NCBI GenBank assembly: GCA_949295125.1
Contig: CASFJV010000032.1
Coordinates: 1-50,989 of the forward strand
Reading direction: 5' to 3'
DNA length: 50,989 nucleotides
Source of the DNA: an uncultured Spirochaetales bacterium
Lineage (GTDB): Bacteria > Spirochaetota > Spirochaetia > Sphaerochaetales > Sphaerochaetaceae
Position 1 is the first letter of the stretch. Every line of letters starts with the position of its first letter. Positions 1-50,989 of the stretch are shown piece by piece. Below the pieces are notes generated by a model that was not told where the DNA came from, ran no database searches, and saw nothing but the letters and a program-made list of their open reading frames with translations. A program made the translations under genes and the position numbers.

Positions 1-1
1 G

Positions 2-448
2 GATATCGAAAAGAGGGTGGAAAGGCTTGCACATTCAAGGGGGATAAGATTCTCGAGCGTATGCGCATGGAATACATCGCGTCTTGCCTATGATGGTTCA
101 GGGCCGGTAATCAGGGATCCCGGGAACCACAGCCTCTGCACCTTCTCCACGGGCAAGAAGTACAACTGTGACCTGTCCGCTTCGTATAACATCGGAGCGA
201 GGTATTTCGCCAGGGAAATCTGGAAATCGTTGCCTGAGAAGGCAGCGTCCACGCTTAAGGCCAAAGTTCCTGAGCTGTGGTACGGAGCACATTGCACACT
301 GTCTACCTTAAGAGATCTCTATGCGGTGAAGGAAAAGCTTCCTGAGCTGAGTTCAGATTGTTCGGTAGAAGTGCATTCCCTGCCTCCTAAAGAGGCAACT
401 GGAATTACCCAGCTAGAGGGAAGCTCCATCTATAACTGCAAGGTTTAG
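2..448 (+). CDS. tnpB: IS200/IS605-family TnpB (RNA-guided nuclease), C-terminal part, cut by window start
   Basis: The frame is open from the first bases, so the gene starts outside the window; about 148 residues remain. The stretch NTSRLAYDGSG, then a Cys-containing CTFSTGKKYNC followed by DLSASYNIGARYF, is the end of the TnpB/OrfB family: the Asp in CDLSASYNIGAR is at the place of the third RuvC catalytic acid, and the nearby cysteines are a degenerate version of the zinc ribbon. The following segment (AKVPELWYGAHCTLSTL) is also typical of a TnpB subfamily in gut Firmicutes and spirochaetes. TnpB is the accessory protein of IS605-type elements and in studied cases is an RNA-guided DNA endonuclease. 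No transposase (TnpA) is in view; whether the element is complete, and whether the first two RuvC acids are intact, cannot be judged here. Confidence 0.85.
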   Translation, partial: DIEKRVERLAHSRGIRFSSVCAWNTSRLAYDGSGPVIRDPGNHSLCTFSTGKKYNCDLSASYNIGARYFAREIWKSLPEKAASTLKAKVPELWYGAHCTLSTLRDLYAVKEKLPELSSDCSVEVHSLPPKEATGITQLEGSSIYNCKV

Positions 449-461
449 ATGGAGAGGCTTC
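381..461 (+). ncRNA. Hairpins at the tnpB 3' end: probable element right end / guide-RNA scaffold
   Basis: Two stem-loops overlap the end of tnpB. The first is TGCCTC (381-386) with GAGGCA (392-397) around a 5-base loop. The second pairs GAAGC-TCCATCTA (420-432) with TAGATGGA-GAGGCTTC (446-461), a 13-pair stem with a 3-base bulge; the tnpB stop codon TAG lies inside its right arm. In IS200/IS605 elements the right end is a subterminal hairpin, and in tnpB loci the omega RNA is read through the 3' end of tnpB into that end. The pairing is directly visible; the role is inferred from family knowledge. The hairpins could also act as a weak transcription stop for tnpB. Confidence 0.5.
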
Positions 462-487
462 ACTTATATTACCTTCTCTGCTATATT
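459..487 (+). promoter_or_regulatory. Predicted promoter of the V-ATPase operon
   Basis: TTCACT (459-464) and TATATT (482-487) are separated by 17 bases and resemble sigma-70 -35 and -10 boxes. Initiation would fall near 494, giving a leader of about 26 bases before the atpE start at 520. The -35 box overlaps the last bases of the hairpin that closes the tnpB element. This is a sequence match only. Confidence 0.45.
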
Positions 488-519
488 TGATTTTAGTTTT
501 ATTTAAAAAGGTGGTTTTT

Positions 520-1101
520 ATGGAAATTCAGATTCAGGATTTGATCACCTCCATCAAAAGCGATGGCATCAACAAGGCAAAAGCCGAGTCAGATCAGATA
601 ATCGCTAAAGCAAAAGCAGATGCAGAGGCCATTATCAAAAACGCTAATGATGAAAAAGAAAAGATCCTCATCTCTGCAAAAAGAGAAATTGAAGTTGAGC
701 GCAGGAGTGCGGAAGAAAAGCTTAAGCAGGCTGCAAGGGATGCATCGCTAAGTCTCCGCAGGAGCCTGGAAGATGAAGTCAGGAAGATCCTCAGAGAGGA
801 GATCTCTTCTTCCATTGACAGCAGGACCTATCAGGATATTATCCTGAGTGCCTCCAATGCAATCCTTGGGGACGCTGAGATTGTAATCAGTGAAAAAGAA
901 AAGGATAAGATCTCAGCCGATACTGTATCCAAGCTTGCGGAAAAGATGAAGAAAGGCCTGAGCCTGAAAACAAGTTCAGCTCTCTCTGGTGGCCTTATCA
1001 TAAGGGAAAAGGATGGATCTGGCTATTTTGACCTAAGTGATGAGGAGATAGCAAAACTGCTTTATCCATACCTTTCTGAGAGCCTGAGGAAGCTCCTTTA
1101 A
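520..1101 (+). CDS. atpE: V-type ATP synthase subunit E
   Basis: Peripheral-stalk subunit of the V/A-type rotary ATPase, 193 aa. The N-terminal half (about residues 10-110) is a charged Ala/Lys/Glu-rich coiled coil (KAKAESDQIIAKAKADAEAI), followed by a small globular C-terminal domain; this is the usual E-subunit plan. I place the start at ATG 520 because it follows a purine-rich AAAAAGGTGG about 5 bases upstream and gives the normal E-subunit N-terminus (MEIQIQDLI); an in-frame ATT-type extension to 487 has no such support. First gene of the seven-gene operon; the next gene starts 9 bases after its stop. Subunit G, its usual partner, is not encoded nearby. Confidence 0.9.
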   Translation: MEIQIQDLITSIKSDGINKAKAESDQIIAKAKADAEAIIKNANDEKEKILISAKREIEVERRSAEEKLKQAARDASLSLRRSLEDEVRKILREEISSSIDSRTYQDIILSASNAILGDAEIVISEKEKDKISADTVSKLAEKMKKGLSLKTSSALSGGLIIREKDGSGYFDLSDEEIAKLLYPYLSESLRKLL

Positions 1102-1110
1102 GGAGAGAAG

Positions 1111-1641
1111 ATGGCAAAGTATTATTATCTCATTTCCAGCCTTCCAATGCTCAAGGTGAATGAAGATCTTCCAATTTCGTATGCTTCCTTCCTTGAAAAA
1201 TGCAGGGAGAACATGACAAAGAATGACTACAGTGATGTGCTGAAAGCAACTTTCTCCTCAGAAGGTGAGGCAAAGAATCCCCTGATGAAGAAATGGCAGG
1301 ACTACTATAGGTTCGTCAATGGAGAGCTGAAGGAGGAAAGGCTGAAAAAGCTTGGATGGAGTGAAGAGATAAAAGCAGAAATAAAAAAGGATCCTGTCTT
1401 AAGCGAACGTCTTAAAAGGGCAGTGAACAGCATGAATCCGCTTGAGGGTGAGAAAGAGATGCTGAATATCTATTTCGATTTCCTCTCGTCAAATGAGAGC
1501 CTAGATCCATTTGATACCGATTACCTGATGATTTATGCCCTGAAGATCCAGATTATTGAGCGCCTCAATTCATTTGACAGTGAAAAGGGCAGGAAAGAGT
1601 TCAGCAGGCTTTTCAAGAACATACAGGATCAATTCAACTGA
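1111..1641 (+). CDS. DUF2764 family protein of V-ATPase operons
   Basis: 176 aa, soluble, highly charged, starting with YYYLISSLPML, a hallmark of DUF2764 proteins. This family is found between subunits E and A in the V-ATPase operons of spirochaetes, chlamydiae and Bacteroidetes. Because these operons lack a recognisable subunit C, the protein has been suspected to fill the C-subunit place (socket between the central rotor and membrane ring); that is inference, not shown. An AAGGAGAGAAG ribosome binding site precedes the ATG, and it sits 9 bases after atpE and 14 before atpA, so it is surely co-expressed with the ATPase. Confidence 0.85.
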   Translation: MAKYYYLISSLPMLKVNEDLPISYASFLEKCRENMTKNDYSDVLKATFSSEGEAKNPLMKKWQDYYRFVNGELKEERLKKLGWSEEIKAEIKKDPVLSERLKRAVNSMNPLEGEKEMLNIYFDFLSSNESLDPFDTDYLMIYALKIQIIERLNSFDSEKGRKEFSRLFKNIQDQFN

Positions 1642-1655
1642 AAGGAAGGTAATAA

Positions 1656-3380
1656 ATGGATACTAAAAGGGGCTATGTAGTAGGTGTGAACGGCAACCTT
1701 GTTAATGTCAGTTTCACCGATAGCGTTATTAAGAACGAAGTAGGATACATCATAGTTGGACAAACCAGGCTTAAGGGAGAAGTAATCAGGATTACTAATG
1801 GAATAGCAGCCCTTCAGGTATACGAGATGACTGAGGGAATTAAGGTTGGAGATCCTGTTGAGTTTTCCGGAGAACTGCTTTCTGTAGAGCTTGGTCCGGG
1901 ACTTCTGACCCAGGTTTTTGACGGGCTTCAGAATCCTCTTCCAGAACTTGCAGAAAAGTGCGGATTCTTCCTGGAGCGCGGCGTATACCTCTCTCCGATT
2001 CCAGATAAGGAATGGGAATTCACTCCAAGCCTGAAAAAGGGTGATACTGTTGTTGGCGGAGACAGTTTCGGAAGTGTTCCTGAGGGAATATTTACACATA
2101 GGATCATGGTTCCATTCACCCTCCAGGGAGAGTGGACAATAAAAGAGATAAAGGAAAAGGGAAAATATAGGAGCCATGATGCAATCTGCAGGATTGCAAA
2201 CTCCAAAGGGGAGGAAAAGGATCTTTCAATGATCATTAGCCAGCCTGTTAAAAGGGCAATCAAGGGTTATGAGGAGCGCCTCAGGCCGGATGAGCCGATG
2301 GTTACAAAGATCCGCATGATAGACACCTTCCTTCCTGTTGCAAAGGGCGGAACATACTGTACCCCTGGACCTTTCGGGGCAGGAAAGACGGTTCTGCAGC
2401 ACCTGACGAGCAGGAACGCTGATGTTGATATCGTAATCATTGCAGCCTGCGGAGAGAGAGCTGGTGAGGTTGTTGAGATCCTGAAGGAATTCCCAGAGCT
2501 TGTCGATCCGAAGACAGGAAAGAGCCTGATGGAGAGGACCATTATAATTTGCAATACATCCAGCATGCCTGTTGCAGCCAGGGAAGCATCTGTATATACA
2601 GCTGTCACCATGGCGGAATATTACAGGAATATGGGGCTTGATGTCCTGCTTCTTGCAGACAGCACTTCAAGATGGGCACAGGCAATGAGGGAGATGAGCG
2701 GAAGGCTTGAGGAGATTCCTGGAGATGAGGCTTTCCCTGCTTACCTTGAAAGCCGTATTGCTGAGTTCTATGAAAGGGCTGGAAAAGTGAGGCTTAAGGA
2801 TGGTTCATACGGCTCTGTAACAATTGGAGGAACGGTATCTCCTGCAGGAGGAAACTTTGAGGAACCGGTTACACAGGCTACCCTTAAGGTTGTCGGCGCT
2901 TTCCACGGACTGAGCCGTGAAAGAAGTGATGCAAGGAAGTACCCTGCAATAGATCCTCTGGACAGCTGGAGCACATACAGGGGAATAATTGACAAGGAAA
3001 GCGTAGAGAGGGTGTATGCATACATCGCAAAGAGCAATGAGGTTGCCCAGATGATGAAAGTCGTTGGAGAAGAGGGCACAAGCCTCGATGATTACATCGA
3101 CTACCAAAAAGGCGAGCTTATCGACTACGTATATCTTCAGCAGAATTCATTTGATCCTGTAGATGCTTCTGTTTCCGTTGAGCGCCAGAAAGAGCTTTTC
3201 GGCATCATTTCTGATTTTGTTCTTGGAAGCTACAACCTCAAGGACAAGAGTGATACGAGGCATTTCTTCAATACAGTCCGCCAGGCTTTCCTGGATCTGA
3301 ACTCTACAAGGGAGAATACTGCCGAGTATGATGAGAAACTGAAGGACCTGAAAGAGAAGATCAAGGAGAGGACAAGGTAA
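1656..3380 (+). CDS. atpA: V-type ATP synthase catalytic subunit A
   Basis: Catalytic ATP-hydrolysing/synthesising subunit of the V1/A1 head, 574 aa, normal length. It begins with the beta-barrel domain ([15 protein letters not shown]), has the subunit-A-specific non-homologous insert around residues 110-200, and the Walker A loop GPFGAGKT at about residues 238-245. The catalytic Glu lies in the [10 protein letters not shown] segment and the Walker B region in [15 protein letters not shown] short C-terminal helical domain follows. Start ATG 1656 has the ribosome binding site AAGGAAGG. One base separates its stop from the atpB start, which implies translational coupling and matched stoichiometry. 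Confidence 0.97.
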
Positions 3381-3381
3381 G

Positions 3382-4674
3382 ATGCAGAAAGTATATACGA
3401 AGATTGAATCCATAGTTGGAAATGTCATTACTGTAAAAGCTGATGGCATAAAGAACAGTGACTTGGCAGAAATCACATCTTCCAGCGGAACAAGCCTTGC
3501 AAGGGTTATCAAGCTGGATCATGATCTGGTAAGCCTTGAAGTCTTCTCTGGCAGCCAGGGCGTAAGTACAGGAGACAGCGTAAGGTTCCTTGGACACCCA
3601 ATGAAGGTCAGTTTCTCAAATAATCTTCTCGGACGCATATTTGACGGAGCCGGACGCCCAAGGGATAACGGTCCTCTGCTTGAAGAGAACATGATTGATA
3701 TCGGAGGCCCCTCAGTAAACCCTTCAAAGAGGATCATGGCAAGGAACATGATCAGGACAGGCATTCCGATGATTGACATGTTCAATTCACTTGTTGAGTC
3801 ACAGAAGCTTCCTATCTTCAGTGTCTCCGGAGAGCCATATAACCAGCTTCTTGCCCGCATAGCCATGCAGGCTGAAGTTGATATCATCATCCTTGGAGGA
3901 ATGGGGCTTAAATATGATGACTACCTCTATTTCAAGGATACTCTTGAAAAATCCGGAGCGCTTAGCCATACGATCATGTTTGTCCATACTGCATCCGACC
4001 CGACAGTTGAATGCACTCTTGTTCCTGATCTCTCTCTGGCTGTTGCCGAGCAGTTTGCCCTTCAGGGAAAGAAAGTCCTTGTCCTTCTTACGGATATGAC
4101 AAACTTCTGTGATTCCCTGAAAGAGACTGCAATCACTATGGAACAGGTTCCATCGAACAGGGGATATCCAGGAGATCTTTACTCAGCTCTTGCAAGCAGG
4201 TATGAGAAGGCCGTCGATTTTGAGGGAGCAGGATCTGTTACTATCCTTGCTGTCACAACGATGCCGGGAGATGATGTTACCCATCCTGTTCCGGACAATA
4301 CTGGCTATATTACAGAAGGTCAGTACTATCTCAGAAATGGCTGGATTGAACCTTTTGGATCGCTCTCACGACTGAAGCAGAACGTAAATAAGGATACCAG
4401 GGATGACCATCGTGCATTAATGGATGGAATGATCAAGCTTTATTCCCAGTACAAGGACAGCCTTGAGAAGAAGAGCATGGGCTTCATGATGAGCGACTGG
4501 GATGAAAAGCTCCTGAGGTACGGTGATCTTTTCGAAAAGAGGCTGATGGATCTTTCTGTCAACATTCCTCTTGAGGAAGCTCTTGATGAAGGATGGAAGA
4601 TACTCAGTGAATGCTTTGAGCCAAATGAAACACTTCTCAGAAGTGACCTGATTGAGAAGTATTGGCCTAAATAG
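3382..4674 (+). CDS. atpB: V-type ATP synthase subunit B
   Basis: Non-catalytic nucleotide-binding subunit that alternates with A in the head hexamer, 430 aa. As in other B subunits the P-loop is lost: [17 protein letters not shown] replaces the Walker A segment. The Arg of SLSRLKQNV, near residues 330-340, is the expected arginine finger reaching into the A-subunit active site. The region [13 protein letters not shown] is also diagnostic. The gene starts one base after atpA ends, with AAGGAGAGGACAAGG upstream serving as ribosome binding site. Confidence 0.97.
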
Positions 4675-4685
4675 GGAGGCTTGCT

Positions 4686-5297
4686 TTGGCTGTAAAGTTG
4701 ACGAAGAACGAACAGAAGAAACAGAAGGACAGGCTCAAGCAGTTCCAGCGCTATCTGCCTACACTGCAGCTGAAGAAAAGCCAGCTTCAGATTGTCATCA
4801 GGCAGGTGGATGCTGAGATTGAAGAGCTGAGGAAGGCACAGAACGAGGCAATAGGGAATATTGACTCATGGCTTGCCGTCTATGGAGAGAATGCCCTTTT
4901 CAGTGCTGATAAATCCATCGACACCCTTGTAAAGGTTAAGGAAGTGAAAAAGACTTTCTCCAACGTTGCCGGTGTCAGGGTTCCAGTCTTCGATTCCCTT
5001 GAGTTTGAAGAGATAAGGTATGATCTTGATGAGTATCCGCTCTGGGTTGATGGAGCTCTCTCTGCACTGAGGGATCTTGCAAAGTATGATGCGCTCATCA
5101 GCACCCTTAAAGAGGAAAAGCAGCTTCTTGAAAGGGAAGAAAGGATTACAAGCCAGAGGGTCAATCTGTTTGAGAAGGTGAAGATTCCTGAGGCTAAGGA
5201 GAATATCAGGGTGATAGGGATCTATCTGCAGGATCAGCAGACTCAGGCCGTTGTCCGGGGAAAGATAGCTAAGAGAAAGCTTAGCAAGGTGGGCTGA
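4686..5297 (+). CDS. atpD: V-type ATP synthase subunit D (rotor shaft)
   Basis: Central rotor shaft, 203 aa, two long helices forming an antiparallel coiled coil: N-terminal residues about 1-65 (LTKNEQKKQKDRLKQFQRYL) and C-terminal about 140-200. The start codon is TTG at 4686, chosen because GGGAGG ends 6 bases upstream and no in-frame ATG lies nearby; the family N-terminus aligns with it. It lies 11 bases after atpB and one base before atpI. The rotor partner F, normally beside D, has no gene in this operon. Confidence 0.93.
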   Translation: MAVKLTKNEQKKQKDRLKQFQRYLPTLQLKKSQLQIVIRQVDAEIEELRKAQNEAIGNIDSWLAVYGENALFSADKSIDTLVKVKEVKKTFSNVAGVRVPVFDSLEFEEIRYDLDEYPLWVDGALSALRDLAKYDALISTLKEEKQLLEREERITSQRVNLFEKVKIPEAKENIRVIGIYLQDQQTQAVVRGKIAKRKLSKVG

Positions 5298-5298
5298 G

Positions 5299-7122
5299 AT
5301 GATTGAAGTAATGAAAAAAGTTACTGTTTTCTCCCTCTCTGAAAGGAAAGATGCCACAATCGATGAGCTCCGTGAGCTTGGAACCATGCATATTGAATCG
5401 ATGGTTCTTAAGAGTGAGGGAGCTTTGGAGGAGGAGAAAAAGAAAGGGGAGCTTGAAGCAGTACTTGATGAGATAGAAGAGCTGAAAGGGAAAAAGGAGA
5501 AAGTGGTGCAGAAGCCTCTTGATTCCCCCTTTGAGCAGATACAGGATGCCCTTTACAGGCTTTTGAATGAGAAGAAAGCGCTTTGTGATGAGATTGGACG
5601 CCTGAACCTTGAAAAAGACCGCCTAATTCAGATCGGATCCATAGATCCAAAGAGTGTTGAAGAACTGAAAAAGGACGGCTTTGACCTTCATTTCTACCTC
5701 ATGGGCGAAAAGGATTACTCAAAGATCAGGGACAGTGAGGATTTCACATCAATTGTTCTGAGAAGTGGAAAGCAGATGGTGATCATGACTGTAAATTCAG
5801 TCATAAAGGGAAGTGGAGCCATTGAATTCAATCTGGGAAACATGAGCCTTGATGAGGTTTCAAAGCGCCTTGATCTAAATAGCCTGAGACTCTCTGAGAT
5901 AGATAGTACATTCAGATTCTATCTTCCGCATACAGATGCCTGGAGAAAGGAAATTGCAGAGAGGGAAGAGAAGATAAAGTTTGAGAATGCAAGGAGCACT
6001 GCATATGAAGATGGGGATGTCCTCTATATTACTGGATACATACCTGAAAAGTTCATGGATGGTTTCAGGTCCTGGGCAAAAGAGAGCGCTGTTGCATATC
6101 TCATCGATGACATAAAGGATGAGGATAATCCTCCGACCCTGGTGAAATATCCGGGATTCGTCAGGATAATAAAGCCTGTCTTTGATATCCTTGGAGTTGT
6201 TCCAGGCTACAGGGAATACGATATTTCCACATACTTCCTGCTCTTTTTCTCGCTGTTTTTTGCAATGATTGTAGGAGATGCCGGCTATGGCCTTATATTC
6301 CTCATTATTGCGGTCCTGATGAACATTAAGAGCAAAAAGGCAAGTGATCTGAATGTCCTTCTCTATGTGCTTTCTGGAACTACAATAGTATGGGGAGCGC
6401 TCACAGGCACTTACTTTGGCTCAGAAGCGATACTTAGGAATGTGCCGTTTTTGCAGAAGCTTGTCATACCTGCCATCACGAACTTTCCTGAAGTGATGGG
6501 AGTTGATGCTGACTGGGCCCAGAATATGCTTATGAAGTTCTGCTTCATAATAGGAGCAGCCCAGCTTTCACTGGCATGTGTGCTGAATATCATCCACAAA
6601 GTGCCCAAAAAGGATCTTTCATGGGTTGCTGACCTTGGCTGGCTCATAGATATCGTACTTCTCTATTTCCTGGTGCTTTATCTTGTTATAGGCGAGAATG
6701 CGCCCTTCAGGCTTATTGCTTCAGGTGTTGCATTGGGGTTCGTCCTTGTCTGCTGCTTTGGCTCCCAGGGACCTGGAATACCTTTTGTGAAAGGGCTTCT
6801 TTCAAGCCTTGGAGGATTTTTTACGACATTCTTGAATACAGTATCAGCATTTTCCAATATCATGAGCTACATAAGGCTTTTTGCTGTTGGAATGGCAAGC
6901 CTGGCTATTGCTCAGAGCTTCAATGACATGGGAGCGGGATTCATGCCTTTAGGCCTTCTTGTGATACTTCTTGGTCATGCATTGAACCTGGTAATGGGAC
7001 TCCTATCTGTTGTAGTGCATGGAGTCAGGCTTAATTTGCTTGAGTTCTCCGGACAGCTTGGAATGGAGTGGTCCGGATACGAATATGAGCCTTTTAGGAA
7101 GGCTGGAAAACTTAATAAATAG
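5299..7122 (+). CDS. atpI: V-type ATP synthase subunit I (membrane stator, a-subunit)
   Basis: Membrane stator subunit that forms the ion half-channels, 607 aa. Residues 1-300 are a cytoplasmic coiled-coil arm; from about residue 310 follow some eight membrane helices, starting with STYFLLFFSLFFAMIVGDAGYG. The essential arginine that faces the ring carboxylate is the Arg in NIMSYIRLFAVGMA, residue 526. The shortness of the protein compared with eukaryotic a-subunits is usual for bacterial V-ATPases. Start ATG 5299 follows the atpD stop by one base; GTGGGCTGAG may serve as a weak ribosome site, so expression probably depends on coupling to atpD. Confidence 0.94.
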   Translation: MIEVMKKVTVFSLSERKDATIDELRELGTMHIESMVLKSEGALEEEKKKGELEAVLDEIEELKGKKEKVVQKPLDSPFEQIQDALYRLLNEKKALCDEIGRLNLEKDRLIQIGSIDPKSVEELKKDGFDLHFYLMGEKDYSKIRDSEDFTSIVLRSGKQMVIMTVNSVIKGSGAIEFNLGNMSLDEVSKRLDLNSLRLSEIDSTFRFYLPHTDAWRKEIAEREEKIKFENARSTAYEDGDVLYITGYIPEKFMDGFRSWAKESAVAYLIDDIKDEDNPPTLVKYPGFVRIIKPVFDILGVVPGYREYDISTYFLLFFSLFFAMIVGDAGYGLIFLIIAVLMNIKSKKASDLNVLLYVLSGTTIVWGALTGTYFGSEAILRNVPFLQKLVIPAITNFPEVMGVDADWAQNMLMKFCFIIGAAQLSLACVLNIIHKVPKKDLSWVADLGWLIDIVLLYFLVLYLVIGENAPFRLIASGVALGFVLVCCFGSQGPGIPFVKGLLSSLGGFFTTFLNTVSAFSNIMSYIRLFAVGMASLAIAQSFNDMGAGFMPLGLLVILLGHALNLVMGLLSVVVHGVRLNLLEFSGQLGMEWSGYEYEPFRKAGKLNK

Positions 7123-7139
7123 GTAGAAAGGAGAGATTT

Positions 7140-7574
7140 ATGAATTACCTAGCTTATATCGGAATGGCATGTGCTCTTTGTCTTTCAGCTATCGGATCCG
7201 GATTCGGAGCTGGAATTGCATCACAGTCGGCAGTAGGGGCATGGAAAAAATGCTATGCACAGGGAAAGCCAGCACCATTTATCATGGTTGCATTTGCTGG
7301 AGCACCTCTGACACAGACAATTTACGGATTCCTTCTGATGAACTTCATCAGGAGCGCATTTTCTGGCGGAACAGATCCGGTCCTCTGTTTCTTCGTAGGA
7401 CTTCTCGGCGGAACTTCAATGGGACTTTCTGCATACTTCCAGGGAAAGGTTGCAGCATGCTCTGCAGACAGCCTTGGAGAGACTGGAAAGGGAACAGCAA
7501 ACTACTTTATCGTTATCGGTATCGTAGAAACCGTTGCACTTTTCACGCTAGTTTTCTCACTTCTTGCTCTTTAA
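7140..7574 (+). CDS. atpK: V-type ATP synthase subunit K (membrane proteolipid ring), Na+-type signature
   Basis: Ring subunit of 144 aa with four membrane helices (two fused hairpins). The ion-binding carboxylate is Glu130 in GIVETVALF of helix 4. Thr58, Gln59 and Tyr62 (PLTQTIYGF, helix 2) and Gln101 (YFQGKVAAC, helix 3) match the residues that coordinate Na+ in the Enterococcus hirae NtpK ring (Thr64, Gln65, Tyr68, Gln110, Glu139). The helix-1 region is rich in small residues (IGSGFGAGIASQSAVGA). The alignment is by eye. An AGAAAGGAGAG ribosome site precedes ATG 7140. It is the last gene of the operon and is followed by a strong terminator. Confidence 0.93.
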   Translation: MNYLAYIGMACALCLSAIGSGFGAGIASQSAVGAWKKCYAQGKPAPFIMVAFAGAPLTQTIYGFLLMNFIRSAFSGGTDPVLCFFVGLLGGTSMGLSAYFQGKVAACSADSLGETGKGTANYFIVIGIVETVALFTLVFSLLAL

Positions 7575-7595
7575 GGATATCTACTCTCACTTTTG

Positions 7596-7630
7596 CCCCG
7601 GCATATTTTTTTCTATGCTGGGGTTTTTCT
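7596..7630 (+). terminator. Rho-independent terminator of the V-ATPase operon
   Basis: CCCCGGCATA (7596-7605) pairs with TATGCTGGGG (7614-7623) with one G-T pair, loop of eight bases, followed by TTTTTCTTT. It lies 22 bases after the atpK stop. Confidence 0.9.
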
Positions 7631-7631
7631 T

Positions 7632-7768
7632 TCCAGAATGCCTTAATCTTCAGTTAATAACAATCTGTATTTATAATATATTTTTTAAATTTAAAATAAT
7701 TTAGATAGATTAACTAATTAGAAATTTAAATTATTAAAATAATATTTTCTTTAAGCAAAGATTAAAAG
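7632..7768. other. Very AT-rich intergenic segment
   Basis: About 135 bases made almost only of A and T, containing runs such as TATATTTTTTAAATTTAAAATAATTT and several short near-palindromes of AAATT/AATTT type. No open frame or RNA fold with GC support is seen. It lies directly upstream of a promoter and could be an UP element, a nucleoid-protein site or a bent-DNA region. Nothing else is visible between the atpK terminator and the next gene. Confidence 0.7.
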
Positions 7769-7798
7769 TTGACAAATCTCTTTTAGTACAGATAGGCT
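7769..7798 (+). promoter_or_regulatory. Predicted promoter of the LpoB/COG3014/LPP20 cluster
   Basis: TTGACA (7769-7774) is a perfect -35 box; 18 bases on, TAGGCT (7793-7798) is a weak -10. The AT-rich stretch upstream would fit an UP element. The predicted start, about 7805, leaves a leader just long enough for the AGGAG ribosome site at 7806-7810. Confidence 0.5.
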
Positions 7799-7817
7799 AA
7801 ATCATAGGAGTAATAAT

Positions 7818-8417
7818 ATGAAAAAAGGCATTTTGATTTTGGCAGCGTTTTTAGCTCTTTTTGCAGGCTGTTCAACTACATCTGTTGACAGGGTTGAGCG
7901 CGGTACGGCTACGGAACTTTCTGGGTTCTGGAATGAAAGGGATGTTGATATTGTATGTTCATCGCTTCTTGATAACATGTTCTCTTCTGCAAGGTATATG
8001 GAGTACGCAGAGAGTATTGATGGCAGGCCATTGATCAGGGTAGGATCTTTTAGGAATGAAAGTGATGAGCATATTGATACATCAATTGTCACATCACGCA
8101 TGCAGAATGAGATTTTCAACAGCGGCATTGCAGATTTTGTCGTTGAGAGAAGCTTCCTTGATGACCTTCATGAGGAACAGTATTACGGTCTTGATTATTC
8201 TTCCCCATCAGAGAGTGCAAGCATTGGAAATGAAAGCGCTCCTGACCTCCTTCTGCAGGGAAGCGTTAGGACTATCGTGCAGAAGAGCGGAAAGAGGGAA
8301 GTCAGGACATATTATGTGAATGCCCAGCTTACTGAAGTGGAGACTGGACGCCTTATATGGACTGGGGAAAACAGTGAAATCAGCAAAGAAGTTACAGAGC
8401 CATCTGTAAGATGGTAA
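7818..8417 (+). CDS. LpoB-like lipoprotein (penicillin-binding protein activator family)
   Basis: 199 aa lipoprotein: signal peptide with lipobox LFAGC and Cys18 or so as acylation site. The mature part has the COG3417 (LpoB/YcfM) pattern: an N-terminal helix (FWNERDVDIVCSSLLDNMF), then RPLIRVGSFRNESDEHID, a variable loop, DLLLQGSVRTIV and a final strand pair VNAQLTEVETGRLIWTGENSEISKEV. In E. coli LpoB reaches through the peptidoglycan to stimulate PBP1B; in spirochaetes the role is not established. Start ATG 7818 follows AGGAG. The next gene lies 9 bases downstream, and the three genes to 10786 appear to be one operon. Confidence 0.8.
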   Translation: MKKGILILAAFLALFAGCSTTSVDRVERGTATELSGFWNERDVDIVCSSLLDNMFSSARYMEYAESIDGRPLIRVGSFRNESDEHIDTSIVTSRMQNEIFNSGIADFVVERSFLDDLHEEQYYGLDYSSPSESASIGNESAPDLLLQGSVRTIVQKSGKREVRTYYVNAQLTEVETGRLIWTGENSEISKEVTEPSVRW

Positions 8418-8426
8418 GGGGGCATT

Positions 8427-9818
8427 ATGAGAAAAAACATTATTCTTACATGCATTATTTCCATTCTGCTTATCCTTACTTCATGTGCTACCACAGCTCC
8501 AGGTGAAAGGGAGCAGAACATAATAAAGCAGTCTCTCATTAATGGAGATACTGCAGCAGCTGTCTCAGCTCTTGTATCTTCTTCTGATTCATATAATGAT
8601 GAGGCAGTCTATAACCTCGATTATGGAATGCTGGAATTCTATAACGGCAATTATGCCCAGGCTATTGATTCCCTCGCAATGGCAGAATCAGCAATCGAGA
8701 ATAACAGGATTGCAAGCATTTCTGAAGGGGCAGCTGGACTCATAGCTAATGATAATGTCAAGGCATATTCAGGAGCAAACTATGAGGACCTTTACATAAA
8801 AGGGGTAAAGGCACTCTCTTACTATGCAATGGGAGACTATGAAGACTCTCTTGTTGAGATACGCCGCGCAAATATCATAAGCAGGGATTTTTTCCTCAAT
8901 CAGGAAGAGCAGACAAACTGGATAGAAGAGCTTGTCCTTGCAATCACACCAGATCCATTTGCTGCACTGGAAGGGGGAATCCCTGACGCATCAGACTATA
9001 CAAGCTCAGCATTCATCAACTACTTAAGCATGCTGATGTATGCATCAATGCGTGACAGCGGAAATGCAAGGCTTGATTTTGAGGCACTAGAGGCTAAAGC
9101 TCCAGGAGTTGCTTCTGCAGAGGACGTTGAAATCCCAAGCGGAAAGACACGTGTCAATTTCATCGCATTCAATGGCATCATTGCTGATAAGAGGGAGGGA
9201 TCAGTTATGGCAGTTTCCCCAATTCCTCTTGCCCCTGTTGCAGTTGCCCATAAGGTATCCTGGCCATATATCCCTGAATATGAGGGAAGCAGCATTACAG
9301 GTGTTGCTGTCACATCATCTGATGGACAGAGGATAGAGCTGGGCCTTCTTGAGGATGTAAGCGATGCAGCAAGGGCCAATGTCAATATGGATATGGCAAG
9401 CAAATACCTTGGAAGCTTCTACCGGGGCTATACGAAGATGGGTATTGCCGTTACAGCTGCCGTTGAGACGAGAAATCTGGCAGTTGAAGCTGCTGAGGAG
9501 CAGCTTTCAAAGCTGAGAAGCCAGGGAGGACTTGCAGCCCTTGGAGCTGATGCTGCATATTCGGCTGCAATCAAAGCCGCAGATACTGCATATAATGCGG
9601 CACTCGAGGCAGTCAACGAAACGGAAATTGCAGATATCCGCATGGCCCGGTTCCTTCCGGACCAGGTGATGGCTGGTGGAATGACAGTTGATCCTGGCAC
9701 ATATGATTTCACAGTTGAATTCTATTCAGGAAATACCGTTGTCGATACTGAGACATTTGAAAATGTCACTGTAACTCCTGGCATGGCCAATGTGGTGTTT
9801 GCATCATGCGCAAGATAA
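8427..9818 (+). CDS. COG3014-like lipoprotein, unknown function
   Basis: 463 aa lipoprotein: signal peptide with lipobox LILTSC. The N-terminal half (about 40-170) has helical repeats like tetratricopeptide units (YNLDYGMLEFYNGNYAQAIDSL; YYAMGDYEDSLVEIRRA). The middle carries a beta-rich domain (GKTRVNFIAFNGIIADKREG...), then an Ala-rich helix (residues about 350-400) and a C-terminal strand domain ending FENVTVTPGMANVVFASCA. Length and context match COG3014, a family of unknown function commonly beside LpoB-like and LPP20-like genes. An AAGGGGG ribosome site precedes the ATG. The 3' end overlaps the next gene by 13 bases. Confidence 0.72.
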   Translation: MRKNIILTCIISILLILTSCATTAPGEREQNIIKQSLINGDTAAAVSALVSSSDSYNDEAVYNLDYGMLEFYNGNYAQAIDSLAMAESAIENNRIASISEGAAGLIANDNVKAYSGANYEDLYIKGVKALSYYAMGDYEDSLVEIRRANIISRDFFLNQEEQTNWIEELVLAITPDPFAALEGGIPDASDYTSSAFINYLSMLMYASMRDSGNARLDFEALEAKAPGVASAEDVEIPSGKTRVNFIAFNGIIADKREGSVMAVSPIPLAPVAVAHKVSWPYIPEYEGSSITGVAVTSSDGQRIELGLLEDVSDAARANVNMDMASKYLGSFYRGYTKMGIAVTAAVETRNLAVEAAEEQLSKLRSQGGLAALGADAAYSAAIKAADTAYNAALEAVNETEIADIRMARFLPDQVMAGGMTVDPGTYDFTVEFYSGNTVVDTETFENVTVTPGMANVVFASCAR

Positions 9819-10786
9819 TATCTATCATAATTTTGGCCATGATTTCCATTCCGGCATTTTCTGCAATGCCGGAGTGGGTTGTAAATCCGTATTCTGACTA
9901 TCCTGATTCAACATATATAGCGGCTTCAGGAATAGGAATGACAAGGGATGAGGCTGAAGCGGATGCAATATCATCAATCGCATCATTTTTCGGTGTGAGC
10001 GTTGAGACACTGACAGAGGTGCAGACAGAAGAGGAGATATCATCTGATGAAGGAGGATCTTCCTATTCATCGCTCAGCAGCGGATCAAGCCTTTCTGTTT
10101 CAATGGGAAACCTTGCAGGAGTAACGGTAAAGGAACATGCATCTGATGGCACTTTCCATTATGCTCTTGCCGTCATGGATAAGAGCAGTGCTGTAACATA
10201 CTATTTTGCCCAGGCAAGGATGATCTCTGGAAGGATAGAAAAAGAACTTAAGGATGCAGAAAAACGTTTTGGGGACCTTTCTGCCTATCAGATGGTAAAT
10301 TCCCTCATTCTGGAGGCAGAACAGCTAGATGAGATGATCTCAGTTCTCAATGTGCTCTCTCCATCCATTTCATCAACCCTTTCAGGCAGAATGGTGGAAG
10401 TGAATTCTTTTGCAGAAAGATACAGGGATTCCATTGAGATATCATCTAGGATAGAAAGGGACATAGATGGAAGCCTTGAGAAGGCTGTGGATGATTTTAT
10501 CACATCCAATGGCTTTGCATCTTCTGATGATGGTGAGCGCTACCTTATTAGGGGCGGTGTGGATATCTATACCTCCGATGCACCACGCTCGATGGTTTAT
10601 GCCGACTATGATGTATATTTGGAGCTTTATGACCAGGATGAGGGGGATACGGTTTTCTCTTTCAGCTATTCAGGAAGGGAAGGGCACAGATCTGAAGCAC
10701 AGGCAATAAGGAGGATCGCAGTCAGGATAAAAGATATAGTCCAGAATGAGTTTGCAGCCTCTTTTTCAGAAAATTTCGGTACTTGA
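9806..10786 (+). CDS. LPP20-family secreted protein
   Basis: 326 aa with a signal peptide (IILAMISIPAFSA) cleaved before MPEWVVNP; unlike true LPP20 there is no lipobox Cys, so it should be soluble periplasmic or otherwise anchored. The motif PEWVVNPYSDYPDSTYIAASGIGMTRDEAEADAI.. (first about 50 mature residues) is the LPP20 fold, in which Ala-rich helices follow a Gly turn. A Ser-rich linker lies near residues 75-100. The start ATG at 9806 is inside the end of the preceding gene, implying translational coupling. Function in spirochaetes is unknown; the trio with LpoB and COG3014 suggests an envelope assembly task. Confidence 0.72.
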   Translation: MRKIISIIILAMISIPAFSAMPEWVVNPYSDYPDSTYIAASGIGMTRDEAEADAISSIASFFGVSVETLTEVQTEEEISSDEGGSSYSSLSSGSSLSVSMGNLAGVTVKEHASDGTFHYALAVMDKSSAVTYYFAQARMISGRIEKELKDAEKRFGDLSAYQMVNSLILEAEQLDEMISVLNVLSPSISSTLSGRMVEVNSFAERYRDSIEISSRIERDIDGSLEKAVDDFITSNGFASSDDGERYLIRGGVDIYTSDAPRSMVYADYDVYLELYDQDEGDTVFSFSYSGREGHRSEAQAIRRIAVRIKDIVQNEFAASFSENFGT

Positions 10787-10822
10787 CGGAAATACGCTTT
10801 CTGTATTCATGGATAGGTGCTT

Positions 10823-10860
10823 GGAGCTTCCCCACTTGAGGGGAATGCTCCTTTTCTATT
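10823..10860 (+). terminator. Rho-independent terminator after the LPP20-like gene
   Basis: GGAGC-TTCCCC (10823-10833) pairs with GGGGAA-T-GCTCC (10840-10851), one bulged T, 6-base loop, then TTTTCTATTTT. It separates the lipoprotein operon from the ispG operon. Confidence 0.85.
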
Positions 10861-10894
10861 TTACTTTTCAGATATTTGTATTAAGATATGCGCT

Positions 10895-11215
10895 ATGGTA
10901 AAGGATAAAAGCAGACTTCTTGTGAAAAGGACATATCTTGAAGAGGAGCTTAAGGATGTAGCTGAAATGGAAGGCATTGACGTGCAGAGCATGTCTTCCT
11001 TTGACAGGGATCCTGAGTACTCTCATTTTTTTGAGGTGCTCAGAGGATCATGCATTGCTGCAACCACATGGCGTGAAGATGTGAATTCCGATGAAGTCAC
11101 GGCTGTCTTCACTTTAAAAAGTGGAGATGGTGTGCTTTTCCTTCCAGGTGAGCCTTTCCTGATCAAATTCCAGGAAGCAGAAGTAAGCGAATTCATATTG
11201 GGGAAAAATGTTTAG
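10895..11215 (+). CDS. Small hypothetical protein upstream of ispG
   Basis: 106 aa, soluble, not recognised. It starts with a basic patch (MVKDKSRLLVKRTYLEEEL), is otherwise acidic, and ends with a strand-rich part (VTAVFTLKSGDGVLFLPGEPFLIKF). ATG 10895 is chosen because it lies after the preceding terminator; a longer frame from GTG 10817 would run through that hairpin. There is no clear ribosome binding site. Its last 8 bases overlap the start of ispG, so it is very likely real and co-translated with it, but no function can be read from the sequence. Confidence 0.65.
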   Translation: MVKDKSRLLVKRTYLEEELKDVAEMEGIDVQSMSSFDRDPEYSHFFEVLRGSCIAATTWREDVNSDEVTAVFTLKSGDGVLFLPGEPFLIKFQEAEVSEFILGKNV

Positions 11216-12248
11216 CAACAGAATATGCCGCGTCAGGGATCTCCTGATTGGAGGGAACAATCCAGTCAGGATCCAGACCATGTATGACTCGAGTATCGTT
11301 GGAGTCGATATCGAGCCAGTTATTTCAGAGATTGCAAAGCTTGCATCCATGGGGTGCGAGCTTATAAGGTTCAGCTATCCAAGCCTGGATAATGCTGAGC
11401 CATTTAAGAAGATAGCCTCACGCAGTGTCATTCCTGTCGTTGCGGATATCCACTTCGACTATAAGCTTGCAATTTCTGCTCTAGAAAACGGTGCAGACAA
11501 GATAAGGATAAATCCGGGGAATATCGGTGCAAAGTGGAAGACAAGGGAAGTGGTGCATGCTGCAAAAGATATGCAGAGAGCCATCAGGATCGGCCTGAAT
11601 TCAGGCTCCCTTCCTCGCAGTGACGGAAAAACAGGGAAAGCAGAGCTTATGGTCAATACCGCTCTTGACTACCTTAATGATTTTGAATCCTATGGCTTTA
11701 CGAACACTGTAGTTTCCCTGAAAGCCAGCGACATAGAAACCACAATGGAGGCAGCAAGGAAATTTGCATCAGCCTCTGATTACCCATTCCACCTTGGAGT
11801 GACTGAAGCCGGAAGCGCCATTGTTTCTTCAGTCAGATCCACCTGGGCTCTTGGAAACCTCCTTAAGGAACATATTGGAGATACCATAAGGGTATCAATT
11901 ACTGGTGATATCGAAGATGAGGTGCTTGCTGCAAGCGAAATTTTGAGGACTCTTGGACTGAGGAAGAAAGGGGTACGCCTTGTTTCCTGCCCACGCTGCG
12001 GGCGCCATACTTTTGACAGCAGGGCAATGGTTGAGAAGATCCAGTCAAGGCTGCTCTCGCTGGACAGGGATATAACGGTTGCAGTCATGGGATGCCAGGT
12101 GAATGGACCAGGGGAGGCAAAAGATGCTGACTATGCATTAACTGGCATAGGGAAAAAAGCATTTTTATATAAAAAAGGAGTGTTATTCAAGGAAGTTACA
12201 TTGGAAAACGCAGAAGAAGCGCTTTTTGAGGCGATTGAAAATGACTGA
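11208..12248 (+). CDS. ispG: 4-hydroxy-3-methylbut-2-enyl diphosphate synthase (flavodoxin/ferredoxin-dependent)
   Basis: Iron-sulfur enzyme of the MEP isoprenoid pathway: converts methylerythritol cyclodiphosphate to HMBPP. 346 aa, normal length for the short bacterial form. N-terminal TIM barrel (VRIQTMYDSS, VVADIHFDYKLA, KIRINPGNIG). The [4Fe-4S] ligands are Cys261 and Cys264 (CPRCGR) and Cys296 with Glu303 (GCQVNGPGE). Start ATG 11208 overlaps the upstream hypothetical gene by 8 bases, and its own end overlaps uvrA by 8 bases. The redox donor is not evident here, though a flavodoxin-like protein is encoded at 25227. Confidence 0.96.
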   Translation: MFSNRICRVRDLLIGGNNPVRIQTMYDSSIVGVDIEPVISEIAKLASMGCELIRFSYPSLDNAEPFKKIASRSVIPVVADIHFDYKLAISALENGADKIRINPGNIGAKWKTREVVHAAKDMQRAIRIGLNSGSLPRSDGKTGKAELMVNTALDYLNDFESYGFTNTVVSLKASDIETTMEAARKFASASDYPFHLGVTEAGSAIVSSVRSTWALGNLLKEHIGDTIRVSITGDIEDEVLAASEILRTLGLRKKGVRLVSCPRCGRHTFDSRAMVEKIQSRLLSLDRDITVAVMGCQVNGPGEAKDADYALTGIGKKAFLYKKGVLFKEVTLENAEEALFEAIEND

Positions 12249-15063
12249 TAACACAAAACTTGTAATAAAGGGTGCCAGGGAGCATAACCTCAAGAACATA
12301 TCTCTAACCCTTCCAAAGAATTCTCTCGTTGTACTCTCAGGCCTTTCCGGCTCAGGCAAGAGTTCCCTTGCCTTTGATACGATCTTTGCAGAAGGGCAGA
12401 GAAGATACATGGAAAGCCTTTCAAGCTATGCTAGGCAGTTCCTTGGACGTATGGAAAAGCCCGATGTCGATATAATCGAAGGCCTAAGTCCTGCAATAGC
12501 AATAGAGCAGAAGAGCACTAACAGGAACCCGCGAAGCACGGTTGGAACGGTGACGGAAATATATGACTATTACCGTCTGCTATGGGCTAGAATCGGCATT
12601 AAGCACTGTCCTAAGTGTGGCAGGGAAATTTCTGAAATGTCCATTGACCAGATAATAGAAATTATCTTTTCCCATAAGGAGAATTCCCGCCTGATGGTTG
12701 CAAGCCCGGTTGCAAGGGGAAAGAAAGGGGAATTCAGGAAAGTCCTTGAGGATGCTGTAAAGCTTGGCTATACGAGGGCTCTGATAGACAGGCATATCTA
12801 CAGCATCGATGACCAGATACCGGATCTGGACAAGAATGTGAAGCATAATATCTCGATACTTGTTGACAGGCTTAGGAACAGCAGGGAGCAGAGGATGAGG
12901 CTTTCCGATGCCATAGAGAAATCCTGTTCAATGTCTGATGGCCTTGTAGAGGTAACATATGTTGATGAGGATGAGCTTTGCGAGATCTACAGTGAGAAGA
13001 ATTCCTGTCCGGACTGCGGAATCACGATAAGCGAAGTGGAGCCAAGGCTGTTTTCCTTCAATAATCCTTTTGGAGCATGCCCTGACTGCAATGGCCTTGG
13101 ATTCAACAAGACATTTGATGTTGATAAACTCATTCCTGATAAGAGTAAATCTTATAATCAGGGAGCAATCGCAACAAGCGGGAATGGCTCGATTGAGAGG
13201 AGCAAGTACAAGGCTTTCTTTGAATACTATGGATACACTCTCGACACTCCTCTTGAAAAGCTCAGTGATGATGTGTATAAAAAGCTCCTTTATGGAACTA
13301 AGGACAAGATAAGCTACCGCGTTGAGCATAAGACAAGAAGCGGGCATGTTGAATACTCGGATGAATTCAAGGGCCTTATAGCAGATCTTGAACGCAGGCT
13401 CAGGGAATCCTTTTCCATGAACATAAGGATGTGGCTTGAAAGCTTCCAGAGCGTTACTGTATGCAAGACATGTGGTGGAAACAGGCTTCGTCCTGATGCC
13501 CTTGCCGTGACAGTCGGCGGGCTTAACATAATGGAGATCACGAAGCTCAGCGTCAGAAGATCGATAGAGATTTTTGACAATCTGAAGCTCAGTGAGACGG
13601 AAGCAGAGATTGCAAGGCAGATTCTCAAAGAGATAAGGAGCCGCCTTAAATTCCTCAATGATGTCGGACTGGGATATCTCACTCTTCACCGTGCGGCATC
13701 AACGCTTTCAGGAGGAGAGGCACAGCGCATTAGGCTTGCAACCCAGATCGGCTCAGCCCTTACAGGTGTCATGTATGTTCTTGATGAACCATCAATAGGC
13801 CTCCATCAGAGGGACAACATGAAACTCATTAGAACGCTTGAAAATCTCAGGGATCTGGGAAATACAGTCATTGTCGTTGAGCATGATGAGGATACCCTCC
13901 GCGCTGCCGATTATCTTGTCGATATCGGTCCTGGAGCTGGAAGCCTTGGCGGCAGGGTTGTGGCTGCAGGCACGCCGGAGGAAGTTGCAAAGGTGGATGA
14001 GTCTTTAACAGGACAGTACCTTGCAGGAAAGCTCAAGATAGAAGTTCCTGGAAAAAGAAGGGAGGGCAATGGGCACTTCATTGAAATAGATGGATGCAGG
14101 AAGAACAACCTTAAGAATATCAGTGTCCGCATTCCGCTTGGGAAAATGAGTGTTATCACAGGTGTCTCCGGCTCCGGTAAATCCACTCTTCTTAATGAGA
14201 TACTTCTTCCTGCAATACAGGACAGGCTCAACAGGAAGAGTGAGAGGTTTGACGGCTATAAGTCCTTAAGCGGGCTTGAGTGGATAGATAAGGTTATCAA
14301 TATCGATCAGAGCCCGATTGGAAGGACGCCTAGGAGCAATCCTGCAACCTATGTGGATCTTTTCACTCCTATAAGGAATCTTTTTGCATCCATGAGCGAA
14401 TCAAAAGCCAGGGGATACACACCATCTCGCTTTTCGTTCAATGTTCCCGGTGGGCGATGCGAGAACTGCCAGGGGGACGGACAGCTTAAGATCGAGATGC
14501 ACTTCCTTCCTGATGTATTTGTTAAATGTGACGTATGTGATGGAAAGAGGTATAACAAGGAGACGCTCCAGGTGGAGTATAAGGGAAAGAATATCTCAGA
14601 GGTCCTTGATCTTACGGTGAGGGAAGCCCTAGAGCATTTTGAAGCAATCCCGCAGATAAGGAGAAAGCTTGAGACCTTGATGGATGTCGGACTTGACTAC
14701 ATAAAGCTTGGGCAGAGTGCCCTTACTCTCTCAGGTGGAGAGGCACAGAGGGTGAAGCTTGCACTTGAACTTTCAAAAAAGAGCACAGGAAAGACCCTCT
14801 ACATACTCGATGAGCCTACAACGGGACTTCATTTTGCGGATGTGAAAAAGCTTCTTGAGACATTGAACAAGCTTGTAGATCAGGGAAATACGATTATACT
14901 TATTGAACATAACCTTGATGTTATCAAGATGTGTGACTATGTAATTGACCTGGGACCAGAAGGAGGGGATGATGGGGGATATCTCGTCTGCTCCGGAACA
15001 CCTGAAGAAGTTGCAAAGGTCGAAAAGAGTTACACGGGACAGTTTCTGAAAAGGTACCTCTAG
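12241..15063 (+). CDS. uvrA: Excinuclease ABC subunit A
   Basis: DNA damage recognition ATPase of nucleotide excision repair, 940 aa, the standard length. Two ABC modules: Walker A GLSGSGKSS at residues 34-42 and GVSGSGKST at about 641-649, each with its LSGGEAQR signature (near residues 490 and 830). Zinc-binding cysteines are seen in CPKCGREISE, in CPDC with CPDCNGLG, and in the C-terminal module CENCQGDG with CDVCDGKRY. I choose ATG 12241 over an in-frame TTG at 12226 because it gives the family N-terminus. The start lies inside the end of ispG, and its stop shares one base with the lptD start. Confidence 0.97.
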   Translation: MTDNTKLVIKGAREHNLKNISLTLPKNSLVVLSGLSGSGKSSLAFDTIFAEGQRRYMESLSSYARQFLGRMEKPDVDIIEGLSPAIAIEQKSTNRNPRSTVGTVTEIYDYYRLLWARIGIKHCPKCGREISEMSIDQIIEIIFSHKENSRLMVASPVARGKKGEFRKVLEDAVKLGYTRALIDRHIYSIDDQIPDLDKNVKHNISILVDRLRNSREQRMRLSDAIEKSCSMSDGLVEVTYVDEDELCEIYSEKNSCPDCGITISEVEPRLFSFNNPFGACPDCNGLGFNKTFDVDKLIPDKSKSYNQGAIATSGNGSIERSKYKAFFEYYGYTLDTPLEKLSDDVYKKLLYGTKDKISYRVEHKTRSGHVEYSDEFKGLIADLERRLRESFSMNIRMWLESFQSVTVCKTCGGNRLRPDALAVTVGGLNIMEITKLSVRRSIEIFDNLKLSETEAEIARQILKEIRSRLKFLNDVGLGYLTLHRAASTLSGGEAQRIRLATQIGSALTGVMYVLDEPSIGLHQRDNMKLIRTLENLRDLGNTVIVVEHDEDTLRAADYLVDIGPGAGSLGGRVVAAGTPEEVAKVDESLTGQYLAGKLKIEVPGKRREGNGHFIEIDGCRKNNLKNISVRIPLGKMSVITGVSGSGKSTLLNEILLPAIQDRLNRKSERFDGYKSLSGLEWIDKVINIDQSPIGRTPRSNPATYVDLFTPIRNLFASMSESKARGYTPSRFSFNVPGGRCENCQGDGQLKIEMHFLPDVFVKCDVCDGKRYNKETLQVEYKGKNISEVLDLTVREALEHFEAIPQIRRKLETLMDVGLDYIKLGQSALTLSGGEAQRVKLALELSKKSTGKTLYILDEPTTGLHFADVKKLLETLNKLVDQGNTIILIEHNLDVIKMCDYVIDLGPEGGDDGGYLVCSGTPEEVAKVEKSYTGQFLKRYL

Positions 15064-18000
15064 TGAAAAGATCCATACTGATGCTTCTGCTATCCTTATT
15101 CGTTCCGCTATCACTTTTTGCACTCAGTGCCCATGATATATACTATGCAGATAGCGTAACGCTGAGGAATATGGCAGGAATCAGGGGTCTTGATGCCAGC
15201 CTTCCAGATGAGGAGCTCAGAAGCAGCCTCTACTCCTATGAAGGGCTTGAGAGCTATACTGAGAGGGTGGAAGAGGAGGGGACATACTCCATTACAGTCA
15301 ACAGTGCAGAAAACCTCAGTACTGATGGCAGTATCATCACGCTGCGCGGAAATGTAAGCCTTTCATTTTCAAATAACGGAAACGATACGGTGCTTTCAAG
15401 CGACGAGGTTGTCATAGACACTTCAGCAAAGCTTATCAGTGCCCTTGGTGATGTTTCTTTTTCAAGCCAGGGGGACAGGAACAGCCAGGAAATCAGTGCA
15501 GATATCGTCACTTACTACTGGGAAAAGGGAAACATTGTTGTTGAAAACGCAACGACAGTGAATGAGCGCACAAACAGCAATGATGAAACCATAAACATGT
15601 ATTCGGTGGGCGAGAGGCTGACTTATTTTGAAAACGGTGCGGCAATCTATGAGGATGGCTACATAGCAACAAGTGCAAGTGATCCTCTTTCAAGCATTTC
15701 TGCAAGCAGCATCACAATGCTTCCGGGCTCTGACATGCTTATAGAGAATGCAGTGATAAATATAGGAAGGGTACCCCTGTTCTATCTTCCTCTCTTCTTC
15801 TACCCAGGATCAAGGATAACGGGAAATCCAAGTTTCGGCTTCAATTCATCAAATGGAGCATTCCTCAATACCACATTTGAGATCTTCGGTTCCTCAGACA
15901 GGATCGAGAGTGCTGACTCATCATTTCTCTCAGTATTCACCGGAACAAATGATGCTGAGGGCCAGGTTCCAAGGGGATCATACTATATGAATGATGAGAA
16001 CCTTACTCCCCTTGAGGAGTGGGCCTCTTCAAGCGGCAGCCATCTTGCTGTCATGGCAGATGCCTATTCTGCCTTAGGCCTTCATGCAGGAGTTGATTCA
16101 TCAATCAGCCTGCTTGATAAATCCCTTAAGTTCGATACGTTTTCTGGAATTGCACTGACTTATCCGGATGCAAGCCTTAATAGTGGAAACATCCGCTACT
16201 ACAGTGAGAACAGCGCTTCATATTCATACAGCGGGCTTGTAATAAGCCTTTCTGCACCTTTTTATTCAGACAGTGAAGTCCTGAAGGATTTTGGAAACAG
16301 GCTTACAGCCTTTTCCATTGAACCGCTTTTAATGCAGAATCCGTCCTTTCCAAGCAATTTCTCATCTTCAATCACTTCTTTTTCCCGTATTGCTGATATA
16401 AGGTATTCACTTCCTTCCTCTCTTCAGACAGATTTCCTCTCATCCTTCAGCATCTCGCGCTTCAGGATAGAAAGCAGGCACTCCTGGAGCAGGAACAGTG
16501 ATGGGGAATACGGCTATCTGCTGGATTACATAAACCTTCCTGAACTTGCAATGAACCTTTCAGGATCCATATTCAACTTCACTTATGAAGATAGTGGCGT
16601 TGATGAGAGCGAGCTGGATTCTGCCGACCTTTTTCTCCTGAAGGATCCCCTCCTTTATGATATGTTCCATTCAGATATTGTCAGGGAAGGTGGGACTTCT
16701 AGCTCATATTCAATCGGAATGGGATACAGCATAAATGAAAGCCTTGAGAACAATATTGATTACTACAGGGGGGAAAGGGATTCTTCCTCATTTTCAAATG
16801 AGTCATCGCTCAGGCTAACGACAGAACTTGATCTTGGCGAATATTTCAATTTAAGGAGCATAATCACTCCGTCCTATACATATGAAAGCAGCAGTGAAGG
16901 GGAAAGTTCTGCCTGGACGGATGATTTTACACTTACAAACTCTATTGTTGCATCAATTCCGTTTATAGGACTTACTTACACACTCACGAACAGCCTATAC
17001 GAAATTGAGCGTATAAACGAGGATGACAGTGAAAGGATAAATGAGTCTTTCCTCAGCTTTGACAGGGACCATGTAAGTGCACACTCAATTGCCTTATCAA
17101 AGACGTTCGATACATCTATTGGTGCATTCACTCCTTCATTAAGCTATACAATCTATCCTCTGACAGGAAGCCTCACCCCGTCATTCAGCTACAGGATAGG
17201 GGATTTTGCGGCATCTTTCTCATACCGTTTCCTCAATGATGGGGATAGCGGAAACAGCTTCATGTCTGATCTGATCAGCCTCTCTTTGGCATATAACGGG
17301 AAAAATATAGTTGCCTCATCTTCTTTCAGGTACCAGAGCTCTGACTATGTGAGGGATAATTTCATCTATCCCCTTGAAGTAGATGCACAGTTTTCCCTCA
17401 GGACAGAGGACAGGAGATACAGCATAACCGAGCAGCTTGAATGGGATGGACACAGCACGGCAACAGGACTTGACAACTATGTTTCATCCCTCCGTACTGT
17501 CCTGACTGTTCCATATTTCACATCCTATGTGGATTTCAATGGTCCGTTCAATGACCTTTCGCTGAGCACAGTCAACGCTACACTGAGGGCTAGCGATATC
17601 GTGATCAGGGGATGGAAAAACAGGATATACCTTTCCCTTGGAATAGAGTCTTCCCTCAAGATTGATGTGCAGAATATTGCTGCTTCATCCTTCAGCATAA
17701 CCCCTTCCATAGTATTCTCCATTGCTGAATTCCTTGATTTCAGGCTGAGCTTCACAAGTGGAAACAATAATTTTGGAGCTTATGAAAGCTCTGGAAAATT
17801 CAGCTTCAAGGAGATGTGGGATGACCTTCTTAGGTCTTTTGACCTTTTTGGGGAGGGAAGGTACAATACAAATTTCAACATGTCATCCCTTTCTTTTGAG
17901 GTAGTTCACTATATGAGTGACTGGGAACTGCATTGCAATTACTCAACCTCAGTTGTATTATCACAGAATGTTTATACTTTTGTTCCCGAATTCAGCATTT

Positions 18001-18080
18001 ACCTAAGCTGGAATATCCTGCCGGACCTTTCAATTGATAGGAGCTGGGAACAGTATGGAAATACTTGGAGGAATAACTGA
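15063..18080 (+). CDS. lptD: LPS-assembly protein LptD-like outer-membrane protein
   Basis: 1005 aa with a signal peptide (LMLLLSLFVPLSLFALSA). Residues about 70-190 form the OstA/LptA jellyroll domain (DGSIITLRGNVSLSF; SAKLISALGDVSFSS), followed by a region with LPLFFYPGSRITGNPSFGF typical of the LptD plug-barrel junction, and then about 750 residues of Ser/Tyr-rich alternating strands, the outer-membrane barrel. LptD inserts LPS-like glycolipids into the outer leaflet; what the substrate is in this lineage is unknown. The start is GTG at 15063, overlapping the uvrA stop by one base. No LptD disulfide cysteines are apparent. The 3' end overlaps phoH. Confidence 0.82.
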   Translation: MKRSILMLLLSLFVPLSLFALSAHDIYYADSVTLRNMAGIRGLDASLPDEELRSSLYSYEGLESYTERVEEEGTYSITVNSAENLSTDGSIITLRGNVSLSFSNNGNDTVLSSDEVVIDTSAKLISALGDVSFSSQGDRNSQEISADIVTYYWEKGNIVVENATTVNERTNSNDETINMYSVGERLTYFENGAAIYEDGYIATSASDPLSSISASSITMLPGSDMLIENAVINIGRVPLFYLPLFFYPGSRITGNPSFGFNSSNGAFLNTTFEIFGSSDRIESADSSFLSVFTGTNDAEGQVPRGSYYMNDENLTPLEEWASSSGSHLAVMADAYSALGLHAGVDSSISLLDKSLKFDTFSGIALTYPDASLNSGNIRYYSENSASYSYSGLVISLSAPFYSDSEVLKDFGNRLTAFSIEPLLMQNPSFPSNFSSSITSFSRIADIRYSLPSSLQTDFLSSFSISRFRIESRHSWSRNSDGEYGYLLDYINLPELAMNLSGSIFNFTYEDSGVDESELDSADLFLLKDPLLYDMFHSDIVREGGTSSSYSIGMGYSINESLENNIDYYRGERDSSSFSNESSLRLTTELDLGEYFNLRSIITPSYTYESSSEGESSAWTDDFTLTNSIVASIPFIGLTYTLTNSLYEIERINEDDSERINESFLSFDRDHVSAHSIALSKTFDTSIGAFTPSLSYTIYPLTGSLTPSFSYRIGDFAASFSYRFLNDGDSGNSFMSDLISLSLAYNGKNIVASSSFRYQSSDYVRDNFIYPLEVDAQFSLRTEDRRYSITEQLEWDGHSTATGLDNYVSSLRTVLTVPYFTSYVDFNGPFNDLSLSTVNATLRASDIVIRGWKNRIYLSLGIESSLKIDVQNIAASSFSITPSIVFSIAEFLDFRLSFTSGNNNFGAYESSGKFSFKEMWDDLLRSFDLFGEGRYNTNFNMSSLSFEVVHYMSDWELHCNYSTSVVLSQNVYTFVPEFSIYLSWNILPDLSIDRSWEQYGNTWRNN

Positions 18081-19023
18081 TTTGGTTCTTTCTTATGCTT
18101 TTTCAACGCTTGAGGATGAATACAGGATCCTTGGCGCTAATGACAGCAATCTGCCATATATCGAGCTCCTGCTTGGGACTGAGCTGGTCCTGAAGGGAAA
18201 CATCGTATCGGCACTTTCGGATGCAGAGTTTTTCTATCCGCTGATGAAGAAACTTGAAAAGGATGCGAAAGTGAAGGGAATGCTTTCTGAACCTGATATC
18301 CTGATGGCCTATGATGACATCAGGCAGTCAATGCCTGAAAAGGATATGGCAATCTCTGTGATGCAGAAGACAGTCTGGCCCAAGAGCCGTGCCCAGAAGG
18401 AATGTATCGAGAAGCTTAACAGCTCTGAGGTTGTGATTTCATATGGGCCTGCAGGAACCGGTAAGACTTTCATTGCCATTGCATATGCCCTTTCTCTTGT
18501 CCTTACGGGACAGAAGAAGAAAATTGTCCTTACAAGGCCTGTTGTAGAAGCAGGGGAATCCCTTGGCTATCTCCCAGGGGACCTGATGGCAAAACTCTCC
18601 CCTTATCTCAGGCCACTTTACGATGCTATGGAATTCTTCATCCCGCCACTCCAGATAAAGAGGATGGAGGAAGCTGGAGAAATTGAGATAAGCCCCCTTG
18701 CATACATGAGGGGACGCAGCATTAGGGACAGCATCCTGATACTTGATGAGGCACAGAATGCCACAAGGTCCCAGATCAAGATGTTCCTGACGAGGCTGGG
18801 GGAGGGAAGCAAGGCGATTGTCACTGGAGATCCAAGCCAGATAGATCTCGAAGATACCTCTAGGTCAGGACTTCTTGATGCCGCAAAAAAACTTTCTGGA
18901 ATAAAAGCGCTTGGCATAGTAGAATTTACAAGTAAGGATGCCCAGAGGAGCAGGATAGTGCGCGATATCCTGAGGGCATATGAGAAGGAGGAGGATAAGG
19001 ATAATGAAAGCTCAGGGCTATAA
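18055..19023 (+). CDS. phoH: PhoH-family ATPase
   Basis: 322 aa from ATG 18055. N-terminal small domain (about 1-90), then the PhoH ATPase core with Walker A GPAGTGKTF from residue 131 and Walker B SILILDEAQN, then the conserved TGDPSQIDL. PhoH proteins are thought to act in RNA metabolism, often with YbeY, which is encoded two genes on. Two starts are plausible: ATG 18055 preceded by AGGAG, and TTG 18082 (in frame) just after the lptD stop with GGAGG 11 bases upstream. The overlap with lptD is 26 bases with the first choice. It overlaps the next gene by 20 bases. Confidence 0.92.
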   Translation: MEILGGITDLVLSYAFSTLEDEYRILGANDSNLPYIELLLGTELVLKGNIVSALSDAEFFYPLMKKLEKDAKVKGMLSEPDILMAYDDIRQSMPEKDMAISVMQKTVWPKSRAQKECIEKLNSSEVVISYGPAGTGKTFIAIAYALSLVLTGQKKKIVLTRPVVEAGESLGYLPGDLMAKLSPYLRPLYDAMEFFIPPLQIKRMEEAGEIEISPLAYMRGRSIRDSILILDEAQNATRSQIKMFLTRLGEGSKAIVTGDPSQIDLEDTSRSGLLDAAKKLSGIKALGIVEFTSKDAQRSRIVRDILRAYEKEEDKDNESSGL

Positions 19024-21205
19024 GGACTTATGGCAGGCATTCTCAAACAGCCAGAAGACTGCATTCCTGATCCTTTTCTTTTTATGCATAATTGCTGGCA
19101 TACTGATTCCTGTTTTCCTCCCATCTTCCTCCATGAGGCAGATTGAGCTCAGCCGGACATATCTTCCTGGAGAGCTCAGCGATGAGGATGTCTATTCTCC
19201 TGAGTCAGTAAGCTTTATTGATGAAGTGGCAACCGATCTTGCCAGATCCGAAGCCCGTGAGTCTGTCTATCCCTACTATTCATTCAGCGTAATAGACTCG
19301 ATCTCCAATATTAATACAGTAAGGCGGTACTGCGATGCCTTGAGGGAATCAGATGACGGGAAAGCCTACCAGGTACTCAGGGATGCCGGAATCTATGACC
19401 ACGAGAGTGTCACGTTTGACTTTATGGAGCTTGGCAAGGATGTAAGGAATGTAGCGCTCAGCATACTCTCTGAAGTCATGGAGGCGCTGATCAGAAACGG
19501 CCTTTTCTCGGTAGATGATCTTCTTGAGTCGGAGAAGGAAGGCTACAGCATGATATCCTACGAGAGCCTGGATGAGGACTATAATATCGCAGTCAGGGAA
19601 ATCAGCATTGAGAATGCCCTGACATATGATGATGTATATGAATATGCAATCAACTACGGCTTTGATAACTACAGGAACGCAGGAGACGATGCCGTTATCC
19701 TGATAGCAAGAGCTGCAAAGCTCCTGATAAAGGAAAATGTTAAATATGATGCTCTTACCACTTCTAACTTAAGGGATGAGGCATCAAACTCAACAGTTCC
19801 AGTTGCCATAAGGCTTAATGAAGGGGATCTGATAATCGCAAAGGATACGATCATCACTGAGCAGCAGCTCAGGATCATCGATCAGATAAACAGCCTCAGG
19901 ATAACTTTCTCTCCGTTTACGCTGATTGCAAATTTCATATTCCTTTTCATTATCCTTCTTGGTGGAGTCTACTATTTTGCAACCACAATACAGTACAGGT
20001 ACAGGGTGCCTCTCTATACTGTAATGCTTCTTTCTGGCATGCTCATAATACTTGCCTCAAGCTACCTTGTAATGAGGTACCTGCTTACAAACCACCAGAG
20101 GATACAGGTGGATCCGCTTCTGCCGTTCTTCATCCTTCCAGTCCTCTTTACATGCATCACCAACAAAAGGAGGATCGGGTTTTCCGTCGGCGTAATTACA
20201 GCTGGCTTTTCCATGCTCTTTCCGACATCCAACAAGTATACTTTCTTCCTTTTCCTGATCGTCACAATTTCTTCAGTTCTTTTTGTCAGGAAGGGTACGA
20301 ACCGCCTGGATGTGATTTATGAGGCATTGTACTCAGCACTTATTTCAGCATTTGCCATGGCAGTCTTCTCTCTTATCAATGGCTACAGCTACGATATCCT
20401 TGCCCATAACATACTCTTCATGGCGCTCAATGTGATCTTCACATTCATCTTTGTATCTGTTGCACTTCCCCTTCTTGAGAAGTTCTTCAACCTTCCGACG
20501 CAGTTCAGGCTTCATGAGCTCTCCTATACCGATACTCCGACACTCAACAGGCTCAGCCAGGTTGCCCAGGGCACGTTCAACCATGTAAGGAACGTTTCAG
20601 ACATGAGCTATGCTGCTGCCAAGGAAATTGGAGCTGATGCAGAGCTTACCAGGGTGGGAGCACTTTATCATGATATCGGCAAGGCAGAGCATCCTGAATA
20701 TTTCATTGAAAACCAGGGAGGAAAGGCCAATGCCCATGATGAGCTTAAGAACAACCTCTCTGCCGCAATAATCAAAAGCCATGTCAAGCTTGGAGTTGAG
20801 AAGGGCAGGGAGATAGGGCTGCCCCAGGAAGTGCTTGATATAATATCGCAGCACCATGGAAATGACATCATTATGTACTTCTATAATGAGGCGAAGAAAA
20901 ACAGCCCGGATGCGGGAAGGTCCGTCAGGGAGGAGGATTTCAGGTACAACGGGGATATTCCCCAGACTCCGGAAAGTGCGATTGTAATGCTTGCCGACTG
21001 TGTTGAGGCTGCCAGCAGGACACTCAAGAATCCAAACACCCAGAAATATGACAGGCTGATAATGAACATCATCATCAGCAAGATAAACCATGGCCAGATG
21101 GCAGAGAGCAAGCTGACGCTCACTGACCTTATGAAGATAAAGGATACTTTCATCAGGTCTCTTGTAGGAAGGGACCATCAGAGAATTGAATACGATAAGG
21201 AGTGA
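19004..21205 (+). CDS. pgpH: 7TM-HD phosphohydrolase (PgpH type, probable c-di-AMP phosphodiesterase)
   Basis: 733 aa. One N-terminal membrane helix (residues about 18-40), an extracytoplasmic 7TMR-HDED domain to about 290, seven membrane helices (about 295-500), and a C-terminal HD domain with the His-Asp pair in LYHDIGK at 556-557 and a further SQHHGND. Members with this plan (Listeria PgpH) hydrolyse cyclic di-AMP; the activity here is inferred. ATG 19004 has the strong site AAGGAGGAGGA upstream. The cluster phoH-pgpH-ybeY is widely conserved and the three genes overlap or abut. No diadenylate cyclase gene is in the window. Confidence 0.9.
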   Translation: MKAQGYKDLWQAFSNSQKTAFLILFFLCIIAGILIPVFLPSSSMRQIELSRTYLPGELSDEDVYSPESVSFIDEVATDLARSEARESVYPYYSFSVIDSISNINTVRRYCDALRESDDGKAYQVLRDAGIYDHESVTFDFMELGKDVRNVALSILSEVMEALIRNGLFSVDDLLESEKEGYSMISYESLDEDYNIAVREISIENALTYDDVYEYAINYGFDNYRNAGDDAVILIARAAKLLIKENVKYDALTTSNLRDEASNSTVPVAIRLNEGDLIIAKDTIITEQQLRIIDQINSLRITFSPFTLIANFIFLFIILLGGVYYFATTIQYRYRVPLYTVMLLSGMLIILASSYLVMRYLLTNHQRIQVDPLLPFFILPVLFTCITNKRRIGFSVGVITAGFSMLFPTSNKYTFFLFLIVTISSVLFVRKGTNRLDVIYEALYSALISAFAMAVFSLINGYSYDILAHNILFMALNVIFTFIFVSVALPLLEKFFNLPTQFRLHELSYTDTPTLNRLSQVAQGTFNHVRNVSDMSYAAAKEIGADAELTRVGALYHDIGKAEHPEYFIENQGGKANAHDELKNNLSAAIIKSHVKLGVEKGREIGLPQEVLDIISQHHGNDIIMYFYNEAKKNSPDAGRSVREEDFRYNGDIPQTPESAIVMLADCVEAASRTLKNPNTQKYDRLIMNIIISKINHGQMAESKLTLTDLMKIKDTFIRSLVGRDHQRIEYDKE

Positions 21206-21206
21206 T

Positions 21207-21647
21207 ATGTTCGAAATAAGCATCAGCGATAGTGAGAGAGGGAGAGTGAATGTTGAAGAGCTTGAAAAAGATATTGGGAAGTTCCTTTCCATACTCTCAT
21301 TCAATGAAAGTTTTTCCCTGAATTTCATCAGTGATGATGAGATAAGGGAACTCAATAAGGAGTACAGGAATAAGGATGAAGCTACAGATGTCCTTACCTT
21401 CCGCCTGGATGATGATGACAGTTTTCCAAATCCGGAAGGGGAGGAAAAAGATGCAGGAGACATCTTCATCAGCATTGACAGCGTCATGCGCAATGCCGGG
21501 CAGTTCAATGTTGATCCATCTGAGGAGCTCAGGCGTGTTACACTCCATGGATTGCTCCATCTGATGGGCTATGACCATGCTACAAATGATTTTGCTTCAG
21601 AAAAAATGCTCATCAGGCAGGAGGAAATCCTCAAATCCCTCTGCTAG
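21207..21647 (+). CDS. ybeY: Endoribonuclease YbeY
   Basis: Metal-dependent RNase for 16S rRNA 3'-end maturation and ribosome quality control, 146 aa. The zinc motif appears as TLHGLLHLMGYDH (three His), preceded by the conserved NKEYRNKDEATDVLTF. ATG 21207 has AAGGAG 5 bases upstream and lies one base after the pgpH stop. A start 21 bases further upstream, inside pgpH, gives an atypical extension. This is the end of the overlapping operon that begins at 10895. Confidence 0.95.
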   Translation: MFEISISDSERGRVNVEELEKDIGKFLSILSFNESFSLNFISDDEIRELNKEYRNKDEATDVLTFRLDDDDSFPNPEGEEKDAGDIFISIDSVMRNAGQFNVDPSEELRRVTLHGLLHLMGYDHATNDFASEKMLIRQEEILKSLC

Positions 21648-21670
21648 TTAGCTCTTCAAGGAGAAAAAAC

Positions 21671-22770
<1,100 letters not shown>

Positions 22771-22810
22771 TTTTACCTCGACTTTCTGATCCGGCTACGT
22801 CTGGATAAGG

Positions 22811-22836
22811 GCCTGCCGCTATTGGCAGGCTTTATT
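22811..22836 (+). terminator. Hairpin between gap and pgk (terminator or mRNA-processing site)
   Basis: GCCTGCC (22811-22817) pairs perfectly with GGCAGGC (22824-22830) around a 6-base loop, followed by TTTATTT. The T-run is short, so partial read-through into pgk, 28 bases on, is likely. No separate pgk promoter is obvious. Confidence 0.7.
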
Positions 22837-22857
22837 TGTAATAGGAGAGAATAAACT

Positions 22858-24036
22858 ATGACACTGAATACAATTAAAGATGCTGATCTAAAAGGTAAAA
22901 GAGTCTTGATCAGGGTTGATTTCAACGTACCTCTGAAGGAAGGTAAGGTAACAGATGCAACAAGGATCAAAGCTGCACTTCCTACAGTCAAGTACATTCT
23001 TGACCAGGGTGCATCCCTGGTTGTCATGTCACACTTTGGAAGGCCAAAGGGACAGAAGAATCCGGATTTCTCAATGGCACCAATTGCCAAGGAATTCGAA
23101 GCACTTCTCGGAAGGCCTGTAAAGCTTGCTCCGGATGTAATCGGAGATGAGGTTGAAAAAGAAGTGAAGGCATTAAAGCCGGGTGAGGTCCTCCTTCTTG
23201 AGAACGTCAGGTTCTACAAAGAGGAAGAGGCAAATGATCCTGAGTTTGCAAAGACACTTGCAAGCTATGGAGACCTTTACTGCAATGATGCATTTGGAAC
23301 AGCTCACAGGGCTCATGCATCTACAGAGGGAGTTTCACACTATCTTCCATCCTATGCTGGATTCCTCATTGAGAAGGAAGTCAAATTCATGGCTCCGCTT
23401 CTTGAGAATCCGGATAAGCCATTTGTTGCTGTTATCGGAGGCTCAAAGGTTTCTAGCAAGATCACAGTTCTTGAGTCACTTGTAAAGACATGTGATACAG
23501 TTGTTATCGGTGGTGGAATGGCTTACACATTCCTCAAGGTTGAAGGACACGAGATTGGAAAGAGCCTCTTTGAGCCAGATTACCAGGAGACAGCAAAGGC
23601 CTTCCTCGATAAGGCAAAGGAGAAGGGTGTAAAGGTTATTCTTCCTGTTGACCATGTATGCGCTCAGGAGTTCAGCGAGACAGCAGAACCTGTTGCTGTT
23701 GATTCTGTGGATATTCCAGAAAATCTCATGGGAATGGATATCGGACCAAAGACAGTTGCCATGATCGTTGACGAGATCAAGAAGGCAAAGAGCGTTGTCT
23801 GGAACGGACCACTGGGTGTATTCGAGTTTGAGGCATTCAGCAAGGGAACAGGAGAGGTTGCAAAGGCTCTTGCAGAGAGCGATGCAATATCTGTAGTTGG
23901 CGGTGGTGACAGCGTTGCTGCAATCAACAAGTTCGGTCTTGCAGATAAGATCAGCCATGTTTCAACTGGCGGTGGCGCATCACTTGAATTCCTTGAGGGA
24001 AAGACACTTCCTGGAATCAAGGCTCTGGAGAAATAA
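22858..24036 (+). CDS. pgk: Phosphoglycerate kinase
   Basis: Glycolytic kinase making ATP from 1,3-bisphosphoglycerate, 392 aa, two-domain Rossmann-like hinge enzyme. N-terminal signature [15 protein letters not shown] with the substrate-binding Arg, then [22 protein letters not shown] and the C-terminal nucleotide site [11 protein letters not shown]. Start ATG 22858 has TAGGAGAG upstream. Its stop lies one base before tpiA, so the two are translationally coupled. Codon bias is similar to gap but weaker. Confidence 0.98.
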
Positions 24037-24037
24037 G

Positions 24038-24796
24038 ATGAGAAAGCCTTATATCGCAGGAAACTGGAAAATGAATATGAGTCCAAGTGAGGGAAGGGCA
24101 TATGCTTCTTCCCTGCTTGAGGCAGTAAAAGATGCAAAAGCAGATGTCAAGATGATGGTTGCACCTCCATTTGTGACCATTCCTGCTGTAATGGATGTAC
24201 TGAAGGACAGTCCTATAATCGTGGCTGCACAGAATATGGCAGATCATGACAAGGGTGCGTATACTGGAGAGGTTTCCCCGCTTTTCCTCATTGATCTCGG
24301 AGTGAAGACAGTAATTCTTGGCCACAGCGAGAGAAGGCAGTACTATGGAGAGACAAATGAGAGCATAAACAGGAAAATCCTTCTTGCCTTGTCCCATAAT
24401 ATGGAAGTTGTCTACTGTGTAGGTGAGACACTTGAAGAGAGGGAAGCTGGCAAGCTTGAGGAAATTCTTAAGGCACAGCTTGAAGTTGGACTAAAAGATG
24501 TCAAGGCAGAGGAAATGGGCAGTGTTGTAATTGCTTATGAACCTGTCTGGGCCATCGGAACAGGCAAGACTGCAACACCTGAGGATGCAGACAGCGCACA
24601 TGCATTTATCAGGAAGACTGTTGAATCTTTATACTCCAAAGATATTGCAGAAAAACTCATTATACAGTATGGTGGTTCTGTTAAAGCAAATAACGTCAAG
24701 GCATTGATGGCTAAGGAAAATATTGACGGCGCTTTAGTAGGCGGAGCAAGCCTCAGCGTTGATGATTTCCTCCCAATCCTTACTTTTGACAAATAA
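24038..24796 (+). CDS. tpiA: Triosephosphate isomerase
   Basis: 252 aa TIM barrel that interconverts DHAP and glyceraldehyde-3-phosphate. N-terminal YIAGNWKMN (substrate Asn and Lys), catalytic His in ILGHSERRQYYGE, catalytic Glu168 in AYEPVWAIGTGKTA followed by the mobile loop, and the phosphate-binding YGGSVKANN and LVGGASL. ATG 24038 is chosen because a longer in-frame extension would run back through the end of pgk. It is 17 bases upstream of secG. Confidence 0.98.
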   Translation: MRKPYIAGNWKMNMSPSEGRAYASSLLEAVKDAKADVKMMVAPPFVTIPAVMDVLKDSPIIVAAQNMADHDKGAYTGEVSPLFLIDLGVKTVILGHSERRQYYGETNESINRKILLALSHNMEVVYCVGETLEEREAGKLEEILKAQLEVGLKDVKAEEMGSVVIAYEPVWAIGTGKTATPEDADSAHAFIRKTVESLYSKDIAEKLIIQYGGSVKANNVKALMAKENIDGALVGGASLSVDDFLPILTFDK

Positions 24797-24813
24797 AAAA
24801 GCGGAGTAGTGTA

Positions 24814-25155
24814 ATGGGTGTTTTAAGTATTATCCTATTGGTTGTTTTCATTATTGTATCCCTGCTTCTGATTTTCATGGTTGCAATCCAGAATGAAAAC
24901 AGCACAGGTCTTGGTGGTATCTTCGGAGGAAACAGTGAGAGTGCATTTGGAGCATCTTCTCCAGAGTTCCTTACAAAAGCAACCACTATATTGGCTGTAG
25001 CTTTCATGGTTCTTGCCCTGCTTGTAGCATTATGCAACAAGCCTTCAAGCGACAATGTTGTTGCTTATGGACAGGAGCAGGCTCAGACTGCAGCTGGAAC
25101 AACTTGGCTCGAGAGCGATACTGTAAATACAGATACCGTAGAGAGCGCAAATTAA
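24814..25155 (+). CDS. secG: Preprotein translocase subunit SecG
   Basis: Small component of the SecYEG channel, 113 aa, two membrane helices: residues about 3-27 and 47-70. Between them lies a Gly/Ser/Asn-rich cytoplasmic loop (QNENSTGLGGIFGGNSESAFGA), which is the SecG signature. The C-terminal tail of about 40 residues is hydrophilic, acidic and longer than usual. Location after tpiA is a common bacterial arrangement. The operon ends with a clear terminator. Confidence 0.92.
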   Translation: MGVLSIILLVVFIIVSLLLIFMVAIQNENSTGLGGIFGGNSESAFGASSPEFLTKATTILAVAFMVLALLVALCNKPSSDNVVAYGQEQAQTAAGTTWLESDTVNTDTVESAN

Positions 25156-25165
25156 GTTCCCTTTG

Positions 25166-25210
25166 ATAAGCCGACCTTGATTATACCTCTTGGCCGGCTT
25201 ATATTTTTCT
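25166..25210 (+). terminator. Rho-independent terminator after secG
   Basis: ATAAGCCGACC (25166-25176) pairs with GGCCGGCTTAT (25192-25202) with one mismatch; the 15-base loop is followed by TATTTTTCT. It ends only about 17 bases before the start of the next gene. Confidence 0.85.
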
Positions 25211-25226
25211 CTAAGGAGATAGAAAA

Positions 25227-25646
25227 TTGAATACCGCAATAATCTATGCAGGAAAGAGCAGGGAATCAGAAAAAGAGGAGAAAATCAGCAGAGCATTGGC
25301 AAAAGGTCTCGAAGGACAGGGTCATATGGTCAGGCTTTTGAATGCATATCTTGATACAGATGCACGCCTTTCATCATACGACTTCATTATTGTCGTGACT
25401 GAAGCTAATGGAATACTCAGTTCGAAAATTCCAGATCAGGTCAGAAAATATCTGCGTGAAGTGCCAGGGGCAGGCGGAAAACGATGCATTGCAGTAATAA
25501 CAGCAGGCATTAGGAGCAATGCTGCACTTCAGAATCTGATGAAAATAATGGAGTCGGAAGGAATGTTCCTGACACTCAGTGAAGTGATCACAAAGGAAAG
25601 TGATGCAGAGCTCAGGGGAAAGCATTTCCGTCTGGAAAGGAGGTAG
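25227..25646 (+). CDS. Flavodoxin-like protein, function unknown
   Basis: 139 aa with the alternating strand-helix pattern of flavodoxin-like folds: AIIYAGKSRESEKEEKISRALAKGL, then HMVRLLNAYL, YDFIIVVTEANGILSSKIPDQVRKYL, and RCIAVITAGIRS. The first loop is not a clear FMN phosphate loop (AGKSRESEKE instead of the S/T-x-T-G-N-T type), so flavin binding is uncertain. Start is TTG 25227 with AAGGAG 11 bases upstream. It abuts the peptidyl-prolyl isomerase gene 3 bases downstream. A role as electron carrier is possible but not shown. Confidence 0.6.
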   Translation: MNTAIIYAGKSRESEKEEKISRALAKGLEGQGHMVRLLNAYLDTDARLSSYDFIIVVTEANGILSSKIPDQVRKYLREVPGAGGKRCIAVITAGIRSNAALQNLMKIMESEGMFLTLSEVITKESDAELRGKHFRLERR

Positions 25647-25649
25647 CAT

Positions 25650-26699
25650 ATGAAATTCAGGAAGTTAATAGTATCTTTTGTAATATCTATAATCACGCTG
25701 TCAGCATTCGCAGCTCCTCTTGGAGGAGGCAGCACTCTTGTTGGAGCACCTGCTGCAACTGTCAACCTCATAAGGAACAGGGCAATCACGCAGAATGAAC
25801 TTGATGCAAGAGTTAAGGAATACCAGGATGCTGGTGCAAACGTAACAGAAGAGCAGGTTCTTGATATCATGATCAATGATGAGGTCTTCCTGCAGGGTGC
25901 TGAGCGTGATGGAATAGAGATTACTGACCAGATGCTTGACCAGGCAATGGCACAGCAGAGGGCAAGCATTGAGCAGCAGGTTGGACAGAGCCTTACTGAT
26001 GAGCAGTATGAGCAGATTGTGCTTAGCCAGACAGGAATGAGCTATTCTGACTATAGGGAAAGTGCTAGGGAGCAGCTTCTTGTAAACCAGTACCTCCTTC
26101 AGCAGAAGGGTGATGAGATACAGAACAGCCTCAATTCCCTTCAGATAAGCGACAGCGAAATCGATACTTTCTACAGGAGGAACAGGCAGAGCTTCTACAG
26201 CCCTGAGAATGTGAGGCTCGCACATATCTTCATTCCTCTAAGCGATAATGCAGATGAGAATGAGGCAAATGCCGCACTTCTTATAGATGTTGCTGAGCAG
26301 ATCAGGAATGGCTCACTTACATTTGAGGCTGCAGTTCAGCAGTACAGCCAGGATGAAAGCAAGAGCATCGGAGGGGATATCGGATGGCTCACACTTGATA
26401 ACCAAACTGCAAGAGCTGGGCTCGGGGATGCTTTTGTCGATACTGTTGTAGCTATGAATGCGGGTGAGATTTCTGGAATGCTTGAGTCAAATCTCGGTTA
26501 CCATATAGTGAAAGTAAGTGTCCATAATGACGGCAGGATCCTTGAGCTTGATGACAGGATCAGTCCGGAAGACACTATGACTGTCAGGGATTATATCAGG
26601 CAGGTTCTTGCACAGAATGAGGCAAACACTGTCATGGCAAATTCCCTGAATGACCTGATCTCAGAACTCAGGAGCCAGGCAAGGATCAGGATATACTAG
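25650..26699 (+). CDS. Periplasmic peptidyl-prolyl isomerase (SurA/PrsA-like parvulin)
   Basis: 349 aa with a signal peptide (IVSFVISIITLSAFAAP) and no lipobox Cys, so soluble periplasmic. Residues about 35-170 are a SurA-type helical chaperone domain (ITQNELDARVKEYQ; VLDIMINDEVFLQGAERDGI). A single parvulin domain covers about 185-290 (VRLAHIFIPLSD, FEAAVQQYSQDESKSIGGDIGWL, GMLESNLGYHIVKV). SurA-type proteins escort outer-membrane proteins to BamA, which is also encoded in this window. A strong AAAGGAGG site precedes ATG 25650. Its stop codon lies inside the left arm of the structured element that follows. Confidence 0.85.
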   Translation: MKFRKLIVSFVISIITLSAFAAPLGGGSTLVGAPAATVNLIRNRAITQNELDARVKEYQDAGANVTEEQVLDIMINDEVFLQGAERDGIEITDQMLDQAMAQQRASIEQQVGQSLTDEQYEQIVLSQTGMSYSDYRESAREQLLVNQYLLQQKGDEIQNSLNSLQISDSEIDTFYRRNRQSFYSPENVRLAHIFIPLSDNADENEANAALLIDVAEQIRNGSLTFEAAVQQYSQDESKSIGGDIGWLTLDNQTARAGLGDAFVDTVVAMNAGEISGMLESNLGYHIVKVSVHNDGRILELDDRISPEDTMTVRDYIRQVLAQNEANTVMANSLNDLISELRSQARIRIY

Positions 26700-26952
26700 C
26701 AATTTGCTGGGCAGGCTTAAGCTTTATTCCCTGCTGACAGCAGGGAAATGTGCCATGCTTTAATGACGAATGCTTGACTTTGCCGTTATGCCTGGCACTT
26801 TGAATAGAACTCCCAGAAAGCAAGCCGGCTGGCAATGGCATGCAGGGCCAATGACTCCTGCACGGAGGAGGCTAAAAGGGCAATATCCGTGCGCTTAGAG
26901 GGCAGAGGACTATTTTAGCTCTTGCCTTTTATTATTCTTGCAGCAAATTGCT
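26698..26952 (+). ncRNA. Unassigned structured intergenic element between the PPIase gene and nusB
   Basis: A 255-base region without a supported gene. Its ends pair perfectly over 12 bases: AGCAATTTGCTG (26698-26709) with CAGCAAATTGCT (26941-26952). Inside, GGCAGG (26710-26715) pairs with CTTGCC (26921-26926). Further helices: TTCCCTGCTG/CAGCAGGGAA (26727-26747), GTGCCA (26750-26755) with TGGCAC (26793-26798) extended by ATGACG/CGTTAT, TGCAGG/CCTGCA (26841-26862) and GCACGGA/TCCGTGC (26860-26892). The last two share three bases and cannot both form. GCTAAAA (26871-26877) could also pair with TTTTAGC. The helices are directly visible; whether this is an RNA gene, a nusB leader or a small non-autonomous mobile element is open. 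Confidence 0.5.
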
Positions 26953-26975
26953 GTAAGTATCCTAGTGGAGAAGTT

Positions 26976-27401
26976 ATGAATACAGGTAGAAGTTTAGCCC
27001 GTCAGATTGCAGTTCAGGCCTTATACAGCCTGGATTTCAATAATGAACTTGAAAGTGATGTTGACCTGAGCGTATTTCCTGGAATGACAGAAGAGGAGAT
27101 GGCGGATCTTGGTGAGGATGTCGTTCTTTTTGCCCGCTACCTAATCCAGGGGGTAAGGGAGAATCTGGAGCATCTTGACAAGCTGATTGCCACATACAGC
27201 ATCAACAGGCCTCTTGAGAAGATAGATTATGTTGACAGGAACATCCTCCGCATATCCTTCTTCCAGATTGAAAACCTAAAGGATACGCATCCGACTATCA
27301 TCATTGACCAGGCAGTAAAGCTCAGCCAGAGCCTCTCAAATGACGTTTCCTACCGTTTCATAAACGGAATACTTGATACGTTTGTAAAGGATTTCAACTG
27401 A
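26976..27401 (+). CDS. nusB: Transcription antitermination factor NusB
   Basis: 141 aa all-helical RNA-binding protein that joins NusE (S10) on boxA RNA for rRNA antitermination. Family pattern: N-terminal SLARQIAVQALYSLDF with the Arg-rich first helix, then INRPLEKIDYVDRNILRISFFQI and TIIIDQAVKLSQSLSNDVSYRFINGILD. ATG 26976 is chosen because GTGGAGAAG precedes it and it gives the usual N-terminus; an in-frame extension to 26922 would run into the structured element. It is followed by map after one base. Confidence 0.95.
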   Translation: MNTGRSLARQIAVQALYSLDFNNELESDVDLSVFPGMTEEEMADLGEDVVLFARYLIQGVRENLEHLDKLIATYSINRPLEKIDYVDRNILRISFFQIENLKDTHPTIIIDQAVKLSQSLSNDVSYRFINGILDTFVKDFN

Positions 27402-27402
27402 T

Positions 27403-28155
27403 ATGATTGAACTTAAGAATAGGGAGGAGATAGAAGGAATAAGGACCAGCGGCCACCTGCTTGCAGATCTTTTCAGGCACCTTGATGGAATGATAGGTGA
27501 AGGAATGAGCACTTATGATGTTGATAAGATCTGTCTTGATTTCATTAAGAAGCATCATGCAATTCCTTCATGCCTTGGTTATATGGGGTATCCGAATGCC
27601 ACTTGCATTTCCGTTAATGACACTGTAATCCATGGCATTCCGTCAAAACATGAGATTCTCAAGGATGGTGATCTTGTTTCTGTTGATATCACGCTTGAAT
27701 ACAAGGGATTCGTTTCTGACAGCACCCATACTTATGAAATCGGAAAAGTGAGCAGGGAAGTGCATCAGCTGAATGCTGTTACTGAAAAAGCTCTCTATAA
27801 TGCAATTGATGCGGCAAATAGGAAAGGTGCACGCCTTCATGATATCGCAAAGGCAGTTGAAGATACCTGTGCCCCTTATGGCTATGGGATAATCCGTGAC
27901 TACTGCGGACATGGCGTTGGATTTGCAATCCATGAGGATCCTCTGGTATATAACTATGTATCCCTCAAGAACCCTAACAATAAGCTCAGGGAAGGCATGG
28001 TGATTGCCATTGAGCCAATGATCAGCATGGGAACATGGAAGATTGATGTGCTAGATGATGGATGGACAGTAAAAACAAGGGACAAGTCTATTGCATGCCA
28101 CTGGGAGCATACGGTTGCCATCACTGAAAACGGTGCTGAGATAATGACTGTCTAA
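27403..28155 (+). CDS. map: Methionine aminopeptidase, type I
   Basis: 250 aa. Removes the N-terminal Met from nascent proteins. The five metal ligands are recognisable: Asp in LVSVDITLEYKGFVSDSTHTYE (two Asp), His in YCGHGVGFAIHEDP, Glu in VIAIEPMISMG and Glu in HWEHTVAITENG. It has no N-terminal zinc finger extension. ATG 27403 follows the nusB stop by one base, so it is translationally coupled. Confidence 0.97.
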   Translation: MIELKNREEIEGIRTSGHLLADLFRHLDGMIGEGMSTYDVDKICLDFIKKHHAIPSCLGYMGYPNATCISVNDTVIHGIPSKHEILKDGDLVSVDITLEYKGFVSDSTHTYEIGKVSREVHQLNAVTEKALYNAIDAANRKGARLHDIAKAVEDTCAPYGYGIIRDYCGHGVGFAIHEDPLVYNYVSLKNPNNKLREGMVIAIEPMISMGTWKIDVLDDGWTVKTRDKSIACHWEHTVAITENGAEIMTV

Positions 28156-28267
28156 GTTTGGTATTTCTCAATTGCTGAAGCCATGCAGAAAATCCTGTAT
28201 GGTTTATTTTTTGCTTTCATAAACTGTTGATTTTAGAGTAAAATTTAATATTACCATTGGAGGAAGA
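28156..28267. other. Intergenic region upstream of the phosphoribosyltransferase gene
   Basis: 112 bases, AT-rich toward the right. Possible promoter elements (TTTCAT at 28215-28220 and TAAAAT at 28239-28244, 18 apart) are weak. GGAGG lies 4 bases before ATG 28268. CATGCAGAAAATCCTGTATGG near 28182-28202 shows imperfect dyad symmetry but is not a convincing terminator. Confidence 0.35.
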
Positions 28268-28888
28268 ATGAGCGAAAAAGAATTCATCACATGTGATATG
28301 ATCAGAGATGCTGCACTCAAGCTTGTCTACAGGATGCATAAGGAGGATGGTTTTGTTCCTGACATCATATATGATTCACTGCGCGGTGGTGCATATATGG
28401 CAAATGTGATGAGCGAATACTATAAGCTTATCGCACTCAAGGAAAATAAGAGGCCGGTATTCTATGCGGCTGTTGTAGCAAGAAGCTATGGAGATGTAAG
28501 GGAACATTCAAACCATGTGGATATAGATGGCTGGACTGTAAGTCCCAAGGCTTTGAAGAGTGACAGCAAGGTCCTTATCGTTGATGATATCTTTGATACC
28601 GGTATGACTGTCAATGAGCTTGTAAAGACTTTAATGGAAGCAGGAATTCCAAGGAAAAATATTAAGGTCGCTGTCTATGACTATAAAGTGAAGCTTTACG
28701 AGGATAAGCCTGCACTGCCTATTCAGCCCGATTACTGGTGCCGCAAGCATGTGCTTGAAAGGGAAAGCGATTCAAGATGGATTCATTATACATGCCATGA
28801 GTTCATTGGACTTACTCACGACGAAGTGGATGAAGTATATAAGGATGAAGAAGTAAGGAAGATACTGCATGAGGTTCTTGAGAGCTGA
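28268..28888 (+). CDS. Phosphoribosyltransferase (hypoxanthine/xanthine type)
   Basis: 206 aa type I PRTase. The PRPP-binding motif is KVLIVDDIFDTGMTVN, and the N-terminal GFVPDIIYDSLRGGAYMANVMSEYY carries the PPi loop (SLRGG). The C-terminal WCRKHVLERESDSRWIHYTCHEF is seen in archaeal/bacterial Gpt-like purine PRTases. This suggests purine base salvage; the base specificity cannot be read reliably. Single-gene unit with its own ribosome site (GGAGG) and a terminator directly after it. Confidence 0.8.
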   Translation: MSEKEFITCDMIRDAALKLVYRMHKEDGFVPDIIYDSLRGGAYMANVMSEYYKLIALKENKRPVFYAAVVARSYGDVREHSNHVDIDGWTVSPKALKSDSKVLIVDDIFDTGMTVNELVKTLMEAGIPRKNIKVAVYDYKVKLYEDKPALPIQPDYWCRKHVLERESDSRWIHYTCHEFIGLTHDEVDEVYKDEEVRKILHEVLES

Positions 28889-28893
28889 AATGG

Positions 28894-28923
28894 AAGGCCC
28901 CGGATTTTTTCCGAGGCCTTTTT
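28894..28923 (+). terminator. Rho-independent terminator after the phosphoribosyltransferase gene
   Basis: AAGGCCCCGGA (28894-28904) pairs with TCCGAGGCCTT (28910-28920) with one mismatch, 5-base T loop, ending in TTTTT. It lies between convergent genes. On the minus strand the tail is not T-rich, so it should work mainly for the plus strand. Confidence 0.88.
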
Positions 28924-28930
28924 GATATTT

Positions 28931-30079
28931 CTAGTTTAATGCGCATCTGATGACTTCAGACTGCTCGGTAATAACATAGTAATTATCATTGTAATACTTT
29001 ATTCCAAGTATATCTTCATCATTTACAGCGCTTACATCCGTTGCCCTGAGGCTGAGCTTATTTTCATCATTAGTTGAAACTTCCAGGATTTCAGGGCCAT
29101 ACTTATAGCCAATATAGAGAGAGCCGTTAATTTCTGTGGAAAGGGCAGCTCTCCTGTTATCAAGCGGGAATGAACCGAAATCACCTTGATCAGTCCATTC
29201 TGCATCCTTATTGTCTCCGCTAGTCCTTGTGAAGACGTTTCCGCTGTTATCAGCCATGATGTCATAGCCATTATAATCTTCTCTGAAATATGCGATTATT
29301 TCCTCATCTGTGTTACGTGCAACATAATTGCTTGATCCAGATGATATCTGCCCTCCGTTCCTGATATCATAAACATTATAATAGCTTTCATTTGCATCAA
29401 TATATGCAATGTATCCATCACCTACAATATATGGAGCAACTTCATATGTTGATGTTGCGGAAGCAGAGTAGGATGGGGTAATAGTAATTGCACTGCCATC
29501 AAAAGAGATTTGACTGTCAGAGAACATATAGAATTCTATGCTCCTAGAAGCTGAATTGCTGTCTGGCGTATCTTCCTGTATCTGCGCTGTGTAAGATATG
29601 GAGTTGCCAGATGGTCCCTGAGAATGAACTGCATAGAAGTTTGTGATAACAGGATTTGAAACGGTACAGCCAACAATGCTTAAAGTGATATTATCAATAA
29701 TTACATCCTCAACTGCATCATCAAGAAGGGAAGCAATATCAGCAGCTTTCAGCTGAGGAGACTGACCGTTATTCTGCTCATAATAGACGACATATATTGA
29801 GTCATTATCATCTTTTACAAGGAACTGCGGCCTTGCAACAGGTCCAACAAGCACTGTGTATTTATCTGTATCTTTTGATACATCATATAATATTATGCCA
29901 AGATCAGTGCCAAGCACTATCTCTTTATCTGAATAGTCTCCTACATAAGTGTTTATCCTGTAATCACTGGTAGGGGCAGCATGAAGCATGTCATAGAATA
30001 TTGAAGTGTTTGAGTCAGGATTACAAGAAGAAAATAAAACCAGGAATATAGATAACAGTATAAGTAAGTATTTTTTCAT
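28931..30079 (-). CDS. Lipoprotein of unknown function, possibly beta-propeller-like
   Basis: 382 aa with a signal peptide and lipobox LFSSC (acylated Cys at about residue 19). The mature part is almost all beta-strand by appearance, with recurring units such as KEIVLGTDLGIILYDVSK, GSLYIGYKYGPEILEVSTND and DILGIKYYNDNYYVITEQ, which suggests a propeller-like repeat structure; this is inference. No known domain is recognised. AAAGGAT precedes the ATG. It lies 10 bases downstream of a barrel-like membrane protein gene and is likely co-transcribed with it, suggesting a surface or periplasmic partner. Confidence 0.7.
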   Translation of the reverse strand: MKKYLLILLSIFLVLFSSCNPDSNTSIFYDMLHAAPTSDYRINTYVGDYSDKEIVLGTDLGIILYDVSKDTDKYTVLVGPVARPQFLVKDDNDSIYVVYYEQNNGQSPQLKAADIASLLDDAVEDVIIDNITLSIVGCTVSNPVITNFYAVHSQGPSGNSISYTAQIQEDTPDSNSASRSIEFYMFSDSQISFDGSAITITPSYSASATSTYEVAPYIVGDGYIAYIDANESYYNVYDIRNGGQISSGSSNYVARNTDEEIIAYFREDYNGYDIMADNSGNVFTRTSGDNKDAEWTDQGDFGSFPLDNRRAALSTEINGSLYIGYKYGPEILEVSTNDENKLSLRATDVSAVNDEDILGIKYYNDNYYVITEQSEVIRCALN

Positions 30080-30089
30080 TTTTTATCCT

Positions 30090-30704
30090 TTAATGCCTGT
30101 ACGCAACGCTGACAGTAATTGGAGCATAAGCCTTTATTGCGCTGTAAATGCTCCTTTCTTCTGTAAGGTAGATTTCAGGAATGAAATGGAAACCGGCAAG
30201 AACGCCAAGTCCCCATTCGTCATTGAAATAGAACATACCGCCAAACTCCACTTTTGCAGAGAAAGAAAGCTTTGAGTCATCCTGGAAGCTGATGTAATTC
30301 ATTCCAATGCCAAGTGAGATTGGAAGGTCAAACAGGCCTGTCTGAACCGGATATGCCGAAACCTTGAACATGATTGGAACATTTGAGCCGATATTGTTCA
30401 CACCGGCATAGTTGAACTGATACCCAAGCTCTCCTCCGAGTGCCCAGTAAGGGCTGACGAAGACCTGGTAGGATATTGATCCTACACCTCCAACATATTC
30501 ATTCATATTTTGTGGCTCATCCCCAGGAACGTTTGTACCGGGACCAAAGTAAACCTTGTCATCAAATCCATTGTATGTGAAGAATGGAATTGCCGCACCT
30601 ACATTAATGGTGAACATCTGGCTGCCTGTATCATAATAAGGAAGGGCAGATGCACCGCTTATGATGGAAAGTGCAAGAAGTAAGATTAATGATAGTTTCT
30701 TCAT
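30090..30704 (-). CDS. Small outer-membrane beta-barrel-like protein
   Basis: 204 aa with signal peptide (LILLLALSIISGASA cleaved before LPYYD). The rest shows alternating amphipathic strands with Gly/Tyr/Phe (MFTINVGAAIPFFTYNGF, YWALGGELGYQFNYAGV, LPISLGIGMNYISF, SFSAKVEFGGMFYF, GLGVLAGFHFIPEIY) and ends in ITVSVAYRH, consistent with a small eight-stranded barrel of OmpW-like size. It resembles the Treponema Tp0733-type proteins in size and style, but I cannot confirm homology. AAGGAG precedes the ATG. First gene of a two-gene minus-strand unit. Confidence 0.7.
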   Translation of the reverse strand: MKKLSLILLLALSIISGASALPYYDTGSQMFTINVGAAIPFFTYNGFDDKVYFGPGTNVPGDEPQNMNEYVGGVGSISYQVFVSPYWALGGELGYQFNYAGVNNIGSNVPIMFKVSAYPVQTGLFDLPISLGIGMNYISFQDDSKLSFSAKVEFGGMFYFNDEWGLGVLAGFHFIPEIYLTEERSIYSAIKAYAPITVSVAYRH

Positions 30705-30744
30705 TATAAACTCCTTCTGAGAGTCTACAGGAAATTCCGATTAT

Positions 30745-30773
30745 TTACAAATCCAATTGTTAAAAAGAGTCAA
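30745..30773 (-). promoter_or_regulatory. Predicted promoter for the minus-strand barrel/lipoprotein genes
   Basis: Read on the minus strand, TTGACT lies at 30773-30768 and, about 18 bases on, TGTAAA with TAAATAAT around 30749-30740. The -35 is good, the -10 moderate. The region also holds the opposite promoter of folD, so the two units are divergent. Confidence 0.35.
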
Positions 30774-30785
30774 ATAATGTAAAAG
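30757..30785 (+). promoter_or_regulatory. Predicted folD promoter, placed for a leaderless transcript
   Basis: TTGTTA (30757-30762) and TAAAAG (30780-30785) are 17 bases apart. The start of transcription would be about 30792, i.e. at or next to the folD ATG (30794). No Shine-Dalgarno sequence lies between the -10 box and the ATG. Confidence 0.4.
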
Positions 30786-30793
30786 TTGTATTT

Positions 30794-31666
30794 ATGAAAA
30801 GACTTGGATGCAAATTAGTTCAGCAGAAAGTTGAAGAAGAGCTGAAGATAAAAACAGATTCCTTTATTGCAAAAGGAAATAGAGCACCTTCTCTTGCTGT
30901 TATATTAGTTGGAAATGATGGGGCAAGCATGACTTATGTCAGCAATAAGCAGAAGGCATGCGAACGTCTTGGCTTTATGCATTTTGATTATAGATTTAGT
31001 GAAGATGCCAAAGAGGATGAGGTATTAGCATTAATTGATGAGCTGAACGTAAGGGAGGATGTTGACGGAATACTGGTCCAGCTTCCTCTTCCAGGCCATA
31101 TAGATGAGAGGAAGATTATAAACGCAATTGCACCTGAAAAGGATGTTGATGGCTTTTCCCCTGTCAATGTAGGATCACTCTGCCTTGGCCAGCCATGCTA
31201 TGTTCCATGCACACCCAAAGGCATTATGGAGATCTTCAGGTACTACAGTATAGAAACAGTGGGAAAGAAAGCTGTGGTGATAGGAAGAAGCAATATAGTA
31301 GGAAAGCCCATGGCAATGCTTTTAATGCAGAAAGGGGTGGATGCCACTGTGACTGTCTGCAATACAAAAACTGGGAATATAAAGGATTATACCATGGATG
31401 CAGATATTGTTATCGTTGCAACTGGAAGGCCGGGAACAATAGATTCTTCATATGTGAAAAATGATGCTGTCATAATAGATGTCGGCGTCAACAGGATCAG
31501 CGATCCTTCCCGGGAGAAGGGATTCTACCTTTCAGGAGATGCTGATTATGATTCTTTCAGGGAAACGGAATGCTCAGTAACTCCTGTTCCTGGAGGAGTA
31601 GGGCTGATGACTGTCATGATGCTTATGGAAAACACATATGAAGCTGCATTAAGGAGAGCCAAGTGA
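30794..31666 (+). CDS. folD: Bifunctional methylenetetrahydrofolate dehydrogenase/cyclohydrolase
   Basis: 290 aa one-carbon enzyme (5,10-methylene-THF to 10-formyl-THF, NADP-linked). Catalytic Lys in YVSNKQKACERLGF, the signature GILVQLPLPGHID and EKDVDGFSPVNVG, the Rossmann segment VIGRSNIVGKPMA, and the C-terminal TPVPGGVGLMTVMML. The ATG at 30794 gives the normal N-terminus, yet it is preceded by GTAAAAGTTGTATTT with no ribosome binding site. The stop overlaps the miaB start (GTGA), so miaB is coupled to it. Confidence 0.95.
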   Translation: MKRLGCKLVQQKVEEELKIKTDSFIAKGNRAPSLAVILVGNDGASMTYVSNKQKACERLGFMHFDYRFSEDAKEDEVLALIDELNVREDVDGILVQLPLPGHIDERKIINAIAPEKDVDGFSPVNVGSLCLGQPCYVPCTPKGIMEIFRYYSIETVGKKAVVIGRSNIVGKPMAMLLMQKGVDATVTVCNTKTGNIKDYTMDADIVIVATGRPGTIDSSYVKNDAVIIDVGVNRISDPSREKGFYLSGDADYDSFRETECSVTPVPGGVGLMTVMMLMENTYEAALRRAK

Positions 31667-32961
31667 AATACCTGATAGAAACATATGGATGCCAGCTCAA
31701 CACTGCTGAAAGTGCAGCAATTGAGCTTTTATTGAAAGGCGAAGGCCTTGAGAGGACAGAGAATGCAGATGAAGCAGATGCTGTTATCCTCAATACCTGC
31801 TCTGTCAGGAAAACAGCGGAGAACAGGATCTGGGGACGTCTTGGATTTTTCAGCACGGTTAAGAGGAAAAAGAATGGCAGGCTGCAGATAATTGTGACGG
31901 GATGCATGGCAGAAAGGCTTAAGGATGATCTGAAGAAAGATGCTCCATACGTGGATGCGGTAATCGGAACGAATGAAAAGACGGAAATTCCAAAGTTCAT
32001 CCTTTCAAGAAAGCTTGAAAAGAAGGATCATTATGATTTCCTTTCATCGTACTATGAAGAGGGATCCTTTTCATCCTATGTGCCTATAATGAATGGCTGC
32101 AACAATTTCTGTTCCTACTGCATTGTCCCGTATGTCAGGGGAAGGGAGGTAAGCAGGAGTGTCGAATCAATTATTGATGAGATAAGGTTCCTTGAGAAAA
32201 AAGGTGTCAAGGAGATAACGCTTTTAGGCCAGAATGTGAACAGCTACAGCTCTGAGTATGAGTCCAGGCATATAGATTTCCCGGCCCTCCTTGAAATTAT
32301 CTATCCGTATTTAGGCAATATAGAATTTGTGCGTTTTGAGTCGCCGCATCCAAAAGATTTCTCAGACCACCTGATTGACGTAATACGTGAGCGTGGGAAG
32401 ATCTGCTCCCATATCCATCTTCCTATGCAGTCAGGCTCCACAAGGATCCTTCAGCTTATGAACAGGAAGACAACAAGAGAGGATTTCATAAATCTTGTAG
32501 AGAAGATGAGAGCAAGGATACCTGGTCTTACATTCTCCACGGATGTCATGGTCGGCTTCCCGACTGAGACGGAAGAGGAGTATGAAGAGACCCTTTCGAT
32601 GATGGAAATAATGGGATGCACTGAAGCTTTCATGTATAACTACAATCCTAGAGAGGGAACGCCGAGTGCAAGGATGGATGGCCAGATTGAGGAAAAAGAG
32701 AAGATAAGGAGGCTTGAGCGCCTGATAAGCGAGCAGCTTGAAAGGGCAAGGAAAATAAAGGAGTCAATGCTTCCATTCCGGACGAAAGTTCTGGTCAGGG
32801 GAGAGACAAGGGATGATAAATCGCGCCTTTTAGGATACAGTGAACATAATGATATGGTTTCATTCAGGCCCGGCAGAAGCCATAAGGCGGGAGACATGGT
32901 CAATGTGTATGTGACTGAGCTTAATGGAAACACATTCCGTGGAGTTGAAGAAGATGTATGA
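31663..32961 (+). CDS. miaB: tRNA-2-methylthio-N6-dimethylallyladenosine synthase
   Basis: Radical-SAM methylthiotransferase acting on A37 of tRNAs that read UNN codons, 432 aa. N-terminal UPF0004 domain with three Fe-S cysteines (ETYGCQLN, NTCSVR, GCMAER), radical-SAM cluster CNNFCSYC at residues 146-153, and a C-terminal TRAM domain (FRTKVLVRGETRDDKSRLLGYSEHNDMVSF). The GTG start overlaps the folD stop by 4 bases. The family match is to MiaB rather than to RimO or MtaB (by N-terminus and VPYVRGREVSR). It overlaps sir2 by 8 bases. Confidence 0.93.
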   Translation: MKYLIETYGCQLNTAESAAIELLLKGEGLERTENADEADAVILNTCSVRKTAENRIWGRLGFFSTVKRKKNGRLQIIVTGCMAERLKDDLKKDAPYVDAVIGTNEKTEIPKFILSRKLEKKDHYDFLSSYYEEGSFSSYVPIMNGCNNFCSYCIVPYVRGREVSRSVESIIDEIRFLEKKGVKEITLLGQNVNSYSSEYESRHIDFPALLEIIYPYLGNIEFVRFESPHPKDFSDHLIDVIRERGKICSHIHLPMQSGSTRILQLMNRKTTREDFINLVEKMRARIPGLTFSTDVMVGFPTETEEEYEETLSMMEIMGCTEAFMYNYNPREGTPSARMDGQIEEKEKIRRLERLISEQLERARKIKESMLPFRTKVLVRGETRDDKSRLLGYSEHNDMVSFRPGRSHKAGDMVNVYVTELNGNTFRGVEEDV

Positions 32962-33703
32962 TGAGTTCTTTGAGCTGTTCAGTAAATCTAAACGGCAGGT
33001 AGTCCTTACAGGGGCAGGAGTGTCCACGCTCTCAGGCATTCCTGATTTCAGGAGTTCTGATGGCCTATACAGCAAGGACTTTGGGCATATGAGGGTTGAA
33101 GACATACTTGATATTGATTTCTTCAAAGCCCATCCGGATATCTTCTATTCCTGGGCGAAGGATAACTGGTACAATATCGAGGGAAAAGAGCCGAACATAA
33201 TCCATAAGAGCCTGAAGAAAGCGGAGGATAAGGGCTACATTACTGAGGGAATATTCACGCAGAACATCGATTTCCTCCATGAAAGGGCGGGAAGCAGGAA
33301 AGTCTTTCCTCTTCATGGAAGTCTTAAGAGGGGATACTGCATGAACTGCAACAGCTACCATGAATATGATGAGATATCGAAAGCTGTGCATGAAGGAAGG
33401 CTCCCTCTCTGCTCCTGCAAAGGAGTTATCAAGCCGGATATCGTTTTCTATGGCGAGGCATTGGACAGTACAACACTAGGCAGGGCAGAGAATGCATTCT
33501 ACAATGCAGACCTTGTTCTTGTGCTGGGAACATCACTTGTAGTGAATCCAGCTGCATCCCTTCCCTATATTTCTGCAAGAAAGGGCAGGGATATCGTGAT
33601 TGTAAACCGGGATGATACATACCTTGATGGCTATGCAAGGCTGAGATACAGGGATCTGGGGAGTTTCTTTGAATCTTTCGATTCCTTCATCAGCGCACTC
33701 TAG
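32954..33703 (+). CDS. NAD-dependent protein deacylase, Sir2 family
   Basis: Sirtuin, 249 aa. NAD-binding GAGVSTLSGIPDFRS from about residue 20, TQNIDFLHERAG, catalytic His121 in PLHGSL, and zinc ligands Cys129, Cys132, Cys153, Cys155 (spacing C-x2-C and C-x-C). VVLGTSLVVNPAA follows. The C-terminal VIVNRDDTYLD is typical of class U/III bacterial forms. I take ATG 32954 (GGAG 8 bases upstream) over 32924, because the latter lies deep inside miaB. It overlaps miaB by 8 bases. Substrates cannot be predicted. Confidence 0.93.
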   Translation: MYDEFFELFSKSKRQVVLTGAGVSTLSGIPDFRSSDGLYSKDFGHMRVEDILDIDFFKAHPDIFYSWAKDNWYNIEGKEPNIIHKSLKKAEDKGYITEGIFTQNIDFLHERAGSRKVFPLHGSLKRGYCMNCNSYHEYDEISKAVHEGRLPLCSCKGVIKPDIVFYGEALDSTTLGRAENAFYNADLVLVLGTSLVVNPAASLPYISARKGRDIVIVNRDDTYLDGYARLRYRDLGSFFESFDSFISAL

Positions 33704-33714
33704 CCAGTTATCAC

Positions 33715-33744
33715 TTGACTGCATTTCATCCGATTGTTTATATT
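33715..33744 (+). promoter_or_regulatory. Predicted promoter of the tmRNA gene
   Basis: TTGACT (33715-33720) and TATATT (33739-33744) are 18 bases apart. Initiation near 33751 would give a short 5' leader removed by RNase P to leave the mature end at 33763. It starts within 12 bases of the sir2 stop. Confidence 0.75.
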
Positions 33745-33762
33745 TAGTGTTGCCATAAGCGC

Positions 33763-34126
33763 GGGGGCGTTTTGGTTTCGACTTGCTTTACCAGGTCGGA
33801 GACTGCGGGCCAAGAGCTGACTTGTAAAACCGGCACAAAAAAATAACTGCAAAGAAAGAAGAAGACGACAACGTCGAAACTCTTGCATTTGCTGCTTAAT
33901 TAACGCAGCATGGCTTTTCCAGATGCCGCTCTGAAGCTGGATAAAGCCATCACAAAACAGGGCTTGCCTTCTAATCTGTGTCCGTTTGGAAGGGACGCTT
34001 AGGATACTACTTCATGCCAACGCTTGTGATGCGGCCTAGGCTTGGAGGAAATAAGAAGCATTACTAGGCCTCGTAGACGTTTTCGGATGGACTGTTAGGA
34101 CGGGAGTTCGAGTCTCCCCGCCTCCA
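33763..34126 (+). ncRNA. ssrA: Transfer-messenger RNA (tmRNA, SsrA)
   Basis: Rescues stalled ribosomes by adding a degradation tag. The acceptor stem GGGGGCG (33763-33769) pairs with CGCCTCC (34119-34125), with one G-T pair, and the discriminator A follows; CCA is not encoded. The 5' TTGGTTTCGAC motif, the T-arm GGGAG-TTCGAGT-CTCCC and a tag frame at 33849-33899 (GCA to TAA) are all present. The tag reads AKKEEDDNVETLAFAA. The length, 364 bases, is normal. Its partner SmpB is encoded convergently just downstream. Confidence 0.96.
33849..33899 (+). other. tmRNA tag reading frame
   Basis: Resume codon GCA at 33849 (preceded by ATAACT), 16 sense codons and TAA at 33897-33899. The encoded tag is AKKEEDDNVETLAFAA. 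The C-terminal FAA keeps the hydrophobic-Ala-Ala type of ClpXP degron; the front half is unusually charged (two Lys, two Glu, two Asp). Confidence 0.9.
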
Positions 34127-34129
34127 TAA

Positions 34130-34165
34130 AAAAGCCTCAAACCTTTTCGGATCTGAGGCTTTTTC
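34130..34165. terminator. Bidirectional terminator shared by ssrA and smpB
   Basis: AGCCTCA (34133-34139) pairs with TGAGGCT (34154-34160). The stem is flanked by A-run and T-run, so that on each strand it is followed by a T-stretch (TTTTTCTTT on plus, TTTTTTAT on minus). It lies 6 bases after ssrA and ends at the smpB stop. Confidence 0.88.
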
Positions 34166-34166
34166 T

Positions 34167-34628
34167 TTACATATTCATTTCCTTGAGCTGCCTTCTGGCA
34201 TCTATTTTCATGTCCTTCTCTTTTATTGCCTCTTTCTTATCGCGCACATTCTTTCCGCGGGCAAGTGCAATCTTCATCTTGGCAAGATTCCCCTTGAAGT
34301 AGATTTCCAGGGGAACTATTGTCAGGCCTTTCTCGTTAACCTTCCTCTGGAACTTCTTGATCTCCTGGGCATGTGCCAGAAGCTTCCTGTCCCTCGAAGG
34401 CTCATGGTTGAAGATATTCCCATGGCTGTAAGGCTGTATGAGAAAGCCGGTAAGGATCAGCTCTCCTTTCTTTATCTGGACATAAGAGTCTGAGAAAGAG
34501 CATTTTCCTTCCCTTATGCTTTTCACTTCCGTTCCCTGAAGAGACATTCCACATTCAAGCTCTTCAAGCATTTCATAGTTAAAATATGCTTTCTTGTTCT
34601 TCTGGATAAGCTTTATGCTGTCACTCAT
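34167..34628 (-). CDS. smpB: SsrA-binding protein SmpB
   Basis: 153 aa partner of tmRNA in trans-translation. Oligonucleotide-binding barrel with KAYFNYEMLEELECGMSLQGTEVKSIREGKCSFSD and the following YVQIKKGELILTGFLIQPYSHGNIFNHEPSRDRKLL; the C-terminal basic tail (KKEAIKEKDMKIDARRQLKEMNM) is the part that forms a helix in the decoding centre. The start overlaps the end of the upstream minus-strand gene by 8 bases. It is convergent with ssrA. Confidence 0.97.
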   Translation of the reverse strand: MSDSIKLIQKNKKAYFNYEMLEELECGMSLQGTEVKSIREGKCSFSDSYVQIKKGELILTGFLIQPYSHGNIFNHEPSRDRKLLAHAQEIKKFQRKVNEKGLTIVPLEIYFKGNLAKMKIALARGKNVRDKKEAIKEKDMKIDARRQLKEMNM

Positions 34629-35997
34629 GTTTCACAATCCTGAATCCTACATAATCACTTGATGCAGCCTTATTTATCATGCCTACGCTGTCAGCAGATA
34701 CGCTGGATGGATCATTTATGTAGCTTCCGCCCTTTACAATCACATCATCTCCATCAAGTGAGAGATCATCATACCCCATAATGCGCATAAGTGGAACATA
34801 GTCCGTTAAAGTGAATTCCCAGACGCCGCCCAGCATCATCATCGGGGCACTCTCATCGAGATCCATCCAGTTGAGGCTTGATGCATACTTCTTGTTTCCT
34901 GCTGAATATGCTGCCACACTCCATTCTGCTTCACTGGGAAGGGAGTAGGAAACACCATCTTTTTCAGAGAGCCACTCCACATAAGCCTGAGCTGCATAAT
35001 AGCTTATATTCCTGATAGGCCTGATGCTCTCATATCCTGTGGAAAGGCTGATTCCGTTAAGATAGTACTCGTCTGTAAGCCCTTCCTTTATGAGATTATC
35101 CTTATTGGAGAGAGCCCACTTAGGATTCTCACTTACAAATAAGGCATATTCATATTCACTCACTGGCCTGGAGGAAATGGAGAAAGCTGGAACAGAGACA
35201 GAAATCCTTTTCTCGTTTATCAGGGGGTAGCTCTCACCAAGATATGATCCGATTTCGACAGAAGTCTCTCCGTATGAATAGAAATCTCCATTCTTAACGG
35301 GCATTATGGAAGAGTGGACATAATTCCTCTCCTCATTTCCATCCTCAGAGAAAACGGATGCATCGATTTCTTTCTCAATGCCAAGGATGCTGCATGCCTC
35401 TTCATAATCGCTGTACATTTCAGCAGAAGAAATATGGGCAATGGCTCTTTTCCAGATATCCCGGTCAAGAGGAATGCCAAGGGCGCTTATGTCTTCTGCA
35501 TAGCCTTTAAAAAGGGGAGGAAGGGATGTCACATCATTGAATGATGTCACCTTTGACCAGGCTGAGACATTTTTCATGAACTCAGCATTTATTGCGTTCT
35601 CAAGCTCATCAGAGTTCGAGGCCGTTATGCTTATCTCCTCAGAGCGGTGGAAAAAGAGTGTGAAGAACACTGGATGGGAGATCTCAATATCCTCATCATA
35701 CAGTGTCACGCCATCCTTTACATAACGGAAGCTATGGTTTCCTGATGAGATGAAATACCTCGATCCGGTTGTCGAGCCCAGGTATTTGCCATCCATGTAG
35801 ACACCAACGTTCGTGATGTTGGAAGTGAATGACACATGCTTTCCTCCGTTCACTATGCCCGGAAGCATGAAGAGAAGGAAGAAAAAAAGAAGTATTGCAA
35901 TAACAAGTATTGAAAGTATGATATAGCCCGGCCTGATCCCGTGGAATGCTTCAAGCTTTACAGGTTCAACCTCAGGCAGTTCGATCTTTTTCCTCAT
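34621..35997 (-). CDS. Membrane-anchored PEGA/FGE-like (sulfatase-modifying-factor fold) protein
   Basis: 458 aa. An N-terminal cytoplasmic segment of about 25 residues, one membrane helix (YIILSILVIAILLFFFLLFMLPG), a PEGA-like segment (NVGVYMDGKYLGSTTGSRYFISSGNHSFRY), a long middle region, and a C-terminal FGE/SUMF1-type domain (RPVSEYEYALFVSENPKW, PIRNISYYAAQAYVEWLSEKDG, YSLPSEAEWSVAAYSAG, GGVWEFTLTDYVP, VKGGSYIND, VGFRIVKHE). It lacks the redox-active cysteines of true formylglycine generators, so catalysis by that route is unlikely; a substrate or glycan-binding or modifying role is inference. ATG 35997 is chosen over an in-frame ATG at 36009, given the promoter position. Neither has a ribosome site. 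Confidence 0.75.
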   Translation of the reverse strand: MRKKIELPEVEPVKLEAFHGIRPGYIILSILVIAILLFFFLLFMLPGIVNGGKHVSFTSNITNVGVYMDGKYLGSTTGSRYFISSGNHSFRYVKDGVTLYDEDIEISHPVFFTLFFHRSEEISITASNSDELENAINAEFMKNVSAWSKVTSFNDVTSLPPLFKGYAEDISALGIPLDRDIWKRAIAHISSAEMYSDYEEACSILGIEKEIDASVFSEDGNEERNYVHSSIMPVKNGDFYSYGETSVEIGSYLGESYPLINEKRISVSVPAFSISSRPVSEYEYALFVSENPKWALSNKDNLIKEGLTDEYYLNGISLSTGYESIRPIRNISYYAAQAYVEWLSEKDGVSYSLPSEAEWSVAAYSAGNKKYASSLNWMDLDESAPMMMLGGVWEFTLTDYVPLMRIMGYDDLSLDGDDVIVKGGSYINDPSSVSADSVGMINKAASSDYVGFRIVKHE

Positions 35998-36007
35998 AGC
36001 AAATAAC

Positions 36008-36054
36008 ATAATAATCTAAGTCTTATCTTGTCAACAAAGAATTATTGGTGTAAT
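36008..36054. promoter_or_regulatory. Divergent overlapping promoters between the FGE-like gene and lepB
   Basis: The bases TTGTCAA (36028-36034) provide a plus-strand -35 TTGTCA and a minus-strand -35 TTGACA. Plus strand: TGTAAT at 36049-36054 (15 bases on) as -10. Minus strand: TATTAT at 36013-36008 (15 bases on) as -10. Both spacers are short. Polymerases could not use both at once. Confidence 0.45.
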
Positions 36055-36063
36055 TTCAATTGC

Positions 36064-37062
36064 ATGGATAAGTTTTTAACCTTTCTCGAAAGAAGCACAG
36101 AGCGCTATCTGACTAAAAGAAAGAGAAAGAAAGCATACAGCAAGGAAAAGGAAAAAACTCTTTTTGGCGAGATCTGGAGCTGGATCGATGCCCTGATATT
36201 CGCGGTCTTCTGGGTAATCATAATAAACCAGTACCTCTTCCAGTTCTTCCTTATTCCAACACCAAGCATGGTCTCAACACTTAATGTAGGCGACAGGGTG
36301 GCTGTAATTAAGAATGCATATGGCTTTGAGCTTTATCCGTCAGGTCCAAAGATCTTTGATGATAAAAGGCGGGTGCAGAGGGATGACATAATAACATTCT
36401 ACAATCCTGAATATGATTCAAAGGGACCTTTTTTCGATATCCTTTCCCAGGTTATTTTCATGGGAACATTATCTCTTGTGAACATAGATAAGAATCCGGA
36501 TGGAACTCCGGCTGAGCGCTTATATGTAAAGAGGGCAGTTGGTTTTCCTGGCGATGTTGTGAAATTCAGTGAAGGCAATGTTTCCATCAAGGTGGCAGGA
36601 GAAACAGGCTTTGCTCAAGAAGAGGAATTCAGAGCTGCAAACGGCCTCTCTGAGGGTCCTCACAGAAGCGTGAACATGGAAGACTATGAATGGCTCAAGG
36701 CATATGGGGCCCTTCTTGCATATGATGAGCGAGGCATAATGGCGAGTGCACCATCTTACCTGAGAAATGCATATTCAAAAATTGATCAGAGCTCTAACCT
36801 GAATGACTTTTATGAGGTTGAGCATCAGAAGGCTCTCTTTTTGGCTAAGATTGATCCGGCTGACATGAATGCAAGAAGCACACTTAACAGCTATGAAAAC
36901 GGAATATACGTCAAGCCTGACCATGTCCTTCCTCTTGGTGATAACAGGGACAACTCCCGCGATGGAAGATATTTCGGCCCTGTAAGTGAGTCAAAGATAA
37001 ATGGGCATGTCGTGCTCAGGTTCTGGCCTCTCAGGGACTTTGGGATATTAAGCGGGAAGTGA
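36064..37062 (+). CDS. lepB: Signal peptidase I
   Basis: 332 aa membrane protease that cleaves Sec signal peptides. One N-terminal helix (LIFAVFWVIIINQYLFQFFLIP), followed by nucleophile Ser68 in PTPSMVSTL and general base Lys156 in YVKRAVGFPGD, the box C-E region and PLGDNRDNSRDGRYFGPV. A basic stretch before the helix (KRKRKKAYSKEKEK) sets topology. Start ATG 36064 is favoured over an upstream in-frame TTG 36028, which would lie in the promoter. There is no ribosome site (GTGTAATTTCAATTGC upstream). HemW starts one base after its stop. Confidence 0.93.
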   Translation: MDKFLTFLERSTERYLTKRKRKKAYSKEKEKTLFGEIWSWIDALIFAVFWVIIINQYLFQFFLIPTPSMVSTLNVGDRVAVIKNAYGFELYPSGPKIFDDKRRVQRDDIITFYNPEYDSKGPFFDILSQVIFMGTLSLVNIDKNPDGTPAERLYVKRAVGFPGDVVKFSEGNVSIKVAGETGFAQEEEFRAANGLSEGPHRSVNMEDYEWLKAYGALLAYDERGIMASAPSYLRNAYSKIDQSSNLNDFYEVEHQKALFLAKIDPADMNARSTLNSYENGIYVKPDHVLPLGDNRDNSRDGRYFGPVSESKINGHVVLRFWPLRDFGILSGK

Positions 37063-37063
37063 T

Positions 37064-38176
37064 ATGGAAGGCCTTTGCAAGGAACTGCCTGTCTCCCTTT
37101 ATATACACATACCATACTGCACCAGAAAGTGCTCATACTGCGCATTCTACAGCCTTCCAAAATCAAAATGGGTAAAAAGCATTCATGACTACCATAGTCT
37201 CATTATCTCTGAGATAAGGAAACTGAAAGAGGAGATCCCTTTTTTTGATACGCTCTCTATCGGAGGCGGTAATCCAGGACTTATGGCCGATGAAGAGATT
37301 ACCAGCATTATAGAGGAAGCATCTGAAAATAAAAGGCCATACGAGATTACAATTGAGATGAATCCTGAAGAAGTCACGGAAAAGCGCATCTCCCTTCTGA
37401 AGGACTATGTTGACAGGATATCGATAGGAATTCAGAGCCTCAATGCAAAAGGGCTGGAAACCCTTGGGAGGAACAGCAGCCTGGAAGAGAACATGAGGGC
37501 ACTGGAAATCATCAGTGAAAGCGGGATCAGCTTCAATGGCGATCTAATCACGGCAATCCCAGATCTTAGTGTTGATGATATATTAAGGGACATTGAAAAG
37601 CTTGCAGGCTTTAATCCTGGACATATCTCTTTCTACTGCCTCAGCTATGAGGAGAACACGCCACTGTTCCTTAAAGCAAAGGACAGGGATGAGGATTATG
37701 AGGCAGACTGCCTTGAATACGGCTGGAAAATGCTAAAGGAGCTTGGATATGAGCATTACGAGATATCCAATTTCGCAAAAGGGGAAAGATACAGCAGGCA
37801 CAATGTCAATTACTGGAGAATGGGACAGTACATAGGACTTGGCCCTGCAGCAGAGTCAAGCATAGGCTCAAGCCAATTCCTTTCAAACCATTTTGATGAG
37901 GACATTGGATCATATTTTGCCGATCACACATTCCATTTTGAAAAGCTCAGCAGGAGGGAATCAGCTCTCGAATACGTCATGACCAGCCTCAGGACAAAGT
38001 GGGGGATAGACAAAAATGAGCTCTTAAGAAGGTTCAGCATATCTTTTGATGATACATTCTCCCTTAAAGAGCTCAGTACTGATGATTATGTGAATACAGG
38101 CTCATCATTTGCCCTGACCGAGCAGGGCTTCATGATTCTTGACTATATCCTTTTAAGCCTTGCCGGACAAATCTAG
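37064..38176 (+). CDS. hemW: HemW-like radical SAM protein (heme chaperone family)
   Basis: 370 aa. Radical-SAM cluster Cys19, Cys23, Cys26 in PYCTRKCSYCAFY, then LSIGGGNPGLM, RISIGIQSLNAKGLETLGR and the C-terminal HemN-like domain (SRHNVNYWRMGQYIGLGPAAES). These features match the HemW (former HemN-like) group rather than coproporphyrinogen dehydrogenase; the latter has a fourth Cys (CxxxCxxCxC). HemW is thought to bind haem. It is one base downstream of lepB. The last 4 bases overlap the convergent symporter gene. Confidence 0.85.
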   Translation: MEGLCKELPVSLYIHIPYCTRKCSYCAFYSLPKSKWVKSIHDYHSLIISEIRKLKEEIPFFDTLSIGGGNPGLMADEEITSIIEEASENKRPYEITIEMNPEEVTEKRISLLKDYVDRISIGIQSLNAKGLETLGRNSSLEENMRALEIISESGISFNGDLITAIPDLSVDDILRDIEKLAGFNPGHISFYCLSYEENTPLFLKAKDRDEDYEADCLEYGWKMLKELGYEHYEISNFAKGERYSRHNVNYWRMGQYIGLGPAAESSIGSSQFLSNHFDEDIGSYFADHTFHFEKLSRRESALEYVMTSLRTKWGIDKNELLRRFSISFDDTFSLKELSTDDYVNTGSSFALTEQGFMILDYILLSLAGQI

Positions 38177-39735
38177 CATTCAAATGTCTTTGCCCTCTCA
38201 AATTCTTCCTTGATCTCAGGTGAAACATCTTTAGTGCAAAGAGAGACAACCACAATTACAAGAGAAGAGATGATGAAGGCCGGAAGAAGCTCATAAATTC
38301 CGAAAATGCCTCCAAGAGGCTTAAGAAGAAGATTCCAGATGAACACTACAGCCGCGCCACTGAGCATTCCGGCAATTGCACCTTCCCTGGTAGTCCTCTT
38401 CCAGAACAGGGAAAAGAGCATAAGAGGTCCGAATGTGGCACCAAAGCCAGCCCATGCAAATGAAACGATTGTGAATATGACACTGTTTTCATCAAGTGCA
38501 ATGATTGCACCAAAGAATGCAATGAGAATCATGGTGATCCTGCTGACTTTCATTACCTGCCTGTCAGTTGCCTCCTTCTTCATTATTCCCTGGTATATGT
38601 TCTTAGCAACTGCAGATGATGCAATTAGCAGATAGCTGTCTGAACTTGAAATCGTAGCTGCAAAGATTCCGGCCATTACAAGACCTGCAAAGAGCGGATG
38701 GAGCATGCTGGATGCCATAAGGGAGAATATGTTCTCCGCATCGCTTGCTGTAGTAAGTGCAGTAGGGAAGAGAACCCTTCCGATAAGGCCAATGGTAACT
38801 GAAGAGCCAAGGGAAATGAGAACCCAGATCGTTCCAATTCTCCTGCTTTTCTTAAGCTCATCAGCTTTCCTTATTGCCATGAAGCGCAGAAGAACCTGAG
38901 GAACGCCAAAGTATCCAAGGCCCCATGCAAGCATTGAGAGTGCAGAAAGCCCGGAATATGGAGCTGCCTCTCCAAACAGCGCAACGCCATTCTCAACTGC
39001 CTGGACGCCGTTTTCATCAACTACAGGGCTTGCAAGGCTGAAGAACTCAAGGAATCCCGGCATGTTCCTGATATTCTCAAGCACAGCAGAAAATCCTCCA
39101 GCGTTTGCAACGCCAAGAGTAAGGATTATGACAAGGGCAAGTATCATGACGATTGCCTGCATGAAATCTGATGCGCTCTCGGCAAGGAAACCTCCGAGGA
39201 ACGTGTATGTTACAACAAGAATAACGCCAACAACCATCATTGCCTGGTAATTAAAGCCGAACATGGCAGAAAAGAGCTTTCCGCATGTGACGAAACACGA
39301 TGAAGCATAGACGCAGAAGAAAACAAGGATAAGACGAGACGAAATCATCATGATAACCTTCTTCTTCTCATGGAAACGGTTGGAAAAGAAATCTGGTATC
39401 GTGATAGAGTTGTTTGCAACATGGCTGTACCTTCTCAGTCTCTTTGCAACCAGCAGCCAGTTGAGGTATGTTCCTATTGCCAGTCCGATTGCAGTCCAGA
39501 ATGCATCTGCCAGTCCGCTCCAGTAGGCAAGCCCTGGAAGCCCCATAAGAAGCCAGCCGGACATATCGCTGGCTTCAGCAGAGAAAGCTGCAACCCAGGG
39601 GCCAAGGCTTCTTCCGCCTATGTAGTAATTTTCACTGCTTTCATTTGCCCTCTTTGCAAAATAGAAACCAATAAAAAGAACTACAGCAACATATAGAACC
39701 ATTGAAATAAGCATTTGAAATGATGCTGAAGTCAT
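38173..39735 (-). CDS. putP: Sodium/solute symporter, PutP (proline) type
   Basis: 520 aa SSS-family transporter with about 13 membrane helices. Family pattern: IGFYFAKRANESSENYYIGGRSLGPWVAAFSAEASDMSGWLLMGLPGLAYWSG, RFHEKKKVIM, and FGATFGPLMLFSLFWKRTTREGAIAGM. The N-terminal helix (MLISMVLYVAVVLFIGFYF) and the Na+-site Ser and Asp of SAEASDMSGW support proline/Na+ co-transport. I choose ATG 39735, which has GGGGAGG about 12 bases upstream and the PutP N-terminus, over longer in-frame starts at 39789 or 39867. Convergent with hemW, with a shared CTAG stop. Confidence 0.88.
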   Translation of the reverse strand: MTSASFQMLISMVLYVAVVLFIGFYFAKRANESSENYYIGGRSLGPWVAAFSAEASDMSGWLLMGLPGLAYWSGLADAFWTAIGLAIGTYLNWLLVAKRLRRYSHVANNSITIPDFFSNRFHEKKKVIMMISSRLILVFFCVYASSCFVTCGKLFSAMFGFNYQAMMVVGVILVVTYTFLGGFLAESASDFMQAIVMILALVIILTLGVANAGGFSAVLENIRNMPGFLEFFSLASPVVDENGVQAVENGVALFGEAAPYSGLSALSMLAWGLGYFGVPQVLLRFMAIRKADELKKSRRIGTIWVLISLGSSVTIGLIGRVLFPTALTTASDAENIFSLMASSMLHPLFAGLVMAGIFAATISSSDSYLLIASSAVAKNIYQGIMKKEATDRQVMKVSRITMILIAFFGAIIALDENSVIFTIVSFAWAGFGATFGPLMLFSLFWKRTTREGAIAGMLSGAAVVFIWNLLLKPLGGIFGIYELLPAFIISSLVIVVVSLCTKDVSPEIKEEFERAKTFEC

Positions 39736-39919
39736 AAGATTATCGATCCTCCCCAAGGAAAAATTTCTCAAATCATACAGTTTTTTCATATCAATTACTA
39801 CAAGTGTGGAAAGAATATATTGAAATAGGTATGTTTTGTTCCGGATTATTGACGCATAAAAACCCAATGTGGTAAATTTTCAAAGGTTCAATTAATTCTA
39901 AGATAATAAAGAGGTTTAT
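39736..39919. other. Divergent intergenic region between putP and yebC
   Basis: About 184 bases. For yebC a promoter is possible: TTGACG (39849-39854) and TAAATT (39873-39878), 18 bases apart; GATAAT at 39902-39907 is an alternative -10. AAGAGG precedes ATG 39920. The minus strand has no convincing promoter for putP (TTGTAG then a distant TATGAT). No RNA structure or other gene is seen. Confidence 0.4.
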
Positions 39920-40660
39920 ATGTCAGGCCATAGCAAATGGGCAACTATCAAACACAAGAAAGGCGCACTTGATGCAAAGCGCGGTCAGAAATTCACAAAA
40001 CTGATTAAGGAAATCTCAGTTGCAGCTAAGATGGGTGGGGGAGATCCGGATTCAAACGCCAGACTCAGGACAGCCATCCTGAAGGCAAGAGCAGAGAACA
40101 TGCCTAAAGATAATATCGATAGGGCAATCAAGAAGGGTACAGGAGAGATGGGAGCTACAAGCTTCTTCGAGCTTACCTATGAAGGCTATGCACCTGGCGG
40201 AGTCGCAATCATCGTAGACACTCTTACAGATAACAAGAACAGGACTGCAGCTGACGTAAGGTCCACGCTTTCAAAGCTCGGTGGCTCTCTTGGCTCAACT
40301 GGATGCGTAAGCTACATGTTCCAGACAAAGGGTGTCATTACATATGATGCTTCTAAATACAGTGAAGAAGAGATCTTTGACGCAGCTTTGGAAAACGGTG
40401 CAGAGGATGTGTCCACAGATGATGGAATCATTGAAGTGACTACAACACCTGCAGATTTCGCAACTGTTCTTGAGGCAATGCAGAAAGCAGGATTCGAGCA
40501 GGAAAGCGCTGATATCAACAAGATTGCAGATCAGACAGTCACACTTGACAATGAGAAGGCAAACAAGGTTCTCAAGATTGTGGAACGCCTTGAGGAACTC
40601 GATGATGTCCAGCAAGTATCTACAAACCTTGAACTTCCAGATGACTTTGAAGAGGAGTAA
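39920..40660 (+). CDS. yebC: YebC/PmpR-family regulator
   Basis: 246 aa. N-terminal GHSKWATIKHKKGALDAKRGQKFTKLIKEI, typical of YebC, then NMPKDNIDRAIKKGTGE, YEGYAPGGVAIIVDTLTDNKNRTAADVR and LEELDDVQQVSTNLELP near the end. Members are DNA-binding regulators or, in recent work, translation factors that relieve polyproline stalling. The position before ruvC is conserved across many bacteria. It is three bases from the ruvC start. Confidence 0.95.
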   Translation: MSGHSKWATIKHKKGALDAKRGQKFTKLIKEISVAAKMGGGDPDSNARLRTAILKARAENMPKDNIDRAIKKGTGEMGATSFFELTYEGYAPGGVAIIVDTLTDNKNRTAADVRSTLSKLGGSLGSTGCVSYMFQTKGVITYDASKYSEEEIFDAALENGAEDVSTDDGIIEVTTTPADFATVLEAMQKAGFEQESADINKIADQTVTLDNEKANKVLKIVERLEELDDVQQVSTNLELPDDFEEE

Positions 40661-40663
40661 GGC

Positions 40664-41158
40664 TTGCGGATTCTGGGAATAGATCCTGGACTTGCTACAA
40701 CAGGCTGGGGCGTTGTTGAAAAAGAAGGGCAGCGCATCTGGCCTGTTTCTTTTGGTGTTGTCAAGACAGATTCAAAAGACAGGCTTCAGGACAGGATTTA
40801 CACTTTGGCAGAAGATATTGCATCAGTTGCAGGGAAGTACAGGGTGGATGTCTGCTCGATGGAGGATATCTATTTTGCAAGGAACATCACATCCGCCGTA
40901 CCCGTTGCCAAAGTCATTGGTGCATTGACTTACAGGCTTATGAGCATCGGCATTCCTGTCTCCTATTACTCTCCGCTCCAGATTAAGATGGCAGTTACAG
41001 GGACTGGAACGGCAGACAAGCACCAGATACAGGAGATGGTGAGGCTCCATCTACATCTAGAGAAGATTCCACGCCCTGACCATGCCGCGGATGCCCTTGC
41101 AGACTGCTTATGCTATATTACAAACAACTCAGGAGATGAGCGCCTTAGGAGGAACTAG
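40664..41158 (+). CDS. ruvC: Crossover junction endodeoxyribonuclease RuvC
   Basis: Holliday-junction resolvase, 164 aa. The catalytic acids are recognisable: Asp in ILGIDPGLATTGWG, Glu in SMEDIYFARN, and the Asp residues of DHAADALADCL. TTG start 40664 is preceded by AGAGGAGTAAGG. It is followed by ruvA after two bases, forming the resolvasome operon. Confidence 0.96.
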   Translation: MRILGIDPGLATTGWGVVEKEGQRIWPVSFGVVKTDSKDRLQDRIYTLAEDIASVAGKYRVDVCSMEDIYFARNITSAVPVAKVIGALTYRLMSIGIPVSYYSPLQIKMAVTGTGTADKHQIQEMVRLHLHLEKIPRPDHAADALADCLCYITNNSGDERLRRN

Positions 41159-41160
41159 CT

Positions 41161-41787
41161 TTGTACAATGCGATTTATGGCTCTTTTACAGGCTACAGTG
41201 AAAACATCATCTATATTCTCACAAACGGTGGAGTGGAGTATGCCATTGAGATCAGTACCCTTGATCTTGAGGAGATATTCCGCAAAAGTGATGAGGAGAA
41301 AAGGAATCTCAGGATACTGACTTATCTTGTGCACAGGGAAGATGCAATGCTTCTCTATGGCTTTTTGCGGGAAGAAGAGAGAAGATGTTTTATTGAGCTT
41401 TTAAGCGTTAATGGAATAGGTGCAAAGCAGGCACTGAAAGTGCTTTCAAGCATGAAGCTTGATGATTTCCTCACGGCCCTTGATAAAAGCGATGTCAAGA
41501 AGCTTTCTAAAATTCCGGGAATGGGTCCAAAAACTGCGCAGAAACTAATACTTCAGCTGAGGAATGTGCTGATTCTTGAAGAGAAGGCTGATGAGGCAAA
41601 GCCATCATTGAAGGGGGCAGGTGAATACCAGGATCTTGTGGATGCATTTGTCGAGATGGGTCATGAGAGAAAGCAGGTCAGGGAAAAAATAGAGCGCATT
41701 CTGAAAGAAAACGAGCTACAATTATTTGGTAAGAGCAAGAGTGAGAAAGAGAATTTCATATTCCAGACACTCATAAAGGGTAACTGA
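41161..41787 (+). CDS. ruvA: Holliday junction branch-migration protein RuvA
   Basis: 208 aa. Domain I OB-fold ([27 protein letters not shown]), domain II with helix-hairpin-helix ([35 protein letters not shown]) and domain III, which binds RuvB ([21 protein letters not shown]). TTG start 41161 has AGGAGG upstream. Its stop TGA overlaps the ruvB ATG by one base. Confidence 0.96.
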
Positions 41788-42854
41788 TGGTAGTAGATTT
41801 TGAAGATGAAGTGAAAGAAGCAGCCGACTTTAATCCCGAAAGCCTCATGCGCAAAGAGTACATGGATACTGAAGACAGGAATGAAAACGTCCTGCGTCCT
41901 CAGTACCTGGAGGACTTTCAGGGGCAGAAGGAACTGAAGGACAACCTTGAGGTTTTCATAAAGGCTGCAAGAAAGAGGGAGGAAGCCCTGGACCATACGT
42001 TTATCGTCGGGCCTCCAGGACTGGGAAAGACAACACTTGCAAGCATCATTGCAAATGAGATGAATACGGATATAAGGATGACAAGCGCACCTGCACTTGA
42101 TAAGCCGAAGGATCTTGCAGGAATACTTACAAACCTTGGAGAAAACTCTGTCTTCTTCATCGATGAGATTCACCGTCTCAAGCCTGTAATAGAGGAAATG
42201 CTCTACATAGCAATGGAAGATTATGAGATAGACTGGGTGATAGGGCAGGGACCTGCAGCCAGAACGATGAGGATTCCGCTTCCGCACTTCACTTTGATCG
42301 GTGCAACCACGAAGGCTGGAAGCGTATCTTCCCCTTTAGCCTCTAGATTTGGAATAAATCTCCATATAGATTTCTACAGCGACGAAGAGCTGGCAAAGAT
42401 CATTAAAAGGAGTGCAAACATCCTCAAGGCAGAAATAGAGGATGATGCCCTTCTCCTTCTTGCCCACTGCTCGAGGGGAACTCCGAGAATTGCGAACCGC
42501 CTTTTAAGGAGGCTGAGGGATTTTGCCCTTGTGCTTTCGGACGGGGTCATTACATCAGATACTGTAGAAAAAGGCCTTACCAGGCTTGGAATAGATTCAA
42601 ACGGGCTTGAGAAGATGGACCGCCAGATCCTTAAGACGATAATCGAATACTATAATGGTGGTCCGGTTGGAGCTGATACTCTTTCAATCAGCGTTGGAGA
42701 GGCAGTTGAAAGCCTTGAGGATTTCTATGAGCCATACCTCATTCAGCAAGGCTATCTTAAAAGGACTTCAAGGGGACGATGCGTTACGGATAAGGCATAT
42801 AAGCTCCTTGATTTGAAACGGGGATATGATGTTAACGAAGGATTATTATTTTGA
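41787..42854 (+). CDS. ruvB: Holliday junction branch-migration helicase RuvB
   Basis: AAA+ motor, 355 aa. Walker A GPPGLGKT at residues 75-82, Walker [11 protein letters not shown], sensor 1 LIGATTKAG, arginine finger SRF and the C-terminal winged helix. The N-terminal extension before DFQGQKELK is about 40 residues and contains [22 protein letters not shown]. The stop lies 26 bases inside queA. Confidence 0.97.
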
Positions 42855-43869
42855 ACTTCCAGAAGAGCTTATAGCCCAGTACCCAAGCAGTGAAAGGGGA
42901 AATGACAGGCTTATGCTCTTAGATAGGCATACAGGGGAATATGAGGATCTTATGATCAGGGACTTTCCGTCCCTTATTGATGGATCATCCGTTCTTGTTG
43001 TCAACAACAGCAAGGTAAGGAAAGCGCGCACCTTTGCAAGGTCTGAGACAGGAGGGGAGGTTGAATTCCTTTTCCTCTCAGAAAATGAAGATGGCAGCTG
43101 GAACTGCATGGTATCAAAATCAAAGAGGCAGAAAAGAGGAAAGAAATATGATTTCTATCTTCCAGATGGCAGAGTGTATGTCAGCGCTGAAATCCTTGAG
43201 AGCAACAGCGACGGAACAAAAAGGGTTGGCTTTTCTTCTCCAATCAGCTCTGAGTTCTTCTCCCTTCTTGGCCATGTTCCGCTTCCTCCATACATAAAAA
43301 GGGAGGACGAGTTTTCAGATGAGAAGAGATACCAGACTGTATATGCAAAGAAAGAGGGATCTGTGGCATCTCCTACTGCAGGGCTCCATTTCACAGATGA
43401 GCTGATGTCTGAGATAAGGGCGAGGGGAACTGAAATCTATGAGGTGACTCTCCATGTTGGAATGGGGACGTTCCTTCCTGTCAGGACAGAGAACATTGAG
43501 GACCATCATATGCATACGGAGCACTATGAGATAGATGATGAGACTTTCAATGCTCTCAACAGGGCAAAGAAAGATGGAAAGAAGATAATTTCAATCGGGA
43601 CAACAAGCCTCAGGACCCTCGAGTCAAGTGCAGATTCCTCCGGACTTCTTGCAAGGAAAGAGGGAAATACGGATATCTTCATCCATCCGGGATATAGGTT
43701 CAAGTTTGTGGACAGCCTTTTTACAAACTTCCATACTCCGGAGTCAACGCTGCTGATGCTTGTCTCTGCCATGGCCGGCTATGAGAACATCATGAGGGCT
43801 TATAAGCATGCAATAGAAGAGCGCTATCACTTCTTCAGCTATGGAGATGCAATGTTCATCAGAAGCTGA
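42829..43869 (+). CDS. queA: S-adenosylmethionine:tRNA ribosyltransferase-isomerase
   Basis: Next-to-last step of queuosine synthesis on tRNA, 346 aa. [28 protein letters not shown] is the family N-terminus; [17 protein letters not shown] and [29 protein letters not shown] are also typical. Start ATG 42829 (also an ATG at 42826) lies inside the end of ruvB, with GGGG upstream. The ruvB-queA pairing is widespread. It overlaps tmk tail-to-tail by 11 bases. Confidence 0.97.
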
Positions 43870-44464
43870 GAAAATCCTTTATTATCTCTGTGGTTTCCTC
43901 TATTGCCTTATTGCCAGCAATGCTGAGGAATTTCACAGAGCCAGGGAGGTTTTCAAAACTCCTTAAATAGTTCTCCCTGATTCTTTCAAGGAGGCTTTCC
44001 TTTTCAAATATTTCCTTTTTTTCCCCTCTTTTTTCAATCCTTTCAATGCATGTCTTTACATCAACATCCAGGAAGATGAGGTACTCAGGGTGAGGATAAT
44101 CATTAAGTGATTCTATTTTCCCATAGTCAAGGTTTAGGCTCTGGTAGGCAAGGGATGAGTAGAAATACCTGTCCGAGATTACTATATTGCCTTTTTCTGT
44201 ATTCTCTATTATTCCGCCCTCTCCATAGAGGTGGTTTGCCCTGTCAGCTGCATAGAGCATTGCAAGGGAGAGGTCCGGCATCCTTATCTCAGAGCGCAGT
44301 ACTGCCCTAATCAGCCTTCCTATCTCCTTATCCGTAGGTTCAAATGTAGAAACGGCATTTCTCCCGATGCCCCTAAGATAGCTCTCTATTCTTCCTTTCT
44401 GCGTTGTTGTTCCAGCCCCGTCTATCCCTTCTATGACTATAAAGTCTTTTATAATGCTGTTCAT
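43859..44464 (-). CDS. tmk: Thymidylate kinase with Thr in place of the P-loop Lys
   Basis: 201 aa dTMP kinase. P-loop IEGIDGAGTTTQ: the position of the nearly universal Lys (G-x4-G-K-S/T) is Thr19. The remaining landmarks fit: TFEPTDKEIGRLIRAVLRS, LYAADRANHL and the DRY motif in ISDRYFYSSLAYQSL. I recall such GTTTQ variants in spirochaetes and some deltaproteobacteria but cannot verify this here. ATG 44464 has GAGGAT upstream and gives the normal start; the frame extends further but without support. Divergent from tamB. Confidence 0.9.
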   Translation of the reverse strand: MNSIIKDFIVIEGIDGAGTTTQKGRIESYLRGIGRNAVSTFEPTDKEIGRLIRAVLRSEIRMPDLSLAMLYAADRANHLYGEGGIIENTEKGNIVISDRYFYSSLAYQSLNLDYGKIESLNDYPHPEYLIFLDVDVKTCIERIEKRGEKKEIFEKESLLERIRENYLRSFENLPGSVKFLSIAGNKAIEETTEIIKDFLSF

Positions 44465-44535
44465 CTTATCCTCATTAATGAAAAAACAGTGTAAATTGTG
44501 TATCATGGAAGAGTATATAGGAAGATAGAGGGAAA

Positions 44536-47500
44536 ATGAAATACCATACACCGATAAGAATAGTGGTAATCAGCTTAATCACGGCGCTATTATTCTCACT
44601 TGCCTCACTGGCTGCCGTATATCTCTTTTCTTCCATTTCCCCTGCAGAAATTGCTCTTGAAAGCATACTTAACCGCATTGAGGTTGAAGGCACATTCAAT
44701 ATTTCATTTTCCAGCATGCAAAAGAATGTAAGAGGCCATCTCACGCTTAATGGCATAAGGATAGAGTATGGAGAGGACACTCTCATGGAAAGTGAAAGTG
44801 TGACACTCTCTCAGTCATTTATCCCATTTGTGCGCAGCCTTCTCTTTAAAAGCGGGAGATTCGATGTCTCTTTCAGCAGTACATCAGTCAATATTCCAGA
44901 AGAAAGCCTCGAAAGCCTGAAAAAGCTGTTCTCTGCTGGAGCAGATAATGTAGAAAGAGGAAAAAGCGGTAAGCCTTCAGATTACTCATTCCATCTTACT
45001 TTTGATGATATTGACGCATCTGTAGGCAATATAAGGATCAACAACGCAAAGCTTTATCTTGAAGCAAGTACAATAAACATGCTTGAGAAAGCTGATGTCA
45101 GCATTGAGGATTCTCATCTGATCATTAACGGCATAAGCATAGGAGCAAACGGAATAGGCGCCTCCATTAACCATGCAGGTAAAATGTACAGTGCAAGCTT
45201 CAGTTTGGACAGCCTTAATTTAAGCAATGAGGATGACAGCATTGATGCTCAAGGAATCAGTGGTACACTCTCAACATCAGAGCTGATGGATTTTTCCTCA
45301 TACAGTTTCCATTTAGGCGTTTCTGGAGCAGAGCTTTCTGTTTCAGATATCTTCTTCTCAAGATTCTACCCATTGAGCATTGATTTGAGAGAGAATATGG
45401 CTGATCTATCAGTTTCCCTTATTGTCGCATCATATGGAAGCTATGCAACAAGCATCAGGGATTTCTCTGCCTCCTATGACCTTAGTGAAAAAGATGGAAG
45501 CATGACTGTATCTGACATCGTTCTCTTTGATGGCACAGACCCTAAGGCGGAGATATCCGGAATAGGAATTCAGGCATCCCTTACAGGAAAAGAAGCTGAC
45601 TTAAGCATTGATTCAATTGGCACTTCACTTGTTTCAGCGTACACAAAAGAAATCCTAAAATCCGCATCGATGTCTTCCATTTCTGCAAAACTCCTTTTCA
45701 GTGATGGCTATGATTTAAGCCTTACATCTGAAATCGGTCTTGAAAGCGGGGAAGAGATATTCAATGGAACATCAGCAGGGCTTTCGCTGAATATCATTTA
45801 TGATGGGAAAAAGATTGGTTATGCAGATGCTCAGCTCATGGATATAAAGCTGCCGATGCTTGATGATACGTTTGATGCATCCTTCAGTTATGATGGCAAA
45901 AAGGCTGATCTTGGCATTTCATATTCAGACAGCTTTACTCTTGATGCCTCATATGATGGAGATATCAAGGCAAATGCAGGAATATCAGAGCTTAGCCTTA
46001 GCGGATTCAGTCCATATATTAAAAAGTATGTTCCGCTTATTGAAAACTATATTTCTGAAAGCACAGTCCTCAATGGATCTTTCAGCATAGGACTTGAAAA
46101 TGATAGCTCTTCCAGGTTTGGCTACAGGGGAGGCATGGATTATTCCCTCACTCTCCGCAGCATCAGTTTTGCATCCTTCAGCTTTGATGCATCCTCAGAA
46201 GCGGATATAGCAATTGATGATGAGATTGGAATCAGGAATTTCAGCATTATGACTGATTTTGCAAGCCTCAGTTTCAATGGCAAGCTCAGCCCTGATAACC
46301 TTCTTCCTTCAGGAAACCTTAGAGTTGAAAACCCGTCGAGCGGGAGGGAGTACCTGACGCTTGATCTGGACCTGAACAGCAGCAGGGAATACAGTTTTGC
46401 ACTAAGCATTCCTCCTGCAGGAACGCTGAGCCTTGAGGGATTTTTCAACTTTGAGGATGAAGACCACCTTTTCAGCGATGCAAACCTTTTTACCAGTACG
46501 ACTGGTTACGAATTCCTTGTTGACCTCAATTTCCATGACCAGGAGATAAGCATCACAAATGATAATGCAGTGTTCTTCCTCTCTTACGGAGATGTGATTG
46601 AAAGCTATATTGAATTTGATAATTTTGAGCTTCCCCATCCTCTGGAGAGGGAAAGCGGGGCATCTGTCAATGGACGGACTGACTTCTTCTTTGACGTTTC
46701 GGACCAGATTATAAGCGCCAGCTCATCCAGCATGGTCATAAGCAATTTATATATTCTTTCTGGAAGCCCAAGCCTCTCATTCTCTGTCAATATGGACAAC
46801 ACGGCCATAAGGCTGAATGACATCATGGTCTTAAGCGATGACTATCCATCGCTTGAAGGCAGTCTCGCATTCTATTTTGAAGGGACAAGTTTTGCTTTCT
46901 TTGCAGGAAATGCAGAGGAGGAAATTGCACTGAGCATAACGCCGTATGAAAACTATCTTACAGGCTATTTCAGGCTCAAGGATTTCGATGCCAGGAGAAT
47001 AGGGCTTGGAAACAACCTTATCAATGCCGATCTTTTGGGGCGTGGACAGGATTTTGACTCCCTTGCATTCTCCGGAATGGTTACATTTGACACAGATGAT
47101 CCATCTAACCCAATGAGTGCACGCGGAGAAATATCGATTAACTCAAAAGAGATATCGATAACAGATTTCAGCTATGAAACCCCATCTTTGGAAATGAGAG
47201 TGTCAAGATCCACATTCAGTTCAGGTAGCGGAACGCTCTTCATTCCATTTGACCTGAGGTATGCAATAGCAAACAAAGACAGGGATTATCCAATTGAGCT
47301 TTCCCTTGAGGCTTCAATGAACCTTGGCCCAAGCGATAATCTCTACACGCTTGTCAGGAGGCTGATGAGTAATGGGCTAGGGGATATCAGCGGCAGAATC
47401 GGGCTTGTAAATCTCGCCGTCGATACTCAAGTAACAGCAAATCCGGTAGAAAGCACATTCACATACCGCGGAGACAATATCCTTTTTGACGGATCTTTTG

Positions 47501-49113
47501 TTTCCGGAATATTCAATATTCCTTCAATGTATTTCAGCCTGAAAGCTGATCTTGGAGAGCTTGGAAGATATGATGTATCAGGATCCCTTCAGGATGAATG
47601 GGAAATTGATGCAAGCATACGTGGGCTCAGCCTGTACTCAACAAATATCTTCTATACGATGCCTGTCATAATTTTTAGTGAGGATTCCCTTGCAAACGGG
47701 GACCTGAAGGTTATAGGAAGGCCGGGAGACATACATCTTTACGGATCGCTTTGGTCTGATATGATTGACATGGAGATTTTCTGGCTTCCCGGACAGCATG
47801 TTGTTGCCCATAACATCGTATTCACTGTCTGGGACAATTCCATTGAAAGCTCCCCAGCAGGCATCAGCGTAATAAACAGCGAAGGGGAAAGGAAAGAGGC
47901 AAGGGGTAGGGTCTGTTTCTACCTGTCAGACCAGATGGGATTTGACAGGTATACTGTCGATGTGAACATCGATGAAGGCAATGAGATAGATTTCCGCCTT
48001 CCGATGTCTTCAATGAATGTGGATATTGTCGGAAAGGTATCTGGGCATTTCTTCCTGAATCAGAGAGGCCTTGAGTCTGTTGCAATGACGGGAGAAATGA
48101 ACATATATGACACAGAGCTTTCCCTTGGAATGTATCCTCTTCCAGAGTGGTTTAATTCAGGGATTGAGACAAGCTATGACTTCAGCCTGAATCTTGTAAG
48201 CAACAACAGCTTCATCTTCCCTCTGGGGGCAAATCCGATAATAAGTGCAAGTGCTGCAGAAAACCAGTTCCTCAGATTTTATACCAATGAAAGCGGAGGC
48301 TATGGAGCCAGCGGAGCAATTGAGCTCAGGGCAGGGGAAATATATTATTTCCAGCGCTCATTCTTCATAAGGGAGGGAAACATAAACTTCAGGGACAATG
48401 GACTGAATTCTCTTGACCCTGTAATAAATCTCAGGGCAGAGCTCAGGGCATTTGATTCAGACGGAGATCCTGTAGACATATTCCTTGTACTGCGTGAAGC
48501 AGACCTCAATAATTTCACCCCGACCTTTGAAAGCTCTCCGGCAAAGGATCTTTCTGAGATTATGAGCATCCTTGGCCAGGCAATCGTGAACTCTGACGGT
48601 TCTGCAACAAACCTCGGAAACGTTGTCTCAATCCTGACAACAGGAGTGGATGTGCTTCAGAGAATGGGGCTTATAAGGCAGCAGAATGACGGATCGCTAC
48701 AAATGTCCATAAGAAATTCACTTAATCTTGATACATTTGCTCTTCATACAAATATAATTGGAAACCTGGTATATGATGCAGTTCTCAGCGGACAGAATGC
48801 TGCAAGGTGGAATATTTCCCCACTGGCACGCTATCTCGACGGAACTGCACTCTATATTGGAAAATACATTACGCCTGACATCTATTTTGAGGCTCTTGCC
48901 CATCTTAGTGCTCAGCGTAGGGCTGGAGAGGATGCCGGATATGAGAATATCTCGTCATTCCTCTCAAGCGATCTCTTCCTTGATGTCGAATTGTCCCTTG
49001 AATGGGAGAATCCGCTATGCACTGCAACACTGTTTACAAGGCCTCAAAGCCTCACAATAGACAGCTGTTTCAGATATATTGGCTTAACGTTGAGCAAGAG
49101 ATTTGTATTTTAA
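44536..49113 (+). CDS. tamB: TamB-like translocation and assembly module protein
   Basis: 1525 aa. N-terminal signal anchor (IVVISLITALLFSLASLAAVYLFSS), then a long repetitive beta-rich body (Ser/Leu/Asp patterns, a predicted elongated beta-helix across the periplasm) and the DUF490/TamB C-terminal domain at about 1300-1525 (SGAIELRAGEIYYFQRSFFIREGNINF; RAFDSDGDPVDIFLVLREADLN). TamB-type proteins transfer lipids or assist outer-membrane protein assembly; in Borrelia TamB associates with BamA, as TamA is missing. Here bamA follows 35 bases downstream. GAGGG lies just before the ATG. Confidence 0.88.
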   Translation: MKYHTPIRIVVISLITALLFSLASLAAVYLFSSISPAEIALESILNRIEVEGTFNISFSSMQKNVRGHLTLNGIRIEYGEDTLMESESVTLSQSFIPFVRSLLFKSGRFDVSFSSTSVNIPEESLESLKKLFSAGADNVERGKSGKPSDYSFHLTFDDIDASVGNIRINNAKLYLEASTINMLEKADVSIEDSHLIINGISIGANGIGASINHAGKMYSASFSLDSLNLSNEDDSIDAQGISGTLSTSELMDFSSYSFHLGVSGAELSVSDIFFSRFYPLSIDLRENMADLSVSLIVASYGSYATSIRDFSASYDLSEKDGSMTVSDIVLFDGTDPKAEISGIGIQASLTGKEADLSIDSIGTSLVSAYTKEILKSASMSSISAKLLFSDGYDLSLTSEIGLESGEEIFNGTSAGLSLNIIYDGKKIGYADAQLMDIKLPMLDDTFDASFSYDGKKADLGISYSDSFTLDASYDGDIKANAGISELSLSGFSPYIKKYVPLIENYISESTVLNGSFSIGLENDSSSRFGYRGGMDYSLTLRSISFASFSFDASSEADIAIDDEIGIRNFSIMTDFASLSFNGKLSPDNLLPSGNLRVENPSSGREYLTLDLDLNSSREYSFALSIPPAGTLSLEGFFNFEDEDHLFSDANLFTSTTGYEFLVDLNFHDQEISITNDNAVFFLSYGDVIESYIEFDNFELPHPLERESGASVNGRTDFFFDVSDQIISASSSSMVISNLYILSGSPSLSFSVNMDNTAIRLNDIMVLSDDYPSLEGSLAFYFEGTSFAFFAGNAEEEIALSITPYENYLTGYFRLKDFDARRIGLGNNLINADLLGRGQDFDSLAFSGMVTFDTDDPSNPMSARGEISINSKEISITDFSYETPSLEMRVSRSTFSSGSGTLFIPFDLRYAIANKDRDYPIELSLEASMNLGPSDNLYTLVRRLMSNGLGDISGRIGLVNLAVDTQVTANPVESTFTYRGDNILFDGSFVSGIFNIPSMYFSLKADLGELGRYDVSGSLQDEWEIDASIRGLSLYSTNIFYTMPVIIFSEDSLANGDLKVIGRPGDIHLYGSLWSDMIDMEIFWLPGQHVVAHNIVFTVWDNSIESSPAGISVINSEGERKEARGRVCFYLSDQMGFDRYTVDVNIDEGNEIDFRLPMSSMNVDIVGKVSGHFFLNQRGLESVAMTGEMNIYDTELSLGMYPLPEWFNSGIETSYDFSLNLVSNNSFIFPLGANPIISASAAENQFLRFYTNESGGYGASGAIELRAGEIYYFQRSFFIREGNINFRDNGLNSLDPVINLRAELRAFDSDGDPVDIFLVLREADLNNFTPTFESSPAKDLSEIMSILGQAIVNSDGSATNLGNVVSILTTGVDVLQRMGLIRQQNDGSLQMSIRNSLNLDTFALHTNIIGNLVYDAVLSGQNAARWNISPLARYLDGTALYIGKYITPDIYFEALAHLSAQRRAGEDAGYENISSFLSSDLFLDVELSLEWENPLCTATLFTRPQSLTIDSCFRYIGLTLSKRFVF

Positions 49114-49148
49114 AGGCTATTTTGTTATCCTTCTTGCTAGGAGTTATG

Positions 49149-50989
49149 ATGAGAAACTTATTTAAAGCGCTACTAGTCATGCTTATAATCATAATGGCAC
49201 CATTTTCACTTCTTGCTGATGATGCAGGATCTGATACCCAGACTGCTGGAAATGAGGGTACATGGTGGATTGGAATGCCAATTTCCGATTTTGAATATAC
49301 AGGACTTATAAATGTTGATGAATATACGGCAGATGAAGTCCTTCAGCCTTATTTGAACCAGAACTTCTCAGATGAGCTTTTCTCTGAAATGTACAATACT
49401 CTTTATGCCCAGAACTGGGTTGAATATATCTCAGCTGAGGCAATCAGGGGAGGCACAACAGGGGCAAGCCTTGTCATCAGGTTCAATATCGTTGAAAATC
49501 CTATGGTTTCATCAGTTACCGTCTTAGGCAATGACAGGATAAGCCAGAGAACCCTTCTGGAAAACCAGAACTACACAGTAGGATCATTTGTCAGCACCAA
49601 TGACTATAGAACCAATGCGGACCTCTTGAGGGATTTCTATAACTCCAGGGGCTACAGGGATGCAAGCGTTGAATGCAGCAGTGAATACAATGCAGAAAAC
49701 AATACTGAGGCAATTACCTATACAGTCAGCGAAGGGGAGCAGTATAAGATAAGGTCAATTACATTTGACGGAGCAACTGTATTCACCCAGAAAGAGCTTG
49801 AAAAGCAGATTGAAAGCCACCAGAGGTCTTTCTTCAACAGCGGCAATTTCGTCCAGTCCACTTTGGACAGTGACACTCAGGCCCTTCTCAACTTCTACTA
49901 TTCAAACGGATATACAGATGCAAGGATAGACAACGTCGAGGTTGTTGACAGCACAGAGGAAGGGGATAAGACAAGGTTCGTGAACGTCATTTTCCATATC
50001 ACGGAGGGTGCACAGTATTTCTTTGGCACAATAACCCTTGATGGAAATTCCGTCTACAGTGATGATGAAATCTACAGCGTCATCAATGTTGAACCAGGCT
50101 CAGTCCACGATACTGTATCACTCCAGACAATGTATATGAACCTTTTCAACATGTACCAGAACAACGGCTATTCACAGTGCCAGATCAATCCTGTTCCAAG
50201 CATTGAAGAGGGTTCAAATATTGTTGACTATACGATCTACATCACAGAAGGCGTGCAGTCCCACATAGAGGAGATAAGGATAGAAGGCCTTACAAAGACA
50301 AGGCCAAGGGTGTTTGAAAGGGAACTTACAATACATGTTGGCGATATCTACAACAGGGATGCAATCATCAGGAGCCAGCAGAATATCTATAACACAGGCC
50401 TTGTAAGGAATATCAGGGTCGGAATACAGAATGGAAATGAGGAAAACGGACTGATCCTCATTTTTGAAATAGAAGAAGGTAACCAGATGGAGCTCCAGTT
50501 CGGAGCAACATTCGGAGGGACACTTGATGAGTTCCCGATCTCCGGCTTCCTCTCATGGTCAGATACAAACCTTTTCGGAACAGGAAGGGATCTTTCAATA
50601 AGCACCACACTAAGCCCTACAACGCAGGCAATCTCCCTCTCTCTCAGCGATGACTGGGTGGGGGATCACAGATGGTCAAACGGAGTGTCCGTTTCATTTG
50701 AAAGAAGCAACAGGAGGAATGTCCTTCAGAGGGGAATCGGATCAGACTACTATGATGGCTGGGACCGCTTCCATCAGACATACCCTCTTGGCTACGGATC
50801 TGCAGATGAGTGGTATGCCTCGGATCAGGATTATCCAAGCACAGGATACCTGATGGAATATGATTACTACCGTTTTGCTGTCGGCTACAACACAGGATAT
50901 ACATTCCAGTTTGATGCTGGAAACCTCACGATAGGAGGCGGCTTATCCCTTGGAGTCAACCGTGCCATATACGATGCTTCAAAATATGA
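49149..50989 (+). CDS. bamA: BamA outer-membrane assembly factor, 3' end outside the window
   Basis: The frame is open from ATG 49149 to the last base (about 613 codons), with no stop. Signal peptide (residues about 1-24, LLVMLIIIMAPFSLLAD), then repeated POTRA units (SVTVLGNDRISQRTLLE; IRSITFDGATVFTQKELE; YFFGTITLDGNSVYSDDEIYSVIN; IEEIRIEGLTKTRPRVFERELT) and the start of the barrel (ELQFGATFGGTLDEFPISGFLSWSDTNLFGTGRDLSI). This matches BamA, the core of the outer-membrane protein assembly machine. Five POTRA-like units can be counted roughly. The upstream overlap with an ATG at 49146 does not matter, as it is out of frame. The remaining barrel lies beyond the window. Confidence 0.93.
   Translation, partial: MRNLFKALLVMLIIIMAPFSLLADDAGSDTQTAGNEGTWWIGMPISDFEYTGLINVDEYTADEVLQPYLNQNFSDELFSEMYNTLYAQNWVEYISAEAIRGGTTGASLVIRFNIVENPMVSSVTVLGNDRISQRTLLENQNYTVGSFVSTNDYRTNADLLRDFYNSRGYRDASVECSSEYNAENNTEAITYTVSEGEQYKIRSITFDGATVFTQKELEKQIESHQRSFFNSGNFVQSTLDSDTQALLNFYYSNGYTDARIDNVEVVDSTEEGDKTRFVNVIFHITEGAQYFFGTITLDGNSVYSDDEIYSVINVEPGSVHDTVSLQTMYMNLFNMYQNNGYSQCQINPVPSIEEGSNIVDYTIYITEGVQSHIEEIRIEGLTKTRPRVFERELTIHVGDIYNRDAIIRSQQNIYNTGLVRNIRVGIQNGNEENGLILIFEIEEGNQMELQFGATFGGTLDEFPISGFLSWSDTNLFGTGRDLSISTTLSPTTQAISLSLSDDWVGDHRWSNGVSVSFERSNRRNVLQRGIGSDYYDGWDRFHQTYPLGYGSADEWYASDQDYPSTGYLMEYDYYRFAVGYNTGYTFQFDAGNLTIGGGLSLGVNRAIYDASKY

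Follow-up and report, generated by a model that had tools for sequence, protein, structure and literature searches.

Why does a structured spacer stand between a peptidyl-prolyl isomerase (PPIase) gene and nusB? The question arises in the window, by which we mean the whole stretch of 50,989 nucleotides analysed from an uncultured Spirochaetales bacterium. A first-pass annotation had described a 255-base structured element here, running from 26698 to 26952 with paired ends. It had offered three identities: a new stable RNA, a leader controlling nusB-map, or a short non-autonomous mobile element. We find that the 255-base structure is the visible portion of a protein-less relative, about 276 bases long, of an IscB-carrying jumping gene. 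Very probably it is a non-autonomous, PATE-like element of the IS200/IS605 type, derived within the genus from IscB/HEARO elements, that went into the PPIase-nusB junction precisely ahead of the ATGA with which nusB begins. What was a puzzling structured spacer can thus be read as an insertion for which the empty site is known. The features to which we refer are the following:

25650 to 26699, + strand: SurA/PPIC-type peptidyl-prolyl isomerase gene, the upstream neighbour, with its stop codon TAG at 26697-26699
26697 to 26709, + strand: left-end near-palindrome TAGCAATTTGCTG, whose core is that of the right-end hairpin (11 of 13 bases identical)
26699 to 26975, + strand: the whole inserted element, filling a PPIase-nusB gap of 276 bp against -4 to +6 bp in 29 relatives
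26710 to 26847, + strand: 5' half, with no HEARO match, no second copy and folding not above shuffles
26855 to 26892, + strand: H-type pseudoknot, CTCC (26855-26858) with GGAG (26867-26870), crossed by GCACGGA (26860-26866) with TCCGTGC (26886-26892)
26900 to 26926, + strand: hairpin GGGCAGAG...CTCTTGCC, with equivalents in the L002, L054 and G008 copies, all ending CTTGCC
26937 to 26957, + strand: terminal hairpin CTTGCAG-CAAATTG-CTGTAAG, which covaries and has weak matches at the ends of IS605 and IscB elements
26958 to 26975, + strand: terminal segment TATCCTAGTGGAGAAGTT, aligning with TTTCCTCAAAGAGGATTTT directly before ATGA in the G008 copies
26976 to 26979, + strand: ATGA target flank, which is host DNA, the first bases of nusB
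26976 to 27401, + strand: nusB (PF01029), the element sitting before its start codon at 26976

The insertion is read from relatives that lack it. In all 29 related loci of the same genus the PPIase gene adjoins or overlaps nusB (gap -4 to +6 bp), whereas 276 bp separate the two in the window. The joined site of the relatives, for example GGATTTACTGATGAATACGGG, is matched by the window flanks AGGATCAGGATATACTA and ATGAATACAGG. Empty sites read TACTGATGAATAC, and a clean one would be TACTR followed, across the junction, by ATGAATAC. The element stands directly before ATGA and no bases are duplicated, that is, there is no target-site duplication. Gap and flanks together place the end of the extra DNA at 26975, directly before the nusB ATG, and not at 26952 as first annotated. 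The left edge can be set at 26699 to within two bases, since the gene and the element may share the stop codon TAG. A new stable RNA kept at this site finds no support in the comparison: the structured DNA is missing from the PPIase-nusB junction in all 29 relatives, and its homologues are found in other places.

Between 26699 and 26975 there are only chance open reading frames, of 51 and 42 amino acids, and no transposase. We found no promoter or terminator in the element. Its G+C content is 47.8% against 44.4% for the window, in line with the GC-richness noted at first. The genome-wide search for copies that had been proposed returned no second copy of this exact variant in the assembly, which is 82.6% complete.

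Several identities could be set aside. As the first-pass annotation had supposed, the element does not match tmRNA, RNase P, SRP or 6S RNA; the Rfam covariance search gave no match at gathering score to these or to any other family there, and permissive thresholds brought up chance matches only. The sole Rfam match in the whole window is the tmRNA that had been placed elsewhere in it (RF00023, 156.6 bits, 33763-34129, + strand). HEARO RNA (RF02033) was rejected as an identity after no covariance match at E up to 10 appeared within 26600-27050, and an IscB element was rejected because the window holds no IscB gene. DNA searches of phage and plasmid records gave no match, and a pattern scan of viral contigs gave none; the pattern scan of genome contigs found the G033 source and six matches in unrelated taxa. 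We dismissed a 26-bp match in G375, from a class-wide search of 395 genomes, as chance, since its surroundings do not match.

Folded as a whole stretch, the element reaches a z of -3.37 on the + strand (0 of 200 shuffles as good) and -2.73 on the - strand. The excess sits in the 3' half (26848-26979, z -3.28), and the 5' half (26710-26847) folds no better than shuffles (z -1.01). The perfect 12-base pairing of the two ends, AGCAATTTGCTG (26698-26709) with CAGCAAATTGCT (26941-26952), is as first described, and it exceeds what random ends give: in 20,000 draws of two 25-nt ends with matching composition, the longest pairing was 11. Both ends are near-palindromes sharing one core (11 of 13 bases identical as a direct repeat). 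The 12-bp inverted pairing exists because these two palindromes have a near-identical core, and the palindromes also compete with it. End palindromes with a common core are known in some IS605-type elements (PMC3119063). Of the three identities first offered, the short mobile element is the one that finds support, through 29 empty sites, homologues dispersed in other gene contexts and an end that recurs in IscB/HEARO elements and, less clearly, in those of IS605. Inverted-repeat ends were not the right argument for it, because IS605-type elements are defined by subterminal hairpins.

Where does the element come from? Its 3' half (26848-26975) shares homology with the 3' ends of elements of transposon origin that are scattered through the same genus; one of the relatives is Candidatus Ornithospirochaeta stercoripullorum. 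Several of these dispersed relatives carry HEARO RNA (RF02033, the IscB guide RNA), and the intact ones carry iscB as well. Blastn against 100 relatives gave one clear match, in G033, with 76% identity over 90 bp (window 26848-26937). This homologue lies between two other genes, and HEARO RNA (RF02033, 87.7 bits, above the Rfam threshold) is found directly 5' of the shared part. R1, a covariance model built from the 3' module, recovered the window together with seven strong copies in G008 and four in G033, at different genes. Weaker R1 matches in other genomes fall on the ends of IS605-type tnpA elements and on IscB right ends; each match to a tnpA end is weak by itself (E about 0.006 to 0.5 per genome). 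The tnpA element ends consist of a hairpin, TCCTGCAGGACAAGCCTGGCAGG, and then GTTTTC...TTTATAA. Profiles identified the proteins tested as TnpB (NF040570), IS200-type transposase (NF033573) and IscB (NF040563).

HEARO copies are scattered over 12 of 48 genomes of the genus; the genome that holds the window has five copies and G008 has nine, and some copies are followed by an intact iscB. Besides intact IscB and HEARO copies, the window's own genome encodes TnpA (PF01797). The intact IscB lies at G000:C1:4848-5756 (L072; NF040563, 339.6 bits), with HEARO at G000:C1:5903-6134; further HEARO copies in G000 are on C43, C56, C2 and C61. L134 (G000:C2:38763-38994 and downstream) is a HEARO element whose iscB appears to have lost its interior, so that only its two terminal portions remain, joined to each other. 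Seven near-identical, iscB-less right ends of the HEARO type occur in G008 (contigs C2, C3, C19, C27, C65, C71 and C73), and all but one stop at ATGA. The true copy number in G008 is probably higher, because many copies sit at contig ends.

Shorter forms are graded: HEARO is intact in G008, reduced to its first hairpins in G033:C1 and almost gone in G033:C25 and G001:C4. These HEARO-poor forms in G033 and G001 also precede the ATGA of reading frames. Nearly all elements with a readable 3' end (24 of 25) adjoin an ATG, mostly one that opens a long reading frame. By eye, the genes downstream are rsfS-, ppk- and ABC-permease-like genes, and nusB. L180 (G033:C25:26200-27600; about 690-868 of the reverse complement) is an element of about 170 bp between ppx-like and ppk-like genes, and its left end (GTCAAGAATCTGC...) apparently encodes the last residues of the upstream gene.

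Structure is conserved along with sequence in this 3' module. An alignment of the window element with L002, L054 and the G008 copies shows one stem throughout, written GCACGGA/TCCGTGC or GTGCAGA/TCTGCAC. The terminal hairpin reads CTTGCAG/CTGTAAG, CTTACAG/CTGTAAG or CTCGCAG/CTGTGAG, and a short tail then leads into ATGA. Terminal hairpin and pseudoknot covary, with all 126 counted cells paired and four pairs changed on both sides, the independent events being few because the G008 rows are near-identical copies. None of 500 shuffles reached the covariation score of the module. For the pseudoknot, covariation extends over iscB-less elements and iscB leaders alike. The inner helices named in the first-pass annotation fared unequally. 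GCACGGA/TCCGTGC is conserved with compensatory changes. TGCAGG/CCTGCA is present here too, and an equivalent (TGCTG/CAGCA) can be drawn in L002 but none in L042 or the G008 copies, and the alternative pairing of GCTAAAA with TTTTAGC is absent from the homologue L002. Hence a switch between mutually exclusive helices is not supported.

The pseudoknot leads to the origin of the module. Four iscB leaders (L069, L071, L072 and L075) have the same layout between HEARO and iscB, and one of the four belongs to the IscB element of the window's own genome. Helix 1 is CCC/GGG or CGGC/GCCG in these leaders and helix 2 is GCGTATA/TATACGC or GCGGAAA/TTTCCGC, the changes being compensatory in both. For this pairing count the rows were divided by hand and each was confirmed to be present in its source; automatic alignment misaligned the helices. 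A pseudoknot common to the window element and to iscB leaders ties the element to IscB/HEARO elements and not to any resident RNA. In these leaders it occupies the gap that separates the RF02033 match from the iscB start codon, which the Rfam model does not cover. In L067, L068, L070, L074 and L076, further IscB leaders of the genus, two simple hairpins take its place. Being kept both in iscB leaders and in iscB-less copies, this pseudoknot 3' of HEARO is a candidate part of the IscB RNA or a candidate control of iscB.

How could such an element have moved? HEARO elements, in a description from 2009, reportedly insert beside ATGA or GTGA. IsrB, a relative of IscB, accepts NTGA/ATGA as target-adjacent motif (PMC9581776), and IS605-type elements insert next to a fixed tetra- or pentanucleotide and carry hairpins at both ends (PMC7290912). 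By analogy with IS605 biology, TnpA acting in trans would move these elements as single-stranded DNA by binding their end hairpins. The terminal hairpin at 26937-26957 is likely an imperfect palindrome of this TnpA-binding kind. The insertion target would be the complement of ATGA, so that this strand shows ATGA (or ATAA in the case of tnpA elements). Where a relative is autonomous, IscB and its guide RNA would then cut the empty site, whose adjacent motif would be the same ATGA, and in this way retain the element. The RNA structures that we see would be an inherited iscB-leader pseudoknot together with transposon-end hairpins. The window element was probably once mobilised in trans by TnpA, and the present copy is probably immobile.

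Because ATGA commonly begins genes, an element with this target would separate a gene from the ribosome-binding site upstream of it. At its right end the window element has a Shine-Dalgarno-like GGAG at 26967-26970, 5 nt before the nusB ATG, where the G008 copies have AGAGGA. Judged by its position, GGAG may serve nusB as ribosome-binding site; brought in with the right end, it means that nusB should still be translated. This suggests how IscB-type elements tolerate insertion at start codons. The idea can be extended to mobile leaders that seek start codons, in which ATGA targeting and an own ribosome-binding site would control the downstream gene and the pseudoknot would become regulatory after the loss of iscB and HEARO. 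We regard this extension as speculative and rather unlikely.

The insertion may also have been co-opted at nusB itself, so that the Shine-Dalgarno hairpin now sets nusB translation or the transcript acts as a small RNA. The right end does recurrently put a Shine-Dalgarno-like site before the downstream start codon, and the 3' half has kept a covarying structure. However, the constraints of transposition and of the iscB leader already explain that structure, and there is a single copy at nusB. We therefore consider co-option unlikely.

For the left half of the element (26699-26847), Rfam, DNA and profile searches revealed no relation to HEARO or to any other copy. Neither a profile of HEARO elements nor the tnpB-side ends of IS605 elements match the 5' half; the former is a weak negative, as the profile failed to recover the established 3' homology as well. 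The left terminus GTCAACGACC with a hairpin starts IS605 elements of the tnpB kind, and HEARO elements have the same left end. The family terminus GTCAA(C/G)..ACC is present in relatives and missing from the window element. Missing HEARO and missing GTCAA together point to a copy that is probably decayed or chimeric, and on the sequence the most economical view is probably that of a core-deleted or chimeric copy. Could the 5' half instead encode a novel structured RNA that stands alone, or a cryptic non-HEARO guide RNA? Where relatives have HEARO, it does hold some 140 nt of unique sequence able to form stable hairpins. Yet the 5' half does not out-fold its shuffles, and no relative was found by Rfam, DNA or profile search, which makes this very unlikely.

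Also very unlikely is a resident cis-acting leader, an attenuator or riboswitch controlling nusB-map: it would suit a well-structured segment directly before nusB, with a Shine-Dalgarno-like site 5 nt from the ATG and mutually exclusive pairings, but it is missing before nusB in all 29 other loci of the genus inspected, its homologues precede unrelated genes, the proposed switch pairings are not conserved and no promoter- or terminator-like site is present. Conservation gives the nusB-map leader or switch first suggested no support, though the element now forms the 5' flank of nusB.

The inserted element can be placed among known systems. PATEs are IS605-derived elements that consist of ends only, described in Haloquadratum walsbyi and Halanaerobium (PMC3119063, PMC7290912). 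Like them it is short (one example in Halanaerobium has 271 nt), has no coding capacity and no target duplication, and has its core deleted. Its near-terminal palindromes are likewise IS605-related, the right-end hairpin corresponding strongly to IscB/HEARO copies and weakly to IS605 tnpA ends. The conserved oligonucleotide that PATEs have at both ends is found at the right end; the left end lacks GTCAA, which makes it a decayed or truncated end or one of a different subtype. Since three PATE features are present and the conserved left terminus is not, we call the element PATE-like and not a full member. PATEs are described without terminal inverted repeats, and the 12-bp inverted pairing that can be drawn here comes from its two near-identical palindromes. 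IS605-type tnpA/tnpB elements of the same genus have a similar terminal hairpin followed by GTTTYC...TTTATRA, but they encode TnpA and TnpB and their flank is ATAA instead of ATGA. IscB/HEARO elements (omega RNA; RF02033, NF040563) differ from the window element, in which the covariance model detects no HEARO and which lacks iscB. They share with it the right end, the HEARO-iscB pseudoknot and the ATGA flank, and intact members occur in the same genome. What is unusual in the window element, and sets it apart from PATEs, is that it retains the iscB-leader pseudoknot as its core and that it adjoins a start codon, before which it places a Shine-Dalgarno-like ribosome-binding site.
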